In this document: positions 1 through 52,683 of the stretch, in pieces
How the letters are laid out: each line of letters opens with the position of its first letter
Position numbering within the stretch: the first letter of the stretch is position 1
Assembly: GCA_000787465.1 (NCBI GenBank)
Contig: JSYX01000164.1
Span: forward strand, 1-52,683
DNA length: 52,683 nt
Direction of reading: 5' to 3'
Source: Thermomucor indicae-seudaticae
Lineage: Eukaryota; Mucoromycota; Mucoromycetes; Mucorales; Lichtheimiaceae
Program-made: the position numbers and the translations under genes
Notes under the pieces: model-generated
The model's database searches: none
What the model was told of the DNA's origin: nothing
Seen by the model: the letters and a program-made list of their open reading frames with translations, nothing else

Positions 1-1440
1 GCTCTGGCGGACCACACAAGTTAAGGACACTGGAAAACGAAACATAAAAAGATTCAAAAAGACCAAGTTATAAAAAATAATAATATAAGTGTGGAGAGAT
101 TGTGGAGAGTACAAAGGGGGCAAAACCCTAAGTGTCCTATAACTTATGCTTCCCCATCGCTGTCAGCCAGGGCCAGACCACTCGGCATCCGGTTAAAGAG
201 ATAAGATGTGCCTGAACAAGGTGCCTTTATATGCTGAATGGCCCCTTGAATCATCTGAGTCATTCTTGCATTCCAATACTTGGACATTTAAGTGGTTCGT
301 AAATGAATTTTTTCAATTTCCATTATATGAATCCAGTAACTGTTGGTTTACGTCTATCGAGGAATGTGAATGCGGCGCTGCTTTCGCAAGCCACATGGAG
401 AACGGAGGCGCACAGTGTCCATGGCGCGGACACTTCACTTGCCTTGGTCGTATAAAAAGAAGGCGGTTTGCACAAGCGGTCTGCGTTGAAGACGAAGCTG
501 TCCACACAGATTCCAAAATCGATCGACTCGTCAAGTTCCTTTTTTCTATAAGAGACTTAAAATAGAGCCACTCCTTAACAGGGATTCCATCAGAACGCGG
601 GGACCAAGCGGAACATCTTGAGTGCGTACGACTGAACGACGCCACGACTGGATATTCCATGCCATCAGAGCAACGTCGACGTCGACTTCTTCAACGGTGT
701 CTTCAGTCACATTCAATTGCATTATAGGCTATGTAAAAAAAAGCAATAACGACGATGAGTTTGTTCATATTTTTTGCATTAGGCGCATACATAGAGATGG
801 TAGTACAGGTGATATTAACCCAAGCGGATAAGCGTCTAAATAAAAGAAACGTGGACATAAACGACCGGCTCGTACCATATCTGCAGTCTTCTCTCGGTGA
901 ACTGACTTATCGACTCGAAACGGTAGCCAGTCCATGAGCTGTTGCCCGCATGGGTTGGCTTTGAAAGCATGTCTGTCCTCAAAACACAGTCGATGCAAAA
1001 TAATTGACTGTAGATTGGCATAAAGTATATTTGACACTCGCACATGATAGTTTCTTTTTAACGCAAAGTTGACATGCATTCGCCTCAAAGAGAGTCCTGC
1101 TCTAGACGCAAACTGAGCGCAAAAGGCGGGTTCTCTGGCCGCAAATGATCAGGAAAAATGCAGTATATGAGCTGAGCTGCATCACGTAGTGACTCAGCGT
1201 CGATATTTATAGTAGCCGAATAGGGATACATCATGCAACAGTCTTATTGTCTCTTTTGTCCCTGTTTACCCATGACGAACGATTACGAGTATATTTGTGA
1301 AAAACAGGCAAAGTTTAGACTTTAAGAGTGAGTGACATTGATGTTCATCCTAAACTTCCAGTTTTTGATATCTAGTTTCTCCACAACCTGGGTAACGAAC
1401 GGATAAAAGGCAATCATATCAAACGGGCCTAATTCACACC
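1..1440. other. Left flank without a secure gene
   Basis: No recognised protein family is visible in this stretch. Minus-strand frames between about 320 and 1140 stay open in short runs (for example 765-1138, 323-545 and 570-720), and some look protein-like, but they lie in different frames with no convincing splice sites joining them. They may be a decayed gene or chance. A short inverted repeat sits at the far left. Confidence 0.4.
18..145. repeat. Short imperfect inverted repeat (MITE-like hairpin)
   Basis: The arm at 18-31 reads AAGTTAAGGACACT. Its reverse complement is nearly repeated at 131-145 (AGTGTCCTATAACTT), with one extra base. About 100 bp of AT-rich sequence separates the arms. 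This could be a small non-autonomous element or the end of a larger DNA transposon that continues to the left. No target-site duplication could be confirmed. Confidence 0.35.
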
Positions 1441-1500
1441 GTTTTCATAGTTCCTGGTTACGAGCAAACGACGCATCAGCTTCACAGTCATGGATTTACA

Positions 1501-2833
1501 GTGGATGTCCATCCGGCGTTAGCCAACAGACCGCCACCGGATTTTGAGTTATCCAACTGTAAGAGCAACAACGATTTGCTAAAGTGCAACGATGTTGACC
1601 GCATCCCAGGTCAAGGTCGAAAACGAGCTCTTTTAATCGGTATCAACTACATTGGAAGCGAGCATGAATTGAAAGGTTTCTACAATCTGCTTATATCGTA
1701 TTATGCGCGTTGCTGAAGTTTGAACTTACAGGGTGCATTAACGATGTTCACAATATCAAATCGTTTTTGATCGAGCAATATGGATTTCAAGAGGTCCGTT
1801 TGTCCAATGTTACGAATGATCCCCGTTTTTCCTCAAGTGCTCATGCATATCATTCAAGGAAAATATGGTTATCCTGACGGATGACCAGAAGGATCCGACA
1901 CTCCAACCCACTCGAGCCAACATTATCCGAAGTATGCAATGGCTTGTTGAAGATGCCCAGCCTAACGATTCGTAGGTTATTTCTCATCTACAATAGCAGA
2001 AAGAAAGACCCAGATTATGCATGTGTTTGTACAGATTCTTTTTCCATTTCAGTGGCCATGGAGGAAGGGTGAAGGACGAGGACGGAGACGAGTTCGATGG
2101 TTTCGAGTAAGTCATTCGTTTGCTGTTATTAGAGAAGAACCCCTAAAAGTTTTTCTTCCATACATGTAGCGAAACCATTTATCCAGTAGATTTTAAACTG
2201 TATGAAGGTATTTCAGGTCAAATCATCGACGACGATATGCACGATCTACTGGTTCGCCCTTTACCTGCTGGCTGCCGTCTGACAGCCATCTTTGACAGCT
2301 GCCATTCTGGTACAGCCCTCGATTTACCCTATGTTTACTCCACCCAGGGCGAAATTAAAGACAATAACCTTTTCAAGTTTGCTGGACGTAAGATTCTGGA
2401 TGCTGGCTTAAACCTTGCAATGACAGGCGACAAGGAAGAATTCGTATCTTCTATCAAAGAACTACCACAACAGTTGATGGAAGCAAGAGAAGTCGAGGCG
2501 GAAAATAGAATCACTCGAAGCTCTCCCGCAGACGTTATCATGTTTTCGGGCTGCAAGGATTACCAGACTTCAGCCGATGCACAGGATCATGGACATGCTA
2601 CCGGGGCTATGAGTCATGCTTTCATAAGTAAGTAGGTCATAGCATGCTACTACCTAGCATCCCGCTGTGAAAGGTATACTTATTGCCGTTTAGCTTCTTT
2701 GCGCGAGAATCCCAACCAGTCTTACCAAGAACTCCTCAACAGCCTGCGTGATATCCTACGTTTTCACTATAGACAACGACCACAGCTTTCTAGCAGCCAT
2801 CCTATAGACGTCAACATGCCATTCACTTGTTAA
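1501..2833 (+). CDS. Type I metacaspase (peptidase C14)
   Basis: Caspase-fold cysteine protease that cleaves after Arg/Lys; in fungi it is linked to stress response, protein quality control and cell death. The exons I read are ..1675, 1732-1793, 1859-1971, 2035-2106, 2170-2627 and 2694-2833, giving 339 codons from 1501. Visible motifs are [11 protein letters not shown] at the start of the p20 domain, [12 protein letters not shown], the catalytic His in FFHFSGHGG and the catalytic Cys in DSCHSGT. The C-terminal part has the p10-like segment [14 protein letters not shown]. The beginning is uncertain: the frame stays open upstream to about 1396 with no ATG, so 1501 is only a conservative limit. 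The N-terminal Pro/Gln-rich prodomain usual in fungal type I enzymes is missing or very short (only ANRPPPDF is seen), and a 5' exon may lie upstream. It converges with the alanyl-tRNA synthetase gene across about 210 bp. Confidence 0.9.
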
Positions 2834-3045
2834 TTTCACCGCTATCCGTCCAACTTTTGCATTTACACTTCCATGTCATATTCTGAATGCTTGAACCAGC
2901 TCGCACGCAAAAACTCTAGACAGATCTCCAATAAAATTTTGCATTTGACAATCCAATTCGAAAACGAAAAGAGAGAACTTTATGCAGTAGGTAAAAAATG
3001 TATGTACAAATTCTCTATCCATATCATGACGGATATATACCGTTT

Positions 3046-6266
<3,221 letters not shown>

Positions 6267-7595
6267 TGCCTGTCAGAGAACGTCGATGTAGTGAGAAGGG
6301 GGTGGACAGAGAAGACAAGATAAATCCTTCCTTTTTTTGCCAGGTCGGGAAGTTACCGAAAAATTTCACAGGTACGAACCAATCACAAGTTGAATTGATT
6401 GAAACGAGTAACTGCCTGTCATGATGACTACCACAGCACCTGTGCCCGGCTTATCTATGTCGCAATGCTGTGGCTCCGGTTAAACAGAGTGCATATTAAC
6501 CTGGCATCTATGAGGAAATCCTTTGAACTGTGTAAAGAGAGATTACAGTATGCTCAGACGACTTAGAGCTCGCTTCTCGCCTCTGCATCTGAGAAATGGC
6601 ACGAATTATCGTCTAGCATACGGACTGGGTACAGGCAGCTTTTGATAGCAGATAGTCTTGTAGAATGCCAAGAGAACTGAAGCTGGCAGTGCTGTCTTTC
6701 TGAATCAGGAGATACATGTTATAAGTTATCCAATACCATCAAAGTTTTCTGCTATAGAGGATCCTCCGTCCTTAGCAAACAGATATCGCGAACTAACAAT
6801 GAGAATTGCAAGTATTGGGGAAGTTATTGTAGTGCTAGTATCTGCTAGGCATATTACCCGTACTTTCACATTGCAAGTGGTTGTTGTCTCTGTGCGTGTT
6901 TTTAATACTGTGTTCATTCTGGTGCCACTACTTGTAACAGGCAGACAAAATTCGAAAAGTGACCGAGAAGCCCGCCTTCCATAATTTTGGTTTGACAGTT
7001 TCCTACCTCGCTTTTTCTATGCGTATACGACCCCTTTCCAAGAAAAGGCATATAGCTCGTCTATAATTGAGCGAACTTTATATTCACGGCACAGCCTTCC
7101 CAGTAACCATAAGTTCGGGATAACCTATTGATTATGCGCGCACCCATGAATTCCGAAAAGCGTTGTCTCTGCTATAGCAGTACTCATCCCTGTGTCTATA
7201 CAAAGGGTACCCGAACTTTGCTTAGAAATCGACGCAAACGCCGACACGCAGGTCTGCATGTTTTATGGCGCAACATCTGAAGAAACTGTAAAAGAGGTTA
7301 TATTATATGGGAAGGAAAAAGAGAGAAGCCGATATACCGGGATCTGCCGTAGTTCAGTGTAGCGCAAATCGAAGGAGGAGGAGAGGGGTTTGATGGGGAG
7401 GGGGCGCAGTCTGCAAAGGAGTTATCAGCACCGTGCGTCGTAATATTGCTAATAGTCGATTTATGCATATATCTACGTCTTGCATACTGCCAACTGCGCA
7501 AGTGGTGGCCCAAACAACTTGTATAAAAAAAGAGAGCACTTACGTTTCTCCACTATTTTCTTTTCTTTAATTAACTTTTTGCAAAGTCTCTTATC
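6267..7595. other. Intergenic spacer, divergent promoter region
   Basis: This spacer separates the divergently transcribed alanyl-tRNA synthetase and the 7596 gene. I see no conserved reading frame, RNA gene or repeat. The last 100 bp before 7596 are rich in pyrimidine tracts (TTTCTCCACTATTTTCTTTT), typical of fungal core promoters. Confidence 0.5.
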
Positions 7596-9059
7596 ATGGT
7601 CGAACGCAAAAACAAGAACCTTGATAATGCTGCTCGGTTGGCTAGATGGTCAACTTCTGTCTATTCTACGACCAGCTTCTCTACGCTTTCTCCAGCACCT
7701 CCAGCAACTAGCAATAAGAAATTGCTAGGGTTTGGTTCCTCGTCCAAAAACCAAGTAGTCGATCCAATTCTTCCGCCTATTGACCACGACGATCTCAAGC
7801 AAGGCTCTCTGTATATTGTGAAAATCAGAAATGTGTCTGTGGCGCTATTTGAAGGTATGCATTCCCATCAGATCAATACTGCTACCTTATTGTGCTAACC
7901 GCGATTTTACTTCTCTTTTCGTAATGGAATCCAGGTTGGGATGATGATATGTGCTGCTTTGCGGTTTTACGTAAGCTATCTAATGCTGTTGATGTTGCTG
8001 GTCAAACCGACTCATTGTTTGCATGTCCTGTATAGGATCCGACTCTACTCCTATGCGATGGTCTGAGGCCAGGTAGGTTAAAACGATTTGTAAATCCAGG
8101 GGTTCGTAGGCCTTTCGAACGCTAATATAACTCGTTATAGATATATTCCCGGAGACTTTGACGCATACGATGCGTTCGACGATGCAGGCAATCCGCCCGT
8201 TCATTTGTGGACTCGTTATCTCCACGTCAACGTTCCAATCAATTGGTTCACAATCTTTGAAGAAGCACGTAGAAAGCAGCGCGAGTGGGTGCAAGAGCAG
8301 GATGCGGAGTATTATTACCCCGCGGATCAGCAAGAATCGCCGCCGCCGCCGCCGCCGCCCGCTCGTGTCACTGTGGCGCAATCCGTGCCTCAAGATGCTG
8401 ATCAGAAGCCTGGCCAAAATGGAGCAGGTACACCACCCAGTGAAAAGGAAAAGGAAGAAACGAACGACGATGCCACGCCACCTTCCACCTCGTCACGTTC
8501 TGTAAACGATTCGAACGAAGAGACCGTGGAGACACAGCAGCTAGAAAAGCACCCCAAGAATGAGGCTACCGCCGCTACTGTTACTACTACTGCTACGACT
8601 GCTAGTACGGTCACTACTGAGGAGAAAAACGGAGAAGCCAATGAAAACGCTAAATCGGTTGAAGAAAAACCTGTCAAGAACGACTCAGAACAAGCTGTCG
8701 CTGCTGATGCGGAGAAGACCACGGTCGCAGCAGCAACATCCGTCGAACCCACAACAATAGATGCATATAAGCGTGATGCTAAAAACAATCTAATTGATAA
8801 ACCTTCTCTCAACACGAATGGCGTGAACGGAGGACTTGCCCAGCTTTACGAGGGATTGGACAAGGAGCGCTTCTTTAACACCGAGATTGCCTTTCCTCAC
8901 GATCGAGAAAGGTTTTCAATTCAACCCGCTGCATATCCGCAGGAGCCGCCCTCTCCAGCCCCTGCGCCTGTGAAGAGCAACTCTAAAAAGCTGGAATCCC
9001 ACGGCGCGGTTCCAGCCAAGACAAAGCGCCGATCAGTCCAAGGTTTGTTCCGCAAATAA
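7596..9059 (+). CDS. Uncharacterised low-complexity protein
   Basis: I do not recognise this protein. Exons are 7596-7854, 7935-7970, 8036-8072 and 8141-9059, giving 416 aa. The first roughly 170 residues look folded, with a hydrophobic beta-like stretch (SLYIVKIRNVSVALFEG) and an aromatic segment (HLWTRYLHVNVPINWFTIFE). After that come a polyproline run (PPPPPPP near 8338-8360), then about 200 residues rich in Thr, Glu, Ala and Asn that are probably disordered, and a basic tail ending KRRSVQGLFRK. No signal peptide or membrane segment is seen. A polyadenylation-like AATAAA lies at about 9179, 120 nt after the stop. Splice phases agree at all three introns, so I am confident it is a gene but not of its function. 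Confidence 0.8.
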
Positions 9060-9712
9060 GCTATACTCACCTAGTTGTGATTTCCTTTTTACCCATTACA
9101 TTATCATAACCCATAGTTCCCTATCTTATTTATATTCTGTATGTCCTTAGCTTTAGCATGGTAGTATTTCTTGATTGAAAATAAAGATTGCCCGTCTTAG
9201 TACGGCAATTGCTCTATTTTGAACAAAAGACTGTGGGCACTCATAACCTTTTTTTACGGTCTTCGGGATCTTGCTAATGTAAATCATGAATCAAGGGTAC
9301 TCTCTTCCTTCAAAAGACCCAGCCATGCGGGAACAGTGAAGCCATGTGGCAATATGATACCCACTAAAATTATTAAGATTTACTTTACAAAAGTGATGTG
9401 GAATAGATCCTGCTATCCAAGTATGGAACGAAAAGACGATATGATTCTGTCGCGCACCTCCTTGATGTCGTCTGCATTTTTGCGATCTGCAAAGCTTGTA
9501 TTGTGCTGTGAATATCTTATGCACTCAACCATATCATTAGCATGGACAGCTTCCTAATGCATTATATACACAAAACATACATTGAATCTAATCACTACGC
9601 TGTGTGTACCGGAAAAAGGAAAACACCAGGCAACAAGGCTGCGTTGTAGCAAATATCAGGAAAGATTTCTGCAGCTAGACGTGTTTCCTTGCGAGTCTGG
9701 TTGCCCAATACT
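9060..9712. other. Intergenic spacer between convergent genes
   Basis: This spacer holds the 3' ends of the 7596 gene and the aldo/keto reductase. An open frame on the plus strand at 9219-9557 has no recognisable domain and lies in AT-rich sequence. I consider it noise. Confidence 0.5.
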
Positions 9713-10969
9713 TTAGAACACATCCGTTGGATCCCAGCAAAACCTCTGTTCCTGTGTCTCGTGCAACTTATCCAGTGCACTCATAGCCTTTACATCTAGT
9801 TAATACGAGGTGCATCGTAAAGGGAAGACAAACAGACATACTTCCTCTGAAAGCTCAAATGCGAAAATGCTGGCGTTCATTCTGACGCGCCCCGGATTAC
9901 TCGATTTAGGAATGACAGCCCATCCATGCTGTACGGCCCAGCGAAGGAGGACCTGAGCCGAAGACAGGCCATTCTGCTCAGCTATTTCGCGTATTTCTTT
10001 ATCCTCCAATAATCGTCCTTCGCCTAAACTCGAATACGCTTGCACTTGGATCTTGTACTTTGCACACAGCCTCAACAGGTCTTGCTGAACCAGTCGTGGA
10101 TGTAATTCGAATTGGTGGACGTGAGGGACAATCGTACAAGTGGCCAAGAGTTCCTCCATATGACGTGCTGTAAAATTAGAAATGCCAATATGTCGGATTT
10201 TTCCCTCGCGATAAAGTTGTTCGAGAGCTCGATAGCTTTCATGGCGGTTTTCTCGGTTAACAGGATCACTCAGCTTTTTTTTCGCAGTTCTATGTGTATC
10301 GAGCGATGTTAAAGGCGTGATGAACGACAACCGGCGTCTAGAATTGCTTTTTACCCTGGCCAGTGGATCAAATAGAGATCAAAGTATTCGAGGCCAATGC
10401 TATTGAGGGAATCAATGACCGCTATGAAAATAGTTGTTAGATATCTGGAAGACAACCATTCATTGATTCCTTCCCTCTCCCTTACCGTTGTAGCACTTCT
10501 CATAGCCTTGATCCTGGGGAGCTTTGATTTCGATCACTAAGTCAGATGTTCGAATAAGACACCAGCCAGGTCTTTCACTCACACAGTTTCGACGTGATAA
10601 ACAAATCTTTCCGTTCAAGGCCACCGAATGACGAAGAATCGGACAGAATCTCTTTGATTATCTTTCCTAAGATTTCCTCGTTACGATACACAGTGGCAGT
10701 ATCTATGGATTTGACCTTGAGTTCGAGCCTCTTGGAGTACGCAATTTTCCGTATCTATACCAATCAGTCTGTAACCACTGAGTATCGCTTCGCGGACAAC
10801 TGGCCTTAATACTTCTTCCGTCTTCATACGGTACGTTCCTACTAGAATCGCTGTGAACTCATCTATTTACCTAAGAAATGACGGAAACTTAATTACAGCC
10901 GAGCACAGGGATGCTGTCGCCATCGTGCAAACACAATGCCTTGATCGGCGTGCTTTGATCGTCCGGCAT
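9713..10969 (-). CDS. Aldo/keto reductase family protein
   Basis: NAD(P)H-dependent oxidoreductase of the AKR superfamily, expected to reduce aldehydes or ketones in the cytosol; the substrate cannot be told. Exons: 10897-10969, 10761-10841, 10583-10702, 10486-10521, 10355-10421, 9842-10289, 9713-9787; 299 aa, near the usual 300-320. The catalytic tetrad is present: Asp in RLIDTATVYRNEE, Tyr in the same motif, Lys in FITSKL and His in YLIHWPG. The cofactor-binding end shows VIPKSSNPGRV. The start ATG at 10969 gives a short N-terminus leading into IPVLGLGTYRMKTEEV, the usual first strand. Seven exons for a 300-residue protein is intron-dense, as expected for Mucorales. The gene lies next to the transposon graveyard but shows no damage. 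Confidence 0.93.
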
Positions 10970-12145
10970 GTCGCGTTTCTCAAGTCAGCGAAAGAAAAAA
11001 GGACTGTAAAATAACGCGGGCTTTCCAGGCTGATCTGTTCCGCGCTAACAGACCATGAGTCCAGCAGACATAGCTTACTACAGCTTACAGGCACGGCAAG
11101 ACGCAGCTTATCCGGTCGGGACGATTATCATCAAAGCAGTATCCCAAGAGAGAGGATCTATGAATCAAATGATGCTGAGCGGTTACTGTCAACAAGAACT
11201 GAGCGATCGCTTTCTTAACAAGGAACAAAGAAGTCGACGCTTCACTACAGCAGTTGTACGATTTAAACCGAGATACAGCCGAATCGACCGAAACGCCTTG
11301 CGAGGTCTCACAAACTATGGGTCAACCCAGCGAACAATAATGTTGATCTTCCAGAACCAAAGAGCCTCGAAGAGACCAACAGGCTTGGTTCAGGATAAAA
11401 GCATGGTATTAATCATGCCCATTATTCCCTGAGAAATCGTGCATCTGCAGGGATCCATGGTTCTCGCGGACATCGTTCGCTTTGGTTATTGTCAATGACT
11501 CGCTTGCCTTGGGCTTGTACGCTGTAAGAGACCAAGGGAAGCCCTTGCGGAAACTGCTGCGAACGTGAACATCCGCGTCCAAAGCAATGGCTTTCGTGTC
11601 GCGGTAGACACTGCCTTCGACGCGTCCAAGCGTCAAAGGACGTTTATTGCTGTTTTTGGTGCCAACGCCAGAAGCGGTCTGTGTGGTGCTCTCTAGAAGC
11701 AGACTTAGAGCTCTTGGCAGGAATTGTAGGTGATGTTTAAAAGCTGATTCGTCGTGCAAGACTGTTCATTGGCCATTTGAATAAGGGAACTTGGTCCTTT
11801 GACGCCGAACTCTTGCAGCTTCAAAAGACGATTCAGACGAGACAATTGGCGGCAAACGGTAGGAAGTCGAAGCTCAAAGCGATAAACTCGATGTAGAGAA
11901 GCGGATGATCGGTGAGATAAGAGAGGTGAACGAGATGCACAAGTGCGAGGTTGAGAAACAGAGCAGTCAAAAGCCTACGCTGGCGGATGCTGGTGGCTGT
12001 TTTCGATGCCGTACGACGAGAGCCGCGCACAAAGCTACAACACTGTATCATCATCGGGGCAGTTCTGAGAACGGAGGGCATGAGAATCGGTAAGGCTACG
12101 TTCCACCTATGTATGTTCCCCTCGATCTGAACCTTGCGATCTTTA
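10970..12145. other. Transposon-rich spacer upstream of the Merlin remnant
   Basis: There are several open frames on both strands (for example 11055-11432 plus and 11409-11759 minus), none with a recognisable family. Plus-strand frames switch repeatedly, as in decayed coding sequence. Part of this may be the lost N-terminal half or flank of the Merlin element that follows. No terminal repeats could be identified. Confidence 0.35.
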
Positions 12146-12615
12146 GGCCGCCAGGACTACCAAGGTCGTCCAATTGTCGTTAAAGCGGATGAAAGCAAAT
12201 TTGGTAAACACAAATACGGTAGAGACCACCTAGTCGAAGGCGTATCGGCAGTGGGCGGCGCGGAAAAGGTCCCACAATCTTGGCCACCGTTCCGGATAGG
12301 AAGGAGAAAACCCTTTCTATGCTGCTCTCCACTTGGAAGATTTCGAAATCCGGACGGATACGCGGAAAGCGTATAATGGTTTACAAAACCTTGGTAAAGG
12401 GCATATCCACAGAACAGTAAACTATTCGAAGGAGTTCAAATCCGAAGAAGGTGTCCATACGAATACCATTGAGGCTATGCATTTGAGTTCTTCGTAGGTG
12501 ATAAGCTCTGTCGTGACTGAAACATTTGCTAGGTACTTTGAATGGTTTAAAGTCTCGTCATCGAATTGCTGCGACCATGTCTGGGGACCTTCTTGAATTC
12601 ACTTGGCAACGTTAA
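12146..12615 (+). pseudogene. Merlin-type (IS1595/ISXO2-like) transposase remnant
   Basis: Decayed DDE transposase of the ISXO2/IS1595 fold, known in eukaryotes as the Merlin superfamily. The pieces occur in the right order but in different frames: ADESKFGKHKYGRDHLVEG (first acidic residue, 12188-12244), ILATVPDRKEKTLSMLL, IRTDTRKAYNGLQNLG (second Asp), VNYSKEFKSEEGVHTNTIEA (third acidic region, 12419-12478), and a C-terminal piece SRHRIAATMSGDLLEFTWQR ending at 12615. At least two frameshifts and an internal stop after the HTNTIEA block break it, so it is inactive. The N-terminal zinc-ribbon region is not recognisable. I recognise the family from the KxDESKFGK, RTDxxKAYNG and HTNTIE blocks. 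Confidence 0.8.
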
Positions 12616-14039
12616 TATGCCAGTACAATATACGAGAATGTTTCTGCCTCCGTATGTAGTCTATACTTTTCCTGAGGCAGTGTTTCAAGAGACGCCAGAA
12701 CATGAACAAAAGGTTAGGAGAAAAGAAGCATGCGCAAAAGCAAAAGACACAGACAACGGCGTTGTCAGAGCGATCCGTCTTGTCTTCGTTTTCTGAGATC
12801 AGAGATGTGGGTGATTGGATGCGCTGTCACTATTTCTTTATGTGCGGTTTAAACATCTCCATACATGACGATTTGTATGACGGTCGGAACCAAGGTCTTC
12901 TTGCTTGACCGAAGCTATTCCTCAAGGCATTGATTTGGCTGTCATAAAGCGGGAAATAAAATATGGCGTCTCTGACTTGGGAAGCCGTGGGCTGCTTTAT
13001 TCTGGACTGTACGCATCGAGAGTGCGCTTGCCGTCACGATAAGACATTTCGAGCCATCGCCAAGTTTTGCTGCTGGGCACATCACCTTTGGGGTATCATG
13101 AAAATGATCGATGAAATGGATCTGGATTTTGCTTACAGTCAAAGAAAATAAATAAAATAATAAGGTTTACTCATATGTGGTAGTTTGAGCTTAAAAAGAG
13201 GGAAATGGTGTCGCTGCAGCAAAGACTTCCAGCAAGCGTCGTGCGGATTCCAATAATATCCATTTTCACCTTTAACCGATTTTATCCATGTCAAGCTTTC
13301 TTTGAGGAACATGAGATCATTCCAACCGACGCTTTACAGCGCAAGGTAGCAGTCATCCATTAGAAATTAGTGCGACTACAATCTAATCTTCTGAAGCAAG
13401 AGTTCAAGAAGTAGTCCATTGGTTGTGGTTCCGGACTTCTTGGTGCTGCTTCTTAAAACTTAAAGATAATTATAATAGAACTGCTGCCTTTCTACAGTTT
13501 GTTCTCGTCGGTTTGAGGCTTTAAAATCGCTAGGCGCTGGCTTTCAAAAAGGAGGAAGTATTTGACTGGATTGAAAAGCCGGTGGAGTGCCACACCGTGT
13601 CACGGATATTGATTGCACTTCCAAATACGTATGCCGTGAGAAAAAACACCGTATGTTCTTGTTCTTCCATGCGCCATTTGTCAGCTTTTCGACGCAGCCA
13701 AGGTCTGTCAACAGGATGAACACTCTTGCGAATACGGTGGCGTTGAAGTTGTCCTTGCTTGTTGCTACGCAAGGAAATATTTTCAGAGGGTGTGAACTTC
13801 ACTGTCTCTCAATTCTACAGAACCAAACTTCCAGTATTATATTTGACGCCGGTCTGCATAAACCGCATGCATGCAGTTACTCTTCAAGAGAATTATGCAG
13901 CTTTATTAAGGAGGCGATGAAACACTATCTCCGTGGTGCTATAAATTCGATACGTGTGTGCCTTGGCCTTTTTTCTCTTTTTCTTCAGCATATGCTCTCC
14001 AACACATTTTTTTGTTTTCCTTCAACCGCTTTCTCTAAC
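12616..14039. other. Spacer with probable transposon debris and the BTB gene promoter
   Basis: No recognisable gene is present. Short frames (12566-12796, 12963-13151 and the upstream part of a long frame from 13587) lack domain signatures. The frame running from 13587 into the BTB gene is open by chance; its composition is unlike the BTB protein, and a TATA-like box lies inside it. Confidence 0.4.
13940..13946 (+). promoter_or_regulatory. TATA-like box of the BTB gene
   Basis: TATAAAT lies 94 nt upstream of the ATG at 14040 and is followed by pyrimidine-rich sequence (CCTTTTTTCTCTTTTTC). Position and context fit a core promoter. No experimental evidence. Confidence 0.4.
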
Positions 14040-16532
14040 ATGTTGACACAAAAATCGCAATCGCCTTTGGAAAAACATCTGCTGCATCGGATGTTTGATC
14101 AGGGAGCTTTTTCTGACCTGGCGGTGGTGTTCGTGCATCCAGTGTTTCCGTTTAACATGCGCTTCGACCTACACAAAGCCATCGTATGCCAATCGCCATT
14201 TTTTAACAAGATCTTGCATAACGTCCACTACGTGCAAGGACACAGCAGCGACGACGACGGTGATGATGAAGAAGACGCTGTGGACGAAAAGGACAGCGAC
14301 ATGGAAGACGCCGAGCATGACGAGGACCTGGAAGTCGTTTCCAAGGTGGAAATCAACCTCTTGGATGCACTTAATGACCGTGGCTTCGTCTTGGCTCCCT
14401 TCCAAGACATTATCAGGGGCACGTGGCAGAAACCGGAGCCTTCCGCGCAGCCACTATTCTGCCACATACTTTCGAAGCACATCCGCTTTGCTCTGCATTG
14501 GATGTATGCCACGAAGAGGATCGAGCTCTTCGAGACGGTCGAAGACGAAGACACATTGCGGATTCTGGCGATCGCGGTTCTTTTCGAACTAGATGATTTA
14601 GCAGAGGCGTGTGTGGACAAATACACCAGATCGCAGCTATCCACAGACCCAATCATGCGCGATCTTGAACATATTTGCAAACTGCCGCGTGACCACCACA
14701 GCTACCTCCGCTTAAAGGACGCGGCGATTCCACTATTGCTACGAGTCGGCCCGGAGAATCCGAAATGCCTGGCGCATTTACCGATCGCCTTTATGACAGA
14801 CGTTCTGAGTGCCGACGCACTTTTCGTTGGCTGTGAATATGAGAGGTACTGTCTGTTGCGCCGGGTACTCGTGGAATACATGCAGTCGCTGGGCAAGACA
14901 TCCTGGTCTCCCAAAGACCAGTTGATCAAGAACAGAAAGGCCTCTCCGGATTTGTGCGTCCTTACTGCGCCAAAGAAAAGAATAGCGATTTGCCCACTTT
15001 CCCACCAAACGCAACAATAACCATAAATGCTGATATTGTGCAATCGCGCAAGCGTAAATGTATCCATTATGAGGAACTGGTGGACGAATCACTTTTGTTA
15101 TCTCAAGAACGCGGCAAAGCACGCCGGCGACTTGCTCGACTTGGCTTTTACACGACGGCGCCTTTACAGACGGTTATGGAGGATGCTTCATCAAGGGGAA
15201 TGATCAATAAAGCGACGGCTCTTTCCAATTTGTTTCGCACCGCTGTCAGTTACAGCAACATGACTTCAGAACAGCTATCGACGGTCCGCCAGGACGGTAT
15301 TGTTGATGAAAGCATCGTTTTCAGTGCGCTTTGGCAGAGAGAGGCGTTGGAGCGGCTGTTATATTCAAGCATTATTTGCCGAAGTCTCAGCCCCATCGAA
15401 AGCGGAGGTCCATCATCATCATCGACATATGACGAACCCTTCGCTGCGCTCGATGAGTATTTTGACGTAAACCATTCTAAGGAACTGGAAAAGCGACGGA
15501 GGAAATTGCTTGGGATTCCAAAATTTCGGCTTCGTTTTTCAGTTCAGATCACGTCGCCGCATGAGGACAAAAGTTGGATTATGGATCATGACGACGTGAA
15601 GGATAACAGCAATATTATTCAACATGTCTCATAGAAGGAATCGACATCTAAAGCTGTCCCAGAGTCGGCTTTTGGGGATGATGATCTATTCGACGACGAC
15701 GATTTTGATTATAGTTTACTGGAGGAAGAAATAAGTGCTTTGGAAAATAAGTATTCCCAAGGCAAAAAGGGCGACGTGCCAGGAAGTGCTCTGGGCAATT
15801 TAGACAACAATTCAGTAGTGATAGCCGACAGTGAGAGTGATGAGGACAATTTTCAGCGCTCGGTCGTCGCCACAACGCACTATCTGGAGGAAGTCCTTTT
15901 ACTCACGGGCTGAAACGGTCATGGGCACGACTTACCGCATGAAAGTGGACGCCCAGGTAGTACCCAAGAATCTAGTCCTGCGGCCAGGTGCAGAAGATGG
16001 TTACGGTTCAGATCATCGCGAGATTCCAGAAGAAGAAGGAGGAAATGTCCTACTTTGTTGCTTTGAACTTCAGCGCGTTATACCAAAGTCTGAAGGTACC
16101 ATTTCTTCCGAAGACGATGCAGCAGTCACTGCGCCAACGAATGTACGAATCAAGGACGTTGCACCAGATGCCGATAATGAAGCGACCAATCGCTCTCGGC
16201 CAGTAGCAGCATCGGTAGATAAACGACAGGCTGTAGCGCACCCCAGCTTTTCTATTGCACCTGTCAGAACGTTCAATACGAAGCTACAACAGGATACCAA
16301 GATACGCTACGCCATCTACTGTTTGAACCGACATGAAGGACTGTGGAAAACAGATAAAGCTGACCCTGAAGACCGCGTGCTGGTGCCAGTCACAGAACAG
16401 ACGGAATTAAACCAAGCTGGTGCACCACCTTCTGGTTATGTGGGTCAAGCATTAATTCAGGGAAATATCAAGGATAGTTTGACGCTTGACACGATCGTGA
16501 ACCTAGAACTGTTCAATATTGAGAATCTATGA
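14040..16532 (+). CDS. BTB/POZ domain protein, reading frame apparently damaged
   Basis: Probable adaptor protein: BTB domains dimerise and often link substrates to Cullin-3 ligases; the role here is unknown. Residues about 10-70 read as a BTB core (FSDLAVVFVHP, LHKAIVCQSPFFNKIL), interrupted by an acidic insert (about 14242-14330), and helices continue to YMQSLGKTSWSPKDQ. Beyond about 14918 protein-like sequence continues in another frame (GLSGFVRPYC, then RKRKCIHYEELVDES), which looks like a single-base loss near 14914-14921 rather than an intron. At 15632 a TAG interrupts the frame; removing 15596-15634 as a 39-nt GT-AG intron would bypass it. A further intron at about 15889-15955 joins to VVPKNLVLRPGAEDG, and the frame ends at 16532. 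The C-terminal half is Asp/Glu-rich with no known domain. It may be a pseudogene, a sequencing error or an unusual splice pattern. Confidence 0.7.
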
Positions 16533-18420
16533 GCTCATTTATTGTGAAGAGAAAGCATAGTAAATTTGTATATATAGATGTCAGTTTCATGTAGTTAATC
16601 CAGTTTTCAGTTTTCAAAAAAGAAAAAGGTCATAAAACAGGTAGATAATAAAGCTTTTTTGCTTTCAACGTTTCTTTCGTAAAGAGGCGGTTTATCGTGA
16701 CAGAATGCAACAGAGATCGGTATGTGTTTGAAATGCCCCGGAGGGAAAAGATTGGTCACAACTCCTTCATGGCCAATAAGAAATTATTGACAGCTATAAT
16801 CGGATGAAAAACGCACGGAGTGCATTTCTTTCGACGTGCATTAAAGTAATCAACAATGCACGGGACCGATAACTCTACAAAAGAGATGCATCGTTCATGA
16901 GCGGGATAATCCGACGGGTAACTATGTCGATCAACAAGGTAAGGCTCACTCTTCTTTCTTTTTCAAATATCGTATGTTGTCTCCTGTCTGAATGCCACAC
17001 ATAATCAAGCTTACCTCGTCTCGTAAGTATATATTTGGACCGTAACGCTGTTGCGACTCGATTTGACACTCATGGACTCGTTTTGCCTTTGATGGCTGCA
17101 CAGCCAGACTTTCAGAAGATCAGTTTGAAGGGAGCATGTGTTTTCGGTCACTACGTAGTGCATCTTTGCTATAATTTTTAACGCTTTTCCCGTTGTGTTA
17201 AATATCATCAATTGTCAGTCGTGGGTTTCAGAGCACAAATATGCCTTTTGCTCTTTCAATATTACCTAGAGTACGGTCCAACGACTGCTTGATCAAGCCA
17301 AGCGAGTAGCAGTACAAGGAAAAGGAGACTTTCTCTGGCTTAGGAAAAGAGTCTTACACTTTTTTGTCCCAGAAAAAACGCTTCTGTTTCAATGGAAGTA
17401 TTTTTGTACCAAAGTAAAAGTTGTTGCGGCACACTGTCTGTTTTCTTCTTAGACATTTAAGTTGCGACCATCTCTGCACTGCTTTGATTGTTTTGGTTCC
17501 TATAAGTAATGCACTTTTGCAATAAACCCGTTAAGCGATTTGCATATCTTTGACAACACGTGGTCAGCCAAGGATTCCTATAGCACGAGCATGTACCATG
17601 CTTTGAGTGTTGTTTGGATCATAGAAGTCCATTGATAGAAACCAGATCTGGGTCTCCAGGGTTTTACAGCCCAGGGCATCTTTTGTAACAGATTTGAGGG
17701 AATCAACCGCTTGCATGATTTATAATTTTGGCTTTCTTGCTGAATCTGAATAGCTGAAATGTGTACAATACAAGCGCGATATATCGACGGGGTTAGTGAC
17801 GAAAAAATGCAATCATTATATCAAGAATATCGTTATATCAGGTGGGCATACGCCTGGAAAAAGGATATCCGTGATTGCAGAGGCCGATCGGTATATCGAG
17901 AATATCGACTTATCATATATCAATATATCGCACGAGTACTGTACGCGCTGCTATCTACGGACATACAATGGCGTAGATCGCTACTATGCAGACATTGTGT
18001 CCCACCTTCCTGTGAGCAAGAACAAGACAAAGTACCCCTCTCGATAGTTAGCTATTTAATATCCTCTTATTTTATTCAGTCAAAGGGAGATCAATTATTC
18101 ACAATGTATGCCATTATCGAGTCTCTGATATCATTCTAGACGTCGTTTAGGAATCCTGTTGAGAATAGCAAGTAAGATGCAAACTGTACAAAGTAAGACC
18201 GTGAGAGAGGACCCTGTGTGTACGATACTGGCATCTTCTGTGCTTCCAACTGGCATAGCAACCTCCAGAGACTCATTCTTCCTTATTAACTTTGGTCATC
18301 ACAACAATCTGCAGTTGCCGGCTCTTGATGTCAACAAGACGACATTTAGGAATCACTGGGCGATTCAAGGCGGGAGGCCGAGTGACGTCCAGACGACTTG
18401 TTGGGTTTCTTGATTTCCAT
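16533..18420. other. Gene-poor spacer
   Basis: No supported gene. Between 17760 and 17950 the sequence is enriched in ATATCG and AATATCG words (for example at 17780, 17826 and 17895-17928), giving short quasi-palindromes. A frame at 17796-18047 is open but unrecognised. The 3' ends of the BTB gene lie in the first 150 bp. Confidence 0.4.
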
Positions 18421-18775
18421 CTTGACTATGTTCATTGTATTCGTCAGACTCGTCAGCTCTCTGCATAGTTCGTATGATAGGTTATCCAAATAATGTTCTT
18501 GATTGCCATGCTCGAGCGTCCCTTGGACTTTTGCATTATTCTTCTTGTTGATTTTGTTTCGATTTGATCGATTTATACCTTGATTATGTTCATTCTATTC
18601 GTCCAATTTTTGAGACCTTATTCATATGCTTGGTATGATATAATCCGCGCTAATGATGTTCTTAATAATTCTGCTTGATTATCAACTTAACAGCTTGCAT
18701 TATTCTTGTTGTTCTTTTTTCGATTCAATTGGTCTTACTGTGTTCCTTGATTTCCGTCTTGATTATTTTCATTGC
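18421..18775. repeat. Diverged tandem repeat, about 160-180 bp unit
   Basis: The word CTTGAxTATGTTCATT recurs at 18421 and 18579, and as CTTGATTATTTTCATT at 18758. A second landmark, TGCATTATTCTT, recurs at 18532 and 18696. The copies are strongly diverged, with indels, so the unit length drifts between 158 and 179 bp. On the minus strand the copies encode Asn/Lys/Glu-rich peptide, so the repeat may be the repetitive part of a decayed gene. Confidence 0.45.
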
Positions 18776-18980
18776 CAACTTTCTGAGTTTTACTTCAAAT
18801 GGTTCATACCATAGTTTCTATACGAACAAGGTTCTTCTCAACAGTCAACTGGACTGTTTTCATCCTTCTTTTTTGTTTATCTTGCTTCGGTTTGTTGTCG
18901 GATTCGAATTGTTGTATTTCTTGATGACGCTGGCTCGACTAGTCGTATCCACTGAACTTGTCCCTTCTTTTCCGTCGTTG

Positions 18981-19376
18981 CTACAGGTCCCTGATTCTTC
19001 CATATGTTCTGCGTATTGTTCTTGTTCTTCGTCGGATTGTCTTGTGTTCTATCTTTTGGTCTTCGGATTGATCGTCTGATTCTTGATCGCTATCGGTAGC
19101 CTCTTGTATATTTTCGGTTTTTTCAGTGGCATCTTCCTGTCCTTCGTTTGACTATTGGTGTTCGGATTCTTGATCGGTATGAGGGTCTTCGGATATTTCC
19201 AGTTCCTTTGTTTGATTCTTCATATTCTCCGTCAATTTCAGTATCTTGCACATTTTAGGTTTGTTGGACGGCATCGTTTTGCTTTTCGTGTTCTCAATGT
19301 TTATTCCTTGGCTCTTCATGATAGACGTGCTCAGATCGCTTGGATAAAGCATCTTATTGTCGTTTCCTGAGGGCAA
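18981..19376 (-). pseudogene. Decayed acidic, repetitive reading frame
   Basis: On the minus strand a frame runs from an ATG at 19376 to a TAG at 19152, then continues open in the same frame to 18981. Both parts have the same strongly acidic, Gln/Glu/Asp-rich composition, and a motif of the form TDQESEHQ recurs after the stop as SDQESDDQSEDQK. This continuity suggests a gene for a disordered acidic protein broken by a stop. No family is recognised. It could instead be a low-complexity stretch open by chance; the repeated motif on both sides of the stop argues against that. Confidence 0.4.
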
Positions 19377-20593
19377 AATCGATTGCGATCAATCGTAGAT
19401 TATATTCGAAAGTATTCAGTTTTTTCAATAACCTAAGAAACGGTCACATTAGAATAAACTAAAGTATATTTGTTGCAAGGTATATAACAGCTTACATCTC
19501 CGGAGTTAGTTATCTGCACAAAATGCGAAGCCCAGCATAGGGCCTCCCTCGTATACTTTCGATGTTTCTAACTTTGTGCAACGGGTCAGCCGTTTCTTCG
19601 GAAAAAGATAATAGAATATTGCAAACGATAAGTCGCGCATTCTTGTCAATTGTGAATTGTTCTTTCGGTATCTGCTTATCATTAAAGAAGAAGAAGAGGG
19701 GAATTAGCTAGAGAGACTGCCTGGTCATTCGATTAGTGGTACCTTTTGTCGAATTCTTTTTGTTGTTCGGTGAGTTATCAGTGGCAAAGATGACAGAGTT
19801 AGCAGCAAAGTTTGCAAGTAAAGATAGACAGATAGCATAAATAGCAGAGAAATAAGATACTATAATACAAATGGTACCCGGGTAAAAGAATATAGTACAA
19901 TAAATCACAATAAATGAAAAAGGGCCCTGGAAAAAAATCCGACCCTGGCCATCGAATATCGAGCTTTTATAGAGCTTCAGTCGCACTTAAACTGTTTTTG
20001 CAAGGAATGTAATCCTATAGCACGTACGCACATATCTCAGGTTCGACAACGAATTTGCAGTTACATATCAAGATCGGAAATTTGTGTTGCAATCACAAAA
20101 GTCTGGTACCTTGCTAGAAAAGAAACGACAAGGATCGACTTATATTGTATCCTTAGATGATTGTATTTGTTATAAGTAGTTAATACGTTATTCTCGCAGA
20201 AAGCTGCAGCAGCAGCGTTGATTTATCTTCTGAGTGTGGGAGATTAATCCAACGGTCCACTGATTATGCATAACTTGACAAAATAGCGCTCTTACTCGTG
20301 GATCAATATCATCTTGAGATATACCATGTTATAGTGCATTATGGGACTAATTAACTCTATGCACTATGCTTTAGTGGCTCACTTTCCGTTGGTTTGACAT
20401 ATTTCTTTTGTGTAGACAGTACATTTCGGTTTCGCATTTTATTTAAAAGAGAATATGTATGGGCTACGTATCTTTCGTCCGCATTGTACTTGAAGCAGTT
20501 GCATTGGGTTAGTCCACAGCTTATTGTGGAGCATTATTATCAAAGTGGCGAAAGTTGAAAGCATCCTTTTTGCATGATTTTTCCCTGACTCAC
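19377..20593. other. AT-rich spacer
   Basis: No recognisable gene or RNA. AT-rich sequence with short homopurine runs (for example AAGAAGAAGAAGAGGGG near 19685). It carries the promoter of the TMEM230-like gene at its right end. Confidence 0.5.
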
Positions 20594-21140
20594 ATGAGAA
20601 TGCGAAATCCATTGAAACCAAAAGGAAAGCGCCGGCAATTCGTTCAATTGCAAAATGACCCTGGCTTCACTCCTGAGCAATTTGTTATGCCAAAGCCTGA
20701 AAGTAAACTATCGTCGTCCCACAACCCGACTTGCAGCACACCCGGATACTGAAGGGGGCCCGTTTCTAGTCCTGTGGAAGGCTATAGGATACCAGCTCTT
20801 GTTTCTCATGGGCTCCGTCCTCATTGAAGTTAGTATGCTCATTAAGCTAGGAAAAATTACGTCCGAGGTAAGACAGAGAGACAGACAGACAGGCTGACTG
20901 ACTGCCTGAGAGAGGCGAAAGGCGCTGATATGTCTATGTAGATTTGGCTTGATCAAGTTATCCCATTTCTGGTGCTCGGCTTTATCATGTTTATCCCGGG
21001 CAAGTACATGTTCTTCTTCCATTCAATAAGAAAATCTGACAAGTATATACGTGACAGGCGCCTATCACCTTTACATTGCTTATTATGCTTACTACAAGTA
21101 CCCAGGATATGACTTTTCAATGATACCAGATTGGGACTAA
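20594..21140 (+). CDS. TMEM230/TMEM134-family membrane protein
   Basis: Small two-pass membrane protein; animal TMEM230 acts in vesicle trafficking. Exons are 20594-20702, 20755-20867, 20942-20999 and 21058-21140, giving 120 aa, the same length as the animal protein. The N-terminus is basic (NPLKPKGKRRQF), then DPGFTPEQF leads to a first membrane helix (IGYQLLFLMGSVLIEVSML) and a second (VIPFLVLGFIMFIPG). The C-terminus keeps the family signature: GAYHLYIAYYAYYKYPGY followed by IPDWD at the stop. The third intron (21000-21057) starts with GCAAGT, not GT, and only that donor joins PG to AYHLYIAYY in frame. The first intron is short (52 nt). The ATG at 20594 was chosen because it is the first in the conserved frame. 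Confidence 0.88.
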
Positions 21141-23272
21141 AATGATAATTCGTTTACTGTGTGTTGTCGCAACTGAAATGAGTTTTTTCCATAAGATGTA
21201 GAAGGGCCCCGCAGAAGCCGTAGATGAAACCAAATAGAAGAAAATGCAAAAAGCGGAACAGGAACATGATGGATAAAAGATGCAAGCATGTAAAAAGAGG
21301 CATAAAGAAGTAGCCAGTGACTAATGATATTCCAGGGTATAAATGCGATATTACTGCAGCTTGGTACGGTCTCTTTTTGCGGAAATTAGAAGATGTCAAT
21401 GCATAAAAAGAAGAAAAGTTTCATAAAAGGATATCAAGTGCGTGCATGCAGGCATCAAAGCAATTGATGAAGTATACACAGGATAAGGAGAATGGTGAAT
21501 GGAAAAAGTGATCACTAAATCGAGCGATCGCTACATAACTGTCACTGGAGAGCGGCGGTACTTTATTTACGTCCTTGTCAATAACGCTGAGCCATACTTC
21601 AATCATACGATTGCATCTATGCAGCTAAACATCGGTCGAACGGGGTCAGAAGAGAGAACGAAGACAGCGATAGATCGTTCCAGAGGATACACTGGGTATC
21701 GTCATAGATGACAAGATAGCAGAAACAAAAGAAGACTAAACTGTCAGCTCTTTCATTCGACAAGGCACCAAGTATACAATACGTGTTGAAAATGATATTA
21801 TGACCTTGGTGCGGTTTGCCACGCCTTCTGTGGCGCCAAGCCGCATACAATAAGATCTATTCTCTGCCTCATGCCAGATCTGCACTTAGAAGCTTATAAG
21901 AGTTAAGTGCAGAGGAAAGTACCTATTACACCATCAGGCTTCGATGAATCCATCGGAACCATCGCAAATTATACCAAGATGACGTCATGTCTTTTAACAC
22001 TGCCAGGTTTCTCCTTCCTCAATGCACATATCGGTTGGAGCATGCCACACCAAAGGATAAGTCAAAGGTTGCGATATAGGCACAAGTCTGATTTCGCAGC
22101 AGATATCGATTTAAGACATGAGAGCATTTCAAACCAGTAATAATGTCCTGGACATGGAAATGGTGCATACCCAAATACTAAAATGCAAACATTGTACATA
22201 GATTAAACACGGAAACAGTTTCTTCTGATACAGGACGAGCACGCGTCATCATATGTGATTTCTCAAACCACCATCACATACTTCTTGACGTTGCCAAGGA
22301 GACCCTATCTTTCAAGATTTTCAAACTTTTGGACAAATCAGAGAATGCCGTGACTTGTAACTAAAAGGTGTAAAAAGGTGCGTTTTCCTTCTTTTTTGTT
22401 CCTCGTTCTATTCGGTTTTCTAAACACTTCTCCAAAGATTCTCAATATTTCGATTATTGATGAGTCTGAGCGGGAGTGTCTCCACGACAAGAGAGGCACA
22501 ACAGGATCTTCGGGCCTCTGAAGTCTGTGCGAGGGGGTACGGTGTCGGGGGCGGAAACGTGAGCCCGTGGCAGGGGGGATGGTGTGTGGGCATCACCTTC
22601 GTAAGTCCAGCCGAACCGTTTATGACTTGCCATGCTTCTAGGCTTTGTTGTCTTGTTAGTGGAAGATCCAATAACCAAGATCAAAAGGAAATGATAAAAC
22701 CATTGAAACCACATTGAAAGCGGGCTTTACTAAGTAGTACGTGCTATTACATGTCCGACGATCATCGGATTTTGCAGGGCTGATCAAACTGTTTTGCAGT
22801 AACATGTTTGCAATGTCCTTGTCCTGACCACTAGCGCGATATCATGATCTTTAAACGTCGAAATAAAAAAAAGATACACTATCCAAACCACGTTGATACT
22901 AAGTTTATATATTGCATGTGCAATCGTCATACACAAAGATCGTCGGATTCAGAGGTCTCATCGTGCGGTTTTGCAATAACATGTCCGCGATGGATTTGCT
23001 GTCATCACAAAGATAATACAGTACTAGCCTGAGCCAGTTCTTGAATATGATGCGTCGAGGGAGATAATCCAAAATCTCTACATTTTTGACTGAGGCCATG
23101 AGTAACCTAAAGTAGGTGGCTGCCCAAAACCATCATATGCAGGATAGAAAAACCACTCGCTTCTGCGTGTTGAAACAAATGCAACGATTTTTTGAAATCA
23201 ATGCAGTTAACATTTTAAGATATTTGCCATCATCTAACTCGACCACAAATACAAAGCACATAATTCACGTGC
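21141..23272. other. Gene-poor spacer downstream of the TMEM230-like and RPN1 genes
   Basis: No supported gene. A frame on the minus strand at 21154-21399 is hydrophobic but overlaps the 3' flank and has no conserved features. A GC-richer patch at 22480-22620 is open on both strands without domain signatures. A diverged duplicated segment is listed separately. Confidence 0.45.
22762..22993. repeat. Diverged direct duplication, about 55 bp
   Basis: Two segments share the order CGATCATCGGATT ... GTTTTGCAGTAACATGT (22762-22806) and AGATCGTCGGATT ... GGTTTTGCAATAACATGT (22937-22984), about 175 bp apart. Similarity is partial. The pair may mark ends of a small decayed element or a local duplication. 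Confidence 0.3.
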
Positions 23273-26200
23273 TTATTCTTCCATCATCGCGGGATTTTTT
23301 CGCAGCAATACAATGCCCTCTAGTACAGGCGCCAAGGAAATGTCTACAGACATCAACAAGTTAAAGGAGGTACTAACTTATATGTAAAGCAGAAAACCTA
23401 CATTCGTCAGTCGCCAGTTCAGCACGCTCCGAGTGTGCAAGCAATACTGGTGTCGAGTGAGTCTGGAAACCTGTGATAGTCTTTGGCCGACCAGCTTGTC
23501 CAACAACATCAACAGCCTACCAGAAAGTTAGCCTTCTGTGCCCTTTTTTGCAAACATTGCTAAAGAAGCAGACACACCTGTCCAACCCGGACGGTTACTG
23601 GTAAACTATTAAGGTCTTCATCAAATGTTATCAAGAATCTCGGATACATTGCAGTAACAAGAGAGTAGAGCAGATAATGGTATCTGCCGAAAATAACTAA
23701 GCAATACCGTCAGTACTTGTATAGATGATAGACGAGTTTTGTAAATCACTACTTACATGACTTATAATCTGTCATGGCAATTATGCTGCACATTAAGCCT
23801 GCAACAGCAACAGGCGACATAATCTGCCGGTCGGTGTGGAATGGATTTATGGCCATGGTACCTTTAGCCATGTGTAGAAGACCTTGTGCAATGCGAACCA
23901 TGAACAAACTTGATGCATCTTTGTGGTAGAAACTAGCAAGTTGTCGTAACATTTGAGCCAGGCGTGCGTTGTTTGTTCCAGCTCCAACCAGCCCCATGGC
24001 AAAAATAGCGCTGATAGCAACTTCGTTGTCGTTATCGTGCGAATATTTACTGAGCGTATCCAGCACATTGACTAGAGGGTTTGAGGCGCAAAGCAGTCCT
24101 AATGCTAAAGGAACAGCTTTTCGGATAATAGGTTCGCCGTAATGCATCTATTATTCATGGTCAAGTCAGAATCAAATAAATATGGCTGAACTCTATTTGC
24201 TCCCTTACCAAATGATTGAATGTGCGCAAAGACATCTCCGAGCCGATGTCTTCGCCCATGGCAATAAGTGCAATGCCTATGGTAGCAAATGCCTGATGCA
24301 GGTCGTCTTCTTTTTCTTTATCGAGATGGTCGTTGCAGATATGGAGCATTTTTTGGACTTTTAAAACATTGCCTGTAGCTGCGTACGACAAAACTTCAAC
24401 CAAAACCTCAGCCTGTTTGCCAAGAGGGTGCTCGATTGCTTTCAGAGTTTCGATCGTAGCTTCAGATGCATCCTGACGGCCTATAAACAGTGGATTAGCG
24501 AGGCCCAATCGGTTGTCTGTTGCAAAGACTCACCCAGATATAGTAGACCCAGGCCAAGGACCATAAATCTGGCCCAGGTATCCTTCAGATATGCATCCTC
24601 GCGTTCCATCATAGTTTGCAAAATAGTACTTGTAATGTCTCCGTCACAAGTGCCGACAAAGACCATACCGAGCGCCAAGGCCGCAACGCAAGAGAGTTCC
24701 ATTGACAGCGAAGTGTCACTCACGATTGGTAAAAGAAGCTCGGATATCTCCTCGCGCGCTGTACCAGCGTAAGCCAAGCCAAGACTATATAAAGAATAAG
24801 ATGTTTGCACTGGGTTTTCCTTCAGATAACATACCCAAAGATTGCGGTTTGCTTGATCGTCACGCTGCCAGATTCAATTGGCTCAGTTAAAAGAGCAAGA
24901 GCAGGATCCGATTCTTCGCGGACGCCCGAATTCAAGATACCGATTGCCAAAAGTGCACCCGCCTAATTATTGACATTTAGCAATAAGTTGGCATAAGATG
25001 TTGGTATATCTTACCTTGATATTGTCATCCGTTGCATACATGAATTTGTCGATCAATGATAAACCAACTTCAATGTTCCAAAGCAGAATAAGGCCAATGG
25101 AAGCCGTAGCACTGATCATACCTAACATCGAAGTTCAGCATCGATACCAAAGTTTGTTAACCTAGAGACACACACCGTGATCCTTCGTCTTGTAAACAAA
25201 AGTATTTGAAATGTTTTCCCCTATAAGGAGTAGTTTGTCTTTACAGAAGCCAGCATTGACAAACGCATTTACGATGCTTGCAGATAAGTTGTTGCGTGCA
25301 GAGTCGACATTGGCACCAAAAGTCATCCCTTTGCATATCGTCTGATTAGATGGACGTCCTTTGGAACGTTAATTACACTTACGATGATTCTCCAGATGAC
25401 TCTTGTAGATATCCTCCGGAGTTTTGGGTTCAAGCACATCAAGTTCACGAGCCAGTGAGATGAAATACTGCGACAGGTGAGTGTTATTGATGCAGTCGTT
25501 TACTTCTGGATCGTCGCACTCGATGTAAATTTGTTGCCTAGCCAACTGGAAGGCCATTTGCTTCTTTGTCAATCTATATTATGCGCCTTATCAGCCTTTA
25601 CCCAAATGCGTCGCAAACGCCACTAGAACTTACGTGTCGGGAGCCGATTCAAAATCTTCCTTGATCAGGTCAAGATCTCGCATACGAATCGCCAAATTAA
25701 GCGCTTGACCAAATTTCTGTTGTTGTCGATAGATAATTCGCGCTGTTTTCATGAATCGAACGTCGTCTGGCGGCACAAGAAGGTTAACGCACCTACGAAG
25801 TGACAGTAATCCGTCGTGAGTATAATAGCTATATTGTTTCGGCGTGAAAACATACCCGAGCATATACAAGCAAACGCGCTCGTACGTGTTTTTGTCGACA
25901 AATTGTGGAAGTTCTTCAATTGCTTCGAGTTCAAGCAGTAAGTCAACAGCATCTGCTTCTGCATTATGTTGAAGGAAAAATGGTACAATTTCCAGTGCCA
26001 ACTTGAGTAAATCGTCCGTGGGTTCCTCAACTTCTGCTCGATTTTCGTATTCCTGCATAATTTCGGCTGACAAGTGACGAACATATTCATGCCCCCAAGA
26101 TCCAATAGGCTCTTCAGTTGATCCAATGAACCTGTATTTCAGACTTTCACGTTTCCCTTCTTCCCCGTACGTCATTGACAAAACTGACAATATGTCAGCA

Positions 26201-26775
26201 AAGAGTTTCTGCATGAAGCGAATCAGCAAAAGTGCAGACACGTCAGACAATTCCACGCTACCTTGTCAGGAGATTCGGGCCATGATTCATGTAGCTGTTT
26301 TAGTAACGAATAATGTGGGCCCAGAAACTTTAGTGGTTTCGGGACGGCTGTCATGGAACTAGTGGATGTACGGATAAGGGTACGCAATTGCTCCAGAGCC
26401 GGTCGGTGCAGTTGACGATCATCCTCCTACGTACGTTAACCACATATTAGGCTGCATGTTATGCACAACTCCAGTCGTAATATCCTCATTTCCGGTACCT
26501 GTAACCTCTCGACAAGCATATCGAGTTCATTCTTAAGTTGTTGATCCTCTTCAGACTATGATTACGAATTAAGGTTGTATAAGCGACTGTGTCTCATATG
26601 TGCATAATCATAATGCCGTCAATAGTTGAGACGGTTGCTTTACCAATTCCTCTTCCTGCGCTTTCTTGTCGTTCTTGTCCTTCACTTTCTTGTTGACGGC
26701 TTTTTCGTTTTGCGGCTTCCCATTACGTGTCTCCGCGTCATTACTACTGACATTCTTTTTCTGCTCGTTCACCAT
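23273..26775 (-). CDS. RPN1: 26S proteasome regulatory subunit RPN1 (PSMD2)
   Basis: Largest scaffold of the proteasome base; docks ubiquitin receptors and shuttle factors and contacts the ATPase ring. Fifteen exons: 26644-26775, 26499-26555, 26262-26426, 25856-26208, 25634-25792, 25383-25573, 25176-25328, 25015-25121, 24835-24962, 24534-24784, 24209-24480, 23757-24147, 23578-23696, 23402-23516, 23273-23343; 887 aa, normal for the family. The N-terminus has a Lys/Glu-rich stretch ([10 protein letters not shown]), then a helical domain ([22 protein letters not shown]). The proteasome/cyclosome repeats follow ([30 protein letters not shown]), and the C-terminus is conserved ([16 protein letters not shown], then [12 protein letters not shown]). 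The terminal 71-nt exon is easy to miss: reading on past 23402 without the last intron would give a premature stop. It diverges from ATG12 across 188 bp. Confidence 0.97.
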
Positions 26776-26963
26776 GCTGGATAAGAATAGAACAGATCTA
26801 GATGTTTAAAAGAAATCGCTGAGGCCTGCAGGCGCGTATGGCAATGATCTCCCGACGGCGCTTACGCGTTAACTCAATGTCCCGCAGCGACGTCACTTAA
26901 AAGAGCGAGGGCGGAGTTCCTTTCCGGCATAAAGGCCTCGAAGTTCTTTGAGACGATTCCTTC
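26776..26963. promoter_or_regulatory. Shared divergent promoter of RPN1 and ATG12
   Basis: Only 188 bp separate the two start codons, so the promoters must overlap. The interval is GC-richer than its surroundings and holds GCGACGTCACTT (about 26887-26898), whose GACGTCA core resembles a CRE/ATF-type bZIP site. No canonical TATA box or yeast-type PACE element (GGTGGCAAA) is seen. Co-regulation is inferred from geometry only. Confidence 0.55.
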
Positions 26964-27537
26964 ATGGAGTCTGATCAGTCGACAACAGAAGTGCACGGGA
27001 CAAAAGATCAGCAGGAGTCTCTGGAGGCCTCGAAACCGCTGTCATTCGATGAAGTAGTCGCTTTGCGCAAGCAGAAGGATACAACCAAGGGTAAGCGGCG
27101 AAACTATTCCCGCTTCGCCCGCTATTATCCTCTCATTCGTTTTTACTGCTGCGTAGTCATTGTCCGGTTCAGGGCTATCGGCAATGCACCGATTTTGAAG
27201 CAGAGCTTCTACAAAATCACAGCCTCCAACAAATTCCAAACAGTCATTCAGTTTCTTCGAAAGGAGCTTAAATACCAAGGAACCGATCCTTTGGTAAAGA
27301 CTGCAAAGCCTAGCATGTCCTTGCGTCCCTACTAAATGCCTTCAAAAATGTGGAAGTTTCTCTACATTAATAGCGCCTTTGCGCCTGCTCCTGATGAGAT
27401 CGTCGGGACCCTGTTCAAGGTATAGAAAGGAAACAGATATGGGTTATTTGGAACGCATTCTTTCTAACTTGGATCAGTCTTTTAATACGGATGGGCAACT
27501 TATAATAAACTATTGCACGACAGCTGCTTGGGGATGA
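26964..27537 (+). CDS. ATG12: Ubiquitin-like autophagy protein ATG12
   Basis: Ubiquitin-like modifier conjugated to ATG5 by ATG7 and ATG10; the ATG12-ATG5-ATG16 complex promotes ATG8 lipidation at the phagophore. Exons are 26964-27090, 27157-27293, 27357-27419 and 27478-27537, giving 128 aa. A disordered acidic N-terminus (about 45 aa) precedes the ubiquitin fold: VRFRAIGNAPILKQ, then ASNKFQTVIQFLRKEL, SAFAPAPDEIVGTLF and a C-terminal TTAAWG. The terminal Gly needed for conjugation is exposed at the stop codon, so no protease maturation is needed, as usual for ATG12. All introns are 57-66 nt with GT-AG ends. Confidence 0.96.
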
Positions 27538-27698
27538 AAGCAGGAATTGATATATGGGGAGCGCTGATGCAGAATTATGCTTTATTGCAACTGTCGGATG
27601 TTAGTGTACAAGTCCTTATGAAGGACGAACAGGAAAACTCGTGACGTTAAGAGTAGGCAAATGTTCTATACTATGTATACAAAATTGATTTAGGTCCG

Positions 27699-29774
27699 TT
27701 AACGCGATGCAAAGCGGTTTCTCCATCCTTTCCAGAAGGCTCCAGATTGGCTACTATGGCCTTTTTTAGACATTTTGATAGTTGGACGACGGTTAACGGA
27801 TACGGTGGAAACTGAACGGGGAATATCGGATGGCGGTTCTGCTTTAGACGAAATTAAGGACGTCGACGACGACGGCGGAATGCTAACAGGGTCCTTCCGT
27901 AGAGGTGCAGGATCGCAAGTGTATTGGGATGCGTCCCGATATACTGTGCTAACAGGATCCTTCCGTAGAGGTGCAGGATCACAACTGTATTGAGATGCGT
28001 CCCGATATACTGTGCTGCTGACGATGTCGTTCGTTTCAAGCGTTCGAGGTGTAGGTGGTGTTGTGCTTGTGCCGCGGTCGTGCTCGAAAGAGGACCAAGA
28101 ATCCGTGGAGGTCAGTGTTGTGCTTGTGGCGGAAGATGAACCTCGCTGGGATGTTCGGCTGTTTCGGACTGGCAGTGGTGGGAGGGGTTCACGCGGTGGA
28201 GCTGTGAGTGGAGGTGGGGTGCACCTTCCCAAAGCTTCCCGTAAAAGTGATTGGGAGGATGATCGCGCTGATGCTGTCGTGGACGGGGGTCGAGATAGAG
28301 GATGCCGTGAACCGTCTGTAATCCCTGCCTTTGCCATTTCTGTCAAAATATCGATGGAAGATCTCACGGAAGCTGATCGGCTACGCTTTCCGGAATTAGA
28401 CAATGTGGCATTGCTGTTCCGCTGCTGGCGTTGGAAGGCGAAACAACAAGGCATAGCATGCTGATTCATGTGTGTTATCTGCCGCGAAAGTTCCTCCCGC
28501 TCATCCAATAAGCGTGCCAAAAGAGCCCGTTTGTCTTCAAGCTCAGCCTGTTGAAGTTCTATCTGCTCACGCAGCAATATTAGATCTTTGCTACCGTACC
28601 CTTCGCTTTTGACATTGTCTCCGCTGGACTGGTCTACGCATTCTGCGTGTACACAGCTAACTGATCGTTGCGATAGCTTGCTTTCCAATGCTGAAATCAG
28701 CTCGTCTTGTTTCTGTATTAGGTTTGTGAGATTACGGCTGTGTAGTCGTTCTTTGGCAAGTTCACGCGCTTGGCTTTCCATCAGCATCTGCGCCCCCTTT
28801 TCGAGAGCTTGTATCTGCTCTTTGGCGAAAAGGAGCTGCTCGTCGACACCACATGGTGACGTTTCTGTTCGACACCCCTTATTGCTATTGTCAGTAGACT
28901 CGGAACAGATACAGTCGTCATCCCCGTTCGTCGTTGGCGCAGTGCTCACGGATGACCCCTTTTCATACACATCCAAGAGGCGATTCCAAAAATCTTCGGT
29001 TTCCGCTGTCGTACTTGTATCGACTATATCATGCCGAGGAGTGCTAATGTCGGTTCCTGGCCTGCCAAAAACCTTCGACATCCCTTTGAATTTAGGCGAT
29101 ACAGGAGTGTCCATACCGGCTTGATAGTGCTGGCGATAGAAGGAGACCTGTTCTTCTAGTTCGCTGTGCTGTTTCGAAAGTTGTTCGACTTTTTCACTGA
29201 GATACTGTATACGAATCTCATAGTCCCGTATCTGAGATGATGTTGCGGTCTTTTCTTTGTCCGTTTTACTTTTGTCCTTTGAGAGCTGATCAACCTGCTC
29301 TTGGGCAATGCGGCACTGTTCTAGTAGGTTGTTGTACATATCCACTAGCTCGTCCATTGTCACATCTGAACCGGACACTTTGCCTTTTGCTGGAACTGCT
29401 GTCCGCACTTGTCCGGTGCTACTTCGGGTGCGCTCTACCCTCGTGCGAATATCGGATGCTGATGAAGCCGACGACAAAGACTGGGCACGGTTGCCTCGGT
29501 TACTGACTGGTTTGTGACCACCGCAATTTGATTGTTCAGGATTAAATTTGCTGAGAATGGAGGCTATGCTACCACCACCTGGTGCTTTATTGACACGCTT
29601 AACCTCGTTGGAAGACGATGAAGTGCTCTGATACTTGGTTGTCGCAGAGGATGAGCCGTTACTGCTTCTCCACGTCGTTAGTTTGCCGGGCGGTGATGAA
29701 ACTGATGGTTTAATGCTAAGTTGCGGTGCTGGAGCATTTTTGTTTAAAAGTGCCACGGCAGCTTGAACACTCAT
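27699..29774 (-). CDS. Coiled-coil protein with Ser-rich disordered tail
   Basis: I recognise no family. It is a single exon of 691 aa, with ATG at 29774. The N-terminal 135 residues are Ser/Thr-rich and basic. A coiled coil runs from about 140 to 215 (MDELVDMYNNLLEQCRIAQE onward), and others at about 315-370 and 400-440 show heptad-like Leu/Glu/Gln patterns. The C-terminal 250 residues are Ser/Pro-rich with SH3-ligand-like segments (PPPLTAPPREPLPPLP). A 22-residue unit, STVYRDASQYxCDPAPLRKD plus PV, occurs twice in tandem near residue 590. The protein ends with an aromatic-basic tail, FWKGWRNRFASR, which could bind membrane. The architecture resembles a cytoskeletal or polarity scaffold; that is only inference. 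The long open frame on the opposite strand at 28012-28464 is a shadow. Confidence 0.85.
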   Translation of the reverse strand: MSVQAAVALLNKNAPAPQLSIKPSVSSPPGKLTTWRSSNGSSSATTKYQSTSSSSNEVKRVNKAPGGGSIASILSKFNPEQSNCGGHKPVSNRGNRAQSLSSASSASDIRTRVERTRSSTGQVRTAVPAKGKVSGSDVTMDELVDMYNNLLEQCRIAQEQVDQLSKDKSKTDKEKTATSSQIRDYEIRIQYLSEKVEQLSKQHSELEEQVSFYRQHYQAGMDTPVSPKFKGMSKVFGRPGTDISTPRHDIVDTSTTAETEDFWNRLLDVYEKGSSVSTAPTTNGDDDCICSESTDNSNKGCRTETSPCGVDEQLLFAKEQIQALEKGAQMLMESQARELAKERLHSRNLTNLIQKQDELISALESKLSQRSVSCVHAECVDQSSGDNVKSEGYGSKDLILLREQIELQQAELEDKRALLARLLDEREELSRQITHMNQHAMPCCFAFQRQQRNSNATLSNSGKRSRSASVRSSIDILTEMAKAGITDGSRHPLSRPPSTTASARSSSQSLLREALGRCTPPPLTAPPREPLPPLPVRNSRTSQRGSSSATSTTLTSTDSWSSFEHDRGTSTTPPTPRTLETNDIVSSTVYRDASQYSCDPAPLRKDPVSTVYRDASQYTCDPAPLRKDPVSIPPSSSTSLISSKAEPPSDIPRSVSTVSVNRRPTIKMSKKGHSSQSGAFWKGWRNRFASR
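27883..28014 (-). repeat. 66-bp tandem duplication inside the coiled-coil gene
   Basis: Two units of 66 bp (27883-27948 and 27949-28014) differ at only a few positions. Each encodes the 22-residue STVYRDASQY(S/T)CDP... unit. The near-identity in DNA suggests a recent in-frame duplication by slippage or unequal exchange. Confidence 0.85.
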
Positions 29775-30654
29775 TGTTGGCTATAAGCGTAGGGCTTTGG
29801 AAAACAATACCGAAAATGTTGAAAATGAACAAAGAAAAAGAAGGTTTTCAAAGGAGATCCAGGGAGGAATAAAAAAAGAGCAGAAAGGGGCGACTTCGTT
29901 TGCACGTACCGAAATACTATTCTTTCCGTCTTTGCGCATGCACATAATTTACAAGATCTCCGGCGCAGCTAATGGTATAAGTTTGCAGGTGTGTTCTGGG
30001 GGTCAGATTGATCAGTTTTCTGGATATCGGTAGGTCCTCATTAATGGCCATTACCCCTTTTGTCAACCACCCATGAAGTCCGCTTATCCTCCCTTTCATT
30101 TGGTCAAAATCCTTCCGCTTCACCTCAACCATACCATATGCATCAGGATATATTCATGATGTTTAAGACTATGTCTATCTATAGTCTAGACTGTTTACTG
30201 AATGAATAAGTGTTTATGCTCGAGAGCAAAGGGAACTCTGAGATTGTCTGCTGGTCATAGGTTTCAGGTCATACGAGATTTCTTCTTGATGATCCATGCT
30301 AATCTAGCAGAGCTTTCCTCTTGATTACCTCAAAGATGAGGCGACTATCCGAAACCTATATGGCATCTTCGATGAAATATTCCTACGACTTGGGACGGAC
30401 AACAGACACCGAGAACGCGGACAAGTCAAAGCGCCGCTGCAGCAATGTGCACCACTGCGCAAAGCCCCCCCAGACTATCTGCAGTAGCCTCGCCAAGCTT
30501 AACCATCGTTCACGGTAAGATTGAGCTAAACTTTGTGCCTTAAGTACTAGACAACGCACATGAAAATGTGCTCCAAATGCCCCGAGGTTTATATTGTAGG
30601 TGGATACACAAAAAACAAAGAATTTACAGATGATTGTCACTTGCAAGTGTACAT
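29775..30654. other. Spacer with an unresolved open segment
   Basis: It lies between the coiled-coil gene's start and the end of eS10. At about 30312-30490 the plus strand is open in two frames at once, and one frame reads protein-like (ATIRNLYGIFDEIFLRLG) before a stop at about 30491 just after a run of seven C. No family is recognised. The rest shows nothing. Confidence 0.4.
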
Positions 30655-31346
30655 TTACTCGCGACGACCACGGCCTTTATATTCTCAATGGTAAGATTTC
30701 ATGGAAAGTCATACAAGTGCCTCTTGTCCACTTACCGAAACCGCCACGGAACTCAGGCTTGAAGTCACCGCCAGCACCTTCCTTGCGTCTGTAGTCGTCA
30801 CGGTCACCACGGGGACCACGGCCACCCTCACGACTCTCACCGACTATACGACACAACGAAATGTTCGTCAAGCCATCTTCATCTGGTCTGCAATCGAATT
30901 CTACTTACAGGTACGGCGAGGAGCAGCGGGACGAGCAGTCTTCTTCAACGTAGCAGGTACAATCTCCTGTGGTAAGTGGAGGTCTAACCAGTAATGCAAA
31001 TGTGAGAAAAGAAACAACGAAAACATTTCAGGTGTGCCATTAGCGTACATTCACGGAGGTAGTCAATGCCCTCATCGGTAAGGGTGTAGTAGTAGTACTG
31101 CCACGAGAATTGGGTCTTGACGTAGCCCTTCGAGGTCAGGGACTGCATGAGCTTGATGACCTCAAGGTTGGGAACATCAATTTCTGGGTGCTTGGGAAGG
31201 TTGAAGTCCTTTGCAGCAACCAGAGCACCGTCTGTCGAAGTACAGATATTAGCAAGACCACAGCGTTAAAGGACAATGAATGAGCGCCACGTACCCTTGA
31301 AGAGAGCCTCGTAAATGGCCTTTCGGTTTTGCTTGGAAATGAGCAT
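30655..31346 (-). CDS. RPS10: 40S ribosomal protein eS10
   Basis: Component of the small ribosomal subunit beak, near the mRNA entry side. Exons are 31295-31346, 31049-31231, 30909-30983, 30736-30843 and 30655-30674; 145 aa, a typical length. It starts [16 protein letters not shown], continues with [20 protein letters not shown], the conserved [20 protein letters not shown] and [13 protein letters not shown], and ends in an Arg/Gly-rich tail (GGFGRGRRE). The last coding exon is only 20 nt. The sequence just upstream of the ATG (GGACAG then AAC-ATG) could be the acceptor of a 5' leader intron, common in ribosomal protein genes. Confidence 0.96.
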
Positions 31347-31514
31347 GTTCTGTCCGAAAAATCAAGCACGGTGAGTATCAAGCCAGACAAAAAACTGGAT
31401 TGCACTAGAGTCATCATCCGTCATCCATCCGTTCATCTATCGTCCGTTCTGTTGCCAACACCCGTGTTGTTACGTTTTCCTACTGCCCTGGATGATGCTC
31501 TATTGCCCAGCCAT

Positions 31515-31890
31515 TTACTTACACCAGGTGAAAGAGGACGGACAATGGACCGCAGGGGAGCCGTCTATGTGCGTGGTCGGATTTTTAGAAGTCAGCTCAC
31601 AGTTTCGGCCCGCTTTCAAGGGATCCGAACGCGGCTTCCTATGCCATTTAAACCTCTGTTTGTACAGATTGATCACGCTATCCCCATCAACTCTCTTTCT
31701 TGTCTGGAAGTGATGGACGCTGGTGAGCCTTACCGCAAGTGTCTAGCGGTTTTCGAATAAACTGGGAACAGGCACACAAAGTCAAATCACGTTGATAAGC
31801 AAAACAATAAGCACATAACTATGACAATACTTACGAGAGGTCATTGCCTCTTGCTGGGTGGTTGCTGCGACAGCAGGAAGATCAATACCA
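31515..31890 (-). CDS. Candidate small spliced gene or eS10 leader exons
   Basis: Three minus-strand segments join in consistent phase through good splice sites: 31835-31890 (encoding GIDLPAVAATTQQEAMTS), 31734-31761 (LYSKTARHL) and 31515-31677 (starting VINLYKQRFKWHRKPRSD). The start is not found; an upstream exon would be needed. The N-terminal part resembles a small mitochondrial or LYR-type protein only loosely, and the last segment matches nothing I know. It may be leader exons of eS10, which begins 170 bp downstream on the same strand. An open frame of 143 codons on the opposite strand weakens the case. Confidence 0.25.
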
Positions 31891-32982
31891 CTTAAACATT
31901 TGGAAAAAAAGAATGAGAGCGAAAATCCTTTCAGAATGACATTGAAGATTTATGCCGCTACTACAAATCGGATCAAATTAAGACATTGCTCTGTGCAATT
32001 AAAATGGTATACATGATTGGTCAACTGTTGGCGCACTTGAATGCAACGCTCAATGATAAGGAATCTGCATGGACAAAAATGTCTATGAACACTTAAAGGG
32101 CATAAGACATAAGGCGTAAGCCGACCTACGGCAAGAACCCCGAGTGGATCCTCTCATGTAATCCGGTGTAGCAGTATATCATTTGGGAGTCGCGAAATGC
32201 AAGGCTTTTAACCATCCATAAGATATCTTGTCAGCAGCCAAAGTAAGATAACGAGAATAATGTGCAAGTAAGGGTAAAATAAACAAAAAAAAGAGGAACA
32301 TAAGGATGAACTTGGAAAGCTTTGAAGAGCCAGCAAGGCTAAGACGCAAAGTATGCGAAATATATATATGATGGGAACTTTAGATACACCGGGAAGAATT
32401 GAGACTCGGACTTCAATGCACTTATTAAACAGCTTGACAGACGACATAGCCTTGACATTTGTTCGGGATATATCCCGGGCGGTTCACTCTGAAGAACTTT
32501 CAGTGAAGGGTGTAACAAAGAACAAGCTTGGTCTTTTAACCGCATATACTGAAACATTACGTGCTTCACTGGAACAAATTCTTTTCATTTTCCGGCTATG
32601 TGGGTGCCACATGCAGAACCCATTCTGTCATTTCCTGGTAGTCGCCTTATTATTATTACATGGACGAAATAATACCAGTACACACCCCTTTGTCGCAACG
32701 TGGAATCCTGTAGACCTTATGAACTTGATTTGTTTATCCCGAAGGACCTTCGTTGTTGATTTCTGTCTGTTACAGTGACTCAAACATTTTGATTTTTGTA
32801 ATTGTCCGAGACGCTAATTTAATGTTTCCGTTAATTCGATATATCATTCTATGTGGAGCCGCATCCCTTTCTTCTCCCGAGACTCCTGATTCACTTACTT
32901 TTTCCTGAATATTTACAGGGGAAGAAAGGACCTCTTTCTTTGCAATTTTTTCAATTCGGCCCTTTGATTAGTGGCCAACACA
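31891..32982. other. Spacer
   Basis: No recognisable gene. A plus-strand frame at 32353-32778 (141 codons) is open but has no start context, domain or splice support, and the minus strand is also partly open there. Upstream of the MARVEL gene, pyrimidine-rich sequence (32870-32960) fits a promoter. Confidence 0.45.
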
Positions 32983-34281
32983 ATGCGATCTACCGTGTTC
33001 GTCAATTTGATACGTTTTGTGGTGTTTGTTACAAGTGCAATTGCCTTGGCAAGTCATGCAGCACAGTGCGTCTTATACAAAGAATACCAACGGCAGGTGA
33101 GCGCACGATAAGCTGTAGTTGAACGAAGCATGTTGTTTATTGACGATGACGGAATAGACTGGCATACCTGATTGGCTTACAGCGGGGCATTGGCAGGTAC
33201 TGACTGACAAGTCAATATCGGTCTGCAACTGTAAATTAATCCGATCGCAGTATTTTATCTTGTTCGCCTCGCTTACATTGTCCGTCTTGTGTGGAACCGC
33301 TGTCTGCGTTCACGGATGCTGTTGCGGACGAGCACATATAGTCCGTGGCGACAGAACACTCAGCATAGTCAACATATGTACACTTTTGCCAACCATTCTA
33401 CTTGTGACCTTCTTAGGTGGACAGGAGCCTTGGACGAACGGTCATGTCGAGTTTTCTAACCCTGCCAAGGGGTTTATACCATATTGTGACCTGTTGGATG
33501 CAACACATGATATTCTGTACCCGTTGCTGTATCATCGGTAAGTGTCCGTAAGCAGTATATAGATTTTCCTTTCCATTATTTATTCAAACTGTATTGTCGT
33601 GTCTCCTACAGATGCCTGCTAGTAAATGCGACGTGGATTTCTGCTTGCTCGTCATGCTTCGCCTGGATTGTGCTATTATATCTAGCACTTTTCGCGAAAC
33701 CAAGGAGACCAGAAGCAGTCGTATCGTTGCCAATGGAACCCAAGTGGCACCAACACTATTCGCCGCATCCAGCATCACCAGTCCTGCCAAATCCAAGCGC
33801 CAATAGCTATCCAATTATGTTTCACCACGATCAACAGACTGTCCCCTCCGTTCCGGTGGCATATCCTCATGAAATAAACACTGCACCTTCCAACAATCTT
33901 ATGCCAAGCTACCGACAGCCAGGCCTTATGCCCGGTACGTTACCCTGTGGCGATCGCAACAATTCATTCAGCTGCGAACCAAACTATTACCACTGCTGTC
34001 AGGCCGATCGCCCAACTAGTTTACATCAGCAGGCAGCGGATCGCTATTGGAATACTCACCATGACGAAAGCCATAAAATCCAGCACAACTATCAGTATCA
34101 GGATTGCGTGATGGATGCAACAACGTCGAGTGCAATATGGCCGGCGGCCGCGCATGAAACGCCTCCACCCTCTGCTCATACGCAACATCCTTCGACATTC
34201 AAGCCTCCTACAATGGTAACAACACGCCATTTACAAACGCCTTACGACCCGCAGCATTTAGATCATCCGCAGCAGATATAA
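32983..34281 (+). CDS. Four-pass MARVEL-like membrane protein with Pro/His/Gln-rich tail
   Basis: Probable plasma-membrane or vesicle protein; MARVEL proteins organise membrane microdomains. Exons are 32983-33096, 33251-33537 and 33612-34281; 356 aa. Four hydrophobic helices are visible: FVVFVTSAIALASHA (about residues 8-28), YFILFASLTLSVLCG (38-58), ICTLLPTILLVTFLGG (75-95) and CFAWIVLLYLALFAKP (145-162). The layout of a short N-terminus, VNLIRFVVF entry and four helices is typical of fungal MARVEL proteins. The cytosolic tail of about 190 residues is rich in Pro, His, Gln and Tyr and probably disordered. The first intron is long for this window (154 nt); a 14-nt internal exon is possible but would break the frame. 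Confidence 0.8.
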
Positions 34282-34824
34282 CGATTAGATATCGATGGCT
34301 TCAGTCAAAAGCCTCGAGAAGGGCGGGATTGCTCTAGATTGTAAGATACAGCTTATTCAATGCACTTATGGGTATACGATAATAAAGGAAACTGTGATTT
34401 CCAAGAAATACGTCAAATAATGCGTAGCTTCTCGGACACTCAAAATACTGTATGAAGAGGATATCGGTGTACAATTTTGCAGCTATTGAGACTTGCCGGA
34501 TCAAGTTGTCCATTTGTATTCTTGATTCTAGTAGAAGCACGGTAACCACTGAGCAGTAGCAACATCAGCAAAGCTCAAAAGTCAGTCAGCCGGTCTTCGG
34601 TCATAGATATCGCGCCCCATCACTGATTTGTCTCAAAACAATAAGTGTCTTAGCATACTCCGTAATAACTTCCGGACGAGTATCGCCGTCGCATTCCTCT
34701 TCTTGCCGTTTGAAATTCTGTAAGCCCGGCTTGCTGAAATAGAATTTTGAGGCTGTCTTGGTTTTCTGTTCTTTTTCACCTTTGATCTCTCGGTCCGCGT
34801 TCAGGAATTTTACAGCTTGCAAAG
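34282..34824. other. Spacer
   Basis: Promoter region of the FYRN/FYRC gene. A minus-strand frame at 34601-34822 is open but unrecognised. No repeats or RNA genes are seen. Confidence 0.5.
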
Positions 34825-36236
34825 ATGCAACCTCTAGTTGAACCAGAAATTACCGGCGAGATGAATTTAAAGCTAGAGGCCAAAGTGGAACGTCTAATAG
34901 AGGTGACAGATCTATCGCGCATAAATCGCTGATCCCAAGCAAGATCTAAACAACCTGATTCACTATCTAGAAAAACCGGCAGCTCTCCGAACAACTTGGG
35001 AAGTCGCTTAAAGCTATTGCTCGTCTCCGGCGTCAACGTAGGTTAGTCTTACCAGTTGCTGAGGAATGATACATGATCTACCGCGCGCGTGCTTATTCAC
35101 TTGGGGCGTAGTGCTTTGTTGGATATGATTGCGGACAAGCAAGAGAAAAATAGCCAACTGTTCGATTATGACGACGACGAGGACGACAATAGCAGTGCTT
35201 ACGAGGAAGACATGGATCTAGGCGAGTTGAGTGAACCAAGTCCCGAAGAGTCTTCTGAATCCGCATCAGAGTCTTCTGAGGAGGAAATACCATTCATGGT
35301 CACGCCCTTAGCAAGCGGTAATAGTAATGATCCTGTTCTCGTTCGTCTAGTTATATCGAGAACTCAACAACGTTCGCATCTTGTTTCCATTAGCTGGCAA
35401 CAAACGGAGGCGAGCTCCAGGTGCAGCGTCCGCAGAAGATGGGGTTACACGAAAGGGCAGGCACAGGCTTGTCGTGGTGGATAAAAACCAAGAAGGCGAA
35501 TATAACCTGCCAATTCAGCTTGGAAATATTAAACTGATCGACCTTGGCCGGATTATATCATCACCTCCAACTTACCACAACAACCGATATATCTTCCCAG
35601 TCGGCTACCAGGTTGAAAGGTAACATGATAATTTCAAGTTGTGGGTTGCTGTAAAGATAAAGGTATTAACTAATTTAACTATAACACAGAGTATATAAGA
35701 GCATGAAAGATCCTTCAAAAATGACGACATATACGTGTACAATTAAAGAAGGGCCAAATGGGCCAAAGGTATTTAAACTGAGAAAGAGTAGTCGTCCTTT
35801 GCAGATTGGCAAATCAAAGCTAACATCACTTTAATACTAGTTTTGTATTGTGGGTCAGGACATGCCTGAAGTAGAAATCGAAAAAGACACACCTACGGCT
35901 GCCTGGACCGCAGTTATGAAAGAAGCTAACAAGGATAGACAGCGAGCGAACTTCGCTGTTTCTGGCCCTGAATATTTTGGCATGTCGCACCCTACTATTG
36001 CTAAGATGATCCAAGAGCTTCCTGGAGCCGAAAAGTGTGTGAACTATGTATGGCGTACATTTGATGACATCCCTTCAACACCCGCGTCTCCGGCACCAGC
36101 GGCCAAAAAACCTAGACCTTCTCCATCTAACGAAACTCCAGAAGAGTCTCCAAGGAGTCCCTCTGAGTCCTCTGTGGCAAGCAATCGGGATAATTCAAAA
36201 AACCGGGGGAAAAATCGCCCGAAGAAGTCTGCATAA
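34825..36236 (+). CDS. FYRN/FYRC domain protein (TBRG1-like)
   Basis: Nuclear chromatin-type protein; FYRN and FYRC pair into one fold found in MLL/trithorax proteins and TBRG1. Exons are 34825-34902, 34971-35041, 35112-35317, 35394-35619, 35690-35768 and 35841-36236; 351 aa. A short N-terminal coiled coil (MNLKLEAKVERLIEKNRQL, KSLKAIARLRRQR) is followed by an acidic Ser/Glu stretch and a basic patch (NKRRRAPGA). FYRN reads LGRIISSPPTYHNNRYIFP then VGYQVER. FYRC reads TAAWTAVMKEANKDR then FAVSGPEYFGMSHPTIAKMI and QELPGAEKCVNY. The C-terminus is Ser/Pro/Lys-rich, probably disordered and nuclear-targeting (RGKNRPKKSA). No SET or PHD domain is present, so it is TBRG1-like rather than an MLL-type methyltransferase. 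Confidence 0.9.
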
Positions 36237-36774
36237 GATATTTGGAAGAGGAAGACATACCATTCTTGTCTGACCGCATTATCATATTCTCATGTCAAAC
36301 ATTCACATATACACATTATTCTCGAGCGTATCACTCCCTTTGCACATAATTTGCCTCCCATAATCAGAACAATGCGCTTGAACAGACCTTTAAATTCCAC
36401 ACGCAACAACCCCTTTGTTTAACTAATTTAGACGAGTAAATCCTCCGAGACGGCATTAAAGCAGCGTAAGCTAAAACGTTTAGCAACAGACAGGAATTGT
36501 ATGCTTTTGTATTTCAGTACACTGTTACTGGGTGGAACGATGTCCCACTTCTTCCGAACGCTCTAAGGGAAAGTCGATGGGCTCGTTAACTTGCAAGTCA
36601 CTCCGCCATTTCTGAAGTGGTTTTTTTGCGGAACGAAACTGCAATACCCAGCGACGCGGGCGCGACGAGCTTGACTTTCCTCTACACTTCAACACTTTCT
36701 TTTCGATCAGTCTCTTCGTGGCTTGTCGTCGGATAATTCCTTCTGCACATCTGTACTAGGGTGCACGATCTACC
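36237..36774. other. Spacer and NUP192 promoter
   Basis: No gene is seen. AT-rich sequence is followed by a GC-rich patch (GACGCGGGCGCGACGAGC, about 36652-36669) and pyrimidine tracts just before the ATG at 36775, consistent with a housekeeping promoter. Confidence 0.5.
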
Positions 36775-39700
36775 ATGAATAGTACGGAACCTGCAAATAT
36801 ACCTACTTGGTCTGAAGGATTTCGCGCCTTGCACGACGCTCTTTGCCAGGCACGAGTCTCAACGTCGCCGTCAGCAGCAGACATACTTCAGCATCAATTA
36901 CAACTGAATAGAAAGAAGTTTCTCAATTTACTGGACGATGCTCCCAAAGACAATCAAGCGAGATCGACGCTACAAGGAGGTATACTTCAACTTTTTGACC
37001 GACGACTTCTACGTTTGCCAAAGCTCGACTGATCGAATAAATTGCAGGTAGAGCGTACATTGATCATAGAGCGCACAAAGTCAATGAGGATTTCGTAAAG
37101 GACGCTATATTTCTTTCGAATCAGCTGAATGTCAACGAGCATGTAGCAGCTACACTATTAATGAAAGGCATGACTGAGTCGACACGCGTCAATACCAACC
37201 CCATTGACACAGCAATACTGCTATATCACAACGAAAGAGAATATTTGCTTGCCAGCTTGGATGTTATACTTAATTCATGCAAAGACTCATCCGTGAGAGA
37301 GGACGTGCGCTTTGTGTTTCGCCAATTTGCTGCCGAGCTTCTGTACGAACGAGTGCCGTTGGATAATAAGCCTGGTGCTTCTTTGGTATCATTTGCCGAA
37401 AAAATTCTGCACACAACAAAAGTTCTCCATGATGCCATCAATACATTAACTTCCAGCGGAACGATACAGCAGCAGCAGCAGACAACTACAGTATCAACAA
37501 CCGGGGTTAACCAGTCTGGAAGTGTTACGGGTGGGCGGCTTGGTGAAGACATCACGGCGGCTTATATCGAACACTTGCAGGACCAACGCATATATCTCGC
37601 GCAAATCATTTACCATTTGGCATCAATGTTTTGGCTTGATGGCGATGACGTGTTGAAGCTGACGGAAATGTTGGAACAGTCAAAGTTGTCAGACATGATT
37701 GCGCCATATCTATTGCTGACGTTAGTCGCAGCCATATCGATAAGAAACCATAGTGCTGAAGAATTCCAGTACTCTATACCCCTTTATCGCAACGAAACTT
37801 TTCTGAAAAAGATGCACGAAAGACTTTCTCAGCAGCTATGGAAGGTACCAGCTGTCAAGGGCGTAGTTGTTCTGCAGTGGGTTCTGTTTCTGTCGCTGGC
37901 GTCTCAAATAGATGGAAGCATTGAATCTCGACTGCCAGCAAAAGAAGAGGAACTCGAAGAATTGGTCGAAGGTGCTGTTGGAAGCAAAGCATTCGAGTTT
38001 ATGAACGACTATCTGCTTTACTTTCAACAACCGTGCTACAGCATCGACACCGATCGCGGTCTATTCAAAACGTCTGTTTACGAAAATGTGGACACTACAC
38101 TTGACGGTCTTACAGTAGATCCAAGCGATTTTACAAAGTTTAATGCCGATATTCGTCCAGATTTTCGACAGTTTGTTGTGTACGAATTGGAACAATTGAC
38201 TGACGATTTCATCGAGAACTTGCAAAACACCTTGCGAAAACTGAAATATAAAGAAGAAGATAGCAGCAGTTCCTTCCAACAGCATTCGGTATCGAGGATC
38301 ACGGCCGCTACGACTAGTGATGAGGAGTTAAGCCCCTGTCGTGACCTGGAAGCATTCTATAACCTGCTGGCAACAATTTATCGGTACCGAATCAACTCTG
38401 GCTGGAAATTCTGGGATCGCGGCGACAGTCGCCTGTTTGCATTCATAAAGTGGACGACGGACATTAAAGTTCAGGGTACAGTATGTGCGTGCTATGACTT
38501 CCTCGCTTCCATTTCGACTGGACACATATGCGCACACCGCGCATTCAACTATTTGGATAACGGCACCAACCGCTCCGATTTGGCATCAAGTGGGTTATTT
38601 TCTTGGGGCAAACTGTTCGCTGCACTGCAGTTTTATGTGCCGCTAGTTAGCGGCGCTGGCGATGATTCACAAGCGACTATCCCACTGGATGAGGAAGCTC
38701 TGCTCAGGAGCTTCTTATATCTCCTGGAGGAAGTAGTGCAATACTCCTCGGAAGCACGGATAGCCCTTTATCAGGATAACGTTTTGCGAGCAGTTCCGAC
38801 GATCATTGAAGTCCTCAGTTGCCGGACACCTATAGAACTACGAGCGTCATTATACAATGTCCTTGCGGCGTTTTGCTCTCCTTGGGGCGGAGGCGTCGAA
38901 AACGTCGGGCGGACCATTGCAGGAGACATGTGGAGGGCTTTGGAGAAAGGCGATTTCTTTGTTCCGAAACCTGAAGTCGACTTCTCTGTGCAACAACAAG
39001 AGCTTCCGGGTCAGAGTAGCCTATTGCAACGCGACCAAAGAAAGATCTTGCGACGACGGGAGACTCAGAAACAGCCCGGTTATCTTCGCGAACTGGCAAG
39101 GGAGCGTTTATACAAGTCATATCCCGAAACTCTGGCAATCCTTAACCTTTTCGCATCAGCCATTCATACTAAAAGTAGACGTGAAGATCTGTTGGATGGG
39201 TTTGCGCCTTCGATATCGACTGTTCCATGGGACCTTGGTAAAGGTACCAGGACACCTGGCGCTGCTCCCTACATCTCATTAGTTATTGATCACATATTCC
39301 TTGCTCTGGAGTCGCAAGAATACATGCATCCCGGAAGTCGATGGCAGCTCGCCGAACTTTGTCTCAAGGTTCTGGAAAACTCTGTCCAGTCTTTTGATTT
39401 GCAACCTCTTGAAGAAAGGATTGCATGCTATACCAGCAAAATGAGTAAGCAGATCCCTAGCTACACTCTGGCACTGCAAGGAAAGGGCAATGTACCTAGT
39501 CAGCTGGGACCGGTCGAAGATTTGGAAGGTCTAGTTCTAAGCTATCTGGCGCATCCTGGCTTTACGATTTTCGTACGCATGCTCTCTGGGGATCGTCTCG
39601 TTCCGGAACTGCTCAAGATAGTTGAACGTGGGCCAGATGGCGTCATGGCAAAACAAGAGAAGTCGCCATACTTTATTGAATGCGTTGTTCGAAGCCTTCG

Positions 39701-42700
39701 GATTATCAAGACAGTGCTTGACAAGCAGGACGCGTTCTCCAACTTGCTTGTTCCGGCTATTAACAACTTATCAAACAAGGCGTCCTCTTCTGAACTCGGG
39801 GTCAAAGAATATACAATTTCACCGCTGCCATCATTGGTACCGTTCGGCCAACTTATGCTCTATCATGCAAATTCAATCGTACAAGTAGCACGTTTAGTAA
39901 ATTGCGAGGATAAAGCAGAGATTTGCTTCCTTAGCACCAAGATCTTGGAAGCATTGTCCAGCGAACCAAATGAGTCGAAACGTGCCATTCTTGGACGCAA
40001 CACGCGCACGGCCATGGGAGGTCTCGGTGTCAAACTTACAGGAGTCCTGCAAGGTTGCAAAGACGAGGCACAGATTTTGTATGGCTTTAGCGAGCGGATC
40101 GGCATCGATGACGCAGGGATAATGACGGCAGACGACTATGAGTACGATATCAACAATATCCCATTTTGGATGGCCACAAAGACACTGCAGGACAAGTATA
40201 ATCTCGAGGCGGCTTTCCAACCAAGGATGTCATGTTCAGTGCGCCTTGCGATAATCGACATGTTGCTCAAAAACTCTTCTCTAGAGAAACCCACGCCTTC
40301 GCTTTCGGACTTCGTTCTTGGCTATTCGACTTCATCATGGGCCACGACTACTCCTCAAGGATCTGAGCCAGCCGAAAAGTCTTTGATATGCTTCAAAGCA
40401 ATCTTAGATTTGATGCGACAAGGTATTCCAGTGGAGGGAACGGAGGAGACTTCGGAAACCAGGGCTCCATTGATCGCGACACATCCGATTCTGGCCGAGA
40501 AGTGCTACCAATTAATATATAAACTCTGTGCAAAAGTATCAACGTCGGCCACTACGATGCGTTACCTCAGAAGTAAGGAGCGATTCTTTTATGATCATTT
40601 CAAAGCATTGCCTGCACGCGTCGAGAGTTATCCACAAGTTACAGCACCGGTGTTCCCAGGACTGATGCTTTGTTCAGACGGGTCTCGTACAAAGATAGAC
40701 TTTTTCTCGTTGCGGTCACAGCTTCATCAGCGCGCCTGGTTACTGAAGTCTATTGCTTTGGAACTACATATGCTAGCCAACACGGGGCAGACATCCGAAA
40801 TCAAGCGAATGCTGGAGCTTTTGTACGGCCAGGGAGAGTTAAGGCTTGAGGAGGATGGCATGGACATGGATCTCGGTGAAAGAAACATCTTTTCGCTTCG
40901 GTCAAGTAGCATGGAACAACCGCTCGTGAAAATGTTGGAAATCGTCAGCTCTCTTGAGTTTGACTGGAGAGATGATTTGGCGGCGGGCATAACACAGGGC
41001 GAGTTCAAGTATTTCAAGGGATTCGATCCAGAAATCTATGAAACAGAAAATGATTACCAGTGTACTTTATACGACATACGGGGTGTATACAAAGTTCTAA
41101 GAAATCAGCAGGTGGCATTGTTCAACGCAGGCGAGATTGCGAACGACCAGGATAATAACGCGTTAGAAGAGGAGATGAGCCGGATTTTGCATACTCTTAT
41201 GGTGAAGAATCACCTCAGGGAAATAGCAGCCGGTAAACTGCATTGTCTCCGGGCTTGGAAGCAGGTCGTACAAGTGACACTGTCAGAGTGCTTTGATCTT
41301 TTGCCGGCCGAGACACGGGAAAAGATTATCTACGCGCTGATATCGGCGTTGCTACCCAAGATGAGACACACCGACGGAACAGATGCAGACATCCTGAAAG
41401 GATTTAGTGAAGTCATCTTGACCTTGTTGACACGTTTACTGGAAGACAAGCAGAGACAGGAGCTTCTAGAAGTGGTGCCGGCAGCAGACGTTCGACTTGC
41501 AGCACCTCGTTTGCCAGACGAGAAGCTACGGGCGATATTCATTGGTATCATTGAAAGTATCCTACAGGAAGGTACAACAATTGCTGTACGCGGCGACATG
41601 TATACCGCACTGGTGAACTTCTTGCGTTATGTGAGCTACTCGAACGATCAGACAGTAAAGGTGGAAAGCCAGTTCTTAGAACTTGTCGATGCGAACGAAA
41701 AGTTCCTCGATATCCTCTGCACAGATGCGAGCGACGGGTTAAACGTCTGGAAAACGACGGCTTACATCGCTTTGGATGCTCTGTATGTGCTGTCAAACAA
41801 AGCGAAAGCGCATGCGATACTGTCGTTCTTGGTACGCAAGAACTTTTTGCGATATAGTATTGATATGATCCGAAGAGAGGACATTGAGCTTGTGGGCATT
41901 CTTGAAAAGCCAAATGGCAAGTACCTTACCGAGTATTCTGTTACGATATATTAAGCTGATAGCGTCTTTTTATAGCATCACTGGTACCCCTTTACATCTA
42001 TGAAGCAAAGATGTCGTTGCTACTCCGGCTTGCGTTGTGCAAAGAAGGTGCTAAGTTATTATTGGAGAACCGGATAATCGATATCTTCAGCCACTGCCAC
42101 TTCCTTAACGCACGGCCCGAGTCAAATCTGGTCAATGGCGGTAAGCAGATGGACTTCATAACATAATGTGCAGAGCTTACTCATATAACTACCTTCTAGA
42201 CCATCCGGAGCTGACGGACAGCTTCATAGAAAACTATAACCGTCTGCTAATGCCGGCTTTGAAATTGATGTCCGCGTTATTGAATACTATAGGCCGAGTA
42301 AATACCGTCGTTTTGGAGAAGGTAAAGTCTATTCTGTTGTTCGACTTCAAATGACTAATGGACGATATTCAGGTCGAGGGCTGGGCAAGAAAGCAACAAG
42401 AAATGATGCTATCTATATTAAAGGACGACCAACGTCAGGTCACACTACCTTCCCTTGCGCAATTGAAGCTCGCCACATGTATTATGTATGCTTTGAGTTG
42501 CCGCTCCGGCTTCTTTGATGACCTGGTAAGTTCACAATTTCGCAAGCCGGCTAAACCGCCTTAACTTTATTTGCGCAATATGCAGGCGACTCGCGGCCTC
42601 CATCAGTTGAATACAGCTATGATGCAGCTTGTTGCCAAGTACCTGATAGCACAGAATATCGCGAGTCAGGTTGTACCAAGCTCTATGGAAGAAAGAGAAT

Positions 42701-43755
42701 GGGAGAACAAGCATTTAAATGGTTAGTATCGAGAAATAAATCACTTGCCAAGTCGTTGCATTAATGTTATCTGTCTGGTGCTCTTAAAGAACACGCAGGT
42801 GCCACTTCAACATCAAAGCTTACTAAGAGGGCCGAACAACTGGTGGCATCAATACGAATGAATTTAATAGCTTATGCCCGGAATGCTGCGTTTGTCACGG
42901 ATAAGCAAGGTAGGAAAATTGCCTAATCACTCAAAGTATCTCATGCTGAATTTTGGCTATAGGAAACAGTTCGTTCAAGCCTGTGTTTAGCAATAGCTTG
43001 ACGTCTTCGAATGATGAGGGAGGCCTAGTGATGCAGAATGGTATGTATGCTACCTCTATTGCTACAAGAGTAACGGTGGACGCTTAAAGTTATATTTTAG
43101 TCTCCAAGCGGACTCCTTCATTATCCACACTCGCTGCATGCATTCGCCACACCACGACCGATTTGCAGAGCTGTATAGCTGAGCGCAAGCTCCTTCAGTC
43201 ACAGAAAAACAACGTTGCATCTTTGAAGTTTGAAGAGATACGGGAAATTTCAGAATCTGCATTTCCTCAATCTCTTAATATCCGGTTCGATCATCTTAGT
43301 CCTTCGCAGCAGCAACATGTATTGGCCACAGAGTTAATGAAGCGCGTAAATTCAAAGGAGAAAGAAATAGGAAAATTGCTATGTAAGATTATTGAGATAT
43401 CACATCTGCCTTTGGCGAAAGAAAAAGAATTGCTAATCTGCTTCTTCGATTTTTAGTCATTTTGGAAAACGTGCTGCTGGTTTTATGGCGCCACCTCGAG
43501 TTTTACATGCAACCTGCGTCTACCTCAGGGACTTCTCTCGATCTGTATTCAAGCGACGCCTTTGGAGTTTCCAGCCATACAGCAATGTTTCAACCATCTA
43601 TCACAGTTGCGAGCAACCTCAAATCCGTATCGCAGTCGGTTTTGGAACCACTACTGAAAAAGCTGGAAACAATCGAAGTTAATATCTCAAGCCTGCAAGC
43701 ATCAGTGAATTCTGTTCATAGTTTATGTCAACGTATCAAGCAAACCATAGCTTAG
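36775..43755 (+). CDS. NUP192: Nucleoporin NUP192/NUP205 family
   Basis: Large alpha-solenoid scaffold of the inner ring of the nuclear pore; binds NUP93/NIC96 and NUP53. Exons: 36775-36979, 37048-41916, 41976-42140, 42200-42321, 42373-42525, 42586-42721, 42799-42909, 42963-43040, 43101-43382, 43457-43755; 2139 aa, closer to animal NUP205 (about 2000) than to yeast Nup192 (about 1680). Family features include the N-terminal helical repeats (AIFLSNQLNVNEHVAATLLM), IYHLASMFWLDGDD, GDRLVPELLK, YIYEAKMSLLLRLA and a C-terminal coiled coil (LEPLLKKLETIEVNISSLQ). Exon 2 is 4.9 kb; introns cluster at the 3' end. The intron 41917-41975 begins GCAAGT; the only phase-compatible junction uses this GC donor. 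A polyglutamine stretch (QQQQQ) sits near residue 180. Confidence 0.93.
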
Positions 43756-44216
43756 AGTTTCCTTTTTATTAATCACAACTTTTCAACATGCTCTTGTTTC
43801 AACGCCGTGAACTTTATTGTGTACGTATCCAGAACCATTTCGTCAGTGAGAGGTCGGACCCAAGTCCTTATTATCAGTGGCACGAGTGGAGAAATAGCAT
43901 CGTTAAGTTTAAAGGAGAAGAGTATACAAGCACCCGCAACAGCGCAGATATCTCATTCAGCAACCATCACCTGCAGAATAAATGCAGGGTCTCCGGGGCC
44001 CGACGAACTTGGTTAGCCATATTGATATTAGTCGATGTTAATCGCAAGTCCAACATGACATTGACCGAAGTAATACGTAGCAGTCGCCGCGCAGTTATTG
44101 CGAAAGGGATTAGTTTTACTACATGCTGGTATATATATCGACAATTCTACAAGGACAAGTACATAATAGGAAGAAGTGAACGCCAAGCCTCCAGAACACG
44201 GGTATTCATTCACTCC
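43756..44216. other. Spacer between convergent genes
   Basis: The 3' regions of NUP192 and the EamA transporter. A plus-strand frame at 43788-44333 is open for 181 codons but ends as the reverse strand of the transporter's Gln-rich tail, and has no domain. I take it as noise. Confidence 0.5.
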
Positions 44217-45657
44217 TCATTCGGACCTCGACGCGTCCGGTGGTTGCTGCTGCTGCTGCTGCTGTTGTTGTTGTTGTTGTATGCGTACCCTTTCGCGGGA
44301 ATGCCGTTTTCTCACTGTAGATGCTCTCGCTAAAGTAGCATACCATCGATGAATTCCTAGTGCTGTAGTCATACCGACAATAAGAGCCGAACCCAAGATG
44401 CTCAACATGTCTGGATATTCTCCAAGATAGAAGATACCAAAGACAAAAGCTAAAAGCACGTCAGCCATCCGCATCAATGTACCTAAGATACTTGAACGTT
44501 CCATTGCTAGCTTCACAATAAGACATTTAATTTTTGCGGTTACGTACCTGGTCCTGGAGAAGCTAACTTTAGTCTAATACATACAAAGAGTATTGTTATC
44601 CATTCCAGAGCGCAAATAAAAAAAGCCGTAATACTTACCCTTCATTCAAGAGATACTGTCCAAGAAATGCAAATACTCCAATGCAGGCCAACTGAATCCA
44701 TTCATTCACACTTATGTCCTCGGGTAACTTGGCATTTTGTAGAGCAAACAGACCACCATAGCTTAGTACTGCGGCCAGGAATCCGACATAGAATATATGC
44801 ACCATATTGTGCGTATTCTTTCCAGATTTCCGGGCAGCCACGTATGCCCCTGCTGACAAGACAGCTCCTGAGAGAGCAGAAATAACAGCAAGCGCTTCTT
44901 CTTCCGTGCTATCTTTCAGAGCGAATGTGCCGTTGATGATGTTTCCGCCAAACAAATACCGCGGCCGTACGATAAGCAGGACACCAAGGACACAAAACAC
45001 AGAACAGAAACCATCGAAAACCGTAAACGGGTCGTTGAACAAGATACTTGTTAATACCGTAGTGAATGCAGGTCCCAAGAAGAACAGCACTGTGTATCCA
45101 TTAAATTAACGTCGCTGTTTCCTCCTCCAGAGAGAGACCTTACCCGTAGTTTCGGCCAATGGCAGCCGTGTCAGACTATAGAAATAGAGGCATAGACCCA
45201 AGGATCCCAAGACAGCCCGCAACAGTATCCACTTGCGTGATTGGGGTCGACTGCCAAGAGGGTTTATCCTCAGCAAAGCACAGCTCGCCAGTGAAAAAGC
45301 CAGCTGCATAATGGACCGTGCGAAAACTATTTCCAGTGAAGGAAGCTCCCTACCACACGTTCTGACAAAAACGGAACTGAGAGTAAACGCGAGAGACGAC
45401 ATTCCGAGGAGCGTCATTCCCATAATCTCTTTTTTACGGACGTCCGGATCTGTACTGAGCGAGGTGACTCGGTACTCGGTATTATTGCTGCTTCTGCCAG
45501 GCTGTTGAAATAACGACAGGCGTCGACTCCTTCGGTTTCTTCTACTAGCAATAAGTGGAGTTGCCTCATTGACGATCGTAATGCTCGTCGGGATCTCAGT
45601 ATGAACCACTCTCGGCGGCGGCTGCTGCTGCGTCGAAGACCCTGTCGAGCTTGCCAT
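44217..45657 (-). CDS. EamA/DMT-family transporter (ten-helix type)
   Basis: Integral membrane protein of the drug/metabolite transporter superfamily; substrate unknown. Exons are 45144-45657, 44639-45089, 44548-44573 and 44217-44482; 418 aa. A hydrophilic N-terminus of about 90 residues precedes helices with two EamA repeats: MTLLGMSSLAFTLSSVFVRT, SIMQLAFSLASCALL and LGLCLYFYSLTRLPLAETT in the first, then ALSGAVLSAGAYVAAR, FYVGFLAAVLSYGGLFAL, ACIGVFAFLGQYLLNEG and DVLLAFVFGIFYLGE in the second. Exon 3 is a 26-nt microexon encoding LKLASPGP. The cytosolic tail is basic and carries twelve Gln in a row. The ATG at 45657 was chosen as the first with good context; an in-frame ATG at 45687 would add ten residues. 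Confidence 0.9.
44243..44280 (-). repeat. CAA/CAG trinucleotide run encoding polyglutamine
   Basis: Minus-strand run of about six CAA followed by six CAG codons, giving twelve Gln near the C-terminus of the transporter. The mixture in two blocks suggests two expansion events. Length is likely to vary between strains. Confidence 0.85.
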
Positions 45658-47312
45658 TGTCACCCTGAAGAAAACGAAGGGCGGCAAAGGAATATCAAAT
45701 TGGGACGAAGCCGGCCGGAGTCACGGTATTATATGTAAACACATTATGTTGACGCGTTGTGTATAAAAGCTACCGTCAGTCGTATATGAAGCATCCGCTG
45801 AAAAAAATGTTTCCTGACGATTCATACAACTTTTGCAGCTATAAATAACTTTATCGGTAATATTCGCTGTATATCGCTTCGCTTGCACTTCCAATTCCCT
45901 CATCGCTCTCCATAAGAACGAACTGCTTTCTCCTTTTTGTCTTGAAGCTTTTCAAGAGCCTTAAAAACATGCAATTCCTGGTATTATGCTACACTAGTTG
46001 CGTGCGTACCCTCTCACGAGCTTTTATCTTTTTTGAGCGGCATCGCATAAACCACCCGGACTTTCATCGTGCCTTGACAGCTGCTTATGCCAAAAGGACA
46101 GACACGGCATCGAATTAGTGCGCCTGACATACAAAATAAAATGCTTCGCGTCATTAGAAGCTGCCATGGGGTATATTTCCCTTTACACGGTCTGTACTAT
46201 TTCCAAAAATCAGGTTTCATGCTTCAAACAGAACCGCAGACATAATTGCAAGGCAATTTCCCATCTAGTATTATGTCAATAGCGCAGGAATTAGCCATCT
46301 CTCGTAATAAACACGCGTGTGCAGTACCATCGTACCTCGTGGTTACCTTGTATCATTCATCCTTGATTTATTCTATCTATCCATCCATAATCATATACGA
46401 CGGTTCTACGAGTTTTTGCTGTGGTGAAAAGACAAGCAGCTGCCATTCAATCACGACATGTAAATACTATGCGTGTAAAGAAAAGCCTCTCGGAAAATCG
46501 GTAACTGTAATGTGAATTGCACTGTAACTGAAGAAAGCCTGACCAGGAGAGGTTGTGGGCCGATGAGACACCTCAGGCCCCGGAGAGGCCGTTAGTCTAC
46601 GTTAGAAAGTTGGTTTGGAAAATGAGGCCGGTGAGAGGCTGTGGGTATGAGTCCAAAGGAAAATGAGGCCTTGACCTTATAGGAGGCATGCAGACGACCC
46701 ACAGTTAAGCATCTGGAGTAGGCATTGTAGAAGCGTAAAAGTTGTCATTTCCATAACCACTAAGATTTATCGATCAGTTTTTACAATGTTACTTTATTTA
46801 AAGCAGCTGCTTGACGCAGGGATGCAAAATGTCTATTGAGGTGAGAAGGCCTACAGCAGTAGTCCGCGTCCACCTCTACAGCACTCCATGCTATTTATCT
46901 ATTGCGGTCCTGCACGTAGGGATTCGTCTTATGTTCTTCGTATATCCAGTATAGATAACTCTTCGCTTTTAATTGAGGTCGCAATGTCAGCGGCGTGGCA
47001 TGTGCTGTTTATTGTGTCTGACTTCTTTATGTACTGGTGATGGACTTCTGCAGCCGTCCATTATGAATTTCTTGACTTTATAAGAAAGGGTTCTGTGCAC
47101 CGATATTCTGTGCGAATGGGTCTTTAATGCAACCTACTACAAGCGTTTTAGTGATAGATAAGGTGATAAATAGGTCGATCTGCAAAAACTCGGTTGCGAG
47201 GGGCTCATTCAAGTTCCAAGCTGGTGCGCCTGCGCGACGCGGCGATTGTGAAAAAATTCAGTCGTCGTGTGCCTTCTTTTCTTTCTTCCATTTCGGGGTG
47301 CTGGTTCCCACC
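45658..47312. other. Spacer between divergent genes
   Basis: No supported gene in 1.65 kb. Short GAGGCC / GTGAGAGGCTGTGGG words recur at 46545-46690 as a weak local repeat. Open frames at 46246-46515 and upstream of 47313 lack domain support. The left part holds the transporter promoter, the right part that of the TPX2-motif gene. Confidence 0.45.
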
Positions 47313-49611
47313 ATGTCTGATTCCTTTTGGATTCACGAAGAAAGGAGACAAAATCAAAGGCTTGACGAAATTTCTTACGCGGAAGATACTGATCGAGAAT
47401 CAGTGGCCTTCTCACTCTTTGCCAGTCCTTCAAAGAACAACAAATACAACGACAGTCGTTATCGCTCTTTGGCACAAGAATCGCCGCCGGCAAACTTCGA
47501 TATGAGGACACCGAATACAGATGAACAAAGGAGTGATTACAAGTCTTCTCCGTCTACGACAATTCAACGGACCGAAGAACATAGCCCATTGAAGCGTGAT
47601 ACCCAAGAAGAAAGTCCTTCAAACAGAACACGAGACATCGTCAAATATAATGGTTACAGAACAGCTAGCGATTGGGACAGACTCTTGAAACACGATCGGG
47701 ATACCAGAGCAAAGAAGGAACCGTTACAAGACATCTCCCAGGACAGCAATAATCACCTTGCCGAATCGACACTGCACGAACGGCATTCAAACGGACCCTC
47801 GCCTCGAGAGCGATTATCTGCTAAACCTTCTCCGCACGAGCGTCACCCTATTGACCGTTCACCAAGTGCGCGTTACCTGGGAAGGTCGTCACCGCTTGAG
47901 CAGCGCGAGCGATATCCTGGTGAGCCTTCACCACGAGAATACAAACCTGCCGAACCTTCACCTCGCGAGCAGCGTGAACCTTATCCTGCTCCTGAAACCT
48001 CGCAGCGACCTTATGAGCCTTTACCACGGGAATACAAACATGCTGAACGTTCACCACCAGACCGCTACACCGCCAATTCTCCAGAGCGTGCGCGTCGACC
48101 TGTTGAAACATCGCAGCGAACCTTTGAATCTCAAGCAGGCGAACGGTACACTGGCAAGTCTCCAGAGTCTGGGCGTCGGCTTGTCGAAACTTCTCCACAG
48201 CAAGAGCGCTACCCTGTCGAAACCGCACAGCGGCCTTCCGAATCTAGCGAGCGTTATTTGACCGAATCCTCCTCACAGCAGCCTGTCGAATCCCGCGAGC
48301 GTTATCGGAACCTGCCAAGGCGTGAACGTTACGTGACCGAGAATCCACAGCAAGAGCTTGAGCGTGATGCTGGCAAGCCTTCTGAACGCACGACTCCAGC
48401 AAACACTGGACGGCCACCAACACCTCCTCGGCAACCAACAGAGCGCATTCCTTCTTACATGCGAACAACTGCATCATATCAAAGCCGCATACAACGAGAT
48501 AAAGAACCTATTCGGTACCATCCCTATCAACGCCCAACTCAGAAGCCTGTGCGCGAACCTGTACGTGGAAACGCATTCTTGCTCGTACTCATGGCCCACT
48601 TCGCATTAACTCTCGATTGTTGATTATTGTAGCATCGAGAAGTAATATCCAGGACGCCACGGTTCAAATCAACTACCAAAATCAATGCCATGGAAGATAT
48701 CCGAAGTGAGATGACTGAGGAAGATGTGTACGTTCCATTGGCAGTACGCATAAAACACTTTGAAGAAAATTTGAGAAAAAACGACTCTAATTACACACGA
48801 CCCTCTGCTGCGCGCCGTGAAACAGTAGGGATCTGAAACAAGGGCAATGCAAGAAAGACTTGTGATATGCTCACATAGTATTTTATAGCGAAGCGCGTCG
48901 CAGCCCTCTTCAGCACCTTCTCGATTGACTCGACCGCGGTCTCCAAAGCTGTTGACGAGCCAGCGATCCTATCCATCGTAAGCGAACCGAACAAACGAAT
49001 AGATGCTACGTAGCGTGTGACTGACTTTTGTGTTTTAGACAGAGATTGGCGTCCGGTACAACCGAAAATGTAAGCAAAATGCTACATGTATCATGCCACG
49101 CAGGAAGTTAAAAACGCATTTGAAACCAGAAGCCGCGTCAACCATTAACGTCTGAACATGTGAGCTCTCAAGGCAGTTTAGAAGAAAGGCGGACTGAGCG
49201 TCCTCGAATAACTTCTACGTTGGCTACTGGAACATCACGTGCCCGGGCCAAGGACACAACAACATATTCATCAGTTGATAATAGAGCTGAAGATGCGAGG
49301 AATAGTCAAGACAGGGACCCAGATAACAACAATACAAGAACAAAGAGACAGAAGACATCGCATTCCCAGCTTGTCGTGCAGGTAAAAAGAAGGAACACGG
49401 TGAATACAAAGATTAAAACGATACTGACCGCAGAAGCACAACAAAACAAAAGCCATTCAAGTTCGCGACCGATGAAAGAGCGCGGCACCATCGAAGTCTG
49501 TTTGAGGCCAAGCTAAATCTCTGGAAAAAAAAAGAACAAGATATGCTGAAAAATGCTAATAGTGCGGCAGCTGGAGTGCGACATAGAGGTCTCAAACGCA
49601 AGGCAGTTTAA
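47313..49611 (+). CDS. Arg/Glu/Pro-rich protein with C-terminal TPX2 motif
   Basis: Probable microtubule-associated protein. Exons 47313-48560, 48633-48824 and 48889-48977 are clear; junctions between 49039 and 49176 are not resolved (two or more very short introns are possible); then 49177-49381 and 49453-49611. The first 415 residues are disordered, with degenerate repeats of the type PSPRERxxAEPSPREQ. The middle has MEDIRSEMTEEDVYVPLAVR and a basic segment (RPRSPKLLTSQRSYPS). The last exon starts PFKFATDERARHHRSLFEAK and continues LNLWKKKEQD, matching the TPX2 C-terminal motif (PFxFxTxERA, then spaced basic and aromatic residues), which binds microtubules in spindle protein TPX2 and plant relatives. 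The end is basic (HRGLKRKAV). The upstream ATG at 47127 is less likely; that at 47313 follows a typical CCACC context. Confidence 0.72.
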
Positions 49612-49860
49612 ATAGTTGTTATACATTTAAACAACGATAAATGAAATATTCATTCATACTGGAGCGCAACAGGTAAAATGAGGGCAAATATCGTCGAGTC
49701 AAGGCAAGATATCCAGGAAGAGCTTGTTATAAATTAAGAGAAAAATGTGTTAGTATAACAAATGGGATAGTTATTACAGCAGGGAAATATGAATATTAAC
49801 AGTTAACGGAGCATGATATAATACAAAGAGAAGAAGGGGTATACAAAGAGAAAAATGGGG

Positions 49861-51660
49861 CTATTGAAGTTTGTGTGCATAAACGCAGTAAAGGTTCATG
49901 AAGGCATAGTGCGTTTCCAGTTCTTCATCGACACGCTCCAAAATAGCCTTGAACCTTCGATTCGTCCATGGATCATAATAATCGCTATCATCATCATCGT
50001 CCTCGTCGTTATTATCTCTTCCATTCACAAACAAGGATGCAAAAAGACGCCGTAGCCGACTTTGCTGCTGCTTTTCTCCAGAATGGATCGATGCAACGAG
50101 TTCATGCAAATCGTCCCGGAACATGACACCCATGCGTCCACCCCACAAGCCTAAAGGCAGCGACTTGAACTTTGCATGATAAGCATCGCCATGTTGTTGG
50201 TGCATTTGCTGGACTAGTTCGTGGAAAAAGAAGAGGTCTTGCAGGTGCTGGACAAAGTCGGGATCAAGACCACGCTTTTTCATCAATTCAAGAACTAATA
50301 TTTGTTTAGACTACTGATAACGAATTTCAAGTGATCTGAGCATGCATACCTTGTTCGTTAAGCATCTGAGTGGTAGGTCCTATTACTGGATTGCCAAAGA
50401 TATGCATATCCAACTCGACAGCTTCGACAAACCCGTTTGGACGACAAAGACGCCAACATTCTTGAATGATTTCTCGGTAGATATCGGGTGGATATGAGAA
50501 AATCAGGAATCGGCAATAGATCAGATCGAATTGATTATCCGGCAAGTTCCTCAGGTCATGCAAAATGTCGCGTCGGGCTCGATAAAATCGAAAATTGCGG
50601 GGAAGACTTCGCCTGGCACTGACCATATTGCGGTCGTCAATTCCAAGAACCCAGCAATGCTTGTATGCCGTGGCCATCTCAATGCACCATGCTCCGTCTC
50701 CGCAACTATCATCATGAGAAATTTCGCGCCACCAAACCCCCTAACTCCGTTAAACTTACCCAACATGCAATATACGTCTCTTTTGAGAGCTATCCTTGAT
50801 ATCCAAAGGACTGCTAAACAGGCTATATATTGCATGAATTCCCCTTTCTGCTTGTTTGTGCCCTTTCCTGTTATAGTTTACCTTCCATCCATCGCTAAAC
50901 GCACTAACTCTTGACGCACAATCATACGATCAGCCCGCGGCCAGTCATCCTTGCAGCAAAACGATTCGTTTGAAGACGATTTAACCTTGGCGGACGGTTT
51001 CGGTCGCCGACAGGCATGTATCTGAACTTGTATCTGCCCCGATTGCTCCCAGCTTAGCCGTGAACTCGGTGGTGGCAGTGAAAACGCAGACGCTGGTCGA
51101 CGTCGAGCACTACTGGCATCCGATATTTCAGGAAAGCTGCTTCCCAGCCGATTGTACACATCCTCACTTCCGTCTTCTTCTTGCCGCTGGTGTTGGCCCA
51201 CAGATTTGTGATATAGCTCGGTCAAAACCAGACTGTTACGGTTCCGCCGCCCACCTGAAGAAGTTGAAAGCTCCTCGTCGTCGTCATCGTCATCGGCGTC
51301 GGCTGCTATGGAGGACCTCCAAGACGACGAGCAAAGAGTGTCTGGGGTTCCTGCCACTGACAAGGTAATGGAAGGGCGTCCTCTGGGAACGTTGATAGGC
51401 TCAACGAGTGACGGTGGTGGCAATGGCAGACTGCAAGGTGCTTTCAGATCGTAATCGTCCTCAGTATCATTATAGTAGCTCGAACAGGTACGTCTCGGAG
51501 GTACAGGTCGAGCGGGCGTTGTGTTGACATGTTGCTGCGGTGGAGGAGGTGGCGCGGTTGTCGAGTTGCCGTCATCGCTAATAGAAGAACTGCTTCGGCG
51601 TGTCCAGTTCGATATCCACGAAAACAGCCGTGGAGGCCCGCTTTTGTGTGGCAACGTCAT
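49861..51660 (-). CDS. SAM-dependent methyltransferase with long disordered N-terminus
   Basis: Class I methyltransferase; substrate unknown. Exons are 50882-51660, 50760-50810, 50350-50705 and 49861-50294; 539 aa. About 245 N-terminal residues are Ser/Pro/Asp-rich and probably disordered, with a DDDDDDEE run. The catalytic domain follows: ILHVGCGDGAWCIEMATAY (motif I, SAM binding), WVLGIDDRN (motif II Asp), LPDNQFDLIYCRFLIF (motif IV) and ECWRLCRPNGFVEAVELD (post-motif). The C-terminal part continues GLDPDFVQHLQDLFFFHELV, and an acidic loop precedes the final helices. The domain order resembles fungal LaeA/UMTA-like methyltransferases, but the family is too broad for a role. Exon 2 is only 51 nt and carries the residues just before motif I. 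Confidence 0.9.
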
Positions 51661-52392
51661 TTAGGTCGACATAAAGTAACAGAGACAGAGAGAGGGGAGA
51701 AGACGAGAGTATCTTCTAGGCTCTTTCTTTTTTAGCCGTCGCAACAGAAAAAAAAATTGGCTCCTGTGTCACCAACAAGACTTGATGACCCAAATCTTCC
51801 ATTGGGTTCTTGACTTTTTGGGAAAGGAGACAGCGCATCCTCAGCGGTATGACGTTGCTCCACATCTTTTCAATGTGTCACAGCTTTGAAGACGGTAGAG
51901 CTCGCCACTTCTCCACTTCAATTTATTCAAGATCTTTAGTCCTTTCTCTCGTTTGATCGGTGTAGCAAGTTCCATGCTACAGTTAAAACTTAGGACCAAA
52001 GTACCGGCTTCCTTTCCTTCCAGTTGATCTTGCGTTGCCCTGTGAGAAAAAAGTCAGAGGGATCTTACTCTTTAGGACTGTCATCGATTCGTGAATTTAG
52101 CAAAGCGACCAAGGAAATCAAGAACATAGATACTCGTCGATAAAGTTCTCGCACTTACGTAATAAGATACTCAATCGCACTTGATAAATGCAGGATCGCA
52201 AAAAATCGTATGGTCCTACAGATCAGCCATCAGCTAGACAGAAGGCACATAAGCCTGATAAAAAGAGAATTAGAGAGTAAGTCAATAGCTACAAATTGGA
52301 TCTAAAAGAGTGGTTGCCGTGGTAACAAATGCGCTGACGTCAAGCTCCCAGTAGGCTTGCCTAACAGTTATGGTGCCAGGCACCTATAAAGG
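51661..52392. other. Spacer holding the 3' flank of the Fanzor fragment
   Basis: No protein-coding feature. The left part is the methyltransferase promoter. The right part is the downstream flank of the Fanzor end; it contains a perfect 6-bp inverted repeat with one-base loop (GGTGCC A GGCACC, 52372-52384), eight bases beyond the Fanzor stop codon. Confidence 0.45.
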
Positions 52393-52683
52393 TCATAAGT
52401 TTAACAAACCGGCCAATGTCGAGATACAAGGCTGACCCACATAAGCGTCATAGCCATATTTGTTATGGCGAGTGAGTTTGATCCATTTGCTAGAATACCT
52501 GTTAAGCATAGATAGACTTTTCAAGAATCGAGGACTCACTTTTGTAAAGACACTGGGTCGCCCGCGACCTTGTGCAATTGCTTCGGCGATGTGATACATG
52601 TTGTTGCTCGCGTTTACGTCACGATTCCACATGGTTTTACAACCTGTGCAAGTCAAAATCGTATGCATCCTCGTGCCGTCCTC
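52393..52683 (-). CDS. Fanzor (eukaryotic TnpB homologue), C-terminal fragment
   Basis: RNA-guided nuclease family encoded in eukaryotic transposons. The protein enters from the right edge; about 96 residues are visible. The diagnostic end of the RuvC domain is present: TCTGCKTMWNRDVNASNNM, with one CxxC zinc-finger pair and the RD-x-NAS-x-N signature that contains the third RuvC Asp. It continues AIAQGRGRPSVF, as in the C-terminal ends of Mucorales Fanzors. Read without splicing the frame stops at 52393. Alternatively a 41-nt GT-AG intron (52499-52539) would give a stop at 52490, so the natural end is uncertain. The rest of the gene lies outside the window, so integrity and activity cannot be judged. 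Confidence 0.8.
   Translation of the reverse strand, partial: EDGTRMHTILTCTGCKTMWNRDVNASNNMYHIAEAIAQGRGRPSVFTKVSPRFLKSLSMLNRYSSKWIKLTRHNKYGYDAYVGQPCISTLAGLLNL

What the first reader, a model, noticed from the sequence alone, without database searches (positions are those of the whole stretch)
52393..52683. Fanzor RNA-guided nuclease gene at the window edge
The CxxC plus RD-x-NAS-x-N signature marks the end of a TnpB/Fanzor RuvC domain. Fanzors are programmable RNA-guided nucleases and each new host lineage adds diversity. The visible part has intact zinc-ligand and Asp positions, so the copy may be functional. Family assignment rests on the motif; the rest of the gene is unseen.
Basis: partly seen in the sequence, partly recalled or inferred. 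Interest (0 to 1): 0.75.

Follow-up and report, generated by a model that had tools for sequence, protein, structure and literature searches.

The report
Fungal transposon's RNA-guided nuclease, cut off
The right edge of this fungal contig carries the last piece of a Fanzor1 gene, a transposon-borne relative of CRISPR nucleases, together with the end of the transposon; it is a new copy of a known kind, whose likely guide RNA shows a possible new feature.

Summary
Window 52393-52683 (minus) encodes the C-terminal end of a Fanzor1 protein: second zinc pair CTGC, WNRD of RuvC-III, then GRPSVF. The window is a whole contig of a 24.8-Mb genome and stops there, so RuvC-I, RuvC-II and the first zinc pair of this copy are unseen. 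Paralogues in the genome supply them. A profile built mainly from database relatives and paralogues finds Spizellomyces Fanzor1 at E = 4e-15. Two near-identical copies (97-98%) also break at contig ends; many others look decayed.

New here: the element's right end (52369-52395) contains a palindrome, overlaps the stop codon and is followed by TA. An inverted left end lies about 1 kb before a Fanzor remnant on C200, and both ends flank a ~570-bp element on C393. Two stem-loops before the right end resemble a two-stem Fanzor1 guide RNA. In about a dozen copies the stretch after the first stem or stems looks like a 42-69 nt spliceosomal intron.

Verdict: new member of a known kind. Whether this copy works cannot be told. 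The intron-split guide RNA is the interesting open possibility; only RNA data can settle it.

The parts
52393..52683 (-). C-terminal end of the Fanzor1 coding sequence (part of the last exon; 5' side cut by the contig end; stop codon TGA 52393-52395)
   Evidence: TNB profile A2 finds Spizellomyces Fanzor1 E 1.9e-6
52639..52650 (-). CTGC, second zinc-ligand pair of the C4 ribbon (the first pair is off the contig)
   Evidence: coordinates; both Cys invariant in 11 of 11 aligned rows
52618..52623 (-). Arg-Asp of RuvC-III (WNRD), the third catalytic acid
   Evidence: R and D invariant in 11 of 11 rows; five residues between the last Cys and RD, as in the published Fanzor motif X(5,50) (PMC3627910 abstract)
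52546..52563 (-). GRPSVF tail motif, shared with Spizellomyces Fanzor1 (GRPEVF)
   Evidence: alignment
52534..52539 (-). GTGAGT, a possible 5' splice site inside the open frame (would change the C-terminus); unproven
   Evidence: sequence; also present in the 72%-identical C237 copy
52453..52469 (-). candidate guide-RNA stem-loop 1, GCCATA-ACAAA-TATGGC, inside the open frame
   Evidence: folds at -7.2 kcal/mol; at the matching place C263 and C200 have CTCGT/ACGAG and C238 has CTAAT/ATTAG
52384..52440 (-). 57-nt intron-like stretch between the two stem-loops (GTGGGT...TTTATAG), unproven
   Evidence: the same place reads GTAAGA...TTTTAG in C238 and GTGTGT...TATAG in C237 and C195
52372..52384 (-). 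candidate guide-RNA stem-loop 2, GGTGC-CTG-GCACC, at the element's end
   Evidence: stem identical and loop different (ATC) in C237, C263 and C238
52369..52395 (-). right terminal inverted repeat TGACCTTTATAGGTGCCTGGCACCA plus TA (52369-52370, presumed target duplication); its first three bases are the stop codon
   Evidence: end of homology; 5 of 5 exact genome matches of the end motif lie next to a Fanzor C-terminus; inverted copy at the left end in C200 and C393

Best explanation
This is the 3' end of a Fanzor1 gene inside a TIR DNA transposon of a fungus, probably mucoralean. The protein would be an RNA-guided DNA nuclease: WED/REC hold the guide, RuvC cuts, and the zinc (TNB) domain seen here supports RuvC and the RNA. 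The guide RNA would be transcribed from the last coding bases through the right inverted repeat, with stem-loop 1 then stem-loop 2, and would take its guide from whatever DNA lies beyond the element's end. So each insertion would aim at its own locus, and cutting the empty site would let repair recopy the element. Shown by sequence: Fanzor1 family, the element's right end, left ends in other copies, conserved hairpins, several near-identical copies. Inferred from published Fanzors and TnpBs: nuclease activity, guide RNA, copying back. Not determinable here: whether this copy is intact upstream. The genome keeps about 71 Fanzor-like places, many of them short or stop-bearing (not counted).
For: Own-genome hits: PF07282 37 places, 35 over the cut-off; window protein 45 places. 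RuvC-I DPG, RuvC-II and RuvC-III in paralogues C288, C616 and C4 (in C288 and C4 they lie in different frames, in C616 in one frame with stops). Named relative P0006 (Apophysomyces, 352 aa) has VDPG, MDEYLTSQVCNNC and CKHCGVLWQRD and aligns to the window at 40% over 48 aa. Family profile to Spizellomyces Fanzor1 4.2e-15. Foldseek with a weak P0006 model: the four hits at E <= 0.001 are all Spizellomyces Fanzor, the next is E 1.1. Element end shared at 97, 98 and 72% identity with unrelated flanks. End motif: 10 genome matches at up to two mismatches, 5 exact, all 5 beside a Fanzor C-terminus; the reversed control gives 4 at up to two mismatches. Left inverted repeat (2 mismatches of 24) about 1 kb before a Fanzor remnant in C200; facing ends (4 mismatches each) 570 bp apart in C393.
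Against: RuvC-I, RuvC-II and the first CxxC of this copy are unseen. Window protein alone is below Pfam's cut-off and E 0.054 to the PDB Fanzor. The 135-nt right end does not fold better than shuffles overall (z -1.19, 21 of 200 shuffles as good), and no Rfam family matches. The P0006 model has mean pLDDT 57.5 and TM-scores about 0.2. No purifying selection is visible between window and C253. No transposase was searched for or seen.
Confidence: 0.88

Rival explanations
1. The window copy is a dead remnant: a truncated or frameshifted Fanzor1, like many copies in this genome.
For: Many copies show stops, frameshifts or missing upstream parts on reading (not counted). 7 of 9 codon differences to C253 are replacements and C253 is frameshifted.
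Against: Zinc pair, Asp, tail motif and right end are intact. Window, C253 and C195 all break at contig ends, as young repeats do; 17 of 56 Fanzor hits (56 of about 71, those with a known contig length, these three included) lie within 700 nt of a contig end against 4% expected.
Confidence: 0.5
2. It is a TnpB or an IS607-type Fanzor2, not Fanzor1.
For: The zinc ribbon alone is shared by all of them; the TNB profile A2 also finds LaTranC at 4.6e-6.
Against: Profile A3 finds three Fanzor1 structures and no TnpB at E <= 1. The TDG motif called characteristic of Fanzor1 (PMC10711439, passages) stands in 8 of the 10 A3 rows that cover it and in paralogues C288, C616 and C248. The element has inverted ends, which IS607 elements lack (PMC6188088, abstract start in search listing).
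Confidence: 0.04
3. It is another C4 zinc protein, for instance a nuclear-receptor-type finger.
For: zf-C4 is the second Pfam hit, E 0.12; glucocorticoid receptor fingers appear at E 0.086 in the TNB profile search.
Against: Spizellomyces Fanzor1 beats them by more than four orders of magnitude, and RuvC exons precede the same zinc exon in paralogues.
Confidence: 0.01
4. The two hairpins are only DNA sites for a transposase, or a hairpin in the mRNA; there is no guide RNA.
For: Stem-loop 2 is part of the inverted repeat. No RNA data are held here. The right end as a whole is not unusually stable.
Against: Published Fanzor1 guide RNAs include the right inverted repeat (PMC10432273 section 7; PMC10711439 passages). 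A stem at the stem-loop-1 position covaries across the wider clade: 13 of 15 perfect against a shuffle mean of 3.5, 0 of 20000 shuffles as good, arms chosen by hand; a mechanical version was weaker.
Confidence: 0.15

Closest known systems
Spizellomyces punctatus Fanzor1 (SpuFz1, PDB 8GKH) and its Spu-1 elements
   Same: Family profile match 4.2e-15; WNRD..NM..GRPxVF tail; guide RNA from the right inverted repeat; many partial copies and short elements without the gene (PMC10432273 section 7).
   Different: Spu-1 has 30-nt IRs preceded by CA and a single ORF; here the ends are TGGTGC... next to TA, the gene appears to have introns, and the open frame runs into the inverted repeat.
Fanzor1 elements of Mucor, Rhizopus and Phycomyces
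   Same: Same host group by nearest relatives; Fanzor1 reported there (PMC3627910, passages).
   Different: [quoted passage not shown] this one has TA-flanked palindromic ends. I had no sequences to compare the ends.
Parasitella parasitica Fanzor1 (PpFz1) guide RNA
   Same: Two stem-loops, SL1 and SL2, then the guide (PMC11423790 section 5).
   Different: Here the two stems are 68 nt apart in the DNA, possibly by an intron.
IStrons (IS elements with a group I intron)
   Same: A transposon combined with an intron (PMC4227781, abstract start in search listing).
   Different: Bacterial, self-splicing group I intron; here the signals look spliceosomal and sit in the candidate guide RNA.

Membership tests
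Fanzor1 | C4 zinc ribbon followed by RD within 5-50 residues (motif of PMC3627910) | tested here: met
   Second CxxC, five residues, RD in the window; both CxxC pairs in 9 of 10 paralogue rows, the tenth row starting after the first pair. The first CxxC of the window copy is unseen.
Fanzor1 | RuvC-I Asp (DPG) and RuvC-II Glu before the ribbon | tested here: inconclusive
   Off the contig for the window copy; present in paralogues C288, C616, C4 and in P0006.
Fanzor1 | TDG motif in WED | tested here: inconclusive
   Off the contig here; of the 10 A3 rows covering it 8 read TDG, one SDG (P0006) and one TNG (L055).
Fanzor1 | Sequence closer to Fanzor1 than to TnpB or Fanzor2 | tested here: met
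   A3 profile: Fanzor1 structures at 4.2e-15, 0.017 and 0.13, no TnpB at E <= 1. No Fanzor2 chain was seen in the hit lists, so Fanzor2 was not compared directly.
Fanzor1 | PF07282 above its curated cut-off | tested here: not met
   19.2 against 26.3 bits for the truncated window piece; 35 of 37 PF07282 hits in the genome pass. This reflects truncation.
Fanzor1 | Carried by a eukaryotic DNA transposon | tested here: met
   Shared right end with TA; inverted left end in C200 and C393. Superfamily and transposase not identified.
Fanzor1 | Guide RNA from the right end | not testable with these tools
   No RNA data; two candidate stem-loops only.
Fanzor1 | RNA-guided cleavage | not testable with these tools
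   Bench test needed.
Fanzor2 / IS607 | Serine-recombinase TnpA in the same element | not tested
   No search for TnpA was run.

The most novel reading that the evidence does not exclude
In this fungus the Fanzor guide RNA is split by a spliceosomal intron: stem-loop 1 lies in one exon, the guide-proximal part and the guide in the next, so a working nuclease RNA would need the host spliceosome. The window's own element would have such an intron at 52384-52440. This would tie transposon activity to host splicing, like a eukaryotic counterpart of bacterial IStrons.
Probability: 0.25. Interest if true: 0.78.

Novelty: new member of a known kind. Interest (0 to 1): 0.42.

Why it matters
A genome with about 71 Fanzor-like places, at least two lineages, near-identical copies and visible element ends is useful material for asking what Fanzor does for its transposon. 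The conserved right-end hairpins give a direct guide-RNA hypothesis. If the intron is real, guide-RNA maturation by splicing would be a new layer in the biology of eukaryotic RNA-guided nucleases, and a practical point for anyone cloning such guide RNAs from genomic DNA.

Tried and rejected
Other zinc families: rejected. Extending the contig: impossible. Finding the missing 5' part by a 26-base pattern near the contig's end, up to 3 mismatches: only the window and C253 match, so the middle of the young copies is probably collapsed or missing in the assembly. Protein search with the 96-aa piece: 1 candidate, none scored. Full-length search with the C591 protein: only its own near-duplicate, 99% identical. 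One exon of a paralogue against the PDB: two hits that look like chance, E 0.21 and 0.51. P0006 against the PDB gave TALE proteins at 1e-4 (weak repeated matches, no single stretch passing) above a viral TnpB-like protein (1.8e-4) and Spizellomyces Fanzor (0.0031); I read the TALE hits as chance. Structure of P0006: weak, mean pLDDT 57.5. Rfam: none. A fixed-column test of the hairpin with 5-nt arms was weaker than the hand-aligned one: best register 10 of 15 perfect, shuffle mean 4.8, maximum 10 in 5000 shuffles; the other four registers 5, 5, 9 and 6. Genome-wide patterns for the putative second guide-RNA exon were not enriched over the reversed pattern: 8 against 10, and 11 against 13. A search for exon-junction hairpins over all candidate splice sites gave many alternatives per locus and had no shuffle control, so I do not use it as proof. 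Papers: 'Fanzor' with 'intron' and 'splic' gave 22 papers, 15 listed, none about an intron in a guide RNA by title or the abstract starts shown. 'intron' occurs 0 times in the main text of PMC10432273, PMC10711439, PMC11423790 and PMC3627910. Most subscription papers, and the 2023 Science Advances survey of Fanzors (recalled, not in the listings), are not in the library, so this is no proof of novelty.

Full report
What was checked. The window is the whole of contig C141 in a 24.8-Mb, 735-contig genome. The reported frame exists, minus strand, 52393-52683, open at the contig edge. It shows CTGC, WNRDVNASNN and GRPSVF. Pfam's best match is the TnpB/Cas12f zinc domain PF07282 at E 0.0014, below the curated cut-off because only its last third is matched.

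Family. The same genome holds 37 PF07282 places, 35 over the cut-off, and 45 places matched by the window protein, itself included. By my own comparison of the two lists 11 places are shared, so about 71 are distinct; the weakest may be chance. Many frames are short, stop-bearing or lack upstream parts on reading (not counted). Within the window's clade, C288, C616 and C4:2443-2637 show a DPG RuvC-I and a NEYLTS, SERYTS or DEYFTS RuvC-II, in different frames or with stops, then, after an interruption that I read as an intron, the exon with both CxxC pairs and RD; P0006 reads straight through that point as TSQVCNNC. A separate lineage at C591 has an open frame of 677 aa (621 aa lie in the fetched locus), with GVDSG, VNEYFTS and a zinc domain. 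A 202-aa exon of the C4 copy finds 10 proteins in the public set, including Apophysomyces ossiformis P0006 (47%) and Cokeromyces recurvatus P0011 (32%); P0006 runs from WED to the tail with all three RuvC motifs. The 18-row family profile finds Spizellomyces Fanzor1 at 4.2e-15, Parasitella Fanzor1 at 0.017 and Guillardia Fanzor1 at 0.13; the other five of eight hits are dUTPases at 0.034-0.039. Foldseek with a weak model of P0006 gives Spizellomyces Fanzor as the only four hits under 0.001.

Age and state of this copy. C253 (97%) and C195 (98%) share the same end and also break at a contig end inside the gene. 17 of 56 Fanzor hits (those of the 71 with a known contig length) lie within 700 nt of a contig end; about 4% would be expected. 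This points to several young copies that defeated the assembly. Against a protected gene: of nine codon differences between window and C253 two are silent, seven change the residue (the last beside a deletion), and C253 has a 1-nt deletion near its end. Function of the window copy cannot be judged.

The element. Homology between window, C253 and C195 stops at the same base, after ...GGCACCATA, with unrelated flanks, and the 72%-identical C237 copy stops within two bases of it. The pattern TTTATAGGTGCnnnGCACCAnA has five exact matches in the genome, all beside a Fanzor C-terminus (C141, C195, C237, C253, C263). At two mismatches five more appear, of which C238 lies directly beside a decayed Fanzor and C200 faces one; the reversed control gives four matches at up to two mismatches. 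A wider scan of 38 sequences (the window and 37 fetched loci, some of them overlapping) found the inverted end, 2 mismatches of 24, about 1 kb before the Fanzor remnant on C200, and a pair of facing ends, 4 mismatches each, 570 bp from outer end to outer end on C393; 20 shuffles of the window gave none at up to 6 mismatches. No Fanzor match on C393 is in the printed part of the search of that locus, whose list was cut. TA follows the right end in 6 of 7 copies read by me (C237 has CA; the C393 end reads AA and is not among the seven) and precedes the left end in both. So this is a TIR transposon, probably TA-duplicating. In 7 of the 12 groups of related copies compared, the window's included, the shared sequence ends in or at TA. 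The stop codon of the window frame is the first three bases of the inverted repeat.

Candidate guide RNA. Between tail motif and end lie GCCATA-ACAAA-TATGGC (52453-52469) and GGTGC-CTG-GCACC (52372-52384). Copies sharing the right end keep both with changed letters: C263 and C200 CTCGT/ACGAG, C238 CTAAT/ATTAG for the first; loop ATC instead of CTG for the second in C237, C263 and C238 (the first stem is altered in C237 and the second decayed in C200). In the wider clade a hairpin at the stop codon has arms ACCC/GGGT, TCCC/GGGA, TCTC/GAGA, TCTT/AAGA and TCCT/AGGA: 13 of 15 copies pair perfectly over four positions, shuffle mean 3.5, no shuffle of 20000 as good; by distinct types 5 of 7 pair perfectly against 3 of 42 crosses (arms aligned by hand; the mechanical version was weaker). 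The C591-type lineage has a different first stem, CCnGG...CCnGG: the middle pair is A-T in three copies (one lineage pair among them), T-A in one and T-G in one, while three others (C640, C165, C215) pair imperfectly in that register. Spizellomyces and Parasitella Fanzor1 guide RNAs likewise have SL1, SL2, then the guide (PMC11423790 section 5), and the Spizellomyces RNA ends in flanking sequence beyond the right repeat (PMC10432273 section 7). Against: the window's 135-nt end is not unusually stable (z -1.19), and there are no RNA data.

A possible intron in it. After the hairpins a number of copies read TACG, TACAG, TACT or TATG followed by GTAAG, GTGAG or GCAAG, then a stretch of 42-69 nt in all that closes with CTGAC, CTGAT or CTAAT and an AG; in most of those that I read by eye a short segment such as TCTTCGGACTGGTAAG follows. 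A pattern for these signals occurs downstream of the zinc domain in 12 of 56 loci, in 0 of 54 farther downstream, 1 of 37 upstream and 0 of 56 on the other strand; the pattern was drawn up from these same loci, so this is not an independent test. C640 lacks the stretch precisely: GGCGTACAG is followed at once by GCTTCGGCTTGGCAAG, where C645 has GGCGTACAG|gtgagt...tatatag|TCTTCGAGATTGGTAAG; joined, 22 of 26 columns agree, and 1 of 20000 shuffles of the short segment scores as well. Between C198 and C587 the stretch is 55 and 42 nt long with 37 identical columns of 55, while the 60 nt before it agree at 56 of 60 and the 30 nt after at 26 of 31 columns. In the window group the same place reads GTAAGA...TTTTAG (C238), GTGTGT...TATAG (C237, C195) and GTGGGT...TATAG (window, C263), 57-61 nt counted by eye; C253 has a deletion at the first site. 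Against: branch signals are poor in the window group; in C198 and C587 the shared sequence continues about 230-250 nt beyond the short segment, so it is unclear where a guide would begin; the segment's GGTAAG could itself be a further 5' splice site; the genome-wide search for the segment was not enriched. I give it one chance in four.

Verdict. A new copy of Fanzor1 in a host group where Fanzor1 is known. What raises it above routine is the defined element end, the hairpins and the testable intron.

Noticed in passing
L010:1-1866 (C591, ends near 3783): An intact-looking second Fanzor lineage, open frame of 677 aa in the genome, with GVDSG, VNEYFTS and a full zinc domain; a 99% identical protein is in the public set.
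   Followed up: partly
L078:953-1522 (C393): A ~570-bp element with both inverted repeats of the window's transposon and no Fanzor match seen in the printed list, like the 'ghost' elements reported in Spizellomyces.
   Followed up: partly
L026 (C640) compared with L015, L019, L027, L033: Presence and precise absence of an intron-like stretch downstream of Fanzor stop codons, with conserved splice-like signals.
   Followed up: partly
L052, L056, L068, L019, L059: Several Fanzor copies end in ...CAG or ...AAG followed by TA, a different terminal type from the window's element, perhaps Tc1/mariner-like; L059 also has an internal inverted repeat near its end.
   Followed up: no
window 37161-41954: Nup192-type nucleoporin gene, 1597-aa open frame, E 1.8e-185: an ordinary eukaryotic gene, so the contig is eukaryotic.
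   Followed up: no
window 3046-4623 and 50327-50677: C-terminal part of an alanyl-tRNA synthetase and a methyltransferase exon.
   Followed up: no
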